This document shows positions 1 through 64,000 of a stretch of 64,000 nucleotides of DNA, one piece after another; position 1 is the stretch's first letter, and each line of letters opens with the position of its first letter. The notes under the pieces were generated by a model, which searched no databases, was not told the DNA's origin, and was given only the letters and a program-made list of their open reading frames with translations. Source of the DNA: Leucothrix mucor DSM 2157 (lineage in GTDB: Bacteria; Pseudomonadota; Gammaproteobacteria; Thiotrichales; Thiotrichaceae); the NCBI RefSeq assembly GCF_000419525.1, contig NZ_ATTE01000001.1, positions 3,383,501-3,447,500 of the forward strand. Reading direction: 5' to 3'. The position numbers were made by a program, and so were the translations under genes.

Positions 1-380
1 AAATCGAAGTCTTTAGTGTTTCTCGTCACCAGCAAACTATCCGCTGACCGAGCCACGGCTGCAATCATCATATCTTCAACACTCATTGGACGACCTACTT
101 GGCGAGTATAGATAGCGATATTGGCATACTTGGATGCAGCATCGCAGTTGTATTCTAGGCACCGCTCCGGAAACAACTCAAACACAGCAGTCGCAGCTTG
201 CTGAAGTTGCTGCTTTCGCTTGCCATCATCGAGTAAGCCAATTCCCCATTCGATTTCCGCTTTACTAATCGCGCAAAGGTACAAGTCCGTTTCAAGCTGT
301 TCATCTATCCACGACAGCACAGAGACATCAGGTTGCGCTTTCATTAGTTCGGAAATGACATTGGTATCAAGCAAGATCAT
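1..380 (-). CDS. PIN-domain toxin, VapC/FitB type (3' end cut by window)
   Basis: Translation of the minus strand from the ATG at 380 gives a PIN-domain ribonuclease toxin. It opens MILLDTNVISELM, placing the first acidic active-site residue at Asp5. Further acidic residues fit the family at Glu42 (AEIEWG), Asp103 (SVEDMMIAA) and Asp124 (TRNTKDF). About 126 residues are visible and the PIN fold is nearly complete at the window edge, so only a short C-terminus is missing. Its ATG overlaps the stop of the upstream antitoxin gene in an ATGA junction, the usual arrangement for translationally coupled FitAB/VapBC pairs. The family cleaves RNA and is held inactive by its antitoxin. The family call is firm; the specific RNA target cannot be read from sequence. 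Confidence 0.88.
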   Translation of the reverse strand, partial: MILLDTNVISELMKAQPDVSVLSWIDEQLETDLYLCAISKAEIEWGIGLLDDGKRKQQLQQAATAVFELFPERCLEYNCDAASKYANIAIYTRQVGRPMSVEDMMIAAVARSADSLLVTRNTKDFD

Positions 381-634
381 GAATGATCACCTGAAAAATC
401 AGGTGCGGCACGTGGCATTGAACGCGGTGGCAAATCTAAATTAATCGGCCCACTGATTGCCATTACGGTTTCGTGAATACGGCTGCCGAGACCTTTTTTA
501 ACCGTTGAAGCGCTCAATGCTTGCTTCAAGATGCGACGGACTTCTTCTTCCATCGACCAGCCATGCTCCGCCGCTCTGATACGGAGCTGTGTTTTGACTG
601 AGTCGTCTATATTTCGAATGGTGAGCATCGCCAT
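377..634 (-). CDS. FitA/VapB-type ribbon-helix-helix antitoxin
   Basis: This 85-residue protein begins MAMLTIRNIDDSVKTQLRIR and continues through AAEHGWSMEEEVRRIL, the classic FitA-type ribbon-helix-helix DNA-binding N-terminus. The C-terminal part (about residues 45-85, with PINLDLPPRS) is the toxin-binding tail. It should neutralise the PIN toxin encoded immediately downstream and repress their shared promoter. A CGGAG ribosome-binding site lies upstream of the ATG. The two genes overlap by 4 bp. A 17-bp perfect palindrome sits inside the upstream promoter, consistent with autoregulation. Confidence 0.9.
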   Translation of the reverse strand: MAMLTIRNIDDSVKTQLRIRAAEHGWSMEEEVRRILKQALSASTVKKGLGSRIHETVMAISGPINLDLPPRSMPRAAPDFSGDHS

Positions 635-652
635 GTTTAAGCACTCCGATAA

Positions 653-845
653 CTAAAGATAGATTTCATTGTACTCAATGAATGCATTGCATTCAATATA
701 AAGCACTTCAAACAAAGCTTCCAATAAATTAGATTTACCACTACCGTTTTATCTACCAAGATTTCAACGAAATTTTCTTCATCAAAAGTCAGCCCGAAGT
801 TTCTCGGAAACTTATAGGCAGCTTCATAATTGATGTCTAAAAGGC
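653..845 (-). pseudogene. Frameshifted relic of an AAA/RecF-like ATPase N-terminus
   Basis: Two reading frames of the minus strand together spell the start of an AAA_21/RecF-type ATPase. One frame gives YKFPRNFGLTFDEENFVEIL and ends in VDK. After a one-base shift at the short A-run (747-750 on the plus strand), the other frame gives NGSGKSNLLEALFEVL, a clear Walker A motif. The second frame hits a stop at 653-655, and nothing of the remaining ATPase (Walker B, signature) follows. This is therefore a decayed 5' fragment, presumably left by loss of another ATPase-based system next to the toxin-antitoxin pair. The palindromic operator of that pair now lies inside the relic. Confidence 0.6.
668..696 (-). 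promoter_or_regulatory. Promoter and palindromic operator of the fitAB-like pair
   Basis: On the minus strand a -35 element TTGAAT (696-691) is followed after exactly 17 bp by a -10 element TACAAT (673-668). The perfect palindrome TGAATGCA-T-TGCATTCA (679-695) overlaps the -35 and fills most of the spacer, so a protein bound there would block RNA polymerase. RHH antitoxins bind such palindromes. Assigning it to the antitoxin at 377-634 is inference from position. Confidence 0.65.
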
Positions 846-887
846 TATGCCTACTCAACTGCAAACAACGGCCAATCAAAACCGAAT

Positions 888-1727
888 ATGAAACCCGCAA
901 TCGACCTAAATCTAATCAAAACCTTCCTAACCGTGCTGGAAGAGCAAGGCCTGAAGCCAGCCGCCGAACGCTTAAATAAAACGCCCGCCGCGATCAGTGT
1001 TCAGATCAAAAAGCTAGAAAGCCTGCTAGGCAAGCGCGTATTGGAGCGCAATAACCAAGGCATCGTACTCACCTCAGCCGGTGAAACACTGCGTCGCAAA
1101 GGCTGTGTGCTAATGCAGCTCAACTACGAGCTATTGGGAGATTTCAGTGGTAGCGAGCTGAGCGGGCCATTAAATTTTGGCGCACCGACAGATTACGCAC
1201 CGACGCTATTAAACAAACTGTTGCCGATCTTCCAGCAGGAGTTTCCCCATGTCGCGCCCAGTATTAGCCTTGAGCCCAGCCGCATATTGCGCCCACGTGT
1301 ACAGTCCGGCTCATTGGATATGGCGATTCTAGCCTGCGAGCCAAACCACGAGGAAGGCCATGCATTGTGGACTGAGGAAGTGACTTGGTATGGCAATGCG
1401 ATGGAGGCCGATGGCAAAATCCGCGCGGGCGTTTTGAGCACCAATTGCATCTTGCGGGATCGCGCTCTGGAAAAGCTGCGGGAGGCAAGCAGCGGCTTTA
1501 ATCTGGTACTGGAAGCGGCGACCGTTGCCTCGCTCAGAGATGCTGTGGAAGCGGGATTTTGTCAGGCATTTCTCCCCGCTTCACTGGAAGGTCAGCTGAA
1601 GCGCTCGGAGGCATTTAGCGACTCACCACCGTTGCGATTAACATTTTCGCTGGTTGGCAATGATCGTTTTAAACAAAATGATATGAGCAGCATTGCGGAT
1701 CAGTTCAGGCATTCGCTGGAAGTCTGA
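888..1727 (+). CDS. LysR-family transcriptional regulator
   Basis: This 279-residue protein has a typical N-terminal winged helix-turn-helix (about residues 6-65, LKPAAERLNKTPAAISVQIK and then KLESLLGKRVLER). It is followed by a LysR substrate-binding domain from about residue 90 (GPLNFGAPTDYAPTLLNKLL). It is slightly shorter than the usual 290-310 residues. No obvious target operon lies next to it: upstream is the ATPase relic and downstream a convergent HNH gene. The ligand and regulon cannot be inferred. No strong ribosome-binding site precedes the ATG, so the start is moderately certain. Confidence 0.9.
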   Translation: MKPAIDLNLIKTFLTVLEEQGLKPAAERLNKTPAAISVQIKKLESLLGKRVLERNNQGIVLTSAGETLRRKGCVLMQLNYELLGDFSGSELSGPLNFGAPTDYAPTLLNKLLPIFQQEFPHVAPSISLEPSRILRPRVQSGSLDMAILACEPNHEEGHALWTEEVTWYGNAMEADGKIRAGVLSTNCILRDRALEKLREASSGFNLVLEAATVASLRDAVEAGFCQAFLPASLEGQLKRSEAFSDSPPLRLTFSLVGNDRFKQNDMSSIADQFRHSLEV

Positions 1728-1869
1728 GCCTAGTCTCACCCCAGAGCAATTCAGTAAAGCCATCGTTCGCAAAAACTTAAACCAGTTAAAAAATCCCAAA
1801 TAACGCTTCGGCTTGATACCGACTTGCTAGTCACCCCCGTGAGGCTAAGATGAAGTAGGACGGATTCAT

Positions 1870-2610
1870 TCACGAAACCAAGCCCTGAACCGCAGAAGGA
1901 AAAGAAGCTAACTCCCCATCACCACCTACTAACAACTCTGCCGCAACCACTGAGCGTTGTTCGTCTAGCGTTTCGAGGTGGTCGATATCTGCAACCACCT
2001 CAGCCATGCGCTTACGGCGCTGATTTTTAAGATACGGGTGATTGAGATTTAACAGCTCAATCGTTCGTATGGCACGAGCAAGCGCTTCATCAGTCAACTC
2101 CGAGGCAGGAACAATCTCACCACTTTCTTCTAAATAGAGAAAATACCCCTGACAATCCGCTTCCAACGGTGAAATAAATAACTCGTCATACTCATTATCT
2201 TTTGCGTGTCCACCAAATAGCTCACGATGGCTTAGGTCATCCTCAGGCGACTCATCCACAAATACGTCTTGCTTGAGGCGCTTTAAATCCAAATCATCCA
2301 GCACCGAGATCACTAAGTTGTGATAATCAAACGTGCTCTCAGGAAATAGGCTCTTCGGTTTTATATGCTCGATATGACTGCCATGATCAGTTGAACCTGT
2401 CGCAGTCCGAGTAACCCGAAATGCCTTAATGTTACACTCCGTATACGCACACAAACCTTGCTGCTGTAGAAGCAATTGATTTCGCACCACACGTTTTCTA
2501 CCAAAGCCATTCCAACACTCTGTTGCTTCTTCCTTAGTGGTTGGCCGCCCTTGGTTATTCTGCCTGTCCAAGGCATTACTGCCCAATTCCGTCTTTTCGA
2601 TAAATCGCAT
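1870..2610 (-). CDS. HNH endonuclease, PtuB-like (Septu-type defence)
   Basis: This HNH nuclease of about 246 residues belongs to the retron/Septu-associated family. Visible signatures are LCAYTEC, then HIEHIKPKS and YHNLVIS (the H and N of the HNH fold), then GGHAKDNEYDELFISPLEADC, a conserved stretch of PtuB-like proteins. I place the start at the ATG at 2610: an AAAGGA site precedes it, and the ATPase stop codon ends 4 bp upstream. A longer frame back to 2649 would overlap the ATPase gene. In Septu, the ATPase (PtuA) and HNH protein (PtuB) form a complex that degrades nucleic acid on phage infection. No reverse transcriptase is nearby, so a retron is not supported. Confidence 0.82.
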   Translation of the reverse strand: MRFIEKTELGSNALDRQNNQGRPTTKEEATECWNGFGRKRVVRNQLLLQQQGLCAYTECNIKAFRVTRTATGSTDHGSHIEHIKPKSLFPESTFDYHNLVISVLDDLDLKRLKQDVFVDESPEDDLSHRELFGGHAKDNEYDELFISPLEADCQGYFLYLEESGEIVPASELTDEALARAIRTIELLNLNHPYLKNQRRKRMAEVVADIDHLETLDEQRSVVAAELLVGGDGELASFPSAVQGLVS

Positions 2611-2614
2611 GAGG

Positions 2615-3970
2615 CTACAATCCTTTACGACGAATCTTACGGTCGGCACGGTTTAGCTCTTCATGCCCCTTACCATAAAGCACTTCAAGCTCTCCCCGCA
2701 ATATCACACCCTTCTCAGTCGTATGCTGCCCTAAATCAATCAGGTTCATATACTCCCTGAGCTTTAACACACGCTCCAATGGTGGGCGTGGCTCAACCTG
2801 CATTAACTCAAGCAAAGCATCCTGGCTGGCAATACCATAAGTCTCGCCAATGGGGTTTTGCGTCCAGCCCTTACCATCTTCCAAATGAATCAGGTGAACG
2901 GATTCCTTCCTTACCGTAGTCAGAACTTGCGGACTGTGACTGGTCACGATGAATTGGATATTCGGAAATGCTTCTAATAAGTTTTGTAACACCAGCTGTT
3001 GCCATTGAGGATGCAAGTGCATATCCACCTCATCGATCAGCACCAGACCGTGTGTCTTAGTGACCGCTTCACCTCCTAAGTGCGGATTAAGCCTGACACA
3101 ACGATAAGCAATATCAGCCACCAAACCAATCATATTGCGTACACCATCGCTTAGCTTAGAAACCGCCACATTCCCTTGCTCAGGATGTGTCGCGACAACC
3201 TCTTTTTCGCTGGCGCTGTAACGCATGTTCGACCAACCAGATGGTGCCAGCATGATATTCACCGCCTGACTAATTGCCAGTAACCGAAGCTCACGCACAC
3301 TCGGCTCTCTGATCATTGAATCATCCGAAAAGCCTGACTTTTCAATCTCGCGTAGCTTTCTTTCTAACTCAGCAATAGTCTCTTGCTGAAGCCATCTGGC
3401 AAACGCCGTATAACTTGACTCAGGATCCATGCAGTCGCGATACCCTTCAAGCCGGCTGGTACTGCTCAACGACGCTTCTTTTTGCGAGGAAACTTGCTTC
3501 TGCTTCCATAAACGTCCCGTGCCGTAGTAACCAAAGACAGGTAAATCTACCGTCACATTATCCTGCACATTATCCTGCAAACGTTTAGCAACATCTTTGA
3601 GTGTTTTAACTTGTGTGGTTCGACCTTTGAGTGTGTTTCTTGAACGTTGCCACTCACCCGGAAAATCTTCAATGTAAGAATCAAACGCGTGGCATGCTAT
3701 CGTCACCGGAAACTGATGTTCCATATTAAACCCGCCATCCTCTGAGGGATCACGATGCTTGGCCAGATGGATTTCCTGATCACTAATACCACGATCAACG
3801 CCAGTGCCCATGGCTGAAAAAAACTGGCCATAGCCCACTGAAATGGCATCCAGTAACGAGGTTTTACCATAACCATTCAAACCCACTAAGACATTGATAC
3901 TTTCATTAAATACACCATCGAATTGTTTAAGGCCCCGAAAATTTTGGATGGACAACTGTTTTAGTTTCAT
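2615..3970 (-). CDS. AAA ATPase, PtuA-like (Septu-type defence)
   Basis: This 451-residue ABC/RecF-type ATPase has Walker A GLNGYGKT at residues 30-37 after an N-terminal strand reading LSIQNFRGLKQF. Near the C-terminus come Walker B and the D-loop region (LVLIDEVDMHLHPQWQ), followed by the His switch in IVTSHSPQVL. The KLSDGVRNMIGLVADIA stretch is the signature region. This architecture matches COG3950/PtuA proteins. The HNH nuclease gene follows after 4 bp, so the two are translationally coupled and together read as a Septu-like antiphage pair. PtuA senses infection and powers or gates PtuB. The family is confident; activity against phage is inferred. Confidence 0.82.
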   Translation of the reverse strand: MKLKQLSIQNFRGLKQFDGVFNESINVLVGLNGYGKTSLLDAISVGYGQFFSAMGTGVDRGISDQEIHLAKHRDPSEDGGFNMEHQFPVTIACHAFDSYIEDFPGEWQRSRNTLKGRTTQVKTLKDVAKRLQDNVQDNVTVDLPVFGYYGTGRLWKQKQVSSQKEASLSSTSRLEGYRDCMDPESSYTAFARWLQQETIAELERKLREIEKSGFSDDSMIREPSVRELRLLAISQAVNIMLAPSGWSNMRYSASEKEVVATHPEQGNVAVSKLSDGVRNMIGLVADIAYRCVRLNPHLGGEAVTKTHGLVLIDEVDMHLHPQWQQLVLQNLLEAFPNIQFIVTSHSPQVLTTVRKESVHLIHLEDGKGWTQNPIGETYGIASQDALLELMQVEPRPPLERVLKLREYMNLIDLGQHTTEKGVILRGELEVLYGKGHEELNRADRKIRRKGL

Positions 3971-4091
3971 AGCGTTTGGTCAAGTTGGTTTTTAGCTAGT
4001 ATGCCACAGATGCTAGTCTGAGCTTATAATGAATCCGTGCTAGTGGGTCTGTCTCCCTTAGTAATTCGCGAATAGCATCCTATGTACTATT

Positions 4092-4313
4092 TTGACATCA
4101 AAACACTTTAGTAGTCGGCGGAAGTTCCACTTGGTACTGAGGGGGGAGAGCTCTGATAGTTTGGATAGTAGCTCTGATAGTTTCGGGGAAAGCTCTGATA
4201 GTAAGAGTAGTGTTTACAATGAGATTCAATTAAGTATTGTTGAAGCCATTGCCAAAAAGGATGTCGAGCAAGCCTATATAACAGTTGGTTCCGAAATCAC
4301 ACGAGGTGAATAA
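4092..4313 (+). pseudogene. Possible remnant reading frame with 21-bp repeats
   Basis: A 73-codon open frame ends 1 bp before the cupin gene. Its middle is a Ser/Asp repeat (SSDSLDS, SSDSFGE, SSDSKSS). Its last 30 residues, with IVEAIAKKDVEQAYITV, resemble the C-terminal helix of GntR/FCD regulators, where an HxxIVxAIxxxD pattern is usual. I read it as the tail of a lost regulator gene fused by rearrangement to low-complexity sequence. It might instead be a short expressed leader, since its stop lies next to the cupin start. No ribosome-binding site is convincing. The stretch 3971-4091 shows nothing else. Confidence 0.3.
4149..4211 (+). repeat. 21-bp tandem repeat (three units)
   Basis: The 12-mer AGCTCTGATAGT occurs at 4149, 4170 and 4191, exactly 21 bp apart, inside a degenerate 21-bp unit (7 codons). 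It encodes the Ser/Asp heptads of the frame at 4092-4313. The exact spacing points to recent slippage or unequal crossing-over. Confidence 0.75.
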
Positions 4314-4314
4314 G

Positions 4315-4863
4315 ATGAAAGAGAAATTAGCACCCTTTAACCTTGACTCACTGGTTGAGGATTTGAAAGAAGCTGCACTGCAGACTGATGCCAGAGCACG
4401 GGTGAAGTCCATCCTGAAAGGTACGGTAGAAGATCCCCAATGGGTCAGCGAGACGATACCAACATTTGAGGAAGATGATGTCATTTTATTCGAGGATGAC
4501 ACGGTCTCGATCTGGCATTGCCGGTTTGTGGCAGGTCAATCAGTACCGCCCCACGATCATCAGATGGTTCCGACTATAGCTGTTTACCAAGGTGCTGAAC
4601 GTAATGCCATGTGGGTGAGGAATGATGCCGGTGGCATTGATAAAAAAACCGAAATCGTTGTCAAGGCGGGTGATGTATTACAGGTCGGTCCGACCGCTAT
4701 TCATTCCGTTGCTCGTGATGGCGACACAGACTCCTGCGCCATTCATGTGTACCTCGGCAAACTTACAACGGTGGATCGCTCGTTATTCGATGTTAAAACC
4801 GGCGAAGAAATGCGCTTTAACGACGACAACTATGATCGTTTAATTAGTGCGGACCTAACATGA
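4315..4863 (+). CDS. Cupin metal-dependent enzyme, cysteine-dioxygenase-like fold
   Basis: This 182-residue protein has one double-stranded beta-helix domain. Visible metal-ligand candidates are the PPHDH motif, a downstream Glu in YQGAERNAMW, and His in TAIHSVARD; HIHVYLG-like geometry is present at AIHVYLGKL. This resembles the predicted metal-dependent enzymes of COG5553 and, more distantly, cysteine dioxygenase. The ATG at 4315 is preferred because GAGGTG lies 10 bp upstream. Its stop overlaps the start of the DUF2293 gene (ATGA), so the two are co-transcribed. The substrate is unknown. Confidence 0.75.
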   Translation: MKEKLAPFNLDSLVEDLKEAALQTDARARVKSILKGTVEDPQWVSETIPTFEEDDVILFEDDTVSIWHCRFVAGQSVPPHDHQMVPTIAVYQGAERNAMWVRNDAGGIDKKTEIVVKAGDVLQVGPTAIHSVARDGDTDSCAIHVYLGKLTTVDRSLFDVKTGEEMRFNDDNYDRLISADLT

Positions 4864-5537
4864 GTACTGAAACGTTGGATGTCAGCCCCTCCCCTAAACT
4901 AAGACACGTTGTTAATGCCAAGGGCGAAACGATCAAAGTCCCCGATACTTGGGCGCTACTTGAACCCGGCGATGCGGCGCTGAGCCGACGGATTAAGAAA
5001 GACGGCCCAACTTGGACTATGAAAGAGAAAAAAGGCCGGCGACTTTTCTCGAAAGGCATTTGGGCCCCAGCTGATAGAATCGCCGCGCTACGCGCTGAAC
5101 TGGAGCAAGAACGCCTCGATCCGTCTTATCAAAAGAAACTCGATGCGGGTCGAGCGCGGCGCGAAAAAGAACAAGTCGCCTATGCTGCTGATTTTGGAAG
5201 CTCTGTCCGTGATTATTTATCTTTCGCACCAGCTTACGCTGCGCTTGCGGTGGAGATGGCTAAACAAATTGCTGACCATGCCACGCCGGTTGGCAGTGGA
5301 ACGGTTGCACGCACCAAACGGATTTCAATCGAGCAACGCGCAGAAGCGGCGACCATTGCTTGGATGCGGCACCAGACGACGGCCTATGACGATATGGTGA
5401 TTCCACGCGTTAAAGGGCAGCGCCGCGAAGTCCGTAAGCAATTGGCGAAGCGCTCCAAGCAATTACTCAATGACTATCGCAATGGCGCTGAAAGGCCTCA
5501 GAACTGCCCGTTGGCTGCAGCCTTAAAGACTGACTAA
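4860..5537 (+). CDS. DUF2293 domain protein
   Basis: This 225-residue soluble basic protein carries a C-terminal DUF2293 region (about residues 155-222). It is recognised by AATIAWMRHQTTAYDDM, PRVKGQRREVRKQL and the terminal CPLAAALK. The N-terminal half has a lysine-rich stretch (KKDGPTWTMKEKKGRRLFSK) and a likely coiled helix around residues 75-105. DUF2293 proteins are uncharacterised, and the charged C-terminus could bind nucleic acid. The start overlaps the cupin stop by 4 bp, and the end overlaps the convergent YqaA gene by 4 bp. Confidence 0.8.
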   Translation: MSTETLDVSPSPKLRHVVNAKGETIKVPDTWALLEPGDAALSRRIKKDGPTWTMKEKKGRRLFSKGIWAPADRIAALRAELEQERLDPSYQKKLDAGRARREKEQVAYAADFGSSVRDYLSFAPAYAALAVEMAKQIADHATPVGSGTVARTKRISIEQRAEAATIAWMRHQTTAYDDMVIPRVKGQRREVRKQLAKRSKQLLNDYRNGAERPQNCPLAAALKTD

Positions 5538-5974
5538 TTGACTTGCAAGACCATATAACTGATGACGATGTACCGCAGTAATTTCCCTGCGGTCACCAAT
5601 AAAAGAAACCAGTGCAGACGAATCCGTAATACACCCGCGATTACGGTGAGTGGGTCACCAATGATTGGCACCCAAGCAAAGCATAAGGAGAGCATGCCGT
5701 ATTTCTTAAAGCGCTGTTCTGCTCGCAGGAAATCAGCTTCCGACATCTTTAACCACTTTTTCACGACAACCATGCCACCCCAGTAACCGAGGGCATAGTT
5801 TGTTAGTGAGCCCAACACATTGCCGGCTGTAGCGACGATTACCAGCACAGTGGGTGACAAACCACTTAGCAGTAAGGCGCTTAAAACAAGTTCGGAGCTT
5901 AAGGGTAAAATCGTCGCCGCTAAAAATGCCGAGATGAAAAGGCCAAGCGTGCCGAGTTCTGTGAAGTATTCCAT
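5534..5974 (-). CDS. YqaA-family membrane protein (DedA-related)
   Basis: This 146-residue protein has about four hydrophobic segments and the short VTT/DedA-like fold of YqaA proteins. FLAATILPLSSELVL near the N-terminus corresponds to the re-entrant motif, and NVLGSLTNYALGYWGG and FAWVPIIGDPLTVIAG are typical conserved stretches. Relatives of DedA act in membrane lipid or proton homeostasis. YqaA itself is poorly characterised. Length matches the family. Confidence 0.85.
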   Translation of the reverse strand: MEYFTELGTLGLFISAFLAATILPLSSELVLSALLLSGLSPTVLVIVATAGNVLGSLTNYALGYWGGMVVVKKWLKMSEADFLRAEQRFKKYGMLSLCFAWVPIIGDPLTVIAGVLRIRLHWFLLLVTAGKLLRYIVISYMVLQVN

Positions 5975-6038
5975 GATGCTTAGCAGCTCGGGAGGCTGCG
6001 GTTATTCGACACCGCTTTCTGGGGAGATATTAAACCGG

Positions 6039-7163
6039 TCATTGTTCAGCACTGGACTGACTAACGATTTGAGTAAACGCTTTTAGCAGGCTACTAATCA
6101 CGGTTTCATCGAGATCCGCCGTAATAAAAACAAAGCGACTGCGATGGTCGTCATCTGGCCACTCAGCCAACTTAACCGGTGGGTAAAACAAGTGCTGAAC
6201 GCCATGCAGTACCATCGGCTGATCGGGAGATTCCTGTAGATTCACAATCCCTTTCATGCGCAGCAGATTAGGGCCGCAGGAAAGATTCATCGCGGTCATG
6301 GCATCGGTAATATCTCGCCACACTAACGGCTGATCAAAGATAAGGGAAAAACTACGAATACGCCCATCGACACCGGGTGACGCCGTCGATTTGGGGTTAC
6401 GAATTCCGGTATGCTGCGGCGCTGCTACGGGTGTAATCGCACGGAATTTATCGGCAGCCAGCCATTGCTTAGTCTCAGTGGGTTGCGACTGATGATAGGC
6501 ACGTAGTTTGTAAACATTGGCAGGGTCTACGTCACCATGCAGCACGGGAACAATCTTTGCCGCTGGGTTTAACTGATTCAGGCGCGCTTTGAGTTGAGCC
6601 ACCATGGCCTCATCGGCAAGATCAGTTTTGGTTAGCAACAAGCGATCAGCCGTCGCGACCTGTCGCACCGCTTCAAAATTTTCATCCAGTTGCTGATCGG
6701 CAAACACCGCATCCACCGTGGTCACGACGCCATCCAAGTACAACCGACGCGCAGCCCAGCTAGAGTTGAGTAATGTCTCCATGATGGAGGTTGGGTCAGC
6801 CACGCCGGTGGTTTCAATAATAATGCGCTCATAGTGAGGCACCACACCGCTGGCTCTTCCCATCCATAGGTTTTTCAGAGTAGGCAGGAGTGTTCCCTGA
6901 ATCTCGCAGCAGACACAACCACCATTGAGCAATGCTATCGGCACATCAATCTTTTCAAGCAATTGGTGATCAATCCCGACACTGCCAAACTCGTTCATAA
7001 TCACCGCAGTTAGTGGCGGAGTTTGCGAGCGGCCTTCCCAGAATGATGGCTGTAGTAGGTTGTTGAGTAGCGTGGTTTTGCCGCTGCCTAAAAAGCCGGT
7101 TAGGACTGTAACGGGGATTCGGGTTTCGGCGGGGTTGTCTGTTTGTGGAGTGGTATTGGGCAT
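6039..7163 (-). CDS. CobW/COG0523 GTPase, probable metallochaperone
   Basis: This 374-residue G3E GTPase has a P-loop GFLGSGKTTLLN near residue 22 and the CxCC metal-binding motif (GGCVCCEI), the hallmark of COG0523. It also has TTGVADP in the switch region and TKTD as the guanine-specificity motif. A C-terminal CobW_C domain starts around residue 265 (GIRNPKSTASPGVDGRIRSF). YjiA/ZNG1-type members bind zinc and help supply metal to client proteins. No Zur box was noticed upstream, and znuBC lies far away. The specific client is unknown. Confidence 0.9.
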   Translation of the reverse strand: MPNTTPQTDNPAETRIPVTVLTGFLGSGKTTLLNNLLQPSFWEGRSQTPPLTAVIMNEFGSVGIDHQLLEKIDVPIALLNGGCVCCEIQGTLLPTLKNLWMGRASGVVPHYERIIIETTGVADPTSIMETLLNSSWAARRLYLDGVVTTVDAVFADQQLDENFEAVRQVATADRLLLTKTDLADEAMVAQLKARLNQLNPAAKIVPVLHGDVDPANVYKLRAYHQSQPTETKQWLAADKFRAITPVAAPQHTGIRNPKSTASPGVDGRIRSFSLIFDQPLVWRDITDAMTAMNLSCGPNLLRMKGIVNLQESPDQPMVLHGVQHLFYPPVKLAEWPDDDHRSRFVFITADLDETVISSLLKAFTQIVSQSSAEQ

Positions 7164-7168
7164 AGTAA

Positions 7169-7738
7169 TTAGTAAGTCGATGGTGTTAGCAACCAGCCTA
7201 ACTTCTCTTTCAGCTCATCAAAGTTTTCGTGGTCATAGTTGTAGGGCGCTCTCGGGAAACCTTTTTGATAAATGCTATTGAGCACGGCTTTAGCATCATC
7301 TGGCGCACCAAACTCGGAGCACTTCAGAAAATGTTCGATACAGGCCTTCTTCTCATCATCCAACGTGGACAGTAACAAAGATTCAACATTGCCCAGCTTC
7401 GTCTCAGGATTACAGCAGATAAAGGATTGAGCAATAGACCCCAAAACTAACTCATCAATTATAGTGTTCAGCGCTTTTTGTGTGTTTTCATATCCGCCAT
7501 AAATTCGGTCATTGGCAGGATCATCGGCATCTAATACAAACAGTACCTTATCAATTTGATCCGCTTCAATTTGCTGGATAAGCTCCCGATAATCAGTGTT
7601 ACCAGCCTTGAAAAAATTACTTTTTCTGCCGATTTTATAGGGTTCAACCATCCCATCAAAATCATATCCAAGGCTATTCGCTAGCTGCTTCATTAACTCA
7701 AAGTCTTCCGTGCCCTCATGCAGAATTGCTACTTTCAC
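7169..7738 (-). CDS. TOPRIM-like protein (DUF3226/DUF4435-type), partner of upstream ATPase
   Basis: This 189-residue protein starts MKVAILHEGTEDFELMKQL, where HEGTED matches the first TOPRIM acidic motif. VLFVLDADDPANDR supplies the DxD motif. The C-terminal half (ETKLGNVESLLL) is like DUF3226 proteins. It starts inside the stop of the ATPase gene (4-bp overlap), so the two are coupled. Together they look like an OLD-family nuclease split into ATPase and TOPRIM genes, similar in logic to the AriA/AriB pair of PARIS. The nuclease or effector role is inferred; the exact subfamily would need a profile search. Confidence 0.7.
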   Translation of the reverse strand: MKVAILHEGTEDFELMKQLANSLGYDFDGMVEPYKIGRKSNFFKAGNTDYRELIQQIEADQIDKVLFVLDADDPANDRIYGGYENTQKALNTIIDELVLGSIAQSFICCNPETKLGNVESLLLSTLDDEKKACIEHFLKCSEFGAPDDAKAVLNSIYQKGFPRAPYNYDHENFDELKEKLGWLLTPSTY

Positions 7739-8733
7739 CAGCCACGTACCTCGCGATTGTCGTCAATGCTATCGGTTAGCATGTCAAAGTCACGAACGAT
7801 TGCCTTAATCTGCTGAGACTTGTTTTTCACCAAGGTAATTAAACTCACCTCCCGCTCATCTAACTTTTTGGCGACACGGCAATAAGACTCGATGCATTCC
7901 TTCGAGTGTGTGGTTGCAAACACCTGAACATTGAGTTCCTTTGAGAGCGTTAGAATGATTTCCCAAAGCTGATCTAGAAGCGTGTAGTGGATGCCGTTGT
8001 CTAGTTCATCGATGAAGATATACGTATTTTCAGCTGCAAATAACTCCGTAATAACGGATAGGTAATGCCTCAGGCCATCGCCGAACTCATTCAAAGATCG
8101 GTATTCAAAACCACCATCCCGTGATGGCACTTTGCATTGAACGGCGTCACCAATCACTTTGACGTTTTCAATGGAATCATCGAAGCGCGTGACAAATGCA
8201 TTCACGTCTGATTCACGGTCTTTTTCTTGTACACGTGCATAAGCAAAAATGATGTCTGCCTGACTATCCCGAACATTTGGGATGAAACTAGCGTCATCAA
8301 TGGCCTTCATACTTTTGATGATTGAAGCGATATTTACTTCACCTTCTGTGAAAACTGTTTCTCTGTCATTGATCCGGCAAATATACAACTTTTCAAGCTT
8401 TGGTTTTTGATACTCGAAAGACACATCATTCAAATTCGTTTTACAGTTAATAAGCTCCGAATGTTGTTTAATATGAGCTACAAGATCATCATCGGTTAGC
8501 GCTTGCTCAACACTTTCTGCTCTATTCCGATTTTGATGAAGCAACCAAAAGCTAGCGAATAAATGAGGAACATCCTTTGCAAGTGAAGTGACATACATCG
8601 CCTCCATCAACGCCGTTTTACCAACATTATTCTTACCTGAAATCAGATTAACTCGCTTCAGCCCATCCACAGAGAAGTTTTCAAAGCACTTGTAACGGCC
8701 AATTCTTATATAGTTTGCAAAATGTTCTGGCAT
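7735..8733 (-). CDS. AAA/ABC-type ATPase (OLD-like), defence pair with TOPRIM protein
   Basis: This 332-residue RecF/OLD-type ATPase has Walker A GKNNVGKT at residues 33-40 after RIGRYKCFENFSVDGL. The late Walker B region reads TYIFIDELDNGIHYTLLDQL, with a His switch in VFATTHSKECI. The signature region is NEFGDGLRHYLSVI. It has the ATPase half of OLD nucleases but no TOPRIM domain, which is instead encoded by the next gene with a 4-bp overlap. Such pairs are typical of phage-defence islands, and a Septu-like pair lies 4 kb away. The trigger and mechanism are unknown. Confidence 0.75.
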   Translation of the reverse strand: MPEHFANYIRIGRYKCFENFSVDGLKRVNLISGKNNVGKTALMEAMYVTSLAKDVPHLFASFWLLHQNRNRAESVEQALTDDDLVAHIKQHSELINCKTNLNDVSFEYQKPKLEKLYICRINDRETVFTEGEVNIASIIKSMKAIDDASFIPNVRDSQADIIFAYARVQEKDRESDVNAFVTRFDDSIENVKVIGDAVQCKVPSRDGGFEYRSLNEFGDGLRHYLSVITELFAAENTYIFIDELDNGIHYTLLDQLWEIILTLSKELNVQVFATTHSKECIESYCRVAKKLDEREVSLITLVKNKSQQIKAIVRDFDMLTDSIDDNREVRGW

Positions 8734-8839
8734 GATTGAGTGATCCTAAACGTAAGCCACTGAAATAAGTGTCGTACCGATATTTTAACAGAGCTCGACA
8801 AGGGGTGTAACTAAACTAACTGTGAGCGAGTATGTCGTA

Positions 8840-9739
8840 TTACCGTCCCTCTATCGTAGCCATAACCAGATCTTGCAACTGCTCAAGCATCCAGTTTCCA
8901 GCGGCATCTAAGTGCTGAGTTTGCGACCAGACAACATCAACGCCTTGAAGAATATGCGCTTTTTCAAAGGAAAGTTCCAAGCACACAAGCTCACCTTTCG
9001 ACAGTTTTTCAGCAATCACAACCTGACTCAGCAGTGACCACCCCAAGCCTTTTACCACAAGGTCAACCGTTACGTGAGGGCTTTCCAATAGCCAAACCCT
9101 AGCGCTCTGTTTTCTGCGCTCATAGACCGTCTCGCTTTGGCTACGGCTGTGGGTAATCAGCTGCCGATAGTGTCGTAAATGAGATTCTTTAACCGGTTGA
9201 AGTTTGGTAAGCGGATGCTCTGGGGCGCACACCGCTTGCAAAGTGGAATGCCCAATCCCTTGATAATTGATCCCAGCTGGCGCGATATCTTGAGCAATCA
9301 TCAACCCGATATTCGCTCGACCTTCCCGTACCAACTCAGCAACATCCCCTGCTCCGGGGTCCAAGAGCTCCAAGGTTATATAAGGGTATTTCTGTTCAAA
9401 TTCTTCGAGTATCGACTCTAGTGCGGTATTCCAAGTGCTTTGCTCAATCGCCAAGCACAGGTGTGTTTCTGACAAGCTCGTGAGCGAAGAGGCATGCGCA
9501 ACAAATTCATAGTGGCTCTTGATAACGTTTTTCGCATCGTCAATGAGCGCCCTGCCCGCTGGCGTTAATGTAGGGCTCCGCTGGCTGCGGTCAAAGAGCT
9601 GCAAGTTGGTTTCAAGCTCTAAATTAATCACCGCATTACTGATTGTCGATTGCACTTTTCCAAGGTGTCTCGCGGCGGCAGAGAAAGACCCTTTTTCCGC
9701 CGCAGCAATAAACGCTTCAAGTTGGTCCAGGCTGATCAT
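8840..9739 (-). CDS. LysR-family regulator, probable AceR-type regulator of PACE pump
   Basis: This 299-residue protein has an N-terminal winged HTH (MISLDQLEAFIAAAEKGSFS, then AAARHLGKVQSTISNAVINL) and a substrate-binding domain from about residue 90. It is divergently transcribed from the PACE efflux gene. In Acinetobacter the LysR protein AceR activates the PACE gene aceI, so by context this is the likely local regulator. A candidate LysR box lies in the shared intergenic region. Which inducer it senses is unknown. Confidence 0.88.
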   Translation of the reverse strand: MISLDQLEAFIAAAEKGSFSAAARHLGKVQSTISNAVINLELETNLQLFDRSQRSPTLTPAGRALIDDAKNVIKSHYEFVAHASSLTSLSETHLCLAIEQSTWNTALESILEEFEQKYPYITLELLDPGAGDVAELVREGRANIGLMIAQDIAPAGINYQGIGHSTLQAVCAPEHPLTKLQPVKESHLRHYRQLITHSRSQSETVYERRKQSARVWLLESPHVTVDLVVKGLGWSLLSQVVIAEKLSKGELVCLELSFEKAHILQGVDVVWSQTQHLDAAGNWMLEQLQDLVMATIEGR

Positions 9740-9762
9740 GCGAATAGTCTCTGAGATAAAGT

Positions 9763-9777
9763 ATCGATAATGTCGAT
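9763..9777. promoter_or_regulatory. Candidate LysR box between regulator and PACE gene
   Basis: The dyad ATCGA-N5-TCGAT lies 24 bp before the LysR start and 77 bp before the PACE start. It fits the short interrupted palindromes (T-N11-A) bound by LysR proteins. The link to the neighbouring regulator is positional. Confidence 0.45.
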
Positions 9778-9853
9778 GATATCTAATTTTAATATATTCA
9801 CAACATCGTTAATGCTCTGCGTTCGTTTGTTACTTTTTACTCTGGAAATCAAA

Positions 9854-10318
9854 ATGAGCAATAAGATTGTTATTCGTAGCGGTTGGGATCGTCTTCGTTA
9901 CGCCGTCATGTTTGAACTGGTACTGGTCGCAACCTTTGGCGTTGCACTGTCGTATCTTTTTGAGCGGGCTGCAACGGATACTGTCGCATTGGCTGCAGTT
10001 TTGAGTACTAAGGCACTGATCATCAACCTGATATACAACAACATTTACGACCGTGTCGATGCCCGTCACGGACGAATTCCTACGGAACGAACACTGCTTG
10101 GTCGCGCTATCCATGCTATCGGGTTTGAGACTATTCTGCTGCTCACCTCTCTGCCAATCATGATGTGGTGGTTGGGGATGTCATTGTGGGAAACCGTGCT
10201 ACTGGATCTTGGAATGATGAGTTTCGTCGTAGTGTATACCTTCTTTTTTACACTCTTGTATGACAAATGTTTTCCGATACTACAGCCAAGCGCTTCAGTT
10301 CAAACGAATATTGGATGA
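9854..10318 (+). CDS. PACE-family multidrug efflux transporter (two BTP domains)
   Basis: This 154-residue protein has four hydrophobic helices arranged as two tandem bacterial transmembrane pair (BTP) units. Unit one runs from DRLRYAVMFELVLV to IYNNIYDRV; unit two from GRAIHAIGFETILLL to FFTLLYDKCF. This internal duplication and the RxxHAxGFE motif are diagnostic of PACE transporters such as AceI, which export chlorhexidine, biguanides and probably polyamines with proton exchange. I chose the ATG at 9854 because a GGAAA site precedes it. An upstream extension to 9770 would be non-conserved and run into the operator. Confidence 0.9.
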   Translation: MSNKIVIRSGWDRLRYAVMFELVLVATFGVALSYLFERAATDTVALAAVLSTKALIINLIYNNIYDRVDARHGRIPTERTLLGRAIHAIGFETILLLTSLPIMMWWLGMSLWETVLLDLGMMSFVVVYTFFFTLLYDKCFPILQPSASVQTNIG

Positions 10319-10345
10319 TCTTAAAAACAATAGGGAAGATTAATA

Positions 10346-11116
10346 ATGCCGTTAAAAATTGCAGAAAACTGGTACGAACGCCGCAAGGTTGATGAGGACA
10401 TCACGCTACTGTGGGAACCCCATGTGGTGCCACTCCTTCGCTGCAACATCTGGCATATTCGTGGCCGTGATCGTGACTTACTGGTCGATTCAGGGCTGGG
10501 GATATGTAGCTTACGCGAGGCAGTGACCGACTTGTTTGGGCACCAAACGATCGCACTAGCGACGCATTCGCACAACGACCACACCGGCTGCTTTCATGAA
10601 TTCGAACATCGCGCGGCGCACCCCGCTGAGAAAGCCGAGTTCACTTCGGAAGCGCTAAGCTCCTTGCGTGTTGATAGTATTCCTGACGATGAATTGCGTT
10701 ACCTTGATCGGGTCGGTTATGGCTTGACCAGTGAGTATTTGATCACTGCGCTGCCCAGCGAAAATTTCCCAGTCGATAGCTGGCAACAGACGGCTGCCCA
10801 GCCCACATGGCTAATCGACGAAGGCGATGTGATTGATCTTGGTAATCGTCAGTTCGAGGTATTGCACCTTCCGGGGCATTCTCCCGGCGGAGTAGGCCTA
10901 TGGGAAGCCAGCACCGGCACCTTGTTTTCTGGTGATACGATCTACGATGGTCCTTTGTTAGATGAACTCCCCGAAAGTGATGTCGAGCGTTATATTAAAA
11001 GCATGGAACGGCTGATGAATTTGCCAGTGAAGGTGGTTCATGCTGGACATGATCCTAGCTTTGACCGCAAACGCTTGCGTGAATTGGCACTGCAATACAT
11101 CAACTCACGGAGTTAA
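10346..11116 (+). CDS. Metallo-beta-lactamase-fold hydrolase
   Basis: This 256-residue protein has the zinc-binding THSHNDHTG motif (HxHxDH) near residue 73. A further ligand His lies in LPGHSPGGVGLW and an Asp in LFSGDTIYDG, with a terminal VHAGHDPSF motif. The spacing fits glyoxalase-II-like MBL hydrolases, with two metals expected. The substrate is unknown. It follows the PACE gene by 27 bp with an AGGGAAG ribosome-binding site, so it may be co-transcribed. Confidence 0.87.
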   Translation: MPLKIAENWYERRKVDEDITLLWEPHVVPLLRCNIWHIRGRDRDLLVDSGLGICSLREAVTDLFGHQTIALATHSHNDHTGCFHEFEHRAAHPAEKAEFTSEALSSLRVDSIPDDELRYLDRVGYGLTSEYLITALPSENFPVDSWQQTAAQPTWLIDEGDVIDLGNRQFEVLHLPGHSPGGVGLWEASTGTLFSGDTIYDGPLLDELPESDVERYIKSMERLMNLPVKVVHAGHDPSFDRKRLRELALQYINSRS

Positions 11117-11458
11117 TGTGGCGCAGAAGACTTTCCTCGATGACGACGACGCGCAGCTTGATCAACAAGATGATATTGAGCTGTGTTCCGCACAAGTGAG
11201 CCGTGCGTTACGCGGTGTGCAATCCGTTCGATAGCCATCTGACTCCTTTATTTTGGCTCACGTCGTTTATAGCCTCGACCATAATAATCAGACCATCTAA
11301 ACATGCATTATATAGTTTTCATTGAAAATGTTTATCCGATTAGCCCGTTTATCTAACACTCATTGAAGCCTATGATTCACTCCATCAAGTCGCCAGGCTG
11401 ACCTAAGCACTAGCGGAACACACCCCTCACGGGGAACACATTTTGTTGGAGAGTACAC
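11117..11458 (+). other. Intergenic stretch with a short acidic open frame
   Basis: No convincing gene lies here. From 11118 a GTG-started frame of 38 codons runs to 11234 (TFLDDDDAQLDQQDD, then RALRGVQSVR). It could be the broken end of a lost gene or chance. The remainder is AT-rich and presumably holds the promoter of the oxidoreductase gene. No clear operator was seen. Confidence 0.3.
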
Positions 11459-12484
11459 ATGAAAGCCATTGGATATACACAGTCATTACCGGTTACAAAC
11501 GTTGAATCATTAATTGATTTCGAAATGCCACAACCAACGGCAACAGGCCGCGATTTGCTGGTTAAAGTGAAAGCGATTGCCGTAAACCCAGCGGATTGGA
11601 AAGTACGTTTATACATGCCACCGGCTGAGGGCGAGACCAAAGTCATTGGTTGGGATGCGGTCGGTGAAGTGATTGCCACTGGCGATGAAGTGACTAACTT
11701 CAAAGCAGGCGATATCGTGTATTACGCTGGCGACATCACTCGCCCTGGTAGCAACGCAGAATTCCAGTTAGTGGATGAGCGCATTGTCGGTAACAAGCCA
11801 AAGAGCTTGAGCGATGCAGAAGCCGCAGCGCTTCCTTTGACTGCAATTACTGCCTATGAAATTTTGTTTGAACACCTACAAATTGCCAAGCAAAGCCCGG
11901 ATACAAAGACAAAATCAGACGAAGTGATTCTGGTAACCGGTGCAGCTGGCGGCGTTGGCTCTATCTTGGTTCAACTGGCTAAAGCGATCACTGGCGCAAC
12001 CGTTATCGGGACGGCTTCACGTGAAAGCTCAGCAGAATGGGTCAAGAACTTAGGCGCAGACTACATCGTTGATCACACCAAGCCACTGACTGCTCAAATT
12101 GAAGCACTCGGCATTGGCGCAGTGACTCACGTTGCTAGTTTGAACAGCACCGATAGCTACTTCGAAAGCTACACCGAAGTACTGGCACCATTCGGTAAGA
12201 TTGCGATGATCGATGACCCTGAGAGCTTGGATATTACTAAGCTAAAAATGAAGAGCTTATCGCTGCATTGGGAATTCATGTTTGCACGCTCTATGTTTAA
12301 CGCAGCCGATATGATCGAACAAAGCCGCTTGTTGAACCACGTTGCAGACTTGATTGATCAAGGTCACATCAAGACGACTCTGGGCCAGCACATGGGCACA
12401 ATCAACGCTGAAAACCTGCGCGCTGCACATGCTTCACTGGAAGAAGGCCGCGCCATTGGCAAGATCGTATTAGAAGGCTTCTAA
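11459..12484 (+). CDS. Zinc-binding-alcohol-dehydrogenase-family oxidoreductase (quinone-reductase-like)
   Basis: This 341-residue medium-chain dehydrogenase/reductase has a GroES-like N-terminal domain (VKAIAVNPADWKVR; GWDAVGEVIATGDEV) and a Rossmann domain with VTGAAGGVGSILVQLAK near residue 160. It belongs to the TIGR02817-type branch. Those proteins reduce quinones or alpha,beta-unsaturated carbonyls with NADPH and generally lack the catalytic zinc ligands despite the name. GGAGAG lies just upstream of the ATG, and a strong terminator follows. It is likely monocistronic. Confidence 0.88.
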   Translation: MKAIGYTQSLPVTNVESLIDFEMPQPTATGRDLLVKVKAIAVNPADWKVRLYMPPAEGETKVIGWDAVGEVIATGDEVTNFKAGDIVYYAGDITRPGSNAEFQLVDERIVGNKPKSLSDAEAAALPLTAITAYEILFEHLQIAKQSPDTKTKSDEVILVTGAAGGVGSILVQLAKAITGATVIGTASRESSAEWVKNLGADYIVDHTKPLTAQIEALGIGAVTHVASLNSTDSYFESYTEVLAPFGKIAMIDDPESLDITKLKMKSLSLHWEFMFARSMFNAADMIEQSRLLNHVADLIDQGHIKTTLGQHMGTINAENLRAAHASLEEGRAIGKIVLEGF

Positions 12485-12528
12485 GCTGAACTAAAGATTT
12501 AAAGTTTCTCGTACTAAGGTACGACTTT

Positions 12529-12560
12529 GGGCTAATCACTTTGTGGTTGGCCCTTTTTTT
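12529..12560 (+). terminator. Rho-independent terminator of the oxidoreductase gene
   Basis: An 11-bp stem (GGGCTAATCAC with GTGGTTGGCCC, two G-T pairs) with a TTT loop is followed by seven T residues, 45 bp past the stop codon. Confidence 0.9.
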
Positions 12561-12580
12561 GACCGTGTTTTATACAAAGT

Positions 12581-12617
12581 CCGTGCAAATTTGAAGTACA
12601 ACTTCAAATTTGCACGG
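12581..12617. repeat. Perfect 17-bp inverted repeat
   Basis: CCGTGCAAATTTGAAGT (12581-12597), a 3-nt loop ACA, and its exact complement (12601-12617) form a flawless hairpin. It has no T-tract on either side, so it is not a standard terminator. It sits between the oxidoreductase terminator and the convergent gene's terminator. With these two, it is the only structure in the gap 12485-12808. Confidence 0.85.
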
Positions 12618-12752
12618 TTCTGCCTGTGGTTCAAATGGACGTGTTAATAATTTGAAAGCAAGCTTGCTACTTGAAACTGGGATGTGGAAGATTGATCTGG
12701 TTGCATCGGCTGCTGGCGAAGCGCCTTGCTAGAAAATGTCCAGACTGAATTA

Positions 12753-12785
12753 AAAAAGCCTACTCCGGTCGATCAGAGTAGGCTT
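12753..12785 (-). terminator. Terminator of the HCCA-isomerase-like gene
   Basis: AAGCCTACTC (12756-12765) pairs with GAGTAGGCTT (12776-12785) around a 10-nt loop. On the minus strand the stem is followed by a run of six T. It lies 23 bp past the stop of the gene at 12809-13384. Confidence 0.88.
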
Positions 12786-12808
12786 GAATAAGTAGTTAGG
12801 CTTATCGC

Positions 12809-13384
12809 TTAGCGCAATGCATCAACCACAAAATCCAGTCGATCCTGCCCGAAGAACATTTGATCGCCCACATAGCAGGTCGGCACACCAATTCCGTTGC
12901 GCTCAATCAACTCATCCGTATTGGCTTCGACGATCTCGCGGCACTCATCCGCGCCCATCACTTCAGTCAACCCATACTTTGCAATTTGCGCCTCAATAAA
13001 TTCAGGGTCAGCAAGGTTGGCTTCATCCGCCCACAGCGCGCTACTTAAGGCTGCTGCGGCTTCTAAGCCTAAGCCTTTTTGCTGCTCAGCGCTCAGTACG
13101 ATGGCGTCTGCTTTGGATTCGTCACAAGGGAAAAAAGCGGGCTTCAGATTAATCGGCAGCGCGAGTCGTTTGCTCCAACGCGCCAACTCATCTAAGCGAT
13201 ATTGCTGCATCGCAGGCGTGCGCTGGCCGACCGGTAAGATACCGATTTCTGAAAACAGGCGCATAATATTGATGGGTTTGAGGTGTAAATTGAGGTCCAA
13301 GTCAGCCTGTAGTTTAAGCAGCTGAATTGAGGCGTAACGTGACCAGGGGGAGTTTAAACAAAAGTAGTAATCTACATTTTTCAT
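12809..13384 (-). CDS. 2-hydroxychromene-2-carboxylate isomerase-like protein (DsbA fold)
   Basis: This 191-residue DsbA-fold protein lacks the CxxC redox motif. It has the kappa-class GST/HCCA isomerase features: an N-terminal YYFCLNSPWSR, with Ser in the position that activates glutathione, and the C-terminal NGIGVPTCYVGDQMFFGQDRL (split here at its conserved cis-Pro). HCCA isomerase acts in naphthalene catabolism, but many homologues outside that pathway have unknown substrates. No aromatic degradation genes lie nearby, so a general glutathione-dependent isomerase is the safer call. Confidence 0.83.
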   Translation of the reverse strand: MKNVDYYFCLNSPWSRYASIQLLKLQADLDLNLHLKPINIMRLFSEIGILPVGQRTPAMQQYRLDELARWSKRLALPINLKPAFFPCDESKADAIVLSAEQQKGLGLEAAAALSSALWADEANLADPEFIEAQIAKYGLTEVMGADECREIVEANTDELIERNGIGVPTCYVGDQMFFGQDRLDFVVDALR

Positions 13385-13433
13385 GCTTCAGTCTCATTGC
13401 CGGATAGATAAGTTGCTTATCTGACCTGAAACG

Positions 13434-13465
13434 TTAGCGGGATGCAATCATTTACACCCCGCTAA
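13434..13465 (-). terminator. Weak hairpin after the small gene at 13475
   Basis: TTAGCGGG (13434-13441) and CCCGCTAA (13458-13465) pair across a 16-nt loop, 10 bp after the stop of the 50-residue gene. There is no T-tract, so it may only be a transcript-end stabiliser. Confidence 0.4.
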
Positions 13466-13474
13466 TGCGGAGAC

Positions 13475-13627
13475 TCATGAATTTTTCTTGCCTGAGAACA
13501 GGCTCTTCATTGACTTAAGCACTTCCGTACCACGAATATCTCTGGCACGATTCTCGTAGTAGCGATAATCAATAGAACCACTACCAGTGCGGTTAATGCT
13601 AACGTCTGTACTATTTAACTTAGTCAT
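13475..13627 (-). CDS. Small conserved-looking protein, 50 residues, unknown function
   Basis: A short gene on the minus strand begins ATG at 13627 with GAGG 8-12 bp upstream, and encodes 50 residues. It begins MTKLNSTDVSINRTGSGSID, continues YRYYENRARDIRG and ends in a lysine-rich tail (SLFSGKKNS). It has no signal peptide or membrane segment, and the middle is charged and probably helical. It lies divergent to the LysR gene at 13728. The good ribosome-binding site, codon usage like its neighbours and a following hairpin support a real gene. I recognise no named family. Confidence 0.6.
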   Translation of the reverse strand: MTKLNSTDVSINRTGSGSIDYRYYENRARDIRGTEVLKSMKSLFSGKKNS

Positions 13628-13727
13628 TTTGTAACCTCTGTTTGGGTGTATGGGTGAATCATAGGCCCCTGAAAAAAATCATTCAAAGGACTTAATCTCT
13701 TTGCTCACATGAGATATCCTCATCTGT

Positions 13728-14615
13728 ATGCAATCACGCCTACCACTCAATAATCTCAGTACCTTTGCCTCGGCTGCGGAATACTTAAGCTTTCAGGAGG
13801 CAGCGGAGTCGCTGTATGTGACACCGTCAGCCGTTAGCCACCAGATTCGTAACCTTGAAAAAGTACTGGGATACAAGCTGTTTGACCGGCTTGATAAGGG
13901 CGTTCGGCTAACGGCCAAAGGTGAGCTGCTATTTGCAGATATTAAAACGCCGATCAAGCAACTGCATGAAGCCAGCCGCAAAGCTTTACGGGGTTTGGAG
14001 GACAACACTTTATCCCTATCCGTCGCGCCGATCTTTGGCACAGGCTGGCTGTTGCCGCGCTTAAAAGACTTCTACTCAACGCATCCTGAGATTAATTTAT
14101 CGGTGATTGTGACGACTGAGATGATGGATTTTCAAACCGATGCGCTGGATGCCTCAATCCGAATCGGCAATGGCAACTGGGCCGATCTCGACATACTGAG
14201 GTTGCTTGATCTGGAGATCGCACCGGTCTGCCACCCTAGCCTTATCGAGAGAAATGGCGGCTTACTGCGCCCTGAGCAATTGGTGGATTACACGCTGGTT
14301 CAAAATGCCTCGATGCCAGGCTTATGGACGGAGTGGTTTGAGTCGGCGGGTATTCAAGATTCATCCAACAATAGCGTGAAATTGCAGGTACAAAACTCGG
14401 CGCAAATGATTGAGGTGATCCAGTCAGGCGATAGCATTGGCCTGACGGATAAAAAGTTTATCCAGCAAGATATTGAATCCGGCCGCCTGAGCATTGCCAG
14501 CGACAATGTGTTGGTGGGGGGAAATGGCTATTATCTGGTCGCGCCACACTCAGCGAAGGGCTTGCCCTCGCTGCAACGCTTCAGGGATTGGCTTTGCCAG
14601 CAGATTGCGCTTTAG
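13728..14615 (+). CDS. LysR-family regulator, GcvA-like
   Basis: This 295-residue protein has an N-terminal HTH (LSFQEAAESLYVTPSAVSHQ) and a substrate-binding domain. The start MQSRLPLNNLSTFASAAEYL and the VGGNGYYLVAPHS region place it near GcvA/AmpR-type LysR proteins. Its divergent neighbour is the 50-residue small gene, the most likely local target. The 3' end overlaps the convergent MarR gene by 35 bp. Confidence 0.88.
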   Translation: MQSRLPLNNLSTFASAAEYLSFQEAAESLYVTPSAVSHQIRNLEKVLGYKLFDRLDKGVRLTAKGELLFADIKTPIKQLHEASRKALRGLEDNTLSLSVAPIFGTGWLLPRLKDFYSTHPEINLSVIVTTEMMDFQTDALDASIRIGNGNWADLDILRLLDLEIAPVCHPSLIERNGGLLRPEQLVDYTLVQNASMPGLWTEWFESAGIQDSSNNSVKLQVQNSAQMIEVIQSGDSIGLTDKKFIQQDIESGRLSIASDNVLVGGNGYYLVAPHSAKGLPSLQRFRDWLCQQIAL

Positions 14616-15144
14616 GCTCTGGCGACTCGGGAGAAAAAGTCTCGGTAACATGCTGCAAAAAGCGCGACACCGTATCCAACTCCTGCTCACTAAAGCCGAC
14701 ACTCACAGTCTCATTCACGCCTGCCAACAAGCCACAACCCTCCGCTAATACGCGACGGCCCTGCTCGCTAATTTCCATGCGCACGCCTCGCGAATCATTA
14801 CTGCAGGCCGACTTGGTAATAAGGCCATTGGTTTCCATGCGTCTGGCAAGACCGGTAACCGCCGACTTATCCAGCATGAGTGAGTTGGCCATGTCTTTCA
14901 TCAGGCAACCATTTTGCTCCTGCAATACATTCAGTGCGGAGAGTTGCACCACCGAAACGCCCAGCTTCGCCTGACTTTGGGCATCTAAGGCCTTCATCAT
15001 GCAGTGGCGAGCGGTATTGAGTTGGTGCATCAATGGATTTTTGGGTTTCATAGTCTGAGCCATAATTTGCTTATGATTGACGGGCCAACCATCGCTTTGA
15101 AAAAATGAATCTTCGCACAAAAGCACGCGATCACGAGAGGTCAT
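14581..15144 (-). CDS. MarR-family transcriptional regulator
   Basis: This protein of up to 187 residues has a winged-helix core: VVQLSALNVLQEQNGCLMKD, then LMLDKSAVTGLARRMETNGL and the wing ACSNDSRGVRMEISEQGRR, as in MarR. The ATG at 15144 has a GGAG site 12 bp upstream. An internal ATG at 15051 would give the more usual MarR length of about 156 residues, so the start is uncertain. No adjacent efflux or catabolic gene shares a divergent promoter, so the target is unclear. Confidence 0.83.
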   Translation of the reverse strand: MTSRDRVLLCEDSFFQSDGWPVNHKQIMAQTMKPKNPLMHQLNTARHCMMKALDAQSQAKLGVSVVQLSALNVLQEQNGCLMKDMANSLMLDKSAVTGLARRMETNGLITKSACSNDSRGVRMEISEQGRRVLAEGCGLLAGVNETVSVGFSEQELDTVSRFLQHVTETFSPESPEPKAQSAGKANP

Positions 15145-15300
15145 CTAATGATCTCCACTAAAAATCCTAATTTCTAATGGCCACTATTAGTGTCTGTCGC
15201 AGCAACGGGAGCTAACTATTTGATTGTACACAGCAGATGCCGCAGCCTATACCACGCTATCGGTCATTTCTGGTACGGGGATTCCATCAAAACGTTACGA

Positions 15301-15882
15301 TCACCTCAACAGGCGCAGTGCCTGATCCGCGATTGTACGAAGTGACGCTTCATCAAACGCACCACGACCCAACACACGCATGGCAACAACCATAGCCGAT
15401 AAACCTTTGGCAGTCGCTTGGGGGTTGAGGTGCTCAGGGAGTTGTTTACGTACTTGAGCCAGCTCAATACTGCGCTGAAAAAAGGCATCAAGCTCGCCCA
15501 TTCCCTCGCGGATAACCTGATTCACTTCAGCGCCATGCACCTCAAGCTCAGAGGCGGTATTAATCAGGAAGCAGCCTTTTTTGCGAGGATCGCTAATGGC
15601 TTCACGAATGATATTATCGAAGAATGTGGTGATCGCACGCTTGGGGTCATCCATCACTTCTAACTGGGCTAGCATGGCGCGACGACTGTCCCGATCATAC
15701 TTTTGCAGCGATCGAATAAAGAGTTGCTCTTTACCACCAAAGGCATTGTAGAGACTGCCGCGCGTGATGCCCATTTCTTCAATCAAATCAGCCATCGACG
15801 CCGAAGCATAGCCTTTTTCCCAAAACACCAGCATCGCTTTGGCAAGCGCGTCGTCTTCGTTAAAGGATTTTTCCCAAGGCAT
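15301..15882 (-). CDS. TetR-family transcriptional regulator
   Basis: This 193-residue protein has a TetR HTH (AMLVFWEKGYASASMADLIE, then EMGITRGSLYNAFGGKEQLF) and a helical ligand domain whose stretch DPRKKGCFLINTASEL is typical of the AcrR/NemR-like subgroup. The C-terminal end overlaps no gene. The neighbours are MarR and threonine aldolase genes in the same orientation but well separated. The ligand is unknown. Confidence 0.9.
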   Translation of the reverse strand: MPWEKSFNEDDALAKAMLVFWEKGYASASMADLIEEMGITRGSLYNAFGGKEQLFIRSLQKYDRDSRRAMLAQLEVMDDPKRAITTFFDNIIREAISDPRKKGCFLINTASELEVHGAEVNQVIREGMGELDAFFQRSIELAQVRKQLPEHLNPQATAKGLSAMVVAMRVLGRGAFDEASLRTIADQALRLLR

Positions 15883-16028
15883 GATGGACTCGTTAGCAAG
15901 TGTGAACTGGTAATGAGATTAGCACACTCCGAAGCGATTGATGCAAAAGGCCTGCTGGCAGTGCAGGCATAGCGCCACGCCCGACATTCAGCGCGGCGCT
16001 ATCAATACTTCTCGGCTACGGTTAGCGC

Positions 16029-17072
16029 TTATTTTGCTTCAATCGACAGCGCTTCAATAAAGGCATCTACCTGTGCTTCATCCGTTGCCCACGAGGTGAC
16101 TAAACGAATCACGGATTGCTGATCATCCAGCTTTTCCCACACGTAAAATGCAAACTGTTGTTGTAAGTGTTCGATCAATATATTGGGCAGGATCGGGAAG
16201 ATCTGATTACTTTCAGTATCGGCTGCCAGCGTATAGCCATTATCGCTGACCGCTTTAGCGAGCTTTTGCGCAAGACGGTTCGCGGTGGTCGCTAACTCAA
16301 AGATCAGGTCATTTTTAAATAGCTCCGAAAACTGCAGGCCAAGCAGACGCCCTTTAGCCAGCAATGCGCCACGCTGTTTGATATGAAAGTCAAAATCAAT
16401 CGCCAACTGTGGATTGGGAATAACAATTGCTTCACCCAATAACGCACCGGTTTTAGTGCCACCCAGCCAGAAAATATCGGTTAGCTCGGCAATATCTTGC
16501 AGGCTTAAATCATTGCGCTCAGCGGTGAGCGCTGTGGCCAGTCGTGCACCATCCAACATCAACAGCAGATTATTCGCTTTGCAGACTTCGGACAGCGCTT
16601 GCAGCTCGGCTTTGGTATAAATCGTGCCGGTTTCAGTGGCATTGGAGATATACACCACTCGCGGGCGCGTCATGTGAGGAAAGTGCGAATTACTGGCTAA
16701 TACCGACTTCAGCCCCACGACCGTGAGCTTGCCATCCACCGGTGGCGTGGTCAGAATCTTATGGCCCGTCGCCTCAATCGCACCGGTCTCGCGCAGCTCG
16801 ATATGCCCACTACTCACCGCAATCACCGACTCATGCGCTCGCAGCGCACTGGCCAATATGATCAAGTTTGCGAGCGTGCCACTGGCGACAAAATACACCG
16901 CCGCATCACTGTAGTTTTCACCCAAGTGAGCACGAATCGCATCGCGCGCCTGAGCGGAGTATTCATCATTTCCATACGCGGTTTGCTGAGCCATATTGGT
17001 CTCGGCCATCGCCTTGAGAATGTTCGGGTGGCAGCCTTCGCTGTAGTCATCCAGAAAACTGTATTTACTCAT
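16029..17072 (-). CDS. ltaE: Low-specificity threonine aldolase
   Basis: This 347-residue PLP enzyme of the beta-eliminating lyase/threonine aldolase family has the cofactor lysine in DIFWLGGTKTGALLGEA. The aspartate binding the pyridine nitrogen lies in LLLMLDGARLATAL, and the N-terminal SEGCHPNIL and AYGNDEYS motifs are usual. It cleaves L-threonine or allo-threonine to glycine and acetaldehyde in the cytoplasm. Length is as expected. A parvulin gene lies 13 bp upstream in the same orientation, and the two may be co-transcribed. Confidence 0.88.
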   Translation of the reverse strand: MSKYSFLDDYSEGCHPNILKAMAETNMAQQTAYGNDEYSAQARDAIRAHLGENYSDAAVYFVASGTLANLIILASALRAHESVIAVSSGHIELRETGAIEATGHKILTTPPVDGKLTVVGLKSVLASNSHFPHMTRPRVVYISNATETGTIYTKAELQALSEVCKANNLLLMLDGARLATALTAERNDLSLQDIAELTDIFWLGGTKTGALLGEAIVIPNPQLAIDFDFHIKQRGALLAKGRLLGLQFSELFKNDLIFELATTANRLAQKLAKAVSDNGYTLAADTESNQIFPILPNILIEHLQQQFAFYVWEKLDDQQSVIRLVTSWATDEAQVDAFIEALSIEAK

Positions 17073-17085
17073 GGTGGCTCCGCGC

Positions 17086-17364
17086 TTAAGTCCGGTAGAT
17101 GGTTTGAATCAGATGGTAGCCAAACTTAGTTTTTACTGGGCCATGCACGGTAAGTACTGGCTTTTTGAAGACCACATCATCGAAGGCTTTAACCATTTTT
17201 CCGGGGGCGAATTCACCCAAGTCACCACCGCTTTTGGCGCTGCTGCAAGTGGAATGTTTTTTGGCTAGGGTAGCAAAGTCTGATCCGTTGGCAAGCTGCT
17301 GCTTGAGGGTGTCGGCTTGCTCTTTGGTTTTAACTAGAATATGTCTGGCACAGGCTAATGGCAT
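17086..17364 (-). CDS. ppiC: Small parvulin-type peptidyl-prolyl isomerase
   Basis: This 92-residue protein is a single parvulin domain. The ARHILVKTKEQADTL start, SGGDLGEFAPGKMVKAF core and TKFGYHLIQ end match E. coli PpiC, including the catalytic-site histidines. It has no signal peptide, so it is probably cytoplasmic. It accelerates cis-trans isomerisation of X-Pro bonds. It ends 13 bp before threonine aldolase. Confidence 0.92.
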   Translation of the reverse strand: MPLACARHILVKTKEQADTLKQQLANGSDFATLAKKHSTCSSAKSGGDLGEFAPGKMVKAFDDVVFKKPVLTVHGPVKTKFGYHLIQTIYRT

Positions 17365-17459
17365 GATTGTCTCGCGGTAAATTTACAATGAGCGATACGC
17401 TATCACATTTTGGGGTTACCAATCGTCCGTTCTTTAGCTAAGCGTTATCCGCAACAACA

Positions 17460-17502
17460 AGGTCTACAAAACATAACCTAATACGTAATGTTTTGTAGAC
17501 CT
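17460..17502. repeat. 15-bp perfect inverted repeat, possible terminator
   Basis: The arms at 17460-17474 and 17488-17502 are exact complements (core GGTCTACAAAACAT) around a 13-nt loop. It starts 6 bp after the stop of the nucleoside-recognition gene (minus strand). The downstream side is only moderately T-rich (TTGTTGTTG), so it may be an imperfect terminator. Confidence 0.6.
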
Positions 17503-17507
17503 CTAAC

Positions 17508-18503
17508 TTAAGACTTCACAGCATCCGGCATGGCAACCGAGCGATAAAACCAACGCTGGCAGGTCATCTCATCCACAAATCTCAACCCACGGGCCAGCAA
17601 TGCCACTAGCGCCACTGAAAACAATAAACGCCCCCAGAAAATACTGTGGAAATCCGCACCAATTAGCAAAATCAGCAAGGTATCTTCAATCAGCGAGTGC
17701 AACAGGCTCAGCAATACAATCGTCGTAAAAATATCACGCGCTTTAATATGGCCTTTCTTTGCTTCATTAATGAGTAAACCGCCACCAAATGACAAGCCCA
17801 AGGTAATCCCAATAATCGCAAAACTCGTCGCTTCTTTACCGATGCCCAGCAAGCGTAATAAGGGGCTAAGCATAATCGCCATCAGGCGCTCAATGCCCAG
17901 TACTCTCAACACTTTAAGTACAAATAGTAAGACCGCAATCACGACAATAATCACCGCAAAGCTTTGCAACTGGCTCAAGGCCCAACCCCACAATCCTGTC
18001 ACAGGCTGTGCATCCATCTGTACTAGATTGATCGCAGGCCCTTGCAGCAAGTCACCCGTCTCATACAGCTGATGCAGCATCGAAGCGAATAGCAAACCAC
18101 CACCCAAGCGAACCAATAGGATCACCCAGACATTCACACCCGCTTTTTTAGCAATCGCAACCTCAACCGGCAAGCCATGCATCATCAACATAAGGCTGCC
18201 GAGTACGGTGGCTTGCGCAATGCTCATGCCGCCTTCTAAACCAAGGTCGGCCATGACCACAAAGCCACCGTAAATATTCACCGCCATCGTGGTTGCCAGT
18301 ACCAAGCCGGTGCTTTCTGAGAGGCCCAAGCTTTCCATTAATGGCCCAACCGCATGGCCAAGCCACTCAATGCCACCCAGCTCTTCAGCAATTTTGATCA
18401 GAATCACCGCAGGGATCATGATCTTAAACAGTGTTAAGCAGACGCGGTAAATATCCAGAATCAGCTCATGTAAAAACTGTTTGCTATAGGCTATGGCTTG
18501 CAT
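17508..18503 (-). CDS. Nucleoside-recognition (Gate) domain membrane protein
   Basis: This protein of about 331 residues has eight or so hydrophobic segments and two Gate-like repeats. The first is near IMIPAVILIKIAEELGGIEW with VNIYGGFVVMADLGLEGGMS; the second holds SFAIIGITLGLSFGGGLLIN. Such proteins resemble SpmA/SpmB and nucleoside transporters; the transported solute is unknown. I chose the ATG at 18503 because GAGGA lies 9 bp upstream and the DUF1127 stop lies 10 bp away. It forms an operon with the DUF1127 gene, divergent from a MocR regulator that may control it. Confidence 0.82.
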   Translation of the reverse strand: MQAIAYSKQFLHELILDIYRVCLTLFKIMIPAVILIKIAEELGGIEWLGHAVGPLMESLGLSESTGLVLATTMAVNIYGGFVVMADLGLEGGMSIAQATVLGSLMLMMHGLPVEVAIAKKAGVNVWVILLVRLGGGLLFASMLHQLYETGDLLQGPAINLVQMDAQPVTGLWGWALSQLQSFAVIIVVIAVLLFVLKVLRVLGIERLMAIMLSPLLRLLGIGKEATSFAIIGITLGLSFGGGLLINEAKKGHIKARDIFTTIVLLSLLHSLIEDTLLILLIGADFHSIFWGRLLFSVALVALLARGLRFVDEMTCQRWFYRSVAMPDAVKS

Positions 18504-18513
18504 GTGGTCTTCC

Positions 18514-18663
18514 TCACTCCCAAAAGTGCTTACGCCCTTCCCGCTGGGCATCTTGCGGTGAAATGGCTAAATCTCTTAATTGCTCAACGGGCAAATTCAG
18601 CAGTTGCTTGCGAGTCCGTTGGCGCTCTCTGGTGTGCTGAACAAAGTCGATTAAACGCTTCAT
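18514..18663 (-). CDS. DUF1127 (YjiS-like) small protein
   Basis: This 49-residue protein (MKRLIDFVQHTRERQRTRKQ, then LLNLPVEQLRDLAIS) carries the short DUF1127 motif, in which a basic helix precedes LxxLxxxQLxDIGIS. The ATG at 18663 has AGGAG at a good 7-bp distance; an ATG two codons upstream would be too close to that site. Small DUF1127 proteins bind RNA or modulate metabolism in alphaproteobacteria. Here the gene leads the operon with the Gate-domain protein, divergent from a MocR gene. Confidence 0.85.
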   Translation of the reverse strand: MKRLIDFVQHTRERQRTRKQLLNLPVEQLRDLAISPQDAQREGRKHFWE

Positions 18664-18743
18664 AATCATTCTCCTGTTTCGGTGTAGGAAAAGCTTAGCG
18701 TCCGATAAGATTTGCAAACAGATTTAAAAAATGATTAATTGAA

Positions 18744-18800
18744 CAGTACAGATTAAATCAATAATAACTGTCTCGTGCTTATTTGAATAGATCTGTACTG
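18744..18800. promoter_or_regulatory. Candidate MocR operator (10-bp inverted repeat)
   Basis: CAGTACAGAT (18744-18753) and its exact complement ATCTGTACTG (18791-18800) lie in the divergent gap between the DUF1127 operon and the MocR gene. They are spaced 47 bp start-to-start, roughly four and a half helical turns. MocR proteins bind paired CTGTAC-like half sites, so this is a likely autoregulatory site. Confidence 0.55.
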
Positions 18801-18827
18801 CTTTCATCTCTACTTTGGTAAAAAATC

Positions 18828-20249
18828 ATGAAACTGTACCAGTCACTAGCCGACGAAATTCGCGAGCGCATTGAGCAAGGTTATTATCAGGTTGGTGAAA
18901 AGCTGCCCTCTATTCGGGTGCTTAGTAAGGAGCATGCGGTGAGTGTGTCGACTGCTCAACAAGCCTTGTTATTACTGGAAAAACAGCACTGGGTCGAGGT
19001 ACGCGCCAAGTCAGGCTGCTATGTAAAAGCACAGGCCAAGCCTGCTGAAATGCCACAACCTTGCCGCCCTGCGCAGTACCCTCTGGAGGTTTCACAATGG
19101 CGGGAAGTCCGCGCCCTACGCACCTATAAAGACGATGGCAGTTTTCTGCACCTCAGCAGCGGTGTAGCGGATGTGCATGGGCCAACGCTCAAACCTTTAT
19201 TACGCATTATGTCGGATATCAGCCGCTATCAAGGCCTGCGGGCGCTCATGCCGGATACCTTGCAAGGCGCTGAAGAATTACGCGAGCAGATTGCGCGGCA
19301 AACGGTGGATAGCGGCTCACGCTTACACCCCGATGACATCATAACGACCACGGGTTGTCAGGAAGCACTCTCCATTAGCTTGCAAGCGATTACTAACCCC
19401 GGTGATGTGATTGCAGTCGAATCGCCAGGCTTTTATGGCTTAATGCAAATTCTCAAAGCGCATGATTTAAAAGCACTGGAAATCCCCTCGCACCCTAGCG
19501 ATGGCATGAGTTTAGATGCGCTGGAAATGGCGTTGGACCAATGGCCAATTAAAGCGATTATGGTGATTCCCACGGAGAATAATCCGCTCGGTAGTACCAT
19601 GTTGGAAGAAAATAAACTGCGCTTGCTGAAAATGACTCAGCGCTATAACACACCCATTATCGAGGATGATATTTATGGTGATTTGCGTTACAAGCAACCT
19701 CGCCCTTGCACTCTGCATTCCTTAGATACGGAAGGTCGGGTGATCTTGTGCAGCTCATTCTCCAAGACCTTGTCGGCAGGATTGCGGGTCGGCTGGCTGG
19801 CTCCGGGACGCTATCGAGAACGTGTTGAACACATGAAATACATTGGCACCGCCTCCACCACAACCATCACCCAACTGGCCGTCGCTGAGTTTATCAATCA
19901 AGGCTATTACGACCGCCATATTCGCACCATGCGCCAGCAATACCGCTGCAATCGTGATTTAATCACGCATGCCATCAAGCAGTTTTTCCCTGAAGGCACG
20001 CGCATTAGTGCACCACAAGGCGCTTATTTATTGTGGATTGAATTACCCGGCGATGTGGACACTCTGGAGCTTAATCGGCGGCTGGAGAAACATAAAATTC
20101 AGATTGCACCGGGAGTGATATTTTCAGCATCCGGTAAGTACCGCAATTGCATGCGGATTAACTTTGCCCGCCCCATTCCGGATCAGGCAATGCAGCTGAT
20201 TGGCTATGAAGCGAAGGAATTGCTTCGGGGACAGTTAGTCCCGTTGTAG
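18828..20249 (+). CDS. MocR-type regulator (GntR HTH fused to aminotransferase domain)
   Basis: This 473-residue protein has a GntR winged helix (residues about 1-70, ADEIRERIEQGYYQVGEKLP, then SIRVLSKEHAVSVSTAQQAL). It is followed by a fold-type I aminotransferase domain with TTGCQEALSISLQAI, TENNPLGSTM, the PLP-facing EDDIYGDLRY and the lysine in CSSFSKTLSAGLRVGW. All key PLP residues are retained. MocR proteins use PLP or amino acid ligands to regulate nearby genes. The divergent DUF1127/Gate-domain operon with a shared inverted repeat is the likely target. Confidence 0.92.
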   Translation: MKLYQSLADEIRERIEQGYYQVGEKLPSIRVLSKEHAVSVSTAQQALLLLEKQHWVEVRAKSGCYVKAQAKPAEMPQPCRPAQYPLEVSQWREVRALRTYKDDGSFLHLSSGVADVHGPTLKPLLRIMSDISRYQGLRALMPDTLQGAEELREQIARQTVDSGSRLHPDDIITTTGCQEALSISLQAITNPGDVIAVESPGFYGLMQILKAHDLKALEIPSHPSDGMSLDALEMALDQWPIKAIMVIPTENNPLGSTMLEENKLRLLKMTQRYNTPIIEDDIYGDLRYKQPRPCTLHSLDTEGRVILCSSFSKTLSAGLRVGWLAPGRYRERVEHMKYIGTASTTTITQLAVAEFINQGYYDRHIRTMRQQYRCNRDLITHAIKQFFPEGTRISAPQGAYLLWIELPGDVDTLELNRRLEKHKIQIAPGVIFSASGKYRNCMRINFARPIPDQAMQLIGYEAKELLRGQLVPL

Positions 20250-20274
20250 GTTATTTTCAAAACACTAGCCAATA

Positions 20275-20311
20275 AAAAAGCCAGCCGGAATCCTTTCCAT
20301 GCTGGCTTTTT
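20275..20311. terminator. Bidirectional terminator
   Basis: AAAAAGCCAGC (20275-20285) pairs with GCTGGCTTTTT (20301-20311) around a 15-nt loop. It serves the MocR gene and the convergent gene ending at 20343. Confidence 0.88.
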
Positions 20312-20342
20312 CTAATGCGTTTCTATGGGGTTATTACATCAT

Positions 20343-20768
20343 TTAGTAGTCGCTGAGTACCTTTAAGTAGCCTTCTTTGACTTTAGCCAGATCGACCAGC
20401 AAACGGCGTTTGGTCCAGCCATGCACTTTGTCATGGGCTTCGATAAATACTTTGCGCACATGCTCCGGCACGGTAATACCACTTAGGCTACGGGTAAAGG
20501 GTTGCTCATCGACATGCGGGTGTAGCAATTCGCGATTACCCAGCACATTGCCTTCGCCATCGACCACACGCCATGCATCGGCGTAATGATCCCAGCCAGT
20601 GTCTTCGTGCTCAAGGGTAACACTGACCGACCACAGGCTTTCGCCTTGTCCGGAAAATTCTGCTGCCACGATTTTCACATCACCGGCATTCGCCGCACCA
20701 ACAACCGATAGGATTAGTAAACCACCCATATGGGCCTGCCACTTCGATTTAAGTTTAGTAAGCGTCAT
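20343..20768 (-). CDS. Secreted protein of unknown function
   Basis: This 141-residue protein has a signal peptide (hydrophobic GGLLILSVVGAANAG, cleavage likely after ANA). The mature domain of about 112 residues looks like an all-beta, immunoglobulin-like fold: WSVSVTLEHEDTGWDHYADA, WRVVDGEGNVLGNRELLHPH and EQPFTRSLSGITVPEHV. This pattern recurs in a family of uncharacterised periplasmic proteins. It is monocistronic between terminators. No function is proposed. Confidence 0.75.
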   Translation of the reverse strand: MTLTKLKSKWQAHMGGLLILSVVGAANAGDVKIVAAEFSGQGESLWSVSVTLEHEDTGWDHYADAWRVVDGEGNVLGNRELLHPHVDEQPFTRSLSGITVPEHVRKVFIEAHDKVHGWTKRRLLVDLAKVKEGYLKVLSDY

Positions 20769-20871
20769 CTCAACTCCTTTTGACTGAGCTCATATAAAAA
20801 AGATCTCCAACCGCAATTATACGACAGGAGATCTTAATAATAGTCCCAAAGAAGATGACCGTCTTGTAAGA

Positions 20872-21096
20872 TCAGATCAGCAACATTAACCAACCAATCA
20901 ACGCGATCAGAAACACAATCAGCCACGCTTGCAAACCACTGACCTCACGCATTCCCGCTGTTTGAATCTTGGCAACTTCCATCGTCGGTATCCGTATTTC
21001 ACCATTCCAACACTTCATTTGAACAAACGGACCCACGTGCTCAACCTCTGATGCTTTGTACGTCTGACCTCCCTTCGTGGAAACCTTAAACGCCAT
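20872..21096 (-). CDS. Small membrane-anchored protein of unknown function
   Basis: This protein of about 74 residues starts MAFKVSTKGGQTYKASEVEH and ends in a single transmembrane helix (AWLIVFLIALIGWLMLLI). The N-terminal soluble part is about 55 residues and looks like a small beta-domain. A run of ten G residues (21103-21112 as C on the plus strand) lies 6 bp before the ATG and covers the ribosome-binding position. A TTG start at 21114 would translate this run as a Gly stretch, which is less likely. Confidence 0.6.
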   Translation of the reverse strand: MAFKVSTKGGQTYKASEVEHVGPFVQMKCWNGEIRIPTMEVAKIQTAGMREVSGLQAWLIVFLIALIGWLMLLI

Positions 21097-21102
21097 AATG
21101 AT

Positions 21103-21112
21103 CCCCCCCCCC
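21103..21112 (-). promoter_or_regulatory. G10 homopolymer in ribosome-binding region
   Basis: Ten consecutive G residues (minus strand) sit 6-16 bp upstream of the ATG at 21096. This is where the Shine-Dalgarno sequence should be. Length changes by slippage could alter translation initiation. Confidence 0.5.
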
Positions 21113-21254
21113 AATTATTCGCCAAGCATTTGAAAATAGCATAATACTTGCACACAAAACACTCTAATTTGATTACAAATAATTCAAATCGCTCATTCAA
21201 TTCTCAATTTTATTTAAATAGCCAAGCCAGAATGAAAGTGCTAAAAACAATCCC

Positions 21255-23084
21255 ATGCTGAATAAATTCTTTTCCAAATTTATCGACCCGATGGGTATCG
21301 ATGACACCAGCCGTCCACCCTCCGATGTGTTCGGCTTTTTCAAGTATTACCTGAAGCCAATTCGCGGTGTGCTAATTACCACACTGCTGCTGTCGGGGAT
21401 TGCTACCGTCTCAGAGTTGATGCTCTATGTGTATCTTGGCGACATTGTCGACTGGATGGGCAGCGGCAATCCGGCGACTTTCTTTCAGGAGCATAAAACA
21501 GCACTGATCTGGATGCTGGTGGTCGCGGTGATTATCCGACCGATCGCCTTACTACTCTCGCGCGGCATGATCAGCTTTGCACTGGTCGTGGGCTTGGGCA
21601 ATCGCATTCGCTGGCACAATCACCGTTATGTATTGCGCCAAAGTCTCTCCTACTTCCAGAATGATTTCGCCGGCCGTGTCGCGCAAAAAGTCATGCAAAC
21701 CGGTAACTCCGCCCGCGAAGCCGTGATCAATGTGATTGATGGCGTGTGGCTGCTGGTGGTTTATTTAATCGGTATCACTTGGCTGTTTGTGGATATGGAT
21801 TGGCGACTGCTGATGCCCATGGTGCTCTGGATTGCGGGCTATGCGCTGGTGATTTTGTTCTTAGTGCCTTCAGTGCGTGGTCGCTCAGCAAGTCTATCCG
21901 AAGCCAATTCGCGCTTGCTGGGGCAAATTGTGGATGGCTACACTAATATCCAATCGGTCAAACTCTTCGCCAGCGATGATCAGGAAGATGCTTATGCCGG
22001 TGGCTTTTTAAAGCGCCACACTACAGCGTTTCGCAGCCTGATGGAATCCATCTTTAATATGACCGTGGCGCTGACGGTGCTCAACACCGCATTGGTTGTC
22101 GGTACTGCTGTGATTTCGATTGTGCTCTGGCAGCGCGGCGAAGTGAGTGTCGGGACGATCGCCATCGCCAATGCGCTGATTATGCGCGTCAATCAAATGT
22201 CCGGCTGGATACTGCGCACCATTACCTCGCTGTTTGAGCAAATGGGAACGGTACAAAACGGTATTGCCACTATTTCCAAACCTAACTCCGTCATGGATGT
22301 GGCCGGTGCCAAGCCGCTAATACTAACTCAAGGCAAAATCACATTCGAGAGCATGAGCTTCTACTACAGCGATGACAATCGAGTGATTGAAAACTTTGAT
22401 CTGGCGCTAAAGCCCGGTGAAAAAGTCGGAGTGGTTGGGCGCTCCGGTGCCGGTAAATCGACATTGGTTAACCTGTTGCTACGCTTTTACGATGTGGATG
22501 CTGGTCGTATTCTGATCGATGATCAGGACATTTCCCAATGCACTCAGCAAAGCCTGCGCGCCAATATTGCCATGGTCACACAAGATACCTCACTGCTACA
22601 TCGCTCAGTACGTGACAATATTCGCTACGGCAAACCTGATGCGACCGAGGATGAAATCAAGCAAGCGGCACGATTGGCTGAGGTCGATCAGTTCCTACCG
22701 CATCTGGTGGATTTGCAAGGTAATCGCGGTTATGACGCCTTGGTCGGTGAGCGTGGTGTGAAGCTCTCTGGCGGTCAACGTCAGCGGATTGCCATTGCGC
22801 GAGTCATTCTGAAAAACGCTCCGATTCTGGTGCTAGATGAAGCCACCTCGGCACTGGATTCTGAAGTAGAGCAAGCCATTCAAAGCCAGCTAGAACGGCT
22901 AATGACGGATAAAACGGTAATTGCTATTGCCCATCGCTTATCTACCATTGCCGCGATGGATCGTCTGGTGGTAATGGATGAAGGCCGTATTATCGAGCAA
23001 GGTACGCACCATGAATTGCTGGAACAGGAAGGTTTGTACTGGCAATTATGGCAGCGCCAATCCGGTGGTTTTTTACCAGACTAA
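21255..23084 (+). CDS. ABC exporter, fused permease and ATPase
   Basis: This 609-residue half-transporter has an N-terminal six-helix permease (about residues 35-330, from LKPIRGVLITTLLLSGIATV) and a C-terminal nucleotide-binding domain. The latter holds Walker A VGRSGAGKSTLV, Q-loop VTQDTSLL, signature LSGGQRQRIAIARV, Walker B ILVLDEATSALDS and switch His IAHRLSTI. It belongs to the MsbA/multidrug-exporter type and probably works as a homodimer in the inner membrane. The substrate is not evident. A small membrane-anchored Rieske-like protein gene follows after 12 bp. Confidence 0.92.
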   Translation: MLNKFFSKFIDPMGIDDTSRPPSDVFGFFKYYLKPIRGVLITTLLLSGIATVSELMLYVYLGDIVDWMGSGNPATFFQEHKTALIWMLVVAVIIRPIALLLSRGMISFALVVGLGNRIRWHNHRYVLRQSLSYFQNDFAGRVAQKVMQTGNSAREAVINVIDGVWLLVVYLIGITWLFVDMDWRLLMPMVLWIAGYALVILFLVPSVRGRSASLSEANSRLLGQIVDGYTNIQSVKLFASDDQEDAYAGGFLKRHTTAFRSLMESIFNMTVALTVLNTALVVGTAVISIVLWQRGEVSVGTIAIANALIMRVNQMSGWILRTITSLFEQMGTVQNGIATISKPNSVMDVAGAKPLILTQGKITFESMSFYYSDDNRVIENFDLALKPGEKVGVVGRSGAGKSTLVNLLLRFYDVDAGRILIDDQDISQCTQQSLRANIAMVTQDTSLLHRSVRDNIRYGKPDATEDEIKQAARLAEVDQFLPHLVDLQGNRGYDALVGERGVKLSGGQRQRIAIARVILKNAPILVLDEATSALDSEVEQAIQSQLERLMTDKTVIAIAHRLSTIAAMDRLVVMDEGRIIEQGTHHELLEQEGLYWQLWQRQSGGFLPD

Positions 23085-23096
23085 GGAGTGTAAAAA

Positions 23097-23624
23097 ATGA
23101 ATCGTCGCAAAGGATTGTTAGTCTTCGTTATTGCACTTTCTGTGATCGGGATCGGTGCGCTTACCATAGCAATGCTGCAAAGCATGAAACCAACCGATGC
23201 AGCAAAATCAGACCATATCCTTCGGGTCGATATTACTGAAATACCGCTTGATAGTTATCGTGAATATCAATGGTACAACCACCTGATTATGGTCTTTCGT
23301 CTCGGAGACAGGTCGGCGGAGTATTTGATTGACAGCAATTCGATTGCTAATGGCCCTGACTATGTTAAAGGCGAGTTGCCTGCTGCCTTTGTGTATGTAC
23401 CGGTCAGTACCTATAAAGGCTGTAAGTTGCTGTCTTCCAAAGAGGGTGATTCACTTTGGCCAACCTACCAAGGCTGGTATGACCCTTGCCATATGGGCTT
23501 CTGGGACTTCTCAGGTCGTAACATACCCGGCGTTATGACGTCTGGAGATGCAAAGCTTGATGATTTAACGAAACTGCCAAACGTTAAATGGATAAACCCG
23601 ACAACTATCGAACTTCGTCCTTAA
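23097..23624 (+). CDS. Membrane-anchored protein with degenerate Rieske-like domain
   Basis: This 175-residue protein has an N-terminal membrane anchor (LLVFVIALSVIGIGALTIAM). The C-terminal segment resembles the second cluster-binding loop of Rieske proteins: YDPCHMGFWDFSGRNIPG matches the usual CPCHGSxFDxxGR. The expected first loop (CxH) appears as YKGCKLL, so the first histidine ligand is missing and a normal 2Fe-2S cluster is doubtful. It follows the ABC exporter by 12 bp and is followed by a perfect terminator, so it is the last gene of that operon. Function unknown; the Rieske relation is my inference. Confidence 0.55.
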   Translation: MNRRKGLLVFVIALSVIGIGALTIAMLQSMKPTDAAKSDHILRVDITEIPLDSYREYQWYNHLIMVFRLGDRSAEYLIDSNSIANGPDYVKGELPAAFVYVPVSTYKGCKLLSSKEGDSLWPTYQGWYDPCHMGFWDFSGRNIPGVMTSGDAKLDDLTKLPNVKWINPTTIELRP

Positions 23625-23625
23625 T

Positions 23626-23654
23626 AAAAAGGCGACCATTGCGGTCGCCTTTTT
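23626..23654. terminator. Bidirectional terminator
   Basis: AAAAAGGCGACC (23626-23637) is perfectly complementary to GGTCGCCTTTTT (23643-23654) with a 5-nt loop. It serves the ABC exporter operon and the convergent TRAP operon. Confidence 0.95.
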
Positions 23655-23671
23655 CAATCAAGTCACCCAGA

Positions 23672-24751
23672 TTAAGAGCGCTGGCGGAACACTTCCGCAC
23701 CAAATACATTGGCGTATTCAGTCGCTGGCTCTAAAAATGCCTGATAGCTTTCATACACCTTCTTAAACAGTTCGTTGTCTTTCGCCAGATCATCGATCAC
23801 TTCTTTTGATGCCTGCTTCAGTGCCGCAACCACGTCATCCGGGAACACTTTAAAATCAACGCCCTGCTCTTTTAACTGAGTGAAAGCTTGCACATTGAAG
23901 TAATCAAACTGTGCCAATGTCTCAACCGACGTCGCTAATGCCGCTTCTTCAACGATGTGCTGCAGATCTTCCGGCAAGCTGTTCCACGCTTCCAGATTCA
24001 CTGAAATACACAGCGCCGCACCGGGCTCATGGAACGCCGGAACGTAGCAAATATTCGCCACTTTGTTTAATCCAAAGGCCTGATCCAGCAGCGGGCCAAC
24101 CCACTCTGCCGCATCAATTGCGCCGGATTTAAAGGATGGGAAAATCTCTGGTGGTGGTAGCAAAATAGCATTCACACCCAGCTTACGCATGGCTTCGCCG
24201 CCAAGGCCTGCGATCCGCATATTCAAGCCGGATAAGTCTTTAACGGAGGTGATTTCCTTCTTAAACCAACCTGCAGACTGAGTGCCGGAGTTGCCGCTGT
24301 AGAACGATTTAATGCCGCGCTCAGCATTCACTTCATCCCACAATTTCTGACCGCCACCATGACGTAACCACGCCACTTGCTCGGTGGCATTCATGCCAAA
24401 CGGAACGGTGCTGAAAAAGTGCAGCGCAGGGTTCTTACCTGCTGCGTAATATGGCGTGGTGTGGCCGATCTCAACGGTGCCTTTTTGAACCGCATCTTCC
24501 ACGGCAAAGGGAGGCACTAACTCGCCGCTGCTGTAGATTTTGAAGCTTAAACGACCACCGGACATTTCTTCAACGCGGCGCGCAAAGCTAGTGACATTGG
24601 TGCCAACGCCGGGTGCTTTTGCTGGAAAACTCGTTGGTAACTTCCAAACGATCTTTTCAGCATCCGCCGCCGAAGCCGTACCGGTTGCCGTTGCAGCACC
24701 CGCAGCGGTTAGCGCTGCAGCACATTGTAAAAACTTTCTACGTTCCATCAT
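23672..24751 (-). CDS. TRAP transporter substrate-binding protein (DctP family)
   Basis: This 359-residue periplasmic binding protein carries a Tat-like signal peptide (MERRKFLQCAAALTAAG, twin Arg followed by a hydrophobic stretch). The mature part has the DctP fold: WKLPTSFPAKAPGVG, VEIGHTTPYYAAGKNPA, DLSGLNMRIAGLGGEAMRKL with the carboxylate-binding Arg, and AAEWVGPLLDQAFGL. The pattern resembles the TakP-type branch that binds 2-oxoacids, but the ligand is not proven. It is the last gene of the TRAP operon, after the large permease gene by 6 bp. Confidence 0.9.
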   Translation of the reverse strand: MMERRKFLQCAAALTAAGAATATGTASAADAEKIVWKLPTSFPAKAPGVGTNVTSFARRVEEMSGGRLSFKIYSSGELVPPFAVEDAVQKGTVEIGHTTPYYAAGKNPALHFFSTVPFGMNATEQVAWLRHGGGQKLWDEVNAERGIKSFYSGNSGTQSAGWFKKEITSVKDLSGLNMRIAGLGGEAMRKLGVNAILLPPPEIFPSFKSGAIDAAEWVGPLLDQAFGLNKVANICYVPAFHEPGAALCISVNLEAWNSLPEDLQHIVEEAALATSVETLAQFDYFNVQAFTQLKEQGVDFKVFPDDVVAALKQASKEVIDDLAKDNELFKKVYESYQAFLEPATEYANVFGAEVFRQRS

Positions 24752-24757
24752 CCTCTC

Positions 24758-26353
24758 CTAGTCAAAAACGACGTCTGGCAACCAAGTGGCCAGCATCGGG
24801 AAACATAATACCAGCAGCATAGCAATAAGCTGGATAATCACAAACGGAATCACTGATAAATAAATATCCACGGTGCGAATGTGCGCAGGCGCGACCGAGC
24901 GGTAATAAAATAGCGCAAAGCCAAACGGCGGCGTTAAGAAACTGGTCTGCAAATTCATTGCAACCAACACTGCAAACCACACCGGATGAAAGTCGGTCGC
25001 CAGCAGAACCGGCCCAACAATCGGGATCACGATAAAGATGATCTCAACAAATTCCAGCACAAAGCCTAGCAAGAAAATCACCAGCATAACGGCAATTAAC
25101 GCACCCCAATGTTCGCCAGGAATCTTGCTCAGCACATCGGCAACCACCTCATCGCCACCAAAGCCACGGAATACCAATGACAACATGGAAGCCGCTACGA
25201 TCACGCCAAACACCATCGCTGAGACACTGACCGTTTCCTGCACTGCGCCACCAATCACTTGCTGCTTTCGCAAGAAAACCAGCGCTACGACCAAGGCCAA
25301 TACCAGAACCGCAGTGGCGACCATCGCAGCAATACTGCCCGCATCAATGATCAAGGTGCCACTACTAAAGTCGATATTCGACCAGCCAAGTGATTTCAAA
25401 ATGGTCAGCAAAAAGGCTGCGGCAGCACCAAGCACCATCAACACCCGTAAGTATTTTGGGGACTGCTCGTGGCTACTTCCTGCGATGAGTAACGTCCCTG
25501 CCACACCCACGGCAGCGGCTTCAGTCGGCGTTGCTACCCCAAATAAAATCGAACCGAGCACGGCAATAATGAGCAGTAATGGCGGGACAAAAGTACTTAA
25601 AATATCCGCCCAGCCAACCGCTGCTTTGATTGTATCTTCGGGTGCTTGCAGGCTTTCAACCGGTACAGGTGAGGCTTTAGGAAACAGTTTGCTATGGATA
25701 AATACATAGCCTGCATACAGTAAAACCAGCATGAACCCCGGAATTAAAGCACCGGCAAATAGATCGCCTACTGAGACTGGATCAGGTGCAAAATTACCCG
25801 CATTACGTTGCGCTTCCAGATAAGCATTGGAGATCTGATCGCCTAGCAAAATCAATACAATGGAGGGCGGAATAATCTGCCCCAGCGTACCCGAGGCGCA
25901 TATCAGACCGCTAGATAAACGCACAGAAATACCCGCACGCAACATCGCGGGCAAGCTAATCATTCCCAGCATGACAATGGTGGCACCGATAATGCCAGTG
26001 GAAGCGGCAATCAAAGCGCTCACAATCAATACCGAGTACGCCAGCCCTGAGCGCGTGCCGCCAAAGAAACCCGCCATGGTCATTAACATACGCTCGGCAA
26101 TGCGTGAACGTTCCAGCAACGTGCCCATTAACACAAACAGCGGCACGGCAATTAGTAGCGAGTTATCCATCACCCCAAACACACGCTGCGGGAATGCGCC
26201 AAAATAGCTTAAATCAAAGTGCCCCATGAGCGAGGCGATATACGCTACCAGCACGGGCACACCGGCAATCGCCAGCATGACCGGCACACCACTCATAATC
26301 CCAGCCAGCAAAGAGCCGACCAGTATCAATAACCAAATCGCTTCGATACTCAT
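24758..26353 (-). CDS. TRAP transporter large permease (DctM)
   Basis: This 531-residue polytopic inner-membrane protein is the catalytic subunit of the TRAP importer. It starts with IWLLILVGSLLAGIMSGVPV and contains APDPVSVGDLFAGALIPGFM, GVATPTEAAAVGVAGTLLIA and the C-terminal VAMNLQTSFLTPPFGFALFY motif. It is about 90 residues longer than ordinary DctM proteins. The extra length is an insert around residues 300-390 with two additional hydrophobic segments, seen in some TRAP subfamilies. It imports its substrate with Na+ and overlaps the small permease gene by 4 bp. Confidence 0.92.
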   Translation of the reverse strand: MSIEAIWLLILVGSLLAGIMSGVPVMLAIAGVPVLVAYIASLMGHFDLSYFGAFPQRVFGVMDNSLLIAVPLFVLMGTLLERSRIAERMLMTMAGFFGGTRSGLAYSVLIVSALIAASTGIIGATIVMLGMISLPAMLRAGISVRLSSGLICASGTLGQIIPPSIVLILLGDQISNAYLEAQRNAGNFAPDPVSVGDLFAGALIPGFMLVLLYAGYVFIHSKLFPKASPVPVESLQAPEDTIKAAVGWADILSTFVPPLLLIIAVLGSILFGVATPTEAAAVGVAGTLLIAGSSHEQSPKYLRVLMVLGAAAAFLLTILKSLGWSNIDFSSGTLIIDAGSIAAMVATAVLVLALVVALVFLRKQQVIGGAVQETVSVSAMVFGVIVAASMLSLVFRGFGGDEVVADVLSKIPGEHWGALIAVMLVIFLLGFVLEFVEIIFIVIPIVGPVLLATDFHPVWFAVLVAMNLQTSFLTPPFGFALFYYRSVAPAHIRTVDIYLSVIPFVIIQLIAMLLVLCFPMLATWLPDVVFD

Positions 26354-26850
26354 TGCGCCGTCTCCGTGGTTAGAAACTCGCCTTTACGCGCCAGTATCGT
26401 CACGCCCTGAATCAGCATCAGCACACAGGAAACGGGTAAACAGGTTTTAACTAGAAACAAGCCCGGCAGGCCGCCGGTTTCTTTGGAGCCCTCCTGAATT
26501 TGCCAAGCGTATTGGATATCGGGCCAGACGTGATACAGCGTGAGGCTGAACACCGGAATTAGAAATAGCAACACGCCAGCCATATCAACACGCCGACGAG
26601 CCGCAGGGCTTTGGCTTTCACGGAGTACATCAACTCGCACATGCGCATCGCGCCCTAAGGCATAGGGAATGCCAAGCACGACGAGGGCCGCAAAACAGTA
26701 GGCAGCGAAATCTTGTAATTGCAAAAATCCAATGCCGTAGATGTAACGCAGCAAGACCACCGCGACTTCAGTAAATGCCAGTCCGGTTAATAGGAAAATG
26801 CACAAGGCACCGGTCAGGCGGTGCAGAGTCAGACCAAAAGAGAGTAACAA
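26350..26850 (-). CDS. TRAP transporter small permease (DctQ)
   Basis: This 166-residue protein has four transmembrane segments typical of DctQ: LLTGLAFTEVAVVLLRYIYG, LQDFAAYCFAALVVLGIPYA with the GRDAHVRVDVL motif, a third segment at VLLFLIPVFSLTLYHV, and a last one at KTCLPVSCVLMLIQGV. It is the first gene of the TRAP operon and overlaps the large permease by 4 bp. It pairs with DctM to form the membrane complex. Confidence 0.9.
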   Translation of the reverse strand: MLLSFGLTLHRLTGALCIFLLTGLAFTEVAVVLLRYIYGIGFLQLQDFAAYCFAALVVLGIPYALGRDAHVRVDVLRESQSPAARRRVDMAGVLLFLIPVFSLTLYHVWPDIQYAWQIQEGSKETGGLPGLFLVKTCLPVSCVLMLIQGVTILARKGEFLTTETAQ

Positions 26851-26943
26851 GCGGGTGTTCCTTTAACAGAAAATGACTCGCCGTATGCTACCACTCTGAA
26901 TTCGGATTTGAAAAGCTTACTCAGGCAATGAAACGCCCAAAAC

Positions 26944-26977
26944 AAAAAGCCGGTGGCTCCTGAAGAACCATCGGCTT
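26944..26977 (-). terminator. Terminator of the lipoprotein gene
   Basis: On the minus strand AAGCCGATGGTTC pairs with GAGCCACCGGCTT (one mismatch, one G-T pair), followed by five T. It lies 22 bp after the stop of the beta-propeller lipoprotein gene. Confidence 0.75.
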
Positions 26978-26999
26978 GATTCGCACTTAAATGTGACTG

Positions 27000-29018
27000 T
27001 TACTGCGCAGAGATCGCAATCGATTCTGGTGCGGTGAAGGTCATCATTTTATCCGGTGCACGGTTCATTACGCCTTCCAGCGCGTAAATGTTATCGATGC
27101 GCTGGATTTGGTTATTACTTTTCTCAGCGACATACAGATTGGTTCCGTCAAACGCCAAATCAACCGGATTACCCAGTGCGGTATTGTCGCCGGCTAATTC
27201 CAAACGTAAATCGGTTAAGCCATCGGCGGTGCTGGCATTATCAATTACGTAAATACGACCGTCATCGGCGACGCTTGCGCTACCCACATCGGAGACGATC
27301 AGGCGGTTATTCACACTGTCGTGTACGATGCCGTGAATGTTGCTGGCCTCAATGCCTGACTGATCATTAGGGTCGATAATGCGCGCGGGTGCTGCATCAG
27401 GGTTTGCCATGTAATCATCGTAAACCTGAATCGTGCCATTGGTGGCAGCAACATATAGACGATCCGCTTCCGGGTCGTAATCCAAATCCCAAGGGCTGGT
27501 GCCCGCTGGCATAGTGGTTTCAAACACTGGCACGGCATTGCCATCACCACACAGGCTGAAAGCTTTGATTGCATTGGTCGCGCTTAAATCAGCGACCAAG
27601 ACCAAACCGTAACTGCCAACCACTTCAACACCTTTTGGTGCAGATAGATTGGTGTTGGCACCGGTAATTTGACGATCACGCTGATCGGTATAACTACCCG
27701 CCGCATCACGCATGGCCAAACGGCTGACAAAGCTCAAGCCACCAACAGACGCTGCTCCGGCATCGTCGAAACTGATAATCGCATCACCGTTTTGATCAAG
27801 CGAGATGCTCTCAACATATTGTGTGCCTTGCACTGGGGTAAAGATTGTACCCATGCTGGTAAGGGCCGGATCAGTCATATACACGCTGGTTCCGGTATTC
27901 GCAGCATTTCTGGTGATGTGCAAACTACCCACCGTGGCATTGCTCAAGTCACTCACGTCATTGCCGATCATTTGGCCCACGGTTTCCGTCACAATCGACT
28001 CCGGGCCTGCTACTAAGTAATCGGCATCGGGTGCGATATTGCCGCTAGCGCCGGTCGCAATATCGTTAAACACCATAATGCGGCCGCTTTCATTGGCCTT
28101 CTCAGCGACGTATAAATCGCCGTCGTTTAACTGCAAATCAACCGGATTTCCCAGATGCGTTGCTGCGCCACGAATGGTACGGTCTGGCGTGACTGCACCG
28201 CTTAGCATGGACGCTGTTTCGAACACATAAATGCTACCGTCATCTGCTGAAGTTGGGTCAGCCACATCGGACACAATCAAGCGATCTGCCGCCGCATCGT
28301 AAACGATACCGTGCATATTGGTCGCAGCCAGTGCGTTATCCGGATTGAAGGTTGCCGTTGGGGTGTAATCACCATCGGCACTGCGCGATAAGAAGTCATT
28401 ATAGTAAGCAACATCGCCATTGGTTAGCGCAACAAATAACTGATCGCTGTCTTCGTCATACACCACATCCCAGGCGCTGCTGTCGCCGACCATGGCACGT
28501 GGTATGCTAAACATTGCCGTATCGGCATTGGCTGCGGTGGTCCCGAATACGCTGACCGCATCCGTCTCATCACCGCTTTGCGCGATAATCATATAGCCTG
28601 CTTTTTGAGCGATGGCGATACCTTTAGGGCTGGTGAGTGCGCTGGTAATTAAGCGATCGCGATTGGCTGAAATCGCCACTGGGCTGGTGCGCATGGCTGG
28701 GCTGCACATGGCTTGAACCGCGCCTTCGCCACTAGCCAAGTTACCCGCTTGATATAAGTTTCCAACGGCGTCTTTTTCAATGCCTTCGGCCAAATTGGCA
28801 TTCACTACATGCTCAACTGCACCGGGGCCGCTATTGCTGCTGAACTGATATTGGCTAATGCTGCCAACGTTTCCACCCTGATCATCCGCAACCAGTAACT
28901 TAACTTGCTTGTCAAAAATGTCGTTATCATTGTCGTTGTCGTTATTACAACCGGCTAGTCCAGCTAAGGAAGCGCTGACAGCGGCGGTGAGTAACCAATT
29001 CTTTTTAACAAGTTTCAT
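27000..29018 (-). CDS. Large beta-propeller lipoprotein of unknown function
   Basis: This 672-residue protein has a lipoprotein signal (LAGLAGC, lipidated Cys24) followed by an Asp/Asn tandem repeat (NNDNDNDNDND). The body contains two similar halves, each with blades of the pattern LVVADLSATNAIKAF / DLDYDPEADRLYVAATNG / NIHGIVHDSVNNRLIVSDVG / LGNPVDLAFDGTNLYVAEKS. NHL- or YVTN-type beta-propellers read like this. The first half spans about residues 130-340, the second about 430-650. It is probably an outer-membrane or periplasmic scaffold; no enzymatic motif is seen. It is monocistronic. Confidence 0.8.
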   Translation of the reverse strand: MKLVKKNWLLTAAVSASLAGLAGCNNDNDNDNDIFDKQVKLLVADDQGGNVGSISQYQFSSNSGPGAVEHVVNANLAEGIEKDAVGNLYQAGNLASGEGAVQAMCSPAMRTSPVAISANRDRLITSALTSPKGIAIAQKAGYMIIAQSGDETDAVSVFGTTAANADTAMFSIPRAMVGDSSAWDVVYDEDSDQLFVALTNGDVAYYNDFLSRSADGDYTPTATFNPDNALAATNMHGIVYDAAADRLIVSDVADPTSADDGSIYVFETASMLSGAVTPDRTIRGAATHLGNPVDLQLNDGDLYVAEKANESGRIMVFNDIATGASGNIAPDADYLVAGPESIVTETVGQMIGNDVSDLSNATVGSLHITRNAANTGTSVYMTDPALTSMGTIFTPVQGTQYVESISLDQNGDAIISFDDAGAASVGGLSFVSRLAMRDAAGSYTDQRDRQITGANTNLSAPKGVEVVGSYGLVLVADLSATNAIKAFSLCGDGNAVPVFETTMPAGTSPWDLDYDPEADRLYVAATNGTIQVYDDYMANPDAAPARIIDPNDQSGIEASNIHGIVHDSVNNRLIVSDVGSASVADDGRIYVIDNASTADGLTDLRLELAGDNTALGNPVDLAFDGTNLYVAEKSNNQIQRIDNIYALEGVMNRAPDKMMTFTAPESIAISAQ

Positions 29019-29134
29019 AAGATATCTCCTGATTGAGTAGGCTTAAACGTGCATTTGAAAATGTCTACGCAGCTCATCAGAAAATCGGATTGCATAAATT
29101 TGAATCTATTTAGTTTTATTCTCGTACATCTTGG

Positions 29135-29818
29135 TTATTTGCCTGAGAAGTCGTATGCCTCGAAATCGGCTCGGGTGTCGAAGTCTTGCAGAATGCCAGC
29201 GTCGTCTACGGCAATGCGCTGAACGAATTCGGGATATTGGTGCAGGAGCTTTTTAGCTCCACGATCACCGCTTAAGGCTAATAGCTCATCGCGGAATCTC
29301 GCAGGGAAATAGACAGGGTGGCCGTCTTGCCCTTGATAGCTTGGGACGATGATGGACTGCTGGGTTGCTGATACCGTTTGATCGTGTTTAGTGGCTTTCG
29401 TGTGCTTAAGGGCTTTCGTTTGCTTGATAGCTTCGGTGGCGATGGCTTGATAAGTGCTTGGTTTGATTAATGGCATATCAGCCAAGGCAATAATCCAACC
29501 GCTGACATTTGGGCTGGCTTTAATGCCCGCACGTAAACTAGCACTCATTCCCGAGCTGGCATCTTTGCAAATGACTATTTGAAGCCCTGCTCTTAATAAC
29601 TCGGCTTGCAGCATGTCATCTTGTGGGCGCACTACACAAATCAGCTCATCAATTACCTGCGCCAGATTACTCGCCGCTGCCACACCCATTGCCACGCCGT
29701 TAGGCAATCTAGCCAAACATTTATCGCCGCCAAAGCGTTCACCTTTGCCAGCGGATAGGATGATGCCAGTAATTTGCGGAGCGTTAGAGTTGGCATCAAA
29801 GTCAGGCATGGTACTCAT
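29135..29818 (-). CDS. MocA-like nucleotidyltransferase (molybdenum cofactor cytidylyltransferase family)
   Basis: This 227-residue NTP-transferase has the GIILSAGKGERFGGDKCLA nucleotide-binding motif, DASSGMSASLRAGI, and the metal-binding ALADMPLI. YQGQDGHPVYFPARFRDEL is the MocA-specific substrate motif. MocA adds CMP to molybdopterin for xanthine-oxidase-type enzymes. A Lys/Thr-rich insert (TKALKHTKATKHDQ) near residue 140 is unusual. No molybdoenzyme gene is adjacent, so the role in cofactor maturation is inferred from family. Confidence 0.82.
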   Translation of the reverse strand: MSTMPDFDANSNAPQITGIILSAGKGERFGGDKCLARLPNGVAMGVAAASNLAQVIDELICVVRPQDDMLQAELLRAGLQIVICKDASSGMSASLRAGIKASPNVSGWIIALADMPLIKPSTYQAIATEAIKQTKALKHTKATKHDQTVSATQQSIIVPSYQGQDGHPVYFPARFRDELLALSGDRGAKKLLHQYPEFVQRIAVDDAGILQDFDTRADFEAYDFSGK

Positions 29819-29899
29819 GCCTGACTCATGGAAATGTTCGCGCCTGTATCATTCCATTCACCAATGAACATTAGGCTCATTGATATGAGCAACAGCGAA

Positions 29900-30517
29900 T
29901 TAAATCCCCTCAAAAAACTCAACCATGCCCGTTTCCAGCGAATACTCCGCACCGACCACCATCAGCTCATTATTCAAAATTAGATTCTCCAGCACTTTGG
30001 AACCACGGCGCAATTGATTAGTCGACGCCATAATATTAGCTTTAATCGCAGCCTCTAATAAAAGATCCGGATCGTTTCGCAAGTTAGTGTTGTACAGCGG
30101 CTCGACCGCAGGCCGGATGCGACTCACAATTGACATTAGATTCATCGAACCATCTGATGATGGATGGCGTAAATCATCCAAGGTCGCCGTGACCGCACCG
30201 CATTTGGAATGCCCCATCACGACCACCAATTTGGTGCCAAAACGCTCGGCGGCAAACTCAATACTACCAATCTGCGACGGAGCTACGATATTACCCGCTA
30301 CCCGAATCACAAATAAATCACCCAAGCCTTGATCAAATACAATCTCAGCCGGCACTCGCGAGTCCGAACAACCCAGAATAATTGCAAATGGCGTCTGCTC
30401 GTTGATAAGACTAGGCCGTTGCATTTGCTTGGTATAGGTATCGTCACTTCGCACGCCCGTGGCAAAACGTTGATTACCATCTTTCAGGCGCACAAGTGCC
30501 TCATCTGCAGTGATCAT
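29900..30517 (-). CDS. Beta-class carbonic anhydrase
   Basis: This protein of about 205 residues has zinc ligands in ILGCSDSRVPAE and VVMGHSKCGAVTATLDD, giving the Cys-Asp/Arg dyad, His and Cys pattern of beta carbonic anhydrases. It interconverts CO2 and bicarbonate. The ATG at 30517 is preferred, with AGGA 9 bp upstream; a TTG at 30526 is too close to that site. The length matches the clade of roughly 200-residue bacterial enzymes. No carboxysome or cyanate genes lie nearby. Confidence 0.92.
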   Translation of the reverse strand: MITADEALVRLKDGNQRFATGVRSDDTYTKQMQRPSLINEQTPFAIILGCSDSRVPAEIVFDQGLGDLFVIRVAGNIVAPSQIGSIEFAAERFGTKLVVVMGHSKCGAVTATLDDLRHPSSDGSMNLMSIVSRIRPAVEPLYNTNLRNDPDLLLEAAIKANIMASTNQLRRGSKVLENLILNNELMVVGAEYSLETGMVEFFEGI

Positions 30518-30602
30518 AAACAGCAATTCCTATGGTCGTTCATATTGGTTAGTGCGCGGTAAAGCACGCGCCGTAACGTGGAGTGGTGAGTATAATATAT
30601 TC

Positions 30603-31853
30603 CTAAACATTAAACGCTTCTTGCTTAATTAATTGCTCGCCCCGGCTGATGCCTAAGTCATTTGCAACGTGTTGCCACTGCTTGACGGCAAGTAGTACTT
30701 GGTCATAAATTTTTGTGGCTTCTTCTTTATTAAGTCGGAAAAAATCAATGACTTCAAATGCCAAATCATAATCCAACGCATTAGACGTATCATTAATATT
30801 GAGGTGCAAACCCTGCTTTCCAACAATGGGGTTTAGATCATAGGCAGGCGATAGCTTCCATCCCTTTTTGGTTAGGAGAAAACCATGATTGCGGAGATGA
30901 TCATCTGTATTCGACACTGCAATATTGAAAACGATTCTACGCCACAGCTGGGCAAGATCAGCTCTCGTATTCGTTCCGTGGTTGCTTAGAAATTCTGCGA
31001 TTTCAAGATAACTCGCGCCTTCGGAATGCTCACCATCATAGTACTGCAGCTGCGTCATCGCTGAAGAAAAATGGACTCGCTCTCCTCCAATCCGATCAAA
31101 CCGCTTGGTCAAAAAAGTATGATGCTGCGAGGAATACTTGTGTATTTCACTCGGAAACATCTCGATACCAGAATCGAGGGCTAGCTTATGACACAGCATT
31201 TCCCAAGCGCCAACGTCAAAGCTATCATTCTGGTTTGGAAACTTAGCGATCCAAAGATGGTTATGCTCATCACTTACACACGCTTTTGGCCTCGCCCCGC
31301 CTAATGAAGAACCGGGTGAAATCAATATTTTGAGCCAACGGTAGTACTCATCACTATCAATGTTGTCATCGTTTTCTATTTGAATAGCTGCATATTCTAA
31401 TTCGCGTAGTGACGTCATCGGTGGTGCTGCGAACTCAGCGTTATTATCCAGAAAGTCGTTAGAGTCCGATGTTTTAAATCGAATACCACCCATTCGGTAA
31501 GAATCATGGACGCCTAATAAGTAATCCAACTCGGTTAGTCGGCTACTCGCACGTAAGCCTTTGCGGTATTCAATTGCGGCTCGACGCTGCATCAGAATAC
31601 GCCCCCAACGATCCGGCGAGGAATCCAAAAAGGCACGGAAGTTCTTATCTGACGCATCATTATAAAGCTCGCCACTGTGCAACATTAACAATGGATCGAT
31701 TTGTAAGCGGTAATTTGATTTTAAAAATACTTTGTCATAGGAGAAACTAAACACACCTCCGCGACTGGTTTCTGCATAACTTAGTTGACCAATGAGCAGC
31801 GGGGTCTCAAGAGGCATCCATGAGGCATAAACGTCCACTAGCTGGCGCTTCAT
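30603..31853 (-). CDS. hipA: HipA-family serine/threonine kinase toxin
   Basis: This 416-residue HipA kinase has the ATP-binding SPGSSLGGARPKACV loop, the catalytic-loop HLRNHGFLL preceded by NTDD, and the metal-binding LSPAYDLNP motif, with LTKRFDR before them. HipA kinases phosphorylate a tRNA synthetase and arrest growth; the antitoxin represses the operon. The start overlaps the antitoxin stop by 4 bp. It is shorter than E. coli HipA (440), and the N-terminal subdomain is present. Confidence 0.92.
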   Translation of the reverse strand: MKRQLVDVYASWMPLETPLLIGQLSYAETSRGGVFSFSYDKVFLKSNYRLQIDPLLMLHSGELYNDASDKNFRAFLDSSPDRWGRILMQRRAAIEYRKGLRASSRLTELDYLLGVHDSYRMGGIRFKTSDSNDFLDNNAEFAAPPMTSLRELEYAAIQIENDDNIDSDEYYRWLKILISPGSSLGGARPKACVSDEHNHLWIAKFPNQNDSFDVGAWEMLCHKLALDSGIEMFPSEIHKYSSQHHTFLTKRFDRIGGERVHFSSAMTQLQYYDGEHSEGASYLEIAEFLSNHGTNTRADLAQLWRRIVFNIAVSNTDDHLRNHGFLLTKKGWKLSPAYDLNPIVGKQGLHLNINDTSNALDYDLAFEVIDFFRLNKEEATKIYDQVLLAVKQWQHVANDLGISRGEQLIKQEAFNV

Positions 31854-32155
31854 TTTGAGCCTTCCAGCAGCTTAATGTTTTGCAGCTTTACCCCGACTTC
31901 GTCATGTGCGGCTAGTTCTGCAAAGTTTTCTTCCATGCCTAGCACAGCCATCACTTTCAGATAAGTACCAATCGCTACGCCGGGATCACCAGCAAATACT
32001 TTATTCACTGTTTTGTTATCAAAGCCGGTTCGGTCACAGATCATCTGCTTGGTATAAGCACGGCGCTTCAGTGCCAGAAGTAAGTCTTCCCCGAAAGAAG
32101 TCAAAATCTTGCGCTGCTTGGGGAACAACACTTTGTGTAAATCTCTCTTTGCCAT
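31850..32155 (-). CDS. hipB: HipB-like XRE-type antitoxin
   Basis: This 101-residue protein contains an HTH of the XRE type (about residues 25-75: LLALKRRAYTKQMICDRTGF, then DNKTVNKVFAGDPGVAIGTY). It precedes hipA with a 4-bp overlap, the standard operon order. AAGGTGG lies before the ATG. A pair of 22-bp inverted arms lies 10 bp upstream and is the probable operator. Confidence 0.87.
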   Translation of the reverse strand: MAKRDLHKVLFPKQRKILTSFGEDLLLALKRRAYTKQMICDRTGFDNKTVNKVFAGDPGVAIGTYLKVMAVLGMEENFAELAAHDEVGVKLQNIKLLEGSK

Positions 32156-32164
32156 TACGCCACC

Positions 32165-32219
32165 TTTATAGGACTATATTCCCACTTTAAATCCAATAGT
32201 GGGAATATAGTCCTATAAA
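32165..32219. promoter_or_regulatory. Operator of hipBA: 22-bp perfect inverted repeat
   Basis: The arms at 32165-32186 and 32198-32219 are exact complements (core GGACTATATTCCCACT) with an 11-nt spacer. The right arm's outer end is the left arm's complement over the full 22 bp. It lies just upstream of the hipB start, where HipB-type antitoxins repress the operon. Each arm also contains GGA-N6-TCC, so two dimers might bind. Confidence 0.8.
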
Positions 32220-32349
32220 AACATAAGATCAATATAAGTAGAGTCGAACGATGGATTAAAAACAACCCATAAATATAAAATCTTGCTGGGTGTCGCAGTA
32301 TTGGTCGCGCACTCTAGCCTTTAGTAAAGTCACTCCAGGATCGGGGCTT

Positions 32350-33081
32350 TCAAGTATTATCAGACTTGTTATAGATCACCGGCATTTTGCCTTTCCACAG
32401 CTGCCAAACATCACGATCCAGCACGAGGTCCATCATAAAGTGCCCGACATTCATTCGGCTGGTGGTACCTGCATTAAAAATCGCGCTACGAGCGGGTGAG
32501 GGAAACACCTCGTACTCCGTCACAATAATTTCATCGCTCAAACTATCAGGGCGCACAATCACCCATTCAATATCAGAATCATGTTGGCCAACTTCAGTAC
32601 GGAAAAACTCGGCGGCACGCTCATTATCCAGATGCGGCGGCACTAGCAATCGAATGGCAGCCATCACACAACGTTGGGCAAATGAGATTGGTTCCGACAG
32701 GTCACGATTGCGGTTTCCAGCCGTATTCATCAGGATAAATTTAACCGGCGCTTGCGGCTGATTCGCTTTAATCGCCCGACACAGATTACGCACAGCATCG
32801 GTGACCAAAAAGCGCGGTTTGCCGTAGACCCCTGTAAAGCTTAAGTTGTGACCCAAGCAAGAGATCACCGCATGGCAGCCTTTAGTATGTTCCCGTAATT
32901 CGGCTTCGGTAAACTCCGTCAGGTGGTCATAAATAATGGATAGGTTTCTGTAATGCCCAATCGCTGATGGCAAGTTACTTTTACTTCGCACGATAATTTT
33001 AACGCACTCGCCATTGTTCAGCAGCTGCTCCACCAATAAGCGCCCCGTCGCTCCACTCGCGCCGACAACTAGTGTTGTCAT
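32350..33081 (-). CDS. NAD(P)-binding atypical short-chain reductase (NmrA-like)
   Basis: This protein of about 243 residues starts MTTLVVGASGATGRLLVEQL, a glycine-rich dinucleotide motif of the GxxGxxG type. ISCLGHNLSF and KFILMNTAGNRNRDL follow, as in NmrA/YwnB-like atypical SDRs. The ATG at 33081 has GGAGGAAG directly upstream. A longer frame to 33237 would overlap the CDF gene and lacks conservation. The substrate is unknown; such proteins often sense redox state or isomerise small ligands. Confidence 0.83.
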   Translation of the reverse strand: MTTLVVGASGATGRLLVEQLLNNGECVKIIVRSKSNLPSAIGHYRNLSIIYDHLTEFTEAELREHTKGCHAVISCLGHNLSFTGVYGKPRFLVTDAVRNLCRAIKANQPQAPVKFILMNTAGNRNRDLSEPISFAQRCVMAAIRLLVPPHLDNERAAEFFRTEVGQHDSDIEWVIVRPDSLSDEIIVTEYEVFPSPARSAIFNAGTTSRMNVGHFMMDLVLDRDVWQLWKGKMPVIYNKSDNT

Positions 33082-33157
33082 ACTTCCTCCACCAGGAATT
33101 GTTCCAACCGCGGAGCTTAGCATATTTGCTGAACAAGTCCTTACGACTAGTTCGCGA

Positions 33158-33850
33158 CTAACGTTGGTCCGCAGGCGTGTGTGAATGACCGTCTTCGTGA
33201 TTATGATCATGCTCGTCACTGATTTCACACTGCCCATTTTCCGCTTCGCGACGCTCCGCTAATGCTTGTGTCAAAATCTGATAAGCCGATGACAAGAACA
33301 GTCCCGCCATAATCCCCGCCACAATCAGGTCAGGCCATGCGGTGGTGGTTCCCCATACGCCAAGGGCCGCAAACATAACCGCGACATTACCGATCGCGTC
33401 ATTACGAGAACACAACCACACTGAGCGCACATTGGCATCGCCGTCTTTGTACTTCACCAAAATAAACACGCTGGCCAGATTAGCAACTAACGCCAAAAAG
33501 CCGATAACACCCATCACTTCAGCGGTGGGCACTTCAGCATAAAACAGCCGGTAAACCGTCGAGCCAAATACCCACAAGCCCACCAGTAACAGGCTAAATC
33601 CTTTAAAGAGTGCCGCATTGGTGCGTGCCTGAATCGACGCGCCAATTACCGCTAGCGAGATACCATAGGTTAGTGCATCGCCCAGAAAGTCCAGCGCATC
33701 GGCTTGTAATGCCTGCGACTGCGCCATGCGACCGGCACCCATTTCTACAAAAAACATAATCGCGTTAATCGCAATGACAATCCAAAGCCGGCGCTTATAG
33801 TCGTCGGATACTCCATCGAACTTGGCATCGTGGCCACAACATCCAGACAT
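33158..33850 (-). CDS. Cation diffusion facilitator (metal exporter)
   Basis: This 230-residue protein has six transmembrane segments. Metal-site residues of the HxxxD/DxxxD type appear in LQADALDFLGDALTYG (helix 2) and LCSRNDAIGNVAVM (helix 5). A His-rich tail (HDHNHEDGHSHTPADQ) may bind metal. It resembles the CzcD/DmeF branch that exports Zn2+, Co2+ or Cd2+. It faces a MerR regulator across a promoter with a 19-bp spacer, so expression is probably metal-induced. Confidence 0.88.
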   Translation of the reverse strand: MSGCCGHDAKFDGVSDDYKRRLWIVIAINAIMFFVEMGAGRMAQSQALQADALDFLGDALTYGISLAVIGASIQARTNAALFKGFSLLLVGLWVFGSTVYRLFYAEVPTAEVMGVIGFLALVANLASVFILVKYKDGDANVRSVWLCSRNDAIGNVAVMFAALGVWGTTTAWPDLIVAGIMAGLFLSSAYQILTQALAERREAENGQCEISDEHDHNHEDGHSHTPADQR

Positions 33851-33882
33851 AATCTAACCTCGTTTTACTAGTGTGTGATTTC

Positions 33883-33913
33883 AGTATAATCTCTCTAGCT
33901 ACTAGAGCTTCAA
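33883..33913. promoter_or_regulatory. MerR-type promoter and operator between the CDF and merR genes
   Basis: For the CDF gene (minus strand), TTGAAG (33913-33908) and TATACT (33888-33883) are separated by exactly 19 bp. That is the over-long spacer that MerR activators untwist. The spacer holds the dyad CTCTAG-N3-CTAGAG. On the plus strand TATAAT (33885-33890) overlaps the same region and can serve as the -10 for the merR gene. Confidence 0.8.
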
Positions 33914-33923
33914 GGAGTATTTT

Positions 33924-34343
33924 ATGTTTTCTATCGGTGCACTCTCTAAAAAAACGGGCGTTAAAGTGCCCACCATTCGCTACTACGAACAGATTGGTTT
34001 GATCGATCCGGCGGTGCGTACGGAAGGCAACCAACGCCGTTACAGCGAGCACGAATTAGAGCGGCTGGGATTTATCCGCCATGCTCGTGACCTTGGGTTT
34101 TCCATTGAAGCGATTGGCGCGCTGATTGAATTAAACCACCATCCCGACAAAGTTTGCGCTGAAGCCAATGCTATTGCACGCAAGCAACTGATCGACACCC
34201 AAGCCAAGATCGCCAGCCTGCAACGGCTGGAAACTGAACTGCAGCGCATTACCGAGCACTGCCATGGCGACGGCCAGATTAGTGACTGCTATGTTTTAAG
34301 ATCGCTGGGAGATCATGGACAGTGCGTTTCAGAGCATGAATAG
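33924..34343 (+). CDS. MerR-family metal-responsive regulator
   Basis: This 139-residue protein has an N-terminal HTH (FSIGALSKKTGVKVPTIRYY, then EQIGLIDPA and NQRRYS), a coiled dimerisation helix and a short C-terminal metal region containing Cys in DKVCAEAN, EHCHGD and SDCYVL. AAGGAG precedes the ATG. It is divergent from the CDF exporter and almost certainly activates it through the 19-bp-spacer promoter. Metal specificity (Zn, Cd or Pb type) cannot be fixed from these motifs. Confidence 0.88.
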   Translation: MFSIGALSKKTGVKVPTIRYYEQIGLIDPAVRTEGNQRRYSEHELERLGFIRHARDLGFSIEAIGALIELNHHPDKVCAEANAIARKQLIDTQAKIASLQRLETELQRITEHCHGDGQISDCYVLRSLGDHGQCVSEHE

Positions 34344-34401
34344 CACCGTGTTATTTAATAACTAAACAGCAAAATAGCGTTTCCGTTGCTATAGTTAACG
34401 C

Positions 34402-35214
34402 ATGACTATTACTCACCTGATCATTCGGATATTTTTAGTACTGACCGGCGCAGCGCTACTGGTCTTGTGTGCTGGGTTTTATATGCAGCACGAAGCCGCT
34501 TTAGGGTTATGGCCTTGGCCAGATGGCCGCCTCTCCTACATCTTTATCGCGTCAATATTGGCGGCAATTGCGGCACCCGTAATGTGGATGGGGCTTAGCG
34601 GTGAGCTGGCAGCCATGCGAGGCGGCGCATTAGACTTTTCCATGACGTACTTGGCGCTCACTGCTGCGCTAATACTGGCAGGCCCTGCAGCAAATGAGCT
34701 GATTCCGGTGCCCTTATATCTCGATATTACATTGGGATCGCTGGCGTTTAATCTGTTGCTATTTTGGGGGACGAGTCGTTTAACGTTTACCGATACGCGA
34801 GCCGTTCCGGGATTAGTGCGGGTATCGTTTATTATCTTTACGCTACTCTTAATCGCTGTGGGTACAGCATTGATCATGCGCGTTCCAGCGGTGTTTCCAT
34901 GGCCGCTACAGCCACAAAGCTCCGTCGTTTTTGGTTGCATCTTTTTAGGCGCGGCAATGTATTTTCTGTATGGCTCAATCAAGCCGGTTTGGGGCAATTT
35001 TCGTGGCCAGTTGATTGGCTTTCTGGCCTATGATGTGATTCTGATTATTCCGTTTATTCAGCACTTAGCGACGGTAAAAGCAGAGCACCAATTGAGCTTA
35101 TATGTGTATACCAGCGTGGTGGTTTATAGCGCCTTGCTGAGTCTGCATTTTCTGCTGATTCACCCGACGACGCGCATTGGCTCATCGGGTCGTAGTGCAG
35201 AGGAATTTATCTAA
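34402..35214 (+). CDS. Polytopic membrane protein of unknown function
   Basis: This 270-residue protein has about eight hydrophobic segments, from IIRIFLVLTGAALLVLCAGF to ALLSLHFLLIHP, with short loops. No ATPase, transporter signature or conserved catalytic residue was recognised. It follows the MerR gene by 58 bp in the same direction and converges with the large regulator gene. It could be a permease-like or sensor protein. Confidence 0.65.
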   Translation: MTITHLIIRIFLVLTGAALLVLCAGFYMQHEAALGLWPWPDGRLSYIFIASILAAIAAPVMWMGLSGELAAMRGGALDFSMTYLALTAALILAGPAANELIPVPLYLDITLGSLAFNLLLFWGTSRLTFTDTRAVPGLVRVSFIIFTLLLIAVGTALIMRVPAVFPWPLQPQSSVVFGCIFLGAAMYFLYGSIKPVWGNFRGQLIGFLAYDVILIIPFIQHLATVKAEHQLSLYVYTSVVVYSALLSLHFLLIHPTTRIGSSGRSAEEFI

Positions 35215-35223
35215 GCAGTTTAT

Positions 35224-38200
35224 CTAAGCCGCTGTTAACACCCGCTTCACCGCACTGGAATGTTCAAAGCTCGCCTGTAACTCCGGTGCCGAAGCCAGCC
35301 CATCCAGTATCTGACGAATAACAACAGCACTCTGCTGCCAGTCTTGGTTTAAGGCATAAATACGCCAACTAACCACTGGTAGCTCAGTGTGTTGCAGGCT
35401 GCTTATGGCTTGCTTCAATAGCGCATAGCTTGGCAATATCTGATTGGCTTCCTCAGGTAGAACTTGCTCTGAGGCTGACTGATCAGCCAATAACTCGCCA
35501 CCCTGCTCCGCTCCAATCGCACTGCGCGCCAGATAGTAATCTGCCAAACTAATATACGTCTGCTCACCAGAGTACTCCGCCTGTAACTTCAAAGTCCTCG
35601 CTTCCGCAGCGGCCTTATCCCATTCCTCACGCTGCAAATAGAACTCAGCCAAACCCTGCTGCAATGGCAAACGCAATACCCAATCAATCGCCGTCGGCTC
35701 ATCGGCCAATCGCTCATTGATTTCGGTCACGTATTTTTCAGCCTCATTCTGAGCACCCGACTGCGATGACATCACTTCAATCTGCAGCAAAATAATCACA
35801 CTGAAAAAGTACAAACTGCTCGATGGCATTAACCGCGCCTGCTCATAAATCGGCTGGCAGAGCGCCTTAGCCCCCGCATAGTCCGCCGATTGCAGTAGCA
35901 ACCACGCTTTTTGCAAGGTGAAATGCATCACCCACGGCATGTGCGCATTCTTACCCGCCAGCGCCAAAGAGGCATCGATCACCGACAACATCTCACCCCA
36001 CTTGCCTTCGTAAAACAAAGCCCAGGCATGGAAAAACTGACAGCTTAAATAACTCACTGCATCACCATTATCCAGCGCCACTTTCATCGCTTGAGTCGCC
36101 AGCGCACTCGCGTCCTGATAGCACGAACGGATAATCAGATAATACAAATGACGTGGATAATGCACGCACTGCAAAGCCACATCATTACTCTCTTGTGCCA
36201 GCCGGAATGCCGCTTCGTAGTCCGCCGCGTATTCCGGCCGATAGCCATCAACCACACTGGAGAAATGAGCCAATTTACCTTTGGTATGAATCTGAGCAGT
36301 CGCATCACCGCTACTTACACTCAGCTCAACCGCCCGCTTTCCCGCTTCCAAACAGGCTTTGCGGTCCACCCAAAACAAAGCATCGGCCAAGCCCAAGGTC
36401 GCATCGATTTCAACCGCAGGATTCGCCAGCGCCTGACTGGTTTGAATAAGCTCGCGGTACTCGGTAATCGTCTCGCCCAACTGCCCACTCGCCAGTAAAT
36501 AGGCACAGCGCTGCTTTCGGGCACTTAACTGCGCCTCGGGGTCTCCCAATTGCTCACTTAAGGCAATCACTTTGCTGATATGCGTAATGGCTTCGCGATA
36601 GGCAAAACACTGCGCGGCATGGCGACTGGCTTCCTGTGAAAATGACAACGCTTTGGGAAAATCACCACCTGCTTCAAAGTGATACGCCAACTGCGACGCC
36701 AACTCACTGACCTTGCCCTGATAGCCCGATAGCAAACGCTCGGCAAAGCGCAAATGATAATGCCGGCAACGCGCCGCTGATAAAGTCTCATAAAAATACT
36801 GGCGATACAGCTGATGCCAAAAGCGGTAAGACTCTGAAATCGAACCATCCGGCCAGCTTTGCGAGCCCACCGGAGACAACCATTGCTCATGCAGCAAATG
36901 ATCTTCGCAGGCCTCCTCAATCTCCAATACACCGCGCTGCAATACGGCAGCTAAACTCTCCGTTGCAAACTCCGCTGCCGACACGCTTGCCGCTTCCAAC
37001 ACTTGCCGGTCATCTTTATCGAGGTTTGCAGTTTTCAGGCTGAGTAAATGCTTTAAGCCGCCGGAGATTCCCTGCTCAATTTGCGCTGGGGTAATGCTTG
37101 AATAATCCGCCTCAGTATCCGACTGCACAGGGATCAAACCACTCAACTGCAAATGCTCCAGCGCCGCATTTAATAGCAAAGGATTGCCTTCGGTATAGCG
37201 ACAAAACAGCTCAGTAATGGCATCGGTTTGCAGCGCGTCGGGCAAGCTACGCGCCAACCACTCAGCAATGCCCTCATTATCCAAATTCGTCAGGCTCAGA
37301 GTTTGGCACTGATGCTGCAGCATTAACTGGCTATAAATCCCTTTGAGCGGCGAGCTATCTTGTTGTAATACCGAGCTGCGGAAACTGCCAAGCAACATAT
37401 AACACCCTGCACTCTGGCGCTGTGCCAAGGCCATAATCAATTGCAGACTCGCGGCATCGCACCAATGCAAATCCTCAATGCACAATAACAACGGCGTTTG
37501 CTGGCTGATTGCCTCAATAAAGTCCACAAACTCGCGCAGCATGCGTTGTGTGGTCACGCCGAATAGTTCTTGCTTGAGGGTCGCTTGCTCGGTTTCGGTG
37601 AGTAGTGACGGAATTTGGATATACCAGCTGGGCGCAAACTGCCGTAAGCACTGTTTCACCGCGTCGGACTGTGGCGCTTTCAGCAAACTGCTCAAGGCAT
37701 TCAACACCGGCAAATACGGCTCGCCGCTGCCATGCTGATCAAAGCAGGCGGCATTGGCTAGCAGGCAAGGCGTGGGATTATCCGCATCCAAAAACTGCTG
37801 ACCTAGCCAGCCTTGTACCAGCGCCGTTTTACCGACACCTGCCTCGGCGGAGACAAATAACAGTTGTTTACTGCCCGACTGAGCGCTGGCCCAAGCCTCG
37901 CTCAATTGCTGTAACGCGGCATCGCGGCCAATCAGTGAGGTGGTTTTCGTTGAGATAACAGGAGCAGCAACTGAGGCATTCACCGCCGGGGCTTGGCTGG
38001 CCAATGTCAGCTCACCGATAAAGCGATAACCGCGCCGGTGAACGGTTTCGATATAGGTGGGTTGCTTGGGATGATCATCCAGCACTTTGCGTAGCTCGCC
38101 GACCGCCACTTTCAGCACCGCATCGGTCACAAACACCTTGGGCCAGACTGCATTTAGCAACGCTTCTTTAGTCACCAACTGCTGATAATGCTCATACAGA

Positions 38201-38298
38201 TAGGTCAGCACCGCAAACGCTTTTGGCGAGATCTGCGCACGCTCACCGTCAATCACCAGTAATTGATTGGATGGGTCGAACATTACCGTTTTCGTCAC
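35224..38298 (-). CDS. OmpR-type winged-helix regulator with AAA ATPase and TPR domains
   Basis: This protein of about 1,024 residues has three parts. The N-terminal OmpR/PhoB-type winged helix (residues about 1-95: SPKAFAVLTYLYEHYQQLVT, then DAVLKVAVGELRKVLDDHP and ETVHRRGYRF) is CadC-like. A STAND/AAA_16-like ATPase (from about residue 125, Walker A SAEAGVGKTALVQ, Walker B LLLCIEDLHWCD) follows. The C-terminal half is alpha-helical TPR-like repeats. A GTG start at 38298 has AAGGGGAA just upstream. It is divergent from the SulP gene, whose promoter carries TTACC boxes at 11-12 bp spacing, and is the likely regulator of that and related promoters. Confidence 0.82.
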   Translation of the reverse strand: MTKTVMFDPSNQLLVIDGERAQISPKAFAVLTYLYEHYQQLVTKEALLNAVWPKVFVTDAVLKVAVGELRKVLDDHPKQPTYIETVHRRGYRFIGELTLASQAPAVNASVAAPVISTKTTSLIGRDAALQQLSEAWASAQSGSKQLLFVSAEAGVGKTALVQGWLGQQFLDADNPTPCLLANAACFDQHGSGEPYLPVLNALSSLLKAPQSDAVKQCLRQFAPSWYIQIPSLLTETEQATLKQELFGVTTQRMLREFVDFIEAISQQTPLLLCIEDLHWCDAASLQLIMALAQRQSAGCYMLLGSFRSSVLQQDSSPLKGIYSQLMLQHQCQTLSLTNLDNEGIAEWLARSLPDALQTDAITELFCRYTEGNPLLLNAALEHLQLSGLIPVQSDTEADYSSITPAQIEQGISGGLKHLLSLKTANLDKDDRQVLEAASVSAAEFATESLAAVLQRGVLEIEEACEDHLLHEQWLSPVGSQSWPDGSISESYRFWHQLYRQYFYETLSAARCRHYHLRFAERLLSGYQGKVSELASQLAYHFEAGGDFPKALSFSQEASRHAAQCFAYREAITHISKVIALSEQLGDPEAQLSARKQRCAYLLASGQLGETITEYRELIQTSQALANPAVEIDATLGLADALFWVDRKACLEAGKRAVELSVSSGDATAQIHTKGKLAHFSSVVDGYRPEYAADYEAAFRLAQESNDVALQCVHYPRHLYYLIIRSCYQDASALATQAMKVALDNGDAVSYLSCQFFHAWALFYEGKWGEMLSVIDASLALAGKNAHMPWVMHFTLQKAWLLLQSADYAGAKALCQPIYEQARLMPSSSLYFFSVIILLQIEVMSSQSGAQNEAEKYVTEINERLADEPTAIDWVLRLPLQQGLAEFYLQREEWDKAAAEARTLKLQAEYSGEQTYISLADYYLARSAIGAEQGGELLADQSASEQVLPEEANQILPSYALLKQAISSLQHTELPVVSWRIYALNQDWQQSAVVIRQILDGLASAPELQASFEHSSAVKRVLTAA

Positions 38299-38425
38299 TG
38301 CAATTTCCCCTTTTACCACAAATACCGACCTCTCAAGACTACCACATCTATTGGCCTAAACGCTTTTACTAATACGCCTGACAAGGCTTTAAACAAGCCA
38401 TGCTTTGCCGCGTAAAAACAGGGCT

Positions 38426-38464
38426 TTACCGTAATCCTTACCAAAGCTTTACCGCATCGTTATG
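38426..38464 (+). promoter_or_regulatory. 11-bp direct-repeat boxes upstream of SulP-like gene
   Basis: TTACC occurs at 38426, 38438 and 38449, and TTATG at 38460, about one helical turn apart (intervals 12, 11 and 11). This is followed by ACTGA and a CTACCTACAC stretch. OmpR/PhoB-type regulators bind such head-to-tail repeats. The same arrangement precedes the three cassettes at 47-51 kb. The adjacent winged-helix regulator is the obvious candidate. Confidence 0.6.
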
Positions 38465-38568
38465 ACTGAAAATCGGCGGCTACCTACACTGGACTCAACT
38501 TCACACATAAGTGGCACTGAAACACCCAGCCTACTTCACGTGAATTCACCCTGAGAGGAGTAGAGCCC

Positions 38569-39402
38569 ATGAAAACCATCGCAGCCAATGACAGACAGCC
38601 TGCCACTAGCCAAGCGCACTTGGATACTAAATCTGCAGGTGGTTCGCGCGTGATGGACTCACTCTGCAACAGCGTCACCCTTAGCCTGATAGAAGCGCCT
38701 TGGTGGATTGCAATGCTAACGCTGGTCTTCTCCGGCCCACTGGCCAACTACCTCGGCCAAGCCTCCATTTACCTGATTGCCGGCGCCGTCGTGTCGATGA
38801 CAATTGTTAGCTTTTTTAGCTCATGGAAAGGCGTGATCTGGATTCCTCAGGACGTACCGACCGCCATCATTGTGTTAATCACCGGCAAAATGCTCAGCGA
38901 CATGCCAGACACCATCAGCATGGACAGCCAATTCGCCACCGTAATCATCGCCATCGGCAGCGTGCAATGGTCGCTGATCTTCGCGCAGATGCCTCACATG
39001 CTGATATTAGTCGCGGCATCGGTGGTCTCTATGCTGCTCAATAACAGCGGATTTGAACTGTATGTAGGTGGCAAGTTTGACCATGATAAAGATTTGCGCA
39101 CGACCGGTATTGCTAATTTATTGGCAGGATTGGTCGGCGGCTGGCCTGGCTATATGTCTCCGGCCTGGTCATCGCTGAACACGAAACAAGGCCGCCAGCT
39201 GCCATTCACGGGGATTCTTGTGGCGGTGTTGAGTGGGCTGATTTTATGGTGTGCTTCGGACTTTCTGGCGTATATACCACGCTTTGTGATTGGCTCGGCA
39301 GTGGCTTATGTGGGGGTGTGTTTTTTGTTTGATTGGGTGATTAGGCCTGCTAAGCGCTTGTCTTGGGGTGAGTTTGCGGGGTTGGTTGGGTTTGGGGTTT
39401 GA
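38569..39402 (+). pseudogene. SulP-type anion transporter with internal deletion, C-terminally truncated
   Basis: This 277-residue membrane protein reads as SulP/SLC26 in two separate parts. N-terminal helices (SLIEAPWWIAMLTLVFSGPL, then KGVIWIPQDVPTAI) match the first four segments. It then jumps straight from TVIIAIGS to WSLIFAQMPHMLILVAASVV, NNSGFEL and GLVGGWPGYMSPAWSSLNTK, which normally lie some 170 residues later. It stops after LSWGEFAGLVGFGV, before the last helices and the STAS domain. The frame is open and the promoter intact, so a short protein may still be made, but transport is unlikely. Confidence 0.6.
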
Positions 39403-39524
39403 TTAGTGCTATTAACGTTCATCGCCCCTCTATGTGCGGCGCAATCAACACTGCTTATCTATGTCGCTCTCTAGCACAGCCCCGATTGCTTGCGCAAACC
39501 ATACAGAAGCTCAAGCGCTACGTG
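39403..39524. other. Gap after the FGE-like gene with a hairpin
   Basis: On the minus strand the FGE-like stop is followed by sequence in which CTAGCAC and GTGCTAG form 7-bp arms 40-50 nt apart, enclosing the palindrome TTGCGCAA. No gene is seen. A hairpin right after a diversified C-lectin-type C-terminus recalls, but does not prove, a diversity-generating target. Confidence 0.35.
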
Positions 39525-40337
39525 CTAGTAACAACGAGCAAGCCGGAAACCATAGTTATCGTAGCGAACAACAGGTTGCCCATTGTCGCGGCAAGCAGAA
39601 CGGCAGTACCTGCCATAGTAGAACCACGAGCCACCGCGCAATACACGGTCGACTCCTACTTCTGACCCAATAGGGTCTGTTGCGATTTTATCTGGATAAA
39701 GGCCATACCAATCCTGACACCACTCCCAAACATTGCCGTGCATTTGCCATAATCCCCAGTCGTTCTGATAAAACGACTCGACATCGACCGTATCATGTCG
39801 AAATTCACTTCTTCTGCCGTTGTTGTAAGGCTCTGTTCCATTAAAATTGACGAGTTCTGAATTAATCTGTTCACCCCAACAAAATGGCGTAGTACTTCCT
39901 GCCCGACAAGCATATTCCCATTGCGCTTCTGTCGGAAGGCATAATTTTAGCTCTGGTTTCATATGGTTCATTTTACTGATGAACTCTTGTGCATCATTCC
40001 AACTAACGTTGTCTACTGGGCGGTTTTCTCCTTTAAAGCGACTGGGACTCTCACCCATAACCGCCCCCCAAAGACCCTGAGTAACAGCAGTGTCAGCAAT
40101 CCAAAAGCCTTTACTAAAAATCACTTCATACTGAGTTTCATTATCACTCCGCTCTGGCTCATCCTTCGGAGAACCCATCAAAAACGTCCCTGACTCACAC
40201 CAACGAAATTGCTGCCGCGTCCCTTTATAAGTAAATGCCATCCAAAGGCCAAACTCATCCTCACCCCAGCCTGAGGCCCAGCTTTCGGGAAATTCATCAG
40301 GGTAGGCTTTGTGCCGACGGGTGTAAGCTTTTGTCAT
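39525..40337 (-). CDS. FGE-sulfatase (SUMF1/C-lectin-like) domain protein, last gene of ternary operon
   Basis: This 270-residue single-domain protein follows the formylglycine-generating-enzyme fold: QFRWCESGTFLMGSPKDEP, PVDNVSWNDAQEFISKM, LCLPTEAQWEYACRAGS, LWQMHGNVWEWCQDWYG and VLRGGSWFYYGRYCRSA. In true FGE the active-site motif is GGSFLC...YC. Here the first Cys is replaced by Tyr, so oxidase activity is unlikely and a binding role is suggested. The last 40 residues are rich in Tyr, Asp, Asn, Arg at positions that vary between paralogues. It overlaps the upstream vWA-FGE gene by 4 bp. Confidence 0.85.
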   Translation of the reverse strand: MTKAYTRRHKAYPDEFPESWASGWGEDEFGLWMAFTYKGTRQQFRWCESGTFLMGSPKDEPERSDNETQYEVIFSKGFWIADTAVTQGLWGAVMGESPSRFKGENRPVDNVSWNDAQEFISKMNHMKPELKLCLPTEAQWEYACRAGSTTPFCWGEQINSELVNFNGTEPYNNGRRSEFRHDTVDVESFYQNDWGLWQMHGNVWEWCQDWYGLYPDKIATDPIGSEVGVDRVLRGGSWFYYGRYCRSACRDNGQPVVRYDNYGFRLARCY

Positions 40338-43300
40338 TTCATTCTCCCAGTCGCAAGACTGCCGATCTTCTGTTGTCCCATCCGGATAGAGCGGACCGGC
40401 GATTGACCATGATCTCGGGCAAGCCGAAAGCCAATGCTATAGTCGCGATGATTAGGATGGCGATAGCGACGATACGCGGAACGACAGAACCTGCCTAAGT
40501 CGATCCACGAGCCGCCCCGCAGCACACGGAGACCTTCTGACTCCCGCCCTTGCGGGTCAATTACAGAACCCTCCGGATACTCGCCATACCAATCTTCGCA
40601 CCATTCGACAACATTACCGTGCATCTCGTATAACCCCCATTGGTTGGCAGGATAACTTTTAACCGGAAGTATTTTTCCGGCGGAATCAGATCCAGGGTTG
40701 GAATCATTCCACTTACCCGAATAGTTAACTTTATTTAGATCCAATTCATCCTCAACACCAAAATAGAAAGGTGTTTCTGTGCCTGCACGACAGGCATTTT
40801 CCCATTCGGCTTCGGTGGGTAAGCGTAAGCCTAGCTCTGGCTGCTTCTGGTTAATAAGTTGGAGAAAGTTTTGAACATCCTCCCAACTGACTTGCTCTAC
40901 GGGATTGGCTTTATCTTTGGATTTGCTGGGATTATCACCAGTAACAGCCTGCCAGAGTTGTTGAGTACAAGTAGTTTCGGCAAGCCAATAACCTTGGCTC
41001 AGGGTGACTTGGCGTTGAACTTCACGATCTGATAATCGCCCTTTCTCATATTCAGGAGACCCCATTTGGAAGGTGGTCGGCTCTATCCAACGGAAGCGTT
41101 GGGTAATTCCAGCGATTTCGGCTTCTACTGCAACCCCATACTCATCGTAATAACACTCAGCAGCCCAATCTGGAGTCCAACCGGAGTACCTAGGTGAAAA
41201 AAACCAGACTCCACGAGTGCTATTAACCTTATGAGAGGTCAACTTTGGCTCCGATGACTCGGGCAATACAGCCTCGGACCAACTCTTCCACTTAATATAG
41301 TTCGGCGAATGCCAATACCAACGGTAAATACTCCCTTCACGAGACTCAGACTCAACAGAAAAGCCATTTTCATCAACGCTAACCACTGAGCGCATCCAAG
41401 GCTCTTTTCGTTGTTGTGCGGTACTAACATCCACGGTGATTAGTTCTCTGCCAATCTGAAACTGATGCTCTCTAGCACTACTAAAACCAAACCCTTTTTT
41501 AATTTTACTCAGATTCAGGCTAACCACTTTCTGATTCCCATGCCGATCTGTATTCACATGAAATATCCGCTCATCATCCAGAGTCATATTGAGCAGCAAA
41601 GCACCAGCGTGAGCATGATTGCCCCAATCATCTTCGGGTTCTGTTTTTTTCGTTACCTCACCATCCTTTGATTTTAATACCAGCTTCTCTCCTTGTTGCC
41701 ATAACTCATATTCACGGAAGGTTTTTGCATGATTGATATAACGGCTGATCTCTGCAATTTCGTCTTCCGTTAAATAATCCGGGTACTCACTTTCCGCTGC
41801 ACCTGTTCGCCGCTCCTCATGCAAATGAGAGAACGCCATAAACGCTAACCAAAAATCGTATTGCCCACGTAATTCCTTAGCTTGGTTTCGTAACAGATGG
41901 CGCTTCACCCAGCTATCCAGCAAGCCATGATCAGGATGCTCAGCGTAGGTTTTTACTAAGTCTTGCATATAGCGTTCGGTTGCTTGACTGACAACTTCAG
42001 GCACCATGCCTGATAGTTTTCCAGTGTTATCCAATCCTTCCAATAACATCAGATTGTGCATGGCTTCAAAGTACAACTCATCTGGCAACATCGCATGATA
42101 GCGTCCAATTAGCTCGACAAGCTTTGCCCGTTTTTTAACATCCAATTGTTGGAACAGTTTGAGTGCTTTTTCCTGATGATTTTCTCTGCTATTCGCCTGC
42201 CAACCCCACTCATCTCCCTCATAAACCGTATCGCGGTGCTGCCAAATGGCCACCTCATGCCCGATATCAAATGCGTTAAACAGGTAACGCGTTGCCCGTA
42301 GCAGGCCAGCATCAACCCGAAGCGTTGCAAAGAAATAACTGAGTAAATCATCAATACTTTCTGAATGATCAAGCTTATCTTTTTCTGCCTGATAACCCCC
42401 CTTCACGCGCTTTAGGTCACTACTACCATCCCAGATAAAACAATCAAAATAGCGCAATAAACGTTTATCTATGTCGCGCTCTGCCGCGGGCATCAGTACC
42501 ATCGGGCGCACACCCTGAGCGTTTAACAACTGCCCAAAGACCAACCAACCATAGAGGGCGCTCCGTGTGTTTGAGTGCATCCCCAAGTCACTCAGAATAA
42601 GAAGAAGGGTTGTGTGTTTAGGAGCTGACCAAGGCTCGATAAATTCACGGCATTGCTCATAACGGACAACATAACCACCGGGCTCATCATGGATGTACTG
42701 GAGTTCTAACCCTTCTGTGCCTCGTGCCTGTATAAGCTTGTCACGTAAATGGAGGAAATCGCTGCGATAGGGAAAGTTGTCTTCGTTAATATCAATCAGC
42801 ACCCTAACTTTTGTAGACCAGCTACGTCGCTGTTTACGGGGTATCCGATCAAAAGGTTTACCACTGGCAACCTGCTTAACTAACTGTTGCTCATCTACCT
42901 GCATACCTGAAACATTGGCACCTAGTATCTTTTTGAGAAATGGTTCGAGGCGTGACCAGCGGGTTAATTCAGTGTGGAGTGGTATGACGCGATGACAAGA
43001 TGGAATCCGTGTTTTGGTTTCATCCAAGATAGTGGCGCTTGCTTGTGTAAACCAATCAGGCAATTGGTCAATGTCACTCGCATCAGAAGCCGATTGTTGT
43101 TCGTTTATTTTTCGATTACTGACACGATAATAGGCGGCGTTTTTTGACGGGCTTTCTTCTATTGGCAGACTCTGTTCAGGAGTCTCTTCACCAATAAGAT
43201 CTTGATCTAGATTTTTCAGTATGCGGCCATCAGCCCTATCGAGGGATTCTTGCGTACTGTCTTGAGCGGGCGTCTTTTCAAGCTCAAAACCTAAAGATAC

Positions 43301-43402
43301 CGCCAACTCATCGCGGGCCTGTTCATCTACCGACGAGGTATATAATCCCCACAACAAATCAGCCCGACTGAATCCATTCCGGCCCTGCCCCTCATTCGTC
43401 AT
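40334..43402 (-). CDS. vWA-like protein fused to C-terminal FGE-like domain (ternary conflict system)
   Basis: This 1,022-residue protein has, from about residue 198, a degenerate vWA-like domain. The strand VRVLIDINEDN sits where DxSxS would be, followed by HTTLLLILSDLGMHSNTRSA and VRPMVLMPAAE. A helical middle and a beta-rich region (residues about 380-720) follow, then an FGE-like domain (residues about 730-985: FRWIEPTTFQMGSPEYEKGR, QVSWEDVQNFLQL, LRLPTEAEWENACRAGTE, EMHGNVVEWCEDWYG, RGGSWIDLGRFCRSA). The first catalytic Cys of FGE is replaced by Asp. It overlaps the MoxR gene by 11 bp. Confidence 0.78.
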   Translation of the reverse strand: MTNEGQGRNGFSRADLLWGLYTSSVDEQARDELAVSLGFELEKTPAQDSTQESLDRADGRILKNLDQDLIGEETPEQSLPIEESPSKNAAYYRVSNRKINEQQSASDASDIDQLPDWFTQASATILDETKTRIPSCHRVIPLHTELTRWSRLEPFLKKILGANVSGMQVDEQQLVKQVASGKPFDRIPRKQRRSWSTKVRVLIDINEDNFPYRSDFLHLRDKLIQARGTEGLELQYIHDEPGGYVVRYEQCREFIEPWSAPKHTTLLLILSDLGMHSNTRSALYGWLVFGQLLNAQGVRPMVLMPAAERDIDKRLLRYFDCFIWDGSSDLKRVKGGYQAEKDKLDHSESIDDLLSYFFATLRVDAGLLRATRYLFNAFDIGHEVAIWQHRDTVYEGDEWGWQANSRENHQEKALKLFQQLDVKKRAKLVELIGRYHAMLPDELYFEAMHNLMLLEGLDNTGKLSGMVPEVVSQATERYMQDLVKTYAEHPDHGLLDSWVKRHLLRNQAKELRGQYDFWLAFMAFSHLHEERRTGAAESEYPDYLTEDEIAEISRYINHAKTFREYELWQQGEKLVLKSKDGEVTKKTEPEDDWGNHAHAGALLLNMTLDDERIFHVNTDRHGNQKVVSLNLSKIKKGFGFSSAREHQFQIGRELITVDVSTAQQRKEPWMRSVVSVDENGFSVESESREGSIYRWYWHSPNYIKWKSWSEAVLPESSEPKLTSHKVNSTRGVWFFSPRYSGWTPDWAAECYYDEYGVAVEAEIAGITQRFRWIEPTTFQMGSPEYEKGRLSDREVQRQVTLSQGYWLAETTCTQQLWQAVTGDNPSKSKDKANPVEQVSWEDVQNFLQLINQKQPELGLRLPTEAEWENACRAGTETPFYFGVEDELDLNKVNYSGKWNDSNPGSDSAGKILPVKSYPANQWGLYEMHGNVVEWCEDWYGEYPEGSVIDPQGRESEGLRVLRGGSWIDLGRFCRSAYRRYRHPNHRDYSIGFRLARDHGQSPVRSIRMGQQKIGSLATGRMK

Positions 43403-44423
43403 GCATCACCGGATATTTGCGCATAACAAATTTTTTGATCTCTTCAAGCATTTCTAATTGCTTGTCTTGATCATTTCCACCGAGCACCGTCAAAGCGCGT
43501 AGCATGTCCAGATACTCCGCTTGTCCCGGAGGGGTTACGCCTTTTTCCTTTGCCAAATTACGGTCAGTAACTAATTGCTCTGCTGCTTTTTGCAGTATCA
43601 CATCGCCACATTGCTTGAAGTGAAGCTTGCCTCTTTGTTTTAACAAAGTGATCAACTCATCATCATCTTTTGGAAGATTGAGATTCAGCACCAAACAACG
43701 ACGGACAAAAGCCGGTGGTAGCTCTCGCTCTTCATTCGTCGTGATTATGACCAATGGCGGTACACTGTCTTTGCCACCGATGGTTTTATCCAACCACGGA
43801 ATCTGGATGGCATTATTTCCCAAAATTTCCAACAGGCTATTTGGCAGTTCAGCATTGGCTTTGTCGATTTCATCGATAAGGATTACGCTGCCGTGTTCTT
43901 GCTCCCACCCCTTAGGCTTTTCAGGACTAGTTAGCTGGTATTGGCTGTCGTTGTAAGTTTTTGATGCAGATTTCCAGCACAGCGCCCACCAGAGAACGGC
44001 TGGAGAAATATAACGTTTTGTATCCAGAGCCTCCTTTCGTGCTTCTTCGCTCGTACCTGCCTGTAGCGTTTGTGCTTCTGCCAAGCGCCCTACTGCATCG
44101 AACTTCCAAAGCAAGTCCTGTCCTTCGGTATGAGAGTTGACTACTTCGTAAACGAATAGACGGTTTAGTGCGACTGCGGCAGCGTGGGCTAACTGGCTTT
44201 TACCTGTTCCAGGTTCTCCACGAAGGAGCACTGGGCGGCGTGCAGCTAAGGCAGTTTTTAGTACGTTGATACTGTCTTTATCAAATTGGTGGACTGAGGC
44301 TGACCATGAGCCGTAAGCGGGCAGTGGGAGTTGGCCGTTGTTTCCAAGCTCATCGAGTTCGGCAATATCACCCAGTAGCTTTTCGTTCAGTTTCTCTGGC
44401 AATTGTTGTGTCATATGCATCAA
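43392..44423 (-). CDS. MoxR-type AAA+ ATPase of ternary conflict system
   Basis: This 343-residue AAA+ ATPase has Walker A LLRGEPGTGKSQLAH near residue 70, Walker B VILIDEIDKANAELPNSLLE near 178, sensor 1 in PLVIITTNEERELPP and an arginine finger in AFVRRCLVLNL. It belongs to the MoxR/AAA_5-like group. MoxR proteins commonly work with vWA proteins as chaperone-like switches, and here the vWA-like gene follows with overlap. The upstream trypsin-like gene overlaps by 56 bp. Tight packing suggests stoichiometric expression. Confidence 0.87.
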   Translation of the reverse strand: MMHMTQQLPEKLNEKLLGDIAELDELGNNGQLPLPAYGSWSASVHQFDKDSINVLKTALAARRPVLLRGEPGTGKSQLAHAAAVALNRLFVYEVVNSHTEGQDLLWKFDAVGRLAEAQTLQAGTSEEARKEALDTKRYISPAVLWWALCWKSASKTYNDSQYQLTSPEKPKGWEQEHGSVILIDEIDKANAELPNSLLEILGNNAIQIPWLDKTIGGKDSVPPLVIITTNEERELPPAFVRRCLVLNLNLPKDDDELITLLKQRGKLHFKQCGDVILQKAAEQLVTDRNLAKEKGVTPPGQAEYLDMLRALTVLGGNDQDKQLEMLEEIKKFVMRKYPVMHDE

Positions 44424-46008
44424 CCTTCTCGTAAAAATTATGCAGCTCTATCATCAAATCATAGTCTGAAGTTATGTAAGCTCCGGATTGCATCGCTTTG
44501 TCTAATACGATGATGGGTAACTCGGGGAATATTTCAGTAAAAGCCTGACGATGTTTTTTATCCAATAACGGAGACTCATTTTTATCTCGTGGATTAACAG
44601 AAACCACTAGGTAGCAATTCTTTTTTTCAGGGTTATCTGCGACTAACTCTCGTCGGATATAATTACGCAAATATTCTCTGCTATATTCATCTGGAGAATA
44701 ACGGGGGAAGAAAACACGCCATACTTCTTTCCCAACTTCATCTATCCAGCCATCCTGAAAACCTACTTCCAAGTCGAAGTGCGATACGGCATATTTTCCT
44801 TGTACCATCGGCTTGCTTTTGTGCCTTCGGTAGCTGGGCACTGACTGCATTCTTGCCGCTGAAGCTAGTTCAGCGCAACCAGGTAAATCGTGGGACATAC
44901 GGATATTTAATGTTCCTGAAGTATGTTTAACCCCATCCCGTAATGCTTTGGCAGACTTCTTTTCCAATGAATACAGCGACAGCATAGAAACCAGTCGTTT
45001 AGCATCATCAAGTAATATTTTAGCTGGCCTATACTTTTCAGCACGTTCTAAGGATTTCAACTCACGAGACACAGAGGTGGTAAAATTTCTTAGTAGTTTT
45101 CCAATGTCCTCACGCGTTGTCTCTATAATCAGATGCAATAAATCAGCTTCGATTTGATCTTCCTTCCAGCGCTGCTTTCTTGACCAGTCTTTAAGCAGAG
45201 ATGCTGGCAGCCCTTCCAATAGGCCCTCTAAGTCAAATTTAATATCATCCCAAAATACCTCATCATCAATCTGCTTGAACTCACCATATTGAGCCCTATG
45301 TTTCAGCAATGCTTCTTTGTGTGTTTCGCAGGCATCAACGACTTTGTACATAGGCGTCATATAGACTTTTTTGTACTTAAAGTTTTGTGCGCGCTCACCT
45401 CTCTGACTAATCAGCATACCGATTATTGCCTGTTCATCGTCACTCCAAACAGGTGCACCACTGGCTCCACCAATGGTTTCGTCAATACTTAAATCCAGCT
45501 CGATTAATCCATCAGCACATACAGATTTACTTTCACCCTCGAGAAGGCTTCCCTTCTCAATATGAAAGCCTTTGCATTTCACTTTATGGTCGGCATAAAA
45601 CTCGTGATTGGTTTCATACTTCCAAGTAGACGCCAATGCTTCTGTTTTATTTAAATCCAAAGCTATCAAGGGCTTCAGACTTAGCACCGCGATATCAAAA
45701 ATATCGTTCAGCCCCGCTTGCTTGTCATGTGGGCAGCTGGTTACCAATTCTGCCGTAAACAATTTCCCACACAAATCCTTATTAAAAGGAAAATCAATCA
45801 CTAGTGTTTTTAGTAACCCAGCATCTACAGTATCTGTAGAGCTTTTACCAGAAATACAACTAGTTACCACGTGATTACACGTCACCAACCAAGGGTAGTT
45901 CGTAACAAAACCTGTACCAACCAACTTTCCTCTTTCCGGTTGATCAGCACCTTCTTTGAAACTAGCGAGACTAACCCTTGCTAGCCATTTATTCAGATTT
46001 TCCGACAT
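44368..46008 (-). CDS. Trypsin-like serine protease with large C-terminal domain (ternary system)
   Basis: This 546-residue protein has an N-terminal trypsin-like domain. The catalytic triad reads His46 in VTCNHVV, Asp105 in IFDIAVLSL and Ser183 in GGASGAPVW, all intact. Residues about 215-546 form an uncharacterised region, first helical (LLEGLPASLLKDW, KLLRNFTTSVS), then with a beta-rich end holding VWRVFFPRYSPDE and CYLVVSVNPRDKN. There is no signal peptide, so the protease is cytoplasmic, as in the conflict systems where it is thought to be activated by the MoxR/vWA partners. It overlaps the Trypco1-like gene by 20 bp. Confidence 0.83.
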   Translation of the reverse strand: MSENLNKWLARVSLASFKEGADQPERGKLVGTGFVTNYPWLVTCNHVVTSCISGKSSTDTVDAGLLKTLVIDFPFNKDLCGKLFTAELVTSCPHDKQAGLNDIFDIAVLSLKPLIALDLNKTEALASTWKYETNHEFYADHKVKCKGFHIEKGSLLEGESKSVCADGLIELDLSIDETIGGASGAPVWSDDEQAIIGMLISQRGERAQNFKYKKVYMTPMYKVVDACETHKEALLKHRAQYGEFKQIDDEVFWDDIKFDLEGLLEGLPASLLKDWSRKQRWKEDQIEADLLHLIIETTREDIGKLLRNFTTSVSRELKSLERAEKYRPAKILLDDAKRLVSMLSLYSLEKKSAKALRDGVKHTSGTLNIRMSHDLPGCAELASAARMQSVPSYRRHKSKPMVQGKYAVSHFDLEVGFQDGWIDEVGKEVWRVFFPRYSPDEYSREYLRNYIRRELVADNPEKKNCYLVVSVNPRDKNESPLLDKKHRQAFTEIFPELPIIVLDKAMQSGAYITSDYDLMIELHNFYEKVDAYDTTIARETERKATG

Positions 46009-46327
46009 TCTGAGCTTTTCTCTGCCATTTTAGTTTTATGACCATAGTCGCTTCACTATCTACTGACGCTAGAATTACACCAGCTTTTGCGCCAAGTTTA
46101 ACACCCATTTCTATTTCAACTTCTGAAGGATCGCTTAGATCTTTGAGCATGCCTAGAACTGATTTAGCAACAGGCTTTATGCCTTGAATAGCCTTTTCAA
46201 ATTTACCACCATCAATGGGTTCATCGCTTCCATTGCTAATTTCTTCATCAACATCAGATCCGGTAGACTCAGCTTCTACATAGACTTTTTCGCCTTCAAT
46301 CTCGTATACAACATACTGTTTTGACAT
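45989..46327 (-). CDS. Trypco1-like (CU044_2847 family) small protein
   Basis: This 112-residue protein has, in its second half, the pattern KFEKAIQGIKPVAKSVLGML, then VEIEMGVKLGAKAGVILASV and EATMVIKLKWQRK. This matches the trypsin-co-occurring domain 1 (Trypco1) found in CU044_2847 family proteins. The first half (YVVYEIEGEKVYVEAEST) is a short beta-rich region followed by an acidic stretch. Trypco1 proteins occur next to trypsin-like proteases in conflict systems and probably regulate them. It overlaps the protease gene by 20 bp. Confidence 0.78.
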   Translation of the reverse strand: MSKQYVVYEIEGEKVYVEAESTGSDVDEEISNGSDEPIDGGKFEKAIQGIKPVAKSVLGMLKDLSDPSEVEIEMGVKLGAKAGVILASVDSEATMVIKLKWQRKAQNVGKSE

Positions 46328-46376
46328 AACTTTTTCGATCCTTTAATTAAATAACTATGATAAACGTATTACAGAA

Positions 46377-47186
46377 TTAGCACTCACGGATAAGCCGGAA
46401 TCCGATAGTATCTGATCTAGTCTGAGGGGGTCGGCTAGCACGAAAAGCTGAGCGACATTGCCAGCCACCAGTGAACCACGAACCACCACGTATTAATTTC
46501 CCTTCACTCTTTGCCGACATTAGTGGGGATTTTTTTGGCAATCTCAAATAGTCACCGTACCAATCTTGGCACCATTCACTCACATTCCCATGCATTTGCC
46601 ATAGGCCCCAATCATTTTGGTGAAACGATTTAACATCTACCGTATGTTCTCGGTATTCGCTTATTTCGCCTCCTTTATACGGATAGGTGCCCTCAAAATT
46701 AACCAAATCAGAGTTAATCTGCTCACCCCAACAAAAAGGTGTTTTACTACCTGCTCGACAGGCATATTCCCATTCAGCTTCAGTCGGTAATCGAAGCTTT
46801 AGTTCAGACTTCATATCATTCATTTTGACAATGAATTCTTGGGCGTCATTCCAACTGACGTTCTCAACCGGACGGCTTTCACCTTGAAAACGGCTAGGAT
46901 TATTATTTACTACTTCCATCCAAAGCGCTTGAGTCACAGTAGTATCAGCAATCCAGAATCCTTTGCTTAGGATAACGTTATGCAGTGATTCGTCAGGCCT
47001 CCTATACGTTTCTTTTTGTGGCGACCCCATCAAAAACTCTCCTGGTTCACACCAACGGAATTTCTGCTGTATACCTTTATAAGTAAACGCCATCCACAGG
47101 CCAAACTCATCCTCACCCCAACCGGAAGCCCAGCTTTCAGGGAATTCGTCAGGGTAAATTTTGTGTTGGCGGATGTAGGATTCCAT
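46377..47186 (-). CDS. FGE-sulfatase-like domain protein, first gene of ternary operon
   Basis: This 269-residue paralogue of the protein at 39525-40337 shares near-identical blocks (YPDEFPESWASGWGEDEFGL, then WMAFTYKG; SKGFWIADT; NDWGLWQMHGNV). The active-site region reads IRGGSWFTGGWQCRSAFRAS: the second Cys is kept but the first is Thr. Its C-terminal 40 residues differ most from the other copy. It lies only 49 bp before the Trypco1-like gene in the same orientation, so it is probably the promoter-proximal gene of the six-gene operon. Confidence 0.83.
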   Translation of the reverse strand: MESYIRQHKIYPDEFPESWASGWGEDEFGLWMAFTYKGIQQKFRWCEPGEFLMGSPQKETYRRPDESLHNVILSKGFWIADTTVTQALWMEVVNNNPSRFQGESRPVENVSWNDAQEFIVKMNDMKSELKLRLPTEAEWEYACRAGSKTPFCWGEQINSDLVNFEGTYPYKGGEISEYREHTVDVKSFHQNDWGLWQMHGNVSEWCQDWYGDYLRLPKKSPLMSAKSEGKLIRGGSWFTGGWQCRSAFRASRPPQTRSDTIGFRLIREC

Positions 47187-47281
47187 GGAGTTTCGGCTAC
47201 TTAGACTAGATGCTCAGAATCATAGCACAAGCAACTCCAGTCACTAGTTGGTTTGTCTAATTCCAATCACTAACGTAACCT

Positions 47282-47308
47282 TTACCGACCCCTTACCACT
47301 TCCTTATG
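47282..47308 (+). promoter_or_regulatory. TTACC direct-repeat boxes, cassette 1
   Basis: TTACC at 47282 and 47293 and TTATG at 47304 are exactly 11 bp apart and are followed by ACTGATTTTCAGC. This is an OmpR-type activator site pattern, shared with cassettes 2 and 3 and with the SulP promoter. Confidence 0.6.
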
Positions 47309-47389
47309 ACTGATTTTCAGCTGGCCGCTAATCTACACCCATCGCTACACAATATAGCGGCCACCAATCAAAACCCAGAGGATACGACC

Positions 47390-47764
47390 ATGAAAAACGC
47401 AACTATTATCACAACAACCATCGCCACATTATTAAGCACCGTTATGTTATCTGGAAATGCCGCTGCCGCTCAGCAGTGTGCCGCACGAGTGACCGTCGGC
47501 GGCGTGGCAGCAGCAGGCGCATTTGCCGGAGCCAGAGAACGACGCGCTACTCGTCGCGCCAAGCGGGCTTGGGAAGCTTATATTACCGGTCAGTCTGGCC
47601 CATCGATTCTGTCAAGCTTCACCAGCACCAACCATTCTTCTTTCGGCTTAGGTTCTCGCTTTGCTGATTTGGATAACGCGAAGAATGTGGTGGTTAACTG
47701 TAAAGGTGAAGGCCGAGGCTTAACGCGTTGCACAGTAACGGCGACGCCTTGTACTAAGAAATAA
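47390..47764 (+). CDS. Small secreted cationic Cys-containing protein, copy 1
   Basis: This 124-residue protein has a signal peptide (MKNATIITTTIATLLSTVML, cleavage likely after NAAAA). The mature part of about 97 residues starts QQCAARVTVGGVAAAGAFAG, has an arginine-rich patch (ARERRATRRAKRAW) and ends with Cys in NCKGEG, TRCTVTA and TPCTKK. Four cysteines suggest two disulfides. I recognise no family. ATG at 47390 follows AGAGGA. The GGVAAAGAFAGA stretch may insert into or span a membrane. Paralogues at 48277 and 50840 differ by only a few residues. Confidence 0.75.
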   Translation: MKNATIITTTIATLLSTVMLSGNAAAAQQCAARVTVGGVAAAGAFAGARERRATRRAKRAWEAYITGQSGPSILSSFTSTNHSSFGLGSRFADLDNAKNVVVNCKGEGRGLTRCTVTATPCTKK

Positions 47765-47788
47765 TTTCCGTACCCCGCTTGATCATTC

Positions 47789-47812
47789 AGCCCGCTTCAA
47801 TAGCGGGCTTTC
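47789..47812 (+). terminator. Terminator of cassette 1
   Basis: AGCCCGCT (47789-47796) and AGCGGGCT (47802-47809) pair with a 5-nt loop, followed by TTC only. The stem is strong and the T-tract short; the same element ends each cassette. Confidence 0.75.
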
Positions 47813-47855
47813 CTGTATTTGGGGGATCATTGACAGTGCTTGGAGCTACGACAAA

Positions 47856-48089
47856 TCAGGGGAAAGGATTCGGGCGATTTTCACGCTTAGTTTCGGGAAA
47901 TGGGTTATCCGCCAATTCAAGCTGATGTAGCTCGTTGAAAGCATCACACAGGCTTTTACTGGCAGACTGCTTTTTATGACGGACTAACTCCTGCAGAGCG
48001 AAGTTGACTAGTTCGCGTCTGGTTTTGAGACCTGTCAAAGCAAATGCCTCACTGATAAGCGCCTCATCCAATTCGATATTAACTCGCAT
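47856..48089 (-). CDS. Orphan VapB-type antitoxin
   Basis: This 77-residue protein starts MRVNIELDEALISEAFALTG and continues LKTRRELVNFALQELVRHKK, the pfam09957-like VapB antitoxin pattern. The ATG at 48089 has GGAG 7 bp upstream; a longer start at 48104 is less likely. No VapC follows: the next 90 bp downstream hold only the cassette 1 terminator. It is thus an orphan, lying between cassettes 1 and 2. The C-terminal toxin-binding tail (LADNPFPETKRENRPNPFP) is complete. Confidence 0.8.
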   Translation of the reverse strand: MRVNIELDEALISEAFALTGLKTRRELVNFALQELVRHKKQSASKSLCDAFNELHQLELADNPFPETKRENRPNPFP

Positions 48090-48169
48090 ATTTATACTCC
48101 GCAAAATACCTACCCATCAAGACCATGCAACCTTAACAAGCTCATTCAACTTACCCCAAACCTCAACCT

Positions 48170-48196
48170 TTACCAAACCCTTACCACTTCCTTATG
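48170..48196 (+). promoter_or_regulatory. TTACC direct-repeat boxes, cassette 2
   Basis: TTACC at 48170 and 48181 and TTATG at 48192, exactly 11 bp apart. Sequence is nearly the same as in cassettes 1 and 3. Confidence 0.6.
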
Positions 48197-48276
48197 ACTG
48201 ATTTTCAGCTGGCCGCTAATCTACACCCATCGCTAAACAATATAGCGGCCACTAATCAAACTCAGAGGATACGACC

Positions 48277-48648
48277 ATGAAAAACGCAACCATCATCACA
48301 ATGACTATCGCCACTTTACTAAGCACTGTTATGTTATCTGGAACTGCCGCTGCCGCTCAGCAGTGTGCAGCACGGGTTAGCGTCGGCGGCGTGGCAGCAG
48401 CAGGTGCATTTGCCGGAGCCAGAGAACGACGTGCTACTCGCCGCGCTAAGCGAGCTTGGGAAGCTTATATCACTGGCCAGTCTGGCCCATCGATTTTGTC
48501 GAGCTTCACCAGCACCAACCATTCTTCTTTCGGCTTGGGTTCACGCTTTGCTGATCTGGATAACGCTAAGAATGTGGTGGTTAACTGTAAAGGTGAGGGC
48601 CGTGGTTTAACGCGTTGCACAGTAACGGCGACGCCTTGTACTAAGTAA
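48277..48648 (+). CDS. Small secreted cationic Cys-containing protein, copy 2
   Basis: This 123-residue paralogue of the protein at 47390 has the signal MKNATIITMTIATLLSTVML and a mature region of the same design. It carries the cluster RERRATRRAKRAWEAY and the terminal TPCTK, one Lys shorter. Differences are few (for example SVGGVAAAG for TVGGVAAAG). The unit is followed by the AbiE operator and genes. Conservation of promoter and terminator suggests that all copies are expressed. Confidence 0.75.
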   Translation: MKNATIITMTIATLLSTVMLSGTAAAAQQCAARVSVGGVAAAGAFAGARERRATRRAKRAWEAYITGQSGPSILSSFTSTNHSSFGLGSRFADLDNAKNVVVNCKGEGRGLTRCTVTATPCTK

Positions 48649-48672
48649 GTTTCGTACTTTGCTTGATCACTC

Positions 48673-48696
48673 AGCCCGCTAATACAGCGGGCTTTC
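48673..48696 (+). terminator. Terminator of cassette 2
   Basis: AGCCCGCT (48673-48680) and AGCGGGCT (48686-48693) with a 5-nt loop, followed by TTC. Confidence 0.75.
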
Positions 48697-48756
48697 CTAT
48701 GTTTGGCCACTTAGTGTATTGCCTGCAAAATAAATACTTTTAGCGGGAGCATTCGT

Positions 48757-48807
48757 GTTCATTATTTATCTCTGTTCATTTCTAGTGAACACTGTAAAAT
48801 AATGAAC
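48757..48807 (+). promoter_or_regulatory. AbiE operator: nested inverted repeats
   Basis: GTTCATTATTT (48757-48767) and AAATAATGAAC (48797-48807) form an outer dyad. TGTTCA (48773-48778) and TGAACA (48786-48791) form an inner one. It lies 23 bp before the abiEi ATG, where AbiEi antitoxins bind inverted repeats to repress the operon. A second copy lies at 52586-52653 in front of a VapC fragment. Confidence 0.75.
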
Positions 48808-48829
48808 ATGCAATCTATGAGCTATTCTC

Positions 48830-49891
48830 ATGTACGAAAATGCTTTCTTAGACAAAGTCCTACAGGCGCTTAAAGATAACACTGGCATTACGTCGGAGCT
48901 GCTAGGTGCGGCTAATACACCATACAGTGCTGCGCATCATGACCACGCCATCAGTCTAAGTAAGGGCGATGTGACACAAGCATTCCTTGTTGATATCAAA
49001 CGGCGGCCATCAGTATCGCAACTAACGTTATTACTGAGTAATGATAAAAGCAATTTGGGAGTCCGAAACGATAACAGTGAATGGCACTACAGCGCTAAAA
49101 CGCTGTTAGTCGCTGACTACGTAAATCCTAAGCTTTCACAGTTTTTAAAAGACAATGGCTGTAATTTTGTCGACAGTGCTGGTAATGCCTACCTGAACTT
49201 TGGCTCGGTTTTTGTTTATATAACAGGAAACAAAGCACCAGAAGTACTTACTGAAACAAAGCCCTCAAGAGCATTTCAAAGTACCGGCTTGAAGCTGATA
49301 TTTGCGCTGCTTTGCCATCCCGAAAATATCATTAACCGCAGTTACCGAGACCTGAGTGAAATCAGTGGTGTTTCATTAGGCTCTATCGGTCGGATTATTA
49401 ATGATCTGAAAGCCGCAGGATATCTCTCATCAGGAGAGAATGACCAGCGCAATTGGGCAGATAAAGACGGCCTGATAAAGCGCTGGGTTGTCGCGTATGC
49501 TGAAAATCTCAGACCTAAGCTTGTATTGGGCTACTACAAGTCACTTCAGGAAAACTGGCAGGAAGCGGTTGATATCCAATCTTATGGCGCGTTGTGGGGC
49601 GGTGAAATCGCTGCAGATCATTTAACACGCTATCTTAAGCCCGAGTTTTCTACAATTTATACCCAAGAGAAGCTTGGCAAACTCGTACTAATGAACGGCT
49701 TAAAAGAGGTTCCTGAAAAAAGTAGCGCAAATGTAGAAGTGCTTCAGAAGTTTTGGCATTTTGACAATCCTCAGAATCCGGGCTTGGCCCCTACACTGCT
49801 GGTCTATGCTGATCTGATCGCTTCAGGAAATTCCAGAAATATTGAAACTGCAAACATCATTTATCAGGAGTTTTTAAATGTCAGTGAATAG
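48830..49891 (+). CDS. abiEi: AbiEi-type antitoxin/repressor (type IV TA)
   Basis: This 353-residue protein has a winged HTH in its centre (YRDLSEISGVSLGSIGRIIN, then DLKAAGYLSSG) and a C-terminal AbiEi-like domain (WGGEIAADHLTRYLKPEF). The N-terminal 130 residues (from FLVDIKRRPSVSQLTLLL) resemble the restriction-like fold seen in larger AbiEi relatives. In type IV systems AbiEi represses its operon and blocks AbiEii indirectly. The downstream toxin starts inside its 3' end (14-bp overlap). The nested inverted repeats before it support autoregulation. Confidence 0.82.
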   Translation: MYENAFLDKVLQALKDNTGITSELLGAANTPYSAAHHDHAISLSKGDVTQAFLVDIKRRPSVSQLTLLLSNDKSNLGVRNDNSEWHYSAKTLLVADYVNPKLSQFLKDNGCNFVDSAGNAYLNFGSVFVYITGNKAPEVLTETKPSRAFQSTGLKLIFALLCHPENIINRSYRDLSEISGVSLGSIGRIINDLKAAGYLSSGENDQRNWADKDGLIKRWVVAYAENLRPKLVLGYYKSLQENWQEAVDIQSYGALWGGEIAADHLTRYLKPEFSTIYTQEKLGKLVLMNGLKEVPEKSSANVEVLQKFWHFDNPQNPGLAPTLLVYADLIASGNSRNIETANIIYQEFLNVSE

Positions 49892-50717
49892 TCGTCTGAG
49901 CCCTGACTGGCTGGCAGCGTTGAGCATTATAAAAACTCAGGCCGATAGTCTTGGGATTCCGTTTATGGTCATTGGCGCTTCGGCGAGAGATATACTGCTC
50001 AATTTGTGGAGTATCTCACCAACTCGTGCCACCAGAGATGTTGATTTAGCGATAGAAATCGCAAGCTGGGGGCGCTTTGAGGAATTAAGAAACGCTCTCG
50101 TTGCCACAGGATCTTTTCAATCTAACAATCAACTGCAAAGGCTTACTTTCGAAGGCCATCTACCAATTGATCTGGTGCCTTATGGTGCTATCGAGCGCTC
50201 AAACTCGGAAATATCCTGGCCACCAGATCATGCTGTTCTCATGTCAGTTGCGGGAATGAAAGATGCCTTTGATTCATCGTTAACGCTGCCACTTTCTGAA
50301 TCACCTAACCCGCTGGAAATACATGTCGCTTCTGCTGCTGGTATAGCGTTACTCAAGCTGATTGCATGGGAAGATCGTAAATTGAGTACAACCAAGGATG
50401 CAGAGGATCTGTATTTTCTCCTGCGTCATTACATCGACCTTGGTAATCAGAATCACTTGCAGAGCGATCATGAGGATTTGTTTGAGGACTTTGATAGTGC
50501 GCATGCACGCTTACTTGGTAGAGATCTTTTGGAGATTTGTAGCTCTGAGACTTTGCTTGCTGTTAAGTCAATTTTAGATAGAGAAACGGCTTCCTCAAAT
50601 GAATCGATACTTGTACGAGATATGCTGCCCAGACGCGCGGAATCCGACCAAATTTCACTTTGTAGAAAATGGCTGACGGCCATGTGGGCAGAGATGTTTG
50701 AGATGGACACCTTCTAA
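49878..50717 (+). CDS. abiEii: AbiEii-like nucleotidyltransferase toxin
   Basis: This 279-residue protein has the minimal nucleotidyltransferase core: MVIGASARDILLNLW carries the GxS-like motif, and TRDVDLAIEI the DxD motif that binds metal. LPIDLVPYG gives the third acidic strand and LLKLIAWEDR the usual lysine-rich helix. AbiEii toxins pyrophosphorylate or nucleotidylate targets such as tRNA 3' ends and arrest growth. The gene overlaps abiEi by 14 bp, as in AbiE loci. Similar proteins outside TA pairs exist, but the AbiEi partner makes this call good. Confidence 0.82.
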   Translation: MSVNSRLSPDWLAALSIIKTQADSLGIPFMVIGASARDILLNLWSISPTRATRDVDLAIEIASWGRFEELRNALVATGSFQSNNQLQRLTFEGHLPIDLVPYGAIERSNSEISWPPDHAVLMSVAGMKDAFDSSLTLPLSESPNPLEIHVASAAGIALLKLIAWEDRKLSTTKDAEDLYFLLRHYIDLGNQNHLQSDHEDLFEDFDSAHARLLGRDLLEICSSETLLAVKSILDRETASSNESILVRDMLPRRAESDQISLCRKWLTAMWAEMFEMDTF

Positions 50718-50732
50718 TCCAAAACTCAACCT

Positions 50733-50759
50733 TTACCAAACCCTTACCACTTCCTTATG
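50733..50759 (+). promoter_or_regulatory. TTACC direct-repeat boxes, cassette 3
   Basis: TTACC at 50733 and 50744 and TTATG at 50755, exactly 11 bp apart; same pattern as cassettes 1 and 2. Confidence 0.6.
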
Positions 50760-50839
50760 ACTGATTTTCGGCTGGCCGCTAATCTACACCCATCGCTACA
50801 CAATATAGCGGCCACTAATCAAACTCAGAGGATACGACC

Positions 50840-51214
50840 ATGAAAAACGCAACCATCATCACAATGACCATCGCCACGTTATTAAGCACTGTAATGTTAT
50901 CTGGAAATGCCGCTGCCGCTCAGCAGTGTGCCGCACGAGTGACCGTCGGCGGCGTGGCAGCAGCAGGTGCATTTGCCGGAGCCAGAGAGCGACGCGCTAC
51001 TCGCCGCGCCAAGCGAGCCTGGGAAGCTTATATCACTGGTCAGTCTGGCCCGTCGATTCTGTCAAGCTTCACTAGCACCAACCATTCTTCTTTCGGCTTA
51101 GGTTCTCGCTTTGCTGATCTGGATAACGCGAAGAATGTGGTGGTTAACTGTAAAGGTGAAGGCCGTGGCTTAACGCGTTGCACGGTAACGGCGACGCCTT
51201 GCACTAAGAAATAA
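50840..51214 (+). CDS. Small secreted cationic Cys-containing protein, copy 3
   Basis: This 124-residue paralogue has the signal MKNATIITMTIATLLSTVML and then the same mature region as copy 1, including the RERRATRRAKRAW patch, four Cys and the TPCTKK end. Protein identity to copies 1 and 2 is almost complete, while synonymous sites differ. That argues for selection on the protein or for gene conversion. Function unknown; the cationic secreted character suggests a surface or antimicrobial role, which is speculation. Confidence 0.75.
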   Translation: MKNATIITMTIATLLSTVMLSGNAAAAQQCAARVTVGGVAAAGAFAGARERRATRRAKRAWEAYITGQSGPSILSSFTSTNHSSFGLGSRFADLDNAKNVVVNCKGEGRGLTRCTVTATPCTKK

Positions 51215-51238
51215 TTCCCGTACCCCGCTTGATCACTC

Positions 51239-51262
51239 AGCCCGCTTAGATAGCGGGCTTTC
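51239..51262 (+). terminator. Terminator of cassette 3
   Basis: AGCCCGCT (51239-51246) and AGCGGGCT (51252-51259) pair around a 5-nt loop, then TTTC. Confidence 0.75.
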
Positions 51263-51268
51263 TTGTGC

Positions 51269-52054
51269 CTATTGCTCCCCAACGCCGGGGTTTCGCTCCC
51301 ACGCCGATGCATCGATCACTTCCTGATACGCATGCCAAGTCGCATGACCAATCACTGGTAACGTGACCGCCAAACCAACAAAACCCAGCGCAATTCCCAG
51401 CAACACACTGACCACAATCACCAGCCCCCAAGCCGCCATCACTACTTTATTTCTCAGCACCGCAGAAATCGAAGACAGTACCACCGTGACCGCATCCACT
51501 TTACGATCCAGTAACATGGGGATAGAAAAGGCACCGACGCAAAATACCACGCCAGCAAAAATAGCGCCCACGGCGCTGCCGATCCCTAAAAACAAACTGA
51601 GGTCCGATGCCGTTGCATTACCAAAGCTGGGAAAGAATATATGCACCATCGACGCCGCACGCGCCCAAAGTAAAAACACAATCAGGAACATTAATGACAG
51701 AACCAGCTCATTGCTCATGTTTTTACGTCCTTCTCGCACGCCGCGCATGAACGTGGGAGTAATACCACTTTCCAGCTGTCGACTCATGGAGTAAAGGCCG
51801 ATGGCGAGGGCTGGACCGATAAAGAAAAAACCTCCGGTGAGCGCGATGGCAAGTACCAGACTGTGCGCTTGCCACGCGACCCAAGCCACAAGTAAGGCAA
51901 TTAGTAACATGACGAATCCGTAGCTCAGGCTGAGCCGTGGAATGCTCCTGAAATCTTGCCAGCCGAGCTTTAGCCACCGCAACGGTGCATCCAACCCGAT
52001 AGTCCGCGATGGTGCAATGATGGGGAGATTGCTTTCATCGTTTGAATTACTCAT
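51269..52054 (-). CDS. DUF2189 family membrane protein
   Basis: This 261-residue protein has about six transmembrane segments, in an arrangement typical of DUF2189. After the cytosolic start DAPLRWLKLGWQDFRSIPRL come SYGFVMLLIALLVAWVAWQA and FFIGPALAIGLYSMSRQLES. It ends with LPVIGHATWHAYQEVIDASA. No function is known for the family, although some are annotated as cytochrome oxidase-associated. It converges with the copy 3 cassette. Confidence 0.82.
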   Translation of the reverse strand: MSNSNDESNLPIIAPSRTIGLDAPLRWLKLGWQDFRSIPRLSLSYGFVMLLIALLVAWVAWQAHSLVLAIALTGGFFFIGPALAIGLYSMSRQLESGITPTFMRGVREGRKNMSNELVLSLMFLIVFLLWARAASMVHIFFPSFGNATASDLSLFLGIGSAVGAIFAGVVFCVGAFSIPMLLDRKVDAVTVVLSSISAVLRNKVVMAAWGLVIVVSVLLGIALGFVGLAVTLPVIGHATWHAYQEVIDASAWERNPGVGEQ

Positions 52055-52225
52055 GACTCATCCTCCTGTTCCTCGTCGTTCTAGCTTAGCGCATTCATTC
52101 AAGCGCCCCAAGTAAGACATTCACCGATTAGAGAGACTACCTGCTGCAAAACTGACACATGTCAAAGCCGCAGACTAAAATCGTTTTATGCTAGTAAAGT
52201 ACTAAAATACTAAGAGGGCTCTGAG

Positions 52226-52546
52226 ATGAACCAAGACATGATTGCTACACAAAAAGCGGCGTTACTAGCACTGGAAACGGAGCTATCGGAGCGCCTTAAA
52301 AACTTGCAGGCCGATATGATGAAGCCTCATGATCAGGACTCCTCAGAGCAGGTCGTTGAGCGGGAGAATGATGAAGTAGTTGATCGGCTTGCTAATGAAA
52401 CGCAGGATGAGTTAGTGCAGATAAAACATGCGCTTGCTGCAATTCAGGCTGGGACTTATGGTGAATGTGAGCAGTGTGGCGAAGACATTGCACCCGCTCG
52501 TTTAGAGAGTATTCCGTATGCTAGTAAGTGTGTGAAGTGCGCTTGA
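52226..52546 (+). CDS. TraR/DksA-type C4 zinc-finger protein
   Basis: This 106-residue protein has a helical coiled region (MNQDMIATQKAALLALETEL to ERENDEVVDRLANETQDEL) and a C-terminal zinc finger with GECEQCGEDI and SKCVKCA. It matches small DksA-like proteins. These bind the RNA polymerase secondary channel. A long acidic middle helix is present, but the DxxDxA tip motif of DksA is not obvious, so activity on polymerase is uncertain. Confidence 0.87.
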   Translation: MNQDMIATQKAALLALETELSERLKNLQADMMKPHDQDSSEQVVERENDEVVDRLANETQDELVQIKHALAAIQAGTYGECEQCGEDIAPARLESIPYASKCVKCA

Positions 52547-52585
52547 GCTAGCGTGACTGGTAGGCAGTTGCAATACGACCACTCT

Positions 52586-52653
52586 GTTCATTATTTTTAT
52601 CTATTCATTATTTTTATCTGTTCATTTTAAATGAACACTGCAAAATAATGAAC
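52586..52653 (+). promoter_or_regulatory. Second AbiE-type operator, before VapC fragment
   Basis: GTTCATTATTT (52586-52596) and AAATAATGAAC (52643-52653) repeat the outer dyad of the abiE operator, with the inner TGAACA also present. A TTCATTATTTTTATCT segment is duplicated here. No AbiE gene follows; it runs directly into a VapC fragment. Confidence 0.7.
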
Positions 52654-52660
52654 AGACGGT

Positions 52661-52834
52661 ATGTATGGCGTAGAAAATAGCGAGCCCACAACACAAGCAG
52701 CCCGCAGAGCACAGCTTGAGTTGTTTTTGCAAAACTTAACGGTGCTGCCTTGGCCTGAAGAAGCGGGTAGACACTATGGCCACATTCGCTCAATGCTACG
52801 TCGCAATGGCACTCCCAATCAAGTCACCGCATGA
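52661..52834 (+). pseudogene. VapC fragment (middle of a PIN toxin)
   Basis: A 57-codon frame starts MYGVENSEPTTQAARRAQLE and continues LFLQNLTVLPWPEEAGRHYG and HIRSMLRRNGTPNQ. This is the central part of a VapC toxin, from just after the catalytic Glu region to the GTP motif. The N-terminal DTN motif and the C-terminal LVTNNxREF region are missing, so it cannot be active. It ends at a stop that overlaps the convergent kynureninase gene by 16 bp. Its 5' flank is an AbiE-like operator, so the locus looks like a recombination scar. Confidence 0.75.
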
Positions 52835-54012
52835 GCAACCCGATACTTAGCATCATCCCAAAGCCGCCCCTCAATAATTTCCTCCAACACATCCACCGCC
52901 GCAACCACATCCGCCACATCAATATACAACGGCGTAAACCCAAACCGCATCAAATTAGGCGCACGAAAATCACCAATCACCTGCCGATCAATCAAGGCCT
53001 GCATCACCGCATAGCCATGCTCATACGCAAACGACACTTGCGAACCTCTTACCGTAGGATCGCGCGGACTCGCTAGCGTTAACGCCGGACAGCGCGCCCC
53101 CACCTCGGATATAAACCGCTCCGATAGCGCAATACTCGCCGCTCGCAATTCCTGCATATCAACACCTTCCCAAACACTCAGCGCCGCTTCTAATGCACTC
53201 ACTTGCATCACTGGCGGCGTGCCAACCCGCATGCGCTCAATCGAAGCCGCCGGGCGGTAATTCTGCTCAAAAGCAAACGGCGAATCATGCCCCATCCACC
53301 CTGCCAGTGCGGGCTTAACATCAGCCATCAAATCAGGTCGCACATAAATAAAGGCCGGTGCACCGGGGCCGCCATTGAGGTATTTATAAGTACAGCCCAC
53401 GGCAAATTCACAATTGCTCGCTTGCAAATCTAATGGCACTGCGCCTGCACTATGCGCAAGGTCCCACAACATCACCGCGCCAGCCTGATGCGCTTTTTGA
53501 GTGATCTGCTGCATGTCGTGCATACGTCCGGAGCGGTAATCAACTTGCGTTAGCATCACCACGGCAACCGATTCATCGATGGCATCAATCACGCTTTCGG
53601 GATCAACCACACGCAATTCATAATCTTTGCCGATGGTGTCAATCAACCCCTCCGCCATATATAAATCGGTAGGGAAGTTGCCATTATCAGAAAGAATTAC
53701 TTTGCGCTCTGGTCGCATTTTTAATGCCGCCGCCAGCGCCTGAAACACTTTAATGGAGAGCGTATCGCCAATCACCACGCTGTCATCTGGCGCGCCAATC
53801 AACTTCGCTACTTGGTTGCCAACCCGAGCCGGTTGCTGCATCCATTGCGACACGTTCCAACCTTTAATCAGCTGCTGGCCCCACTCGGCACTAATCACTT
53901 CCGCAACGCGCGCAGGCACCACTTTTGGCAGCGGGCCCAACGAATTACCATCGAGGTAAATCATGCCTTCCGGAATATCGAACAGTTCTTTTCTAGGGAG
54001 GGTAACACCCAT
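52819..54012 (-). CDS. kynU: Kynureninase
   Basis: This 397-residue fold-type I PLP enzyme has the lysine-containing motif TYKYLNGGPGAPAFIYV and LWDLAHSAGAVPLDL for the pyridine-nitrogen Asp. RVGTPPVMQVSALEAAL and the YLDGNSLGPLP start are further kynureninase features. It hydrolyses L-kynurenine to anthranilate and L-alanine (or 3-hydroxykynurenine to 3-hydroxyanthranilate). No other tryptophan-degradation gene is adjacent. Confidence 0.93.
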   Translation of the reverse strand: MGVTLPRKELFDIPEGMIYLDGNSLGPLPKVVPARVAEVISAEWGQQLIKGWNVSQWMQQPARVGNQVAKLIGAPDDSVVIGDTLSIKVFQALAAALKMRPERKVILSDNGNFPTDLYMAEGLIDTIGKDYELRVVDPESVIDAIDESVAVVMLTQVDYRSGRMHDMQQITQKAHQAGAVMLWDLAHSAGAVPLDLQASNCEFAVGCTYKYLNGGPGAPAFIYVRPDLMADVKPALAGWMGHDSPFAFEQNYRPAASIERMRVGTPPVMQVSALEAALSVWEGVDMQELRAASIALSERFISEVGARCPALTLASPRDPTVRGSQVSFAYEHGYAVMQALIDRQVIGDFRAPNLMRFGFTPLYIDVADVVAAVDVLEEIIEGRLWDDAKYRVAHAVT

Positions 54013-54109
54013 TTTATAATCCTCTGCATCGGCTAACGTTGAGCGGTGATTCTAACGCAGATGTACCAAGTTTAGGCAAGCCATTGACATTGCAGTGCTA
54101 ATAATAAAT

Positions 54110-54141
54110 AGTTAATTAACTAATAAGTTAAATGGTTAACT
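54110..54141 (+). promoter_or_regulatory. Tandem palindromic operators before the desaturase operon
   Basis: AGTTAATTAACT (54110-54121) is a perfect 12-bp palindrome, and AGTTAAATGGTTAACT (54126-54141) a second dyad immediately upstream of the desaturase ATG. TTGACA (54084-54089) could be the -35. ArsR-type repressors bind such AT-rich dyads, and the operon encodes one. Confidence 0.65.
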
Positions 54142-54144
54142 ATC

Positions 54145-55065
54145 ATGCCGATCGATATTCCCAGAGTTACCAGCCAGCCCCGAGACAACACCGCCCTACT
54201 CGGTAGCGTTCACTATGCACCGCTAAAATCATTCTGGATATCCGGCATGTATCTTTTCGCCATTATCGGTGGCGCGATGACGTTCAGCTGGACGGCTTTG
54301 AGTGTGTTTCTCATCACCTCAGCCATCACGCTGTGCCTTGGCCACTCCCTTGGCATGCATCGCCTGCTCATCCACAACAGTTATGAATGCCCGAGATGGC
54401 TGGAATATCTATTCGTGTATCTCGGCGTATTGGTTGGTTTAGCGGGGCCAATCGGCATGTTGAGAACGCATGACCTGCGAGACTGGGCGCAACGCCAAAC
54501 ACATTGCCATGACTACTTTGCGCACCAGCAATCTATGTTACGCGATTGGTACTGGCAGCTGCATTGCGATATTAAGCTCACGCACCCGCCAACCTTTACC
54601 GCAGAACCGCGCATCGCCAATGATCAATTTTACCAGTTTATTGAGAAATACTGGATGTGGCAGCAACTCCCCTTGATTATCTTGTTAGGCGCTCTCGGTG
54701 GCATTAGCTGGATTATTTGGGGAGTGTGCGTACGCGTTGCTGTGAGTGTGACCGGCCATTGGTTGGTGGGCTACTTTGCGCACAACGAAGGCGATAAGCA
54801 TTGGCACGTTGAAGGCGCAGCGGTTCAGGGCCACAACATTAAACACCTTGGGCTAATCACCATGGGCGAGTGCTGGCACAATAACCATCACGCCTTTCCC
54901 GGCTCGGCTAAACTGGGCTTACACGCCGGTGAGGTTGACCCTGGTTGGTGGGTATTACAAACACTGCAAGCGCTTGGCTTGGTGTGGAATATTAAACTGC
55001 CAGAACACTTAGCGCATCGACCCGAACTCATTACCAGCATTAATACGGACAGCATCAATGGATAA
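54145..55065 (+). CDS. Fatty acid desaturase
   Basis: This 306-residue membrane desaturase has the di-iron histidine boxes GHSLGMHRLLIHN, THCHDYFAHQ and ECWHNNHHAFPG, with about four hydrophobic segments (from SFWISGMYLFAIIGGAMTFS to LPLIILLGALGGISWIIWGV). It resembles acyl-CoA/acyl-lipid delta-9 desaturases, though the second box deviates from the common HRxHH pattern. It overlaps the ArsR gene by 8 bp. The operator pair upstream indicates repression. Substrate chain length is unknown. Confidence 0.85.
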   Translation: MPIDIPRVTSQPRDNTALLGSVHYAPLKSFWISGMYLFAIIGGAMTFSWTALSVFLITSAITLCLGHSLGMHRLLIHNSYECPRWLEYLFVYLGVLVGLAGPIGMLRTHDLRDWAQRQTHCHDYFAHQQSMLRDWYWQLHCDIKLTHPPTFTAEPRIANDQFYQFIEKYWMWQQLPLIILLGALGGISWIIWGVCVRVAVSVTGHWLVGYFAHNEGDKHWHVEGAAVQGHNIKHLGLITMGECWHNNHHAFPGSAKLGLHAGEVDPGWWVLQTLQALGLVWNIKLPEHLAHRPELITSINTDSING

Positions 55066-55393
55066 TATCAACCTAGTATTTGAAGCACTTTCCTCAACCC
55101 CTCGCCGCCGTATTCTGAGTTATTTATCGGCGACCAGCTTAACCGCAGGAGAGATCGCAGAACGTTTTGACATGAGCAAACCCGCGCTCTCAAAACACCT
55201 CAAAATATTACAAACGGCCAACCTCATCGTCGGGGAGAAAAAAGGCCAGTTTATGCATTACAGTTTGAATCGCGACAATCTGGTCAGCAGCCTGCACGAC
55301 TTCACCGCAAACTTTTGTCCGGTCGGCTCTGGTATCAAAAAAGAAAGTAGAAAGCTGGCCAGCGATAGCGCCGAAAACACTCAAGGAAACTAA
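55058..55393 (+). CDS. ArsR-family autorepressor (SdpR-like)
   Basis: This 111-residue winged-helix protein has the ArsR HTH (LSSTPRRRILSYLSATSLTA, then GEIAERFDMSKPALSKHLKI). It lacks the metal-binding Cys motif, so it is closer to SdpR-type autorepressors. It is the middle gene of a three-gene operon and the likely ligand of the palindromes before the desaturase. The gene overlaps the desaturase by 8 bp and precedes the membrane protein by 4 bp. Confidence 0.88.
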   Translation: MDNINLVFEALSSTPRRRILSYLSATSLTAGEIAERFDMSKPALSKHLKILQTANLIVGEKKGQFMHYSLNRDNLVSSLHDFTANFCPVGSGIKKESRKLASDSAENTQGN

Positions 55394-55397
55394 GCTT

Positions 55398-56333
55398 ATG
55401 TCTATTCAAACGGCGGTTCGCTCGTATCGCTTCATGATCTTTTGCATCATCGTGACGGTCTCCATTGCCATGCATTTGATCTTGCGTTCTGATATTGATG
55501 GCAGCGCGATTTTATACGTCGGCATCCCCACGGTGATTGCTGGTTTGCTGCTGTTAACCGATAAGCAACATCCGAATCAGCAATGGCAAAACAAGTTTGG
55601 CCGGCTGATCAAATATTCGCTAATTATTATGTTGGCCAGCTCAGCTTTATTATTTGAAGGGTTCCTGTGTGTCGTGATGTTTATGCCGATTTATTTCGGG
55701 GTTATCTTCATCATCTTTCTGATCACGCTGGCCTATAAACACAACAAATCAAAAAGCCGCCTGCACTTGCATATCCTCCCCGTGCTCTTGGTGATTGCGG
55801 CACTTGAGGGGACGCATCCTGATTTGAGTTTTAACCGCTATAATGAAGTAAGCAGCACTCAAGTTGTTAATCTCAGCATTGACCAGATCAAACAGAATCT
55901 AATTACACCGGTTGAATTAGACCAAAGCCGGCACTGGTTTTTAGCCCTGTTCCCAATGCCTTATGAGTTTGACGCCAAGTCGCTAACCGAAGGCGAAGTG
56001 CATACCATTAACTATCGCTACCATCGCTGGTTCGTCACCAATACGCATGAAGGCTTTACCAAAATGAAGGTCGCGGAAGCCTCTGATCAGCGCATTCGCA
56101 TGCAGATCATTGAAGACACGAGCTATACCTCAAACTACATTAATGCACATGGGACTGAGATCAATTTGAAACCAATTGATGCCAATACCACCGAAGTTAG
56201 CCTAACGATAAAGTATGAGCGCCTGTTAGATCCGGCTTGGTACTTTGACCCATTGCAGCATTACGCTGCAGGCTTGCTGGGTGAGTATTTGATCGAGATA
56301 ATGATTGATCAACCGGCTAATCAGCAGGGTTAA
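55398..56333 (+). CDS. Membrane protein with C-terminal START-like domain, unknown function
   Basis: This 311-residue protein has four N-terminal hydrophobic segments (MIFCIIVTVSIAMHLILRSD to LHILPVLLVIAALEG). From about residue 150 a soluble region has NLSIDQIKQNLITPVELDQS, HRWFVTNTHEGFTKMKVAEA and EVSLTIKYERLLDPAWYFDP. This resembles the ligand-binding SRPBCC/START-like fold found next to ArsR/SdpR genes. It is the third gene of the operon. I infer that it senses or buffers a lipid or other hydrophobic ligand related to the desaturase, but this is untested. Confidence 0.65.
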   Translation: MSIQTAVRSYRFMIFCIIVTVSIAMHLILRSDIDGSAILYVGIPTVIAGLLLLTDKQHPNQQWQNKFGRLIKYSLIIMLASSALLFEGFLCVVMFMPIYFGVIFIIFLITLAYKHNKSKSRLHLHILPVLLVIAALEGTHPDLSFNRYNEVSSTQVVNLSIDQIKQNLITPVELDQSRHWFLALFPMPYEFDAKSLTEGEVHTINYRYHRWFVTNTHEGFTKMKVAEASDQRIRMQIIEDTSYTSNYINAHGTEINLKPIDANTTEVSLTIKYERLLDPAWYFDPLQHYAAGLLGEYLIEIMIDQPANQQG

Positions 56334-56354
56334 TAAGAACAAGGCGCAACAAGC

Positions 56355-56389
56355 ATATAAGCCCCAGTCATTAAAACAGGGGCTTATAT
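56355..56389 (+). terminator. Hairpin after the desaturase operon
   Basis: ATATAAGCCCC (56355-56365) and GGGGCTTATAT (56379-56389) are perfectly complementary around a 13-nt loop. A T-tract is lacking, so it may act with another factor. Confidence 0.65.
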
Positions 56390-56444
56390 GGCTTTAATCC
56401 GTTTAGTAGCCAACCGCTTGTGTGTTGATAGTGCCAGCGACTAT

Positions 56445-57026
56445 TTACAGATCTTTGCGGGTAATCCATTTGCCATCGACCGGCGCTTGGTAACGGCTTA
56501 ATAGCTCCAGCAAAGCATCCGGCTCAGTGGCGGTTTGCAACATGCCAAAGTGCTGCGATTTCAGATACTCCTGATCTACTGCGTGCTCTAAAAAGGCAAT
56601 CAGATGATCGTAATAGCCATCCACATTTAGCACGCCACAAGGCTTTTGATGAAAGCCCAACTGTGCCCAAGTCAGCACTTCGAACAACTCTTCCAAAGTG
56701 CCCATGCCGCCTGGCAATGCGATAAAGCCATCGGAGTAATCCGCCATCATCGCCTTGCGCTCGTGCATATTGGCGACGACTTTTAACTCGGTTAAACCCG
56801 TGTGGGCGATCTCTTTATCGGCAATCGCTTGAGGGATAATGCCAATCACTTCGCCACCTAACTCCAATACAGTATTGGCGATTAAGCCCATAATGCCGAC
56901 GCTGGCCCCGCCGTAAACTAAACCGATATTACGATCGACAAGGGCTTTGCCTAAGGCTTTTGCGGCAGTGGCATATTCGGGGCGCTTGCCGATACTGGAG
57001 CCGCAGTAAACACAGATTCGTTTCAT
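56445..57026 (-). CDS. LOG-family (TIGR00730) Rossmann-fold protein
   Basis: This 193-residue protein has the LOG family motif PGGMGTLEELFEVLTWAQLG and a nucleotide-binding start ICVYCGSSIGKRPEYATAAK. These proteins hydrolyse nucleoside 5'-monophosphates (cytokinin riboside phosphoribohydrolase) or act as lysine-decarboxylase-like enzymes; the exact substrate is unknown. Length is normal. Monocistronic. Confidence 0.9.
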   Translation of the reverse strand: MKRICVYCGSSIGKRPEYATAAKALGKALVDRNIGLVYGGASVGIMGLIANTVLELGGEVIGIIPQAIADKEIAHTGLTELKVVANMHERKAMMADYSDGFIALPGGMGTLEELFEVLTWAQLGFHQKPCGVLNVDGYYDHLIAFLEHAVDQEYLKSQHFGMLQTATEPDALLELLSRYQAPVDGKWITRKDL

Positions 57027-57106
57027 AAATTTTTCCTAAATTTTCTCATATTAAAAAGGCTTGATGGTCAGCACCAAAGAATCCAGCAAATACATGTGCA
57101 TACGCC

Positions 57107-58342
57107 TCATGAGACCAAGTCTCCCGTGAACGCTAAGGCAACGGGCACCGCCCAAAGTTGAACGCCTTCATACTCACCAAATGGCAATGCACGCTCACCG
57201 GTATACATCACAATACCCTGCTTCATCCGGTCCGGTTGCTCAGCAATAAAAGACTTAATATGCTTAAAATCAGTTGCTGATACCGACTGCGAGGCTTTAA
57301 TCTCAACCGCGACCAGCTTAGTGCCATTATCCAGAATAAAGTCAATTTCCTTGCCATCACTAGTCCGGTAAAAGCTCATTTCCACAGGCTGTTGTGCATA
57401 AGTATTGGCTTTGATTAACTCACTCATCACAAAGGTTTCGTAAATCGCACCTTTTTCGCGTGACTCATACAAGGCTTCCGGCGTGGTAATTTTCAATAGA
57501 TGGCAGAGAATACCGCTGTCCAACATAAACAGTTTGGGCATTTTCACCAGACGCTTCATGGCATTATTAAAGTACGGCTTCAGCAAGCTGATCTGGTAGG
57601 TATTGCGTAAAATGCCGAGGTAATTTTCCAGTGTCTTGGTGTCCAGATCGCTGTCGCGCCCCAAAGCCGCCTTATTTAATAGGTTGCCACTGCGCAACGC
57701 CAACATAAGGTAAAGGCGCATAAAGCTGTCTAGATTTCGAATATTCGCGACATCGTGTAGGTCGCGTTCGATATAAGTTCGGATATAGGAGGCAAACCAC
57801 AACATGCGTGTTTTCGGGTGCTCAATACTTTGAATCTCCGGAAAACCACCTTCGATCACATGTCGCTCAAGTGCTATCGGGGTATCGTTATTCATAAATG
57901 GCTGACCAGAGAAAGCATGATCAATAAAGTTGCCGGAAGTGCCATAAATCTCTGCCAGATTAAAAGCATACAGATCAATAATCCCAATGCGTCCGGCGAG
58001 TGAATCTGACAAGTTTCGAAAGCCTTGTAAATTGCTGGAGCCAGTCAGAATAAACCTACCAGGCGTTCTGTCTTGATCAATTTGCTCTTTAATGGCAACG
58101 AATAATTCCGGAACACGCTGAATTTCATCAATCACCACAGGCTTTTGTAAGCTCATGATAAACCCTTTGGGATCAGCCTTCGCACTTTGATAAGTGGCAA
58201 TATCATCAAGGGTCACGTAGTGCTCAATACCTAAACCAATCGCTAGTGTAGATTTACCGACCTGACGCGCACCAGTAATCAGGATTGAGGGAAAGTGCCG
58301 GAGATACTCCTGAACATCTTTTGTAATTTTACGCGTAATCAT
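57107..58342 (-). CDS. AAA_14 ATPase with DUF4143 domain
   Basis: This 411-residue P-loop ATPase has Walker A ITGARQVGKSTLA, Walker B VVIDEIQRVPELF and sensor region RFILTGSSNLQ. It is followed by DUF4143 (residues about 200-370), with a nuclease-like motif in FYRTSDGKEIDFILDNGTKL and VAVEIKAS. The terminal segment matches the PD-(D/E)xK-type pattern. Such proteins occur in many genomes next to inverted repeats and toxin-like loci; the biological role is not settled. A 19-bp perfect inverted repeat abuts the start codon and may control expression. Confidence 0.85.
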   Translation of the reverse strand: MITRKITKDVQEYLRHFPSILITGARQVGKSTLAIGLGIEHYVTLDDIATYQSAKADPKGFIMSLQKPVVIDEIQRVPELFVAIKEQIDQDRTPGRFILTGSSNLQGFRNLSDSLAGRIGIIDLYAFNLAEIYGTSGNFIDHAFSGQPFMNNDTPIALERHVIEGGFPEIQSIEHPKTRMLWFASYIRTYIERDLHDVANIRNLDSFMRLYLMLALRSGNLLNKAALGRDSDLDTKTLENYLGILRNTYQISLLKPYFNNAMKRLVKMPKLFMLDSGILCHLLKITTPEALYESREKGAIYETFVMSELIKANTYAQQPVEMSFYRTSDGKEIDFILDNGTKLVAVEIKASQSVSATDFKHIKSFIAEQPDRMKQGIVMYTGERALPFGEYEGVQLWAVPVALAFTGDLVS

Positions 58343-58343
58343 A

Positions 58344-58395
58344 GGCTAATCCTGTAAATTCTAGGATCATAATACCAGAATTTACAGGATTAGCC
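58344..58395. promoter_or_regulatory. 19-bp inverted repeat directly before the AAA_14 gene
   Basis: GGCTAATCCTGTAAATTCT (58344-58362) and its exact complement (58377-58395) flank a 14-nt spacer containing TATTAT. The repeat starts 1 bp upstream of the ATG at 58342. It looks like an autoregulatory operator. Confidence 0.75.
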
Positions 58396-58474
58396 CAAAA
58401 ACACCTTCACGTTACCTCGACATTACACAGCGCACACTTACCAGTATTATTCCTATACTCCCGAGGAACGTACT

Positions 58475-58993
58475 ATGAAACACGCTTTCGCACTGGCCAC
58501 ACTATTACTCGTCAGCTTAAACAGCAGCCCGCTATTCGCCAACACCTCACTTTCCAATACACCACTGAAAACCGTTGGAAAAGCAGAAATGCGCTGGCTC
58601 ATGTTCCCGCTGTATCAGATCTCATTAAAAACACCCGATGGGCGCTATCAGGAAAACCGCTTCCCGCAAGTGCTTGATATTACTTATCGTAGAGACATCG
58701 ACAAGCGTGATCTACTAACCGCTACCGACCAGCAATGGCAACGCCTTGGCTTACCACAAGCACAACGCCAAAGCTGGATTAATCAGCTGCATGCCATTTG
58801 GCCAACGGTTAAATCCGGTGATCAATTAGGCTTTAAGCTCGATAGCCAAGGTAAGAATTACTTTACTTACAATGGGAAAAATATCGGCGGTGTTGCGGAT
58901 GCGCAATTTGGGCAATCGTTTCTGGCAATTTGGCTCTCGCCGAAGACCTCACAGCCCGGTATTCGCCAACGCTTGATTGGCCCGAATTCATAA
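58475..58993 (+). CDS. Chalcone-isomerase-like periplasmic protein
   Basis: This 172-residue protein has a signal peptide (LATLLLVSLNSSPLFANTS) and a chalcone-isomerase-fold domain reading TVGKAEMRWLMFPLYQISLK. PQVLDITYRRDIDKRDLLTA follows, and the domain ends with FGQSFLAIWLSPKTSQPGIR. Bacterial members of this family lack flavonoid substrates and their function is unknown. No neighbour in the same direction within 80 bp. Confidence 0.8.
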   Translation: MKHAFALATLLLVSLNSSPLFANTSLSNTPLKTVGKAEMRWLMFPLYQISLKTPDGRYQENRFPQVLDITYRRDIDKRDLLTATDQQWQRLGLPQAQRQSWINQLHAIWPTVKSGDQLGFKLDSQGKNYFTYNGKNIGGVADAQFGQSFLAIWLSPKTSQPGIRQRLIGPNS

Positions 58994-59073
58994 GGCGGCA
59001 TTGTAATGACTAAAAAAGACACTAAATTAAATCATTGAGAGAGCACATTAATTGATAAGAAAACGGATTAGTC

Positions 59074-59697
59074 ATGAAAATTACAGTGATCAGCGACACG
59101 CACAGTCTGCACCGGCAGTTCAATCAACTCGAAGGCGACGTGTTAATTCACTGTGGTGATATGTTCAATCTGTGGGATAAAGATCCATCACAAATCACTG
59201 AGCTGGATGAGTGGTTTAGCCAGCAGAAATTTGACCTGATCCTATGCACTGGCGGTAATCATGATCACGCGTTAGAGGATTATATACAGCAGAATGCTAA
59301 TCCATTTAAGCATGCCGTATTCCTTCAGGATGCCAGCTATCAATACAAGGGCGTGAACTTCTACGGCGCGCCTTGGGTACCTGATTTAAGCAGTCATGCC
59401 TTTTATCAAAGCAGTCGTGATTTAGTAACGAAGTGGTCGAAAATTCCTGTCGAAACTGATGTACTGATTACCCACACCCCGCCTTCTGGCATACTCGACC
59501 GCTCCAGTCGAGGCTTGGAGTTGGGCTGTGAGTTTCTCTCCAGAGAACTGGTGAGAGTCGCGCCTAAACTGCATTGCTTTGGGCATGTGCATGCCAGCCC
59601 CGGAATGGTCAAACAAGGCCGAACCACGTATATCAATGCCTCATCGGTGAATAGCCAGATTGAGTTAGTGCGCAAGCCGTTGGTTTTTGAGATTTAA
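59074..59697 (+). CDS. Metallophosphoesterase
   Basis: This 207-residue calcineurin-like phosphoesterase has ISDTHSLHRQ, HCGDMFNLWD, TGGNHDHALEDY, LITHTPPSG and HCFGHVHASPG, supplying the five metal-binding motifs. It is related to bacterial MPPED-type enzymes with phosphodiesterase activity. The substrate is unknown. A protein-coding gene follows after 142 bp. Confidence 0.92.
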   Translation: MKITVISDTHSLHRQFNQLEGDVLIHCGDMFNLWDKDPSQITELDEWFSQQKFDLILCTGGNHDHALEDYIQQNANPFKHAVFLQDASYQYKGVNFYGAPWVPDLSSHAFYQSSRDLVTKWSKIPVETDVLITHTPPSGILDRSSRGLELGCEFLSRELVRVAPKLHCFGHVHASPGMVKQGRTTYINASSVNSQIELVRKPLVFEI

Positions 59698-59839
59698 CCT
59701 GTATGAGACGGCATTTGTAACTAGCAGTATTAAAGCGCCAAACCATAGGCAGGACGATTATTAAAAAGGCCCGTCAGATTCATCTATTCCAAACACCGCC
59801 AAAGCTTGCTTGGGTTCAATACTGTAGTATGCTCTTCCC

Positions 59840-60676
59840 ATGAACATAGACCTGCTATCACTCATCAGCCAAGGCGAAAACCAGTCACAAGAATTCACAT
59901 TTACCTTGGCCGAGTTGATGCGTATGTTTCAGCAAAGCGGTATGTTCCACTTCGATCAAGTCGCCGTACCAAAAACCAGCATCAACGATCTGAACATGGC
60001 GGCACTCGATCAATACTTCACACCTTACGAATTCGAGTTCTCAAAAGAATCTGAAGCCGAACGCAAACAGCTGCTGATCAACACCGACATTCTAGCCATA
60101 TCCGGTGAAGCCACTGTTGGTGGCTTACTAATGTTCGGTATCAACCCCAGTCGTTACCTGCCACAAGCCAGTATTATGTTCGCGCATTTTGATGGCATCG
60201 AGCCTTCCGCTGAGTTATTCAATCGACAGGAAATCATCGGCACGTTGCCTTATCAAGTCGATACTGCCGTTGCGATTTTGAAAAATCATTTGGTGCGCCC
60301 CTCGACGATTGAGGGAATGAAACGGGTTGATACCGTTGCTTTACCGCCAGATCGGGTGCTGCGGGAAATGATAGTAAATGCTTGTGTTCACCGTAACTAC
60401 GGCATTACTGGCGCACGAATTCGCTTGTTTATCTATGATGATCGGATTGAATGTATCAGCCCAGGACGCCTACCTAATAGCGTCACCGTGGAGAAGTTAC
60501 GCTTCGGCGTTTCCCATGCCGCAAACCCTGTACTGCTAAAGTTTATGGATAATTTGCGCTATATCGACCGCCTTGGCCGTGGCTTTCCGATGATTTTCCG
60601 CGAAATGGAGAAGCTGGGGAAAACGGTTGAAGTGGTTGAGTTTGGAGAAGAGTTACGAGTAATTATTTCATTGTAA
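59840..60676 (+). CDS. RecG-like ATP-binding domain protein lacking its AlbA_2 domain
   Basis: This 278-residue protein starts like an AlbA_2/Schlafen-type regulator (MNIDLLSLISQGENQSQEF) but jumps at once to TFTLAELMRMFQQSG. In relatives that segment follows the roughly 110-residue AlbA_2 DNA-binding domain. The C-terminal HATPase_c_4-like domain (LREMIVNACVHRNYGITGAR, then IRLFIYDDRIECISPGRLPN) is complete. The AlbA_2 part therefore looks deleted in frame. The frame is open and may still be translated. Such full-length proteins are often ATP-dependent transcriptional regulators. Confidence 0.7.
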   Translation: MNIDLLSLISQGENQSQEFTFTLAELMRMFQQSGMFHFDQVAVPKTSINDLNMAALDQYFTPYEFEFSKESEAERKQLLINTDILAISGEATVGGLLMFGINPSRYLPQASIMFAHFDGIEPSAELFNRQEIIGTLPYQVDTAVAILKNHLVRPSTIEGMKRVDTVALPPDRVLREMIVNACVHRNYGITGARIRLFIYDDRIECISPGRLPNSVTVEKLRFGVSHAANPVLLKFMDNLRYIDRLGRGFPMIFREMEKLGKTVEVVEFGEELRVIISL

Positions 60677-60723
60677 ATACTCAATAACCAAGCCCACCCA
60701 CAGACTTTGAATAAGGATATTCA

Positions 60724-61548
60724 ATGCCATTCACCCTCGCTCACCCTGCCATTCTTCTCCCCCTACAAAAAACCGCCAGCCGATACCAAGGACTGTTATC
60801 CGCACTCATCATCGGCAGCCTGATTCCTGATTTTAGCTATTTCCTGCCGCTCGGCGTCACCCGCTTTGAAAGCCACACTTGGCTCGCGCTGCTCTGGTTT
60901 AGCTTGCCCGTCGGCCTCCTGTTTTATTTGGTGTATCACCGACTACTGGTGCCTGTGGTTTATAGCTTTTTACCCAAGTACTTCCAAAGTCGGCTCAATC
61001 CAAGATTTTCCACCGGCAGCCTACCGCCGCTGAAACTACTCCCGCTGATTACCATCGGCCTTGTATTTGGCGCTGGAACGCATTTATTTTGGGATTCGTT
61101 TACGCATTCGTACTCCTACAATTGGCCCGTGCAGCACTTTGAATTTATGAAAAGCACCGCCTTTCACATTGGCAATTTTCCGCTAAAAGTCTATCGCTTA
61201 CTGCAACACCTAAGCTCGATTATTGGACTGATGATTGTCTTTTTCTGGATTCGACACTGGTACCGCCAAGCCGATCAAAACCAAGCGCCCAGCTGGCAAC
61301 CAACCGCCAAACTAAAGCGTTTCTCGCTGATCGCATTACTTACCCTGCCACTACTTTTCGGGCTGTATTACGCCGTTTCATTAATGGATAGAGAAGGGCC
61401 GCTGGCCTATCGCAGCATTATGTTTATGCGTGATTGGGTGATTTTTGGCGCTCGACTACTGCTACCGTTATGGCTACTGTTGGGGCTTTATTATCAATGG
61501 CTGATTCGACAACAAACGCCTCGCCCCATTCCCTCAAAACACAACTGA
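60724..61548 (+). CDS. DUF4184 membrane protein
   Basis: This 274-residue protein has the DUF4184 start MPFTLAHPAILLPLQKTASR and LIIGSLIPDFSYFLPLG, resembling membrane-bound metal-dependent hydrolases. HLFWDSFTHSYSYNW holds the conserved His/Asp. There are about five more hydrophobic segments. No experimentally known function. An NAD(P)H reductase gene follows after 10 bp and may be co-transcribed. Confidence 0.85.
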   Translation: MPFTLAHPAILLPLQKTASRYQGLLSALIIGSLIPDFSYFLPLGVTRFESHTWLALLWFSLPVGLLFYLVYHRLLVPVVYSFLPKYFQSRLNPRFSTGSLPPLKLLPLITIGLVFGAGTHLFWDSFTHSYSYNWPVQHFEFMKSTAFHIGNFPLKVYRLLQHLSSIIGLMIVFFWIRHWYRQADQNQAPSWQPTAKLKRFSLIALLTLPLLFGLYYAVSLMDREGPLAYRSIMFMRDWVIFGARLLLPLWLLLGLYYQWLIRQQTPRPIPSKHN

Positions 61549-61558
61549 TACCAACGCC

Positions 61559-62305
61559 ATGACAACCACATTAATCATTCTAGCTCACCCCGGCGCGACC
61601 TCATTTAACGCGCAATGGGCCAAAGCCTCTGCCGATGCATGCACCGGAAAAGTATTGTGGTCGGATCTCAATGCAATGGGCTTTGACCCCGTAGAACGCG
61701 CCGAGCATTACGGCATGTCGGGCGATGAATTTGACCCACTCAGAACGCAATCAGAAGCCGCCGACCGAGGCGAATTACCCAGCGATATCATGGCAGAAAT
61801 CGAAAAAATTCGCGCGGCCGATCGCATCATCTTTCACTTCCCGCTTTGGTGGTTTGCGCCGCCCGCTATCATAAAAGGCTGGACCGAACGCTGCCTCACA
61901 CATGGCGCAATGCACCGCAGTAATGCCCGTTTTGACTCCGGCCTTTGCAAAGGGAAAGACGTATTATTCTGCGTAACTACCGGCTCATCAGCGATTGAAA
62001 GCGGAGCCGACGGCAAAGAAGGCGACACCAACATGCACCTTTGGCCGCTCGCTTACACGCTGCGCTATTGCGGCTTTACAATCAAACAACCGCTGCTATT
62101 TCATGGCATTCATGGCTTTTTTCAAGGTGATTCGCAAGCGGAATTAGAAGCGCGTTGCAAAGCCACTTTAGCTGGCCAGCAGCAAGTGATTAATGACTGG
62201 AATAGCAGACCTGAGATTACGTTTAATGCGGATACTGATTTTGATGAGGAAGGTCGATTGAAGCCAGGGTCACCAACTCATTCGCCGTTTATTAAACCTA
62301 TCTGA
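61559..62305 (+). CDS. NAD(P)H dehydrogenase (quinone), flavodoxin_2 family
   Basis: This 248-residue flavoprotein of the NQO1/MdaB type has an N-terminal LIILAHPGATSFNAQWAKAS, the FMN/FAD-binding FPLWWFAPPAIIKGWTERCL and the loop FCVTTGSSAIESGADGKEGD. It probably reduces quinones or other acceptors by two electrons. It overlaps the convergent znuB end by 36 bp. Confidence 0.88.
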   Translation: MTTTLIILAHPGATSFNAQWAKASADACTGKVLWSDLNAMGFDPVERAEHYGMSGDEFDPLRTQSEAADRGELPSDIMAEIEKIRAADRIIFHFPLWWFAPPAIIKGWTERCLTHGAMHRSNARFDSGLCKGKDVLFCVTTGSSAIESGADGKEGDTNMHLWPLAYTLRYCGFTIKQPLLFHGIHGFFQGDSQAELEARCKATLAGQQQVINDWNSRPEITFNADTDFDEEGRLKPGSPTHSPFIKPI

Positions 62306-63097
62306 GTGCCATCTAAACACCCTAAACACCAGATTCGTCAAGATAAATAACACCGTGCCCACACAAACAATCGTCGGCCCGGTCGGTGTATCAAAGACAT
62401 AGGACGACTGAACCCCAGCCAAGCCACAGAATGCAGCAATAATCGCCGCGATAATCGCCATGGACTCCGGCGTGTTGCTAAACGAGCGCGCCGTGGCGGC
62501 CGGAATCAGTAACATCGCCGCAATCAACAACACACCCACCACTTTAATCGCAACCGCCACCACAATCGCCAAGGCAATAGTGAGGATCAATTGCTCCTGT
62601 TTGGGCTTAAAGCCGCTCGCCAATGCCAAATCAGAATTCAAGGTGGAGAGCAGCAAGCCAGACCATCGCCAGATAATCAGGCCGATCACAACGGCAGCCC
62701 CACCCCAGATCAGCAGCAGATCGCTTTTACCGACCGCCAAAATATCGCCGAATAAATACGACATCAGATCAATGCGCAAGCCGGAAATAAAAGAGACCGC
62801 CACCAAGCCGATGGCCAGTGAGGAGTGCGCCATCACGCCTAGCAAAGTATCCATCGCAAAACCACGCCCGCTCAAGCTCGACACCGTGACCGCCATAATC
62901 AAGCACACTGCCAGCACACCGGAGAATATCGGCAGCGAAAACGCTAATGAAAGCGCAACGCCCAATACCGCAGCGTGTGCCGTCGCATCCCCGAAATACG
63001 CCATCCGTCGCCAGATAACAAAGCAGCCCAAGGGCGCAGCGGCCAAGGCAACCCCAACACTGGCGAACATGGCACGCACTAAAAAATCATCAAACAT
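62270..63097 (-). CDS. znuB: Zinc ABC transporter permease
   Basis: This permease of about 275 residues has nine hydrophobic segments. It starts MFDDFLVRAMFASVGVALAA and contains MAYFGDATAHAAVLGVALSL, the family's typical histidine-containing loop. DTLLGVMAHSSLAIGLVAVS and LLIAAMLLIPAATARSFSNT are further ABC-3 family stretches. The ATG at 63097 overlaps the znuC stop by 8 bp; a longer start lacks support. With ZnuC and ZnuA it imports Zn2+ under Zur control. Confidence 0.92.
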   Translation of the reverse strand: MFDDFLVRAMFASVGVALAAAPLGCFVIWRRMAYFGDATAHAAVLGVALSLAFSLPIFSGVLAVCLIMAVTVSSLSGRGFAMDTLLGVMAHSSLAIGLVAVSFISGLRIDLMSYLFGDILAVGKSDLLLIWGGAAVVIGLIIWRWSGLLLSTLNSDLALASGFKPKQEQLILTIALAIVVAVAIKVVGVLLIAAMLLIPAATARSFSNTPESMAIIAAIIAAFCGLAGVQSSYVFDTPTGPTIVCVGTVLFILTNLVFRVFRWHSDRFNKRRMSW

Positions 63098-63821
63098 GAG
63101 GCACCTGCCCTTGGTGTGAGTGGGAGTGATGACCACGATGCAAATACAAGGCGGATTCGCTTTGCTCGTCGAGGCCAAATAATGTGTGGTATTCCGGTGA
63201 GCGACTGACTGTTTCAGGGACGCCTTGGCAACAGATATGGCCGTTTAAGCAAATCACCCGATCGGTCTGACCCATCACTACATGCAGATCATGACTAATC
63301 ATCAAAATGGCACAGCCGAGCGTTTCCCGAACACTGGCAATCTGTCGGTAAAATGCGGCAGTCCCCCGATAATCCAATCCTTGCGTTGCCTCATCCAATA
63401 ACAGTAACTCAGGGTTTCCCAGCAGCGCTCTGGCTAATAACACACGCTGAAACTGACCACCTGACAAGCCCATAATTTGCTGCTTATCCAACTCGGGAAC
63501 ACCCGCATGCGCCAGCGCTTCAGCCACCGCGGCTTTGGAATGACCGCCCGGTAAATTCATAAAGCGCTTCACCGTAATAGGTAGTGTTTCATCAATATGT
63601 AGGCGCTGCGGCACATAGCCAATTTTCAATCCAGGCTTTTTGCTTACCACACCCGCACTGGGGCTCAATGCCCCGATTAAGGTTTTGAATAAGGTAGTTT
63701 TCCCCGACCCGTTCGGCCCGATAATCGTGACGATCTCTCCCTGCTCGACGGATAAATCAATCCCACGGAGGATGGCCCGCTGACCAATATGAACCGACAA
63801 ATTGTCGCATTCGATTAACAT
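63090..63821 (-). CDS. znuC: Zinc ABC transporter ATP-binding protein
   Basis: This 243-residue ABC ATPase has Walker A IIGPNGSGKTTLFKTL, signature LSGGQFQRVLLARALLG, Walker B LLLLDEATQGLDYRGTAAFY and switch His MISHDLHVV. A His-rich tail (HRGHHSHSHQ) is typical of zinc-type members and may buffer Zn2+. It is the first gene of the znuCB operon. A Zur-like box and a divergent gene start lie upstream. Confidence 0.92.
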   Translation of the reverse strand: MLIECDNLSVHIGQRAILRGIDLSVEQGEIVTIIGPNGSGKTTLFKTLIGALSPSAGVVSKKPGLKIGYVPQRLHIDETLPITVKRFMNLPGGHSKAAVAEALAHAGVPELDKQQIMGLSGGQFQRVLLARALLGNPELLLLDEATQGLDYRGTAAFYRQIASVRETLGCAILMISHDLHVVMGQTDRVICLNGHICCQGVPETVSRSPEYHTLFGLDEQSESALYLHRGHHSHSHQGQVPHV

Positions 63822-63902
63822 AACTAAATTCCTGAACTCGCTATTGATGACTGTGCGCTGCCTTTTTTACTTAGCCGGCTCTCGACGGCTTGCACATAGT
63901 AT

Positions 63903-63917
63903 TGTTATGTTATAACG
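63903..63917. promoter_or_regulatory. Zur-like box between znuC and the divergent gene
   Basis: TGTTATGTTATAACG matches 13 of 15 positions of the gammaproteobacterial Zur core TGTTATANTATAACA. It sits in the divergent gap (63822-63982) and can control both promoters. Confidence 0.7.
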
Positions 63918-63982
63918 TATCATTTTTAATTTCTATTCCAGTATTCATTTTTTAACACATCGTCATTTTATCGGAGTCACTC

Positions 63983-64000
63983 ATGCGCCCTCAGTTATTC
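63983..64000 (+). CDS. Start of divergent gene, probably znuA (partial)
   Basis: ATG at 63983 with CGGAG 7-11 bp upstream begins MRPQLF and runs off the window. Divergent placement to znuCB across a Zur-like box suggests the periplasmic zinc-binding protein ZnuA, but only six codons are visible. Confidence 0.45.

Follow-up and report, generated by a model that had tools for sequence, protein, structure and literature searches.

A putative MoxR-centred sensor-switch-protease module of Leucothrix mucor whose C-type-lectin domains look like DGR products in a genome without DGR RT or template

Conflict systems combining MoxR, vWA and C-type-lectin (CLec) domains have been predicted across multicellular bacteria, and an experimental test of any MoxR-vWA-CLec system was not found in the open-access papers searched. 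Among the described systems, RT clade 5A of Dore et al. (2024; PMC10907252) associates MoxR with a target protein consisting of an N-extension and a CLec domain, a short CLec-only target, and Trypco together with trypsin or TIR. In addition, VMAP ternary conflict systems were predicted by Kaur et al. (2020; PMC7159879). An earlier note on the DNA studied here regarded its arrangement with three proteins resembling the formylglycine-generating enzyme (FGE) as not experimentally described; the arrangement had already been described computationally (Dore et al. 2024, PMC10907252).

Here, we analysed a window of 64,000 nt from Leucothrix mucor DSM 2157 (GCF_000419525.1, NZ_ATTE01000001.1, positions 3,383,501-3,447,500, forward strand), and positions given without a locus name are those of this window. 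The ORF listing of 39525-47186 contains six intact ORFs on the minus strand (Table 1), which confirms the six same-strand genes, five of them overlapping, that the earlier note had reported in this order and at these coordinates. The first CLec gene is separated from the Trypco1 gene by 49 bp, while the following genes overlap by 20 bp (Trypco1/trypsin), 56 bp (trypsin/MoxR with the MoxR TTG at 44423, or 47 bp if the start is the ATG at 44414), 11 bp (MoxR/1022-aa gene) and 4 bp (1022-aa gene/last CLec gene). Promoter and terminator scans gave results at or below chance. The operon is not a chance grouping, since MoxR lies directly upstream of the N-extension gene in 20/20 relative loci read out, and the six-gene order recurs in L066 and L038 (described below).

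Table 1. Coordinates of the operon, its variable regions and its flanks in the window.
Feature	Position	Strand	Evidence
CLec/FGE-like sensor 1, 269 aa	46377..47186	-	FGE-sulfatase 1.1e-49
Trypco1 protein, 112 aa	45989..46327	-	PF19493 8.5e-21
Trypsin-like protease, 546 aa, C-terminal adaptor domain	44368..46008	-	Trypsin_2 1.2e-5; DegS Z 14.7; triad
MoxR-type AAA+ ATPase, 343 aa from TTG	43392..44423	-	AAA_5 1.7e-15, bpMoxR 5e-6
1022-aa protein, N-extension and C-terminal CLec/FGE-like sensor 2	40334..43402	-	FGE-sulfatase 4.4e-41
CLec/FGE-like sensor 3, 270 aa	39525..40337	-	FGE-sulfatase 1.3e-45
Variable region of sensor 1	46395-46490		NNC 1/9, most decayed
Variable region of sensor 2	40424-40519		NNC 7/9
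Variable region of sensor 3	39543-39638		NNC 6/9
Direct repeats of ~540 bp	47277-47816, 48156-48706, 50719-51266		91-94% identical
AbiEi/AbiEii pair	48830-50717		
Sulfate permease-like ORF	38569-39402		168-360 of 380 profile positions

The Trypsin_2 match of the 546-aa protein lies slightly under the Pfam cut-off. In the predicted structure, residues 1-233 form a trypsin fold that matches DegS, and the triad H46/D105/S183 is present; fold and His-Asp-Ser triad are those of an S1 protease. All structural matches are confined to residues 1-233, and none reports on the fold of the C-terminal adaptor domain; one homologue gives a weak NCAB1 match (0.002). The N-terminus of the protease resembles LmuA of Lamassu (1.2e-8). 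In MoxR, the AAA_5 match is accompanied by a bpMoxR match below the Pfam cut-off, and the motifs GEPGTGKS (Walker A) and LIDEID (Walker B) are conserved in the 20-row alignment. The components named in the earlier note are upheld: the trypsin-like protease with intact His46/Asp105/Ser183 by its triad and DegS-like predicted fold, the Trypco1-like protein by its profile match, the MoxR AAA+ ATPase by AAA_5 and the conserved Walker motifs, and the three FGE-like domains by Pfam FGE-sulfatase in all three proteins.

The 1022-aa protein had been read as a vWA-like/FGE-like fusion. Its FGE part is upheld, whereas the Pfam profile search sees this C-terminal domain only and gives no direct vWA match. 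The N-extension has a good core in the predicted structure, of which residues ~195-332 match vWA domains with Z about 8; since HPRT chains score nearly as high (Z 7-7.8), the structural match by itself is not decisive for a vWA fold. Indirect support comes from the Foldseek search with the N-extension, in which rank 4 (E 0.021) is taken by NorD, the protein that partners the MoxR protein NorQ and carries the vWA of this pair. Furthermore, other genomes encode shorter standalone homologues immediately downstream of MoxR that can be aligned to this core, and one of them (L088) matches VWA_CoxE (0.0019). In a profile-profile alignment with genuine CoxE proteins (hhalign), the first MIDAS motif falls on DINED and the later Asp motif on SDLG, at a probability of 14.5%. 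Residues ~195-332 are thus likely, though not proven, to be a diverged vWA domain without DxSxS.

The sensor sequence also matches FGE structures 6muj and 2q17 (6.8e-25). The first FGE catalytic Cys is replaced by Tyr, Thr and Asp in the three copies, with the second Cys kept, and FGE enzyme activity was rejected on the ground that one of the two catalytic cysteines is missing. NCBIfam equivalog matches to PvdO, GldK and EgtB, all far below their cut-offs, reflect the fold only and were likewise set aside. When compared with the template repeat of locus L055, the three variable regions match at 0.60-0.78 of the non-A positions and at 0.25-0.46 of the A positions, and among the three copies codon positions 1 and 2 differ at 46/72 template-A sites versus 14/120 others. 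Between window copies, 16-17/17 framework residues and 0-2/14 variable residues are identical, while the remaining CLec domain is only 47-67% identical. Because a milder contrast of this kind (0.67 vs 0.23) is also seen in unrelated FGE genes from this genome, the third base is the more specific DGR sign. C occupies the third base at 13/18 template-AAC codons of the fused and last copies, compared with 17-19% C elsewhere in the genes (P about 7e-7, somewhat optimistic because it was computed on the two clearer copies), and at 14/27 over all three copies (P 7e-5). The adenine-directed pattern is clear in two of the three copies and decayed in the first, which is without the third-base signature. 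CLec copies adjoining an RT keep NNC 9/9, and several RT-less relative loci keep 8-9/9. Judged from these patterns, the FGE-like modules look like DGR-type C-type-lectin variable proteins, and their variable regions look like DGR products starting to decay at synonymous sites. The role as recognition modules proposed in the earlier note is kept as the likely one, with the identity corrected from FGE-like to DGR-type variable proteins.

The genome, with a completeness of 100% in two contigs, contains no RT by PF00078 or by a DGR RT query. A genome search with the RGGSW-coding pattern finds gene copies only and no template repeat. An active DGR in the Leucothrix mucor genome was therefore rejected, and the DGR-type nature of the modules in a genome without DGR RT or template is new here.

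A search for the N-extension over 144 related genomes yielded 27 places in 19 genomes, window included; by tblastn, no match was obtained on plasmids or phages. With few exceptions, the N-extension genes of the 20 loci read out end in a CLec/FGE domain, and in most cases they are followed by free CLec genes. The protein upstream of MoxR carries trypsin in 16/21 and TIR in 5/21 aligned members, either of them joined to a common C-terminal domain in the all-against-all comparison; this domain of the window protease matches the L036 TIR protein (4e-13) and is shared by TIR effectors elsewhere. Trypsin loci commonly contain Trypco1 or Trypco2. Neighbours on the MoxR tree differ in effector: the window and L066 (trypsin) versus L036 (TIR), L037 (TIR) versus L038 (trypsin), and L044 (trypsin) versus L050 (TIR). 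Since trypsin and TIR are swapped upstream of a constant MoxR/vWA-like/CLec set, the upstream protein would be the effector carrier and the rest sensor and switch. This swap, which is new here, favours a reading from sequence in which CLec senses and the protease executes, and the earlier proposal of trypsin as the effector gains support from TIR replacing it in sister loci.

Two TIR loci encode a small protein upstream of the TIR gene (L036:4124-4576 and a similar 162-aa ORF at L051:3070-3558); the two proteins contain a hydrophobic stretch and share the motif KHMDMYQGIITRMA.NSA. They have no Pfam match and are possibly a TIR counterpart of Trypco. At L054:6114-9044, a MoxR-linked N-extension protein carries a uracil-DNA glycosylase (2.2e-14) in place of CLec, a reminder that the CLec position of the fused protein can hold effector-like domains.

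In L046, L053 and L055, the region between the two CLec targets contains an RT together with a template repeat carrying AAC runs, which is the clade 5A arrangement of Dore et al.; L071, L072, L074 and L075 are also RT-bearing. Loci with an RT are dispersed over the MoxR tree, and a single clade of RT-less loci was rejected. By eye, the RT-less gap between CLec targets is often occupied by a pair of small genes resembling toxin-antitoxin systems or by a small ORF resembling an endonuclease (L041, L050, L054, L042, L047, L048). L036 carries a run of five consecutive CLec domains with no RT adjoining.

The closest copy found, L066, belongs to a Nitrosomonas MAG, a betaproteobacterium, and reproduces all six genes and their order, with identities to the window of 71% (MoxR), 52% (fused protein), 51% (trypsin) and 56% (Trypco1). 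No RT was found in this genome either, an absence that is weaker for a MAG. A RAYT-like transposase ORF was noted by eye before its last CLec gene (L066:11204-11734). In L038, from another genus of the host family, the order is again CLec, Trypco1, trypsin, MoxR, N-extension-CLec and CLec. The recurrence of the six-gene order in the RT-less Nitrosomonas MAG and in another genus of the host family is new here. The same-genus genome G003 holds distant copies only (<=28% identity). The simplest reading of these comparisons is horizontal movement of the module.

Beyond the first CLec gene, three direct repeats (Table 1) each contain a small gene whose product, 123-152 aa long and of no known family, is probably secreted. 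The AbiEi/AbiEii pair, a type IV toxin-antitoxin and abortive infection system, lies between two of these repeats, beside the operon. At the 3' flank, the sulfate permease-like ORF is short at both ends, a possible scar of a past insertion.

Combined, the operon is on balance probably a MoxR-centred defence module of the kind described by Dore et al., built of sensor, switch and protease, in which the DGR has been lost. Its context points to defence through the adjoining AbiEi/AbiEii pair and the LmuA-like protease N-terminus. What the sequences show directly is the linkage and content of the operon, catalytic residues that are intact, the exchange of effectors among relatives, variable regions of DGR type, and a genome with neither DGR RT nor template. 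From sequence and predicted structure, we infer ligand binding, switching, protease activation and defence as follows. One of the three C-type-lectin sensors, two free and one fused to the vWA-like arm, would use its variable face to bind an invader component. Binding would be converted by the vWA-like arm together with the MoxR ring into a remodelling of the complex driven by ATP. This remodelling would activate the trypsin-like protease, with guidance from Trypco1 and from the C-terminal adaptor domain of the protease itself. The activated protease may then cleave proteins and stop the infected cell. Such a mechanism would be nearer to the alternative model of Dore et al. (PMC10907252) than to that of Kaur et al. 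(PMC7159879). With the DGR lost, the sensor repertoire would be fixed, changing by ordinary mutation, duplication and transfer. A more tentative idea, possible rather than probable, is that after DGR loss the six-gene module was kept, its CLec sensors multiplied (three in the window, three in Nitrosomonas, five in G007, numbers small for ascribing the increase to DGR loss) and it was passed between bacterial classes, a fixed receptor set replacing targeted hypermutation.

The two absences in the genome bear on a different history, in which the DGR would still act in trans, its RT and template being located in other strains or on a replicon that the assembly lacks. Trans-acting DGRs are known, several RT-less relative loci keep a nearly full third-base signature, and the two clearer window copies have a fairly fresh one. 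We nevertheless regard this as highly improbable, given a complete two-contig genome with neither RT nor template, a Nitrosomonas copy that also has no RT, and synonymous decay in all three copies. A role outside defence, with the MoxR/vWA-like chaperone pair and a regulatory protease maturing or degrading a host complex, would resemble most studied MoxR-vWA pairs, such as CoxD-CoxE and NorQ-NorD, which act on a host complex; NorD is also a structural match of the N-extension. The patchy distribution (19/144 related genomes), a closest copy in a betaproteobacterium, effector swapping, hypervariable faces and a locus with no constant client gene make this role improbable.

The effector swap in turn weighs against the logic proposed for VMAP systems (PMC7159879). 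There, the triggered protease protein would be the regulator, cleaving the vWA-like protein and freeing CLec as an effector that acts by containment or dominant-negative binding. The uracil-DNA glycosylase at the CLec position of L054 fits such a scheme. However, trypsin is repeatedly exchanged for TIR, a killer-type domain, while MoxR, the vWA-like part and CLec stay; CLec is the hypervariable part, which suits sensors, and the free CLec genes require no cleavage. We therefore consider this logic unlikely.

The interest of the locus lies in the frozen-repertoire reading and the clean effector-swap series rather than in the operon as the earlier note had framed it. The operon is compact, and since its sensors would be stable without a DGR, a defined sequence could serve to assay the ligand, switch and protease steps. 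Within one bacterial family, sister loci with RT, without RT and with TIR and trypsin swapped could show what hypermutation contributes to an immune receptor and what its loss entails.

In comparison with known systems, the window modules share fold and overall sequence with formylglycine-generating enzyme, in contrast to which they keep the second catalytic Cys only. With NorQ-NorD and CoxD-CoxE, the operon shares an AAA+ MoxR with a probable vWA partner; these pairs are without protease, Trypco and CLec, and the vWA homology is weak. The C-type-lectin/FGE fold with the framework RGGSW...C..GFRLA is that of Treponema denticola TvpA (2y3c) and other DGR variable proteins. However, TvpA has an active DGR, whereas the window modules are fused to or stand beside a MoxR-protease system.

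With the VMAP systems of Kaur et al. (PMC7159879), which have no DGR, the operon shares MoxR, the order of peptidase protein, MoxR and (vWA) protein, trypsin with Trypco1, and an FGE/FGS domain on the last protein. Unlike them, it is without VMAP-C, and its vWA-like part has neither DxSxS nor a profile match. A search of the genome for VMAP-C (PF20028) found nothing at E <= 10, none of 21 homologues matched the domain, and a canonical VMAP ternary system was rejected. Of the trypsin-MoxR-vWA ternary conflict system claimed in the earlier note, a MoxR-centred predicted conflict system with Trypco1 and trypsin remains, and the canonical ternary set does not. The clade 5A loci of Dore et al. (Thiohalocapsa PB-PSB1 DGR 8, also DGR 9) agree with the window in MoxR directly upstream of a long N-extension target with C-terminal CLec, in the short CLec-only target, and in adjacent Trypco1/2 and trypsin or TIR. 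In contrast to these loci, the window genome is without RT and template, three CLec modules are present, one of them upstream of Trypco1, and the N-extension is read as a diverged vWA. The operon would work most like the clade 5A systems and is best called a DGR-less relative of them; strictly speaking, it is no DGR locus.
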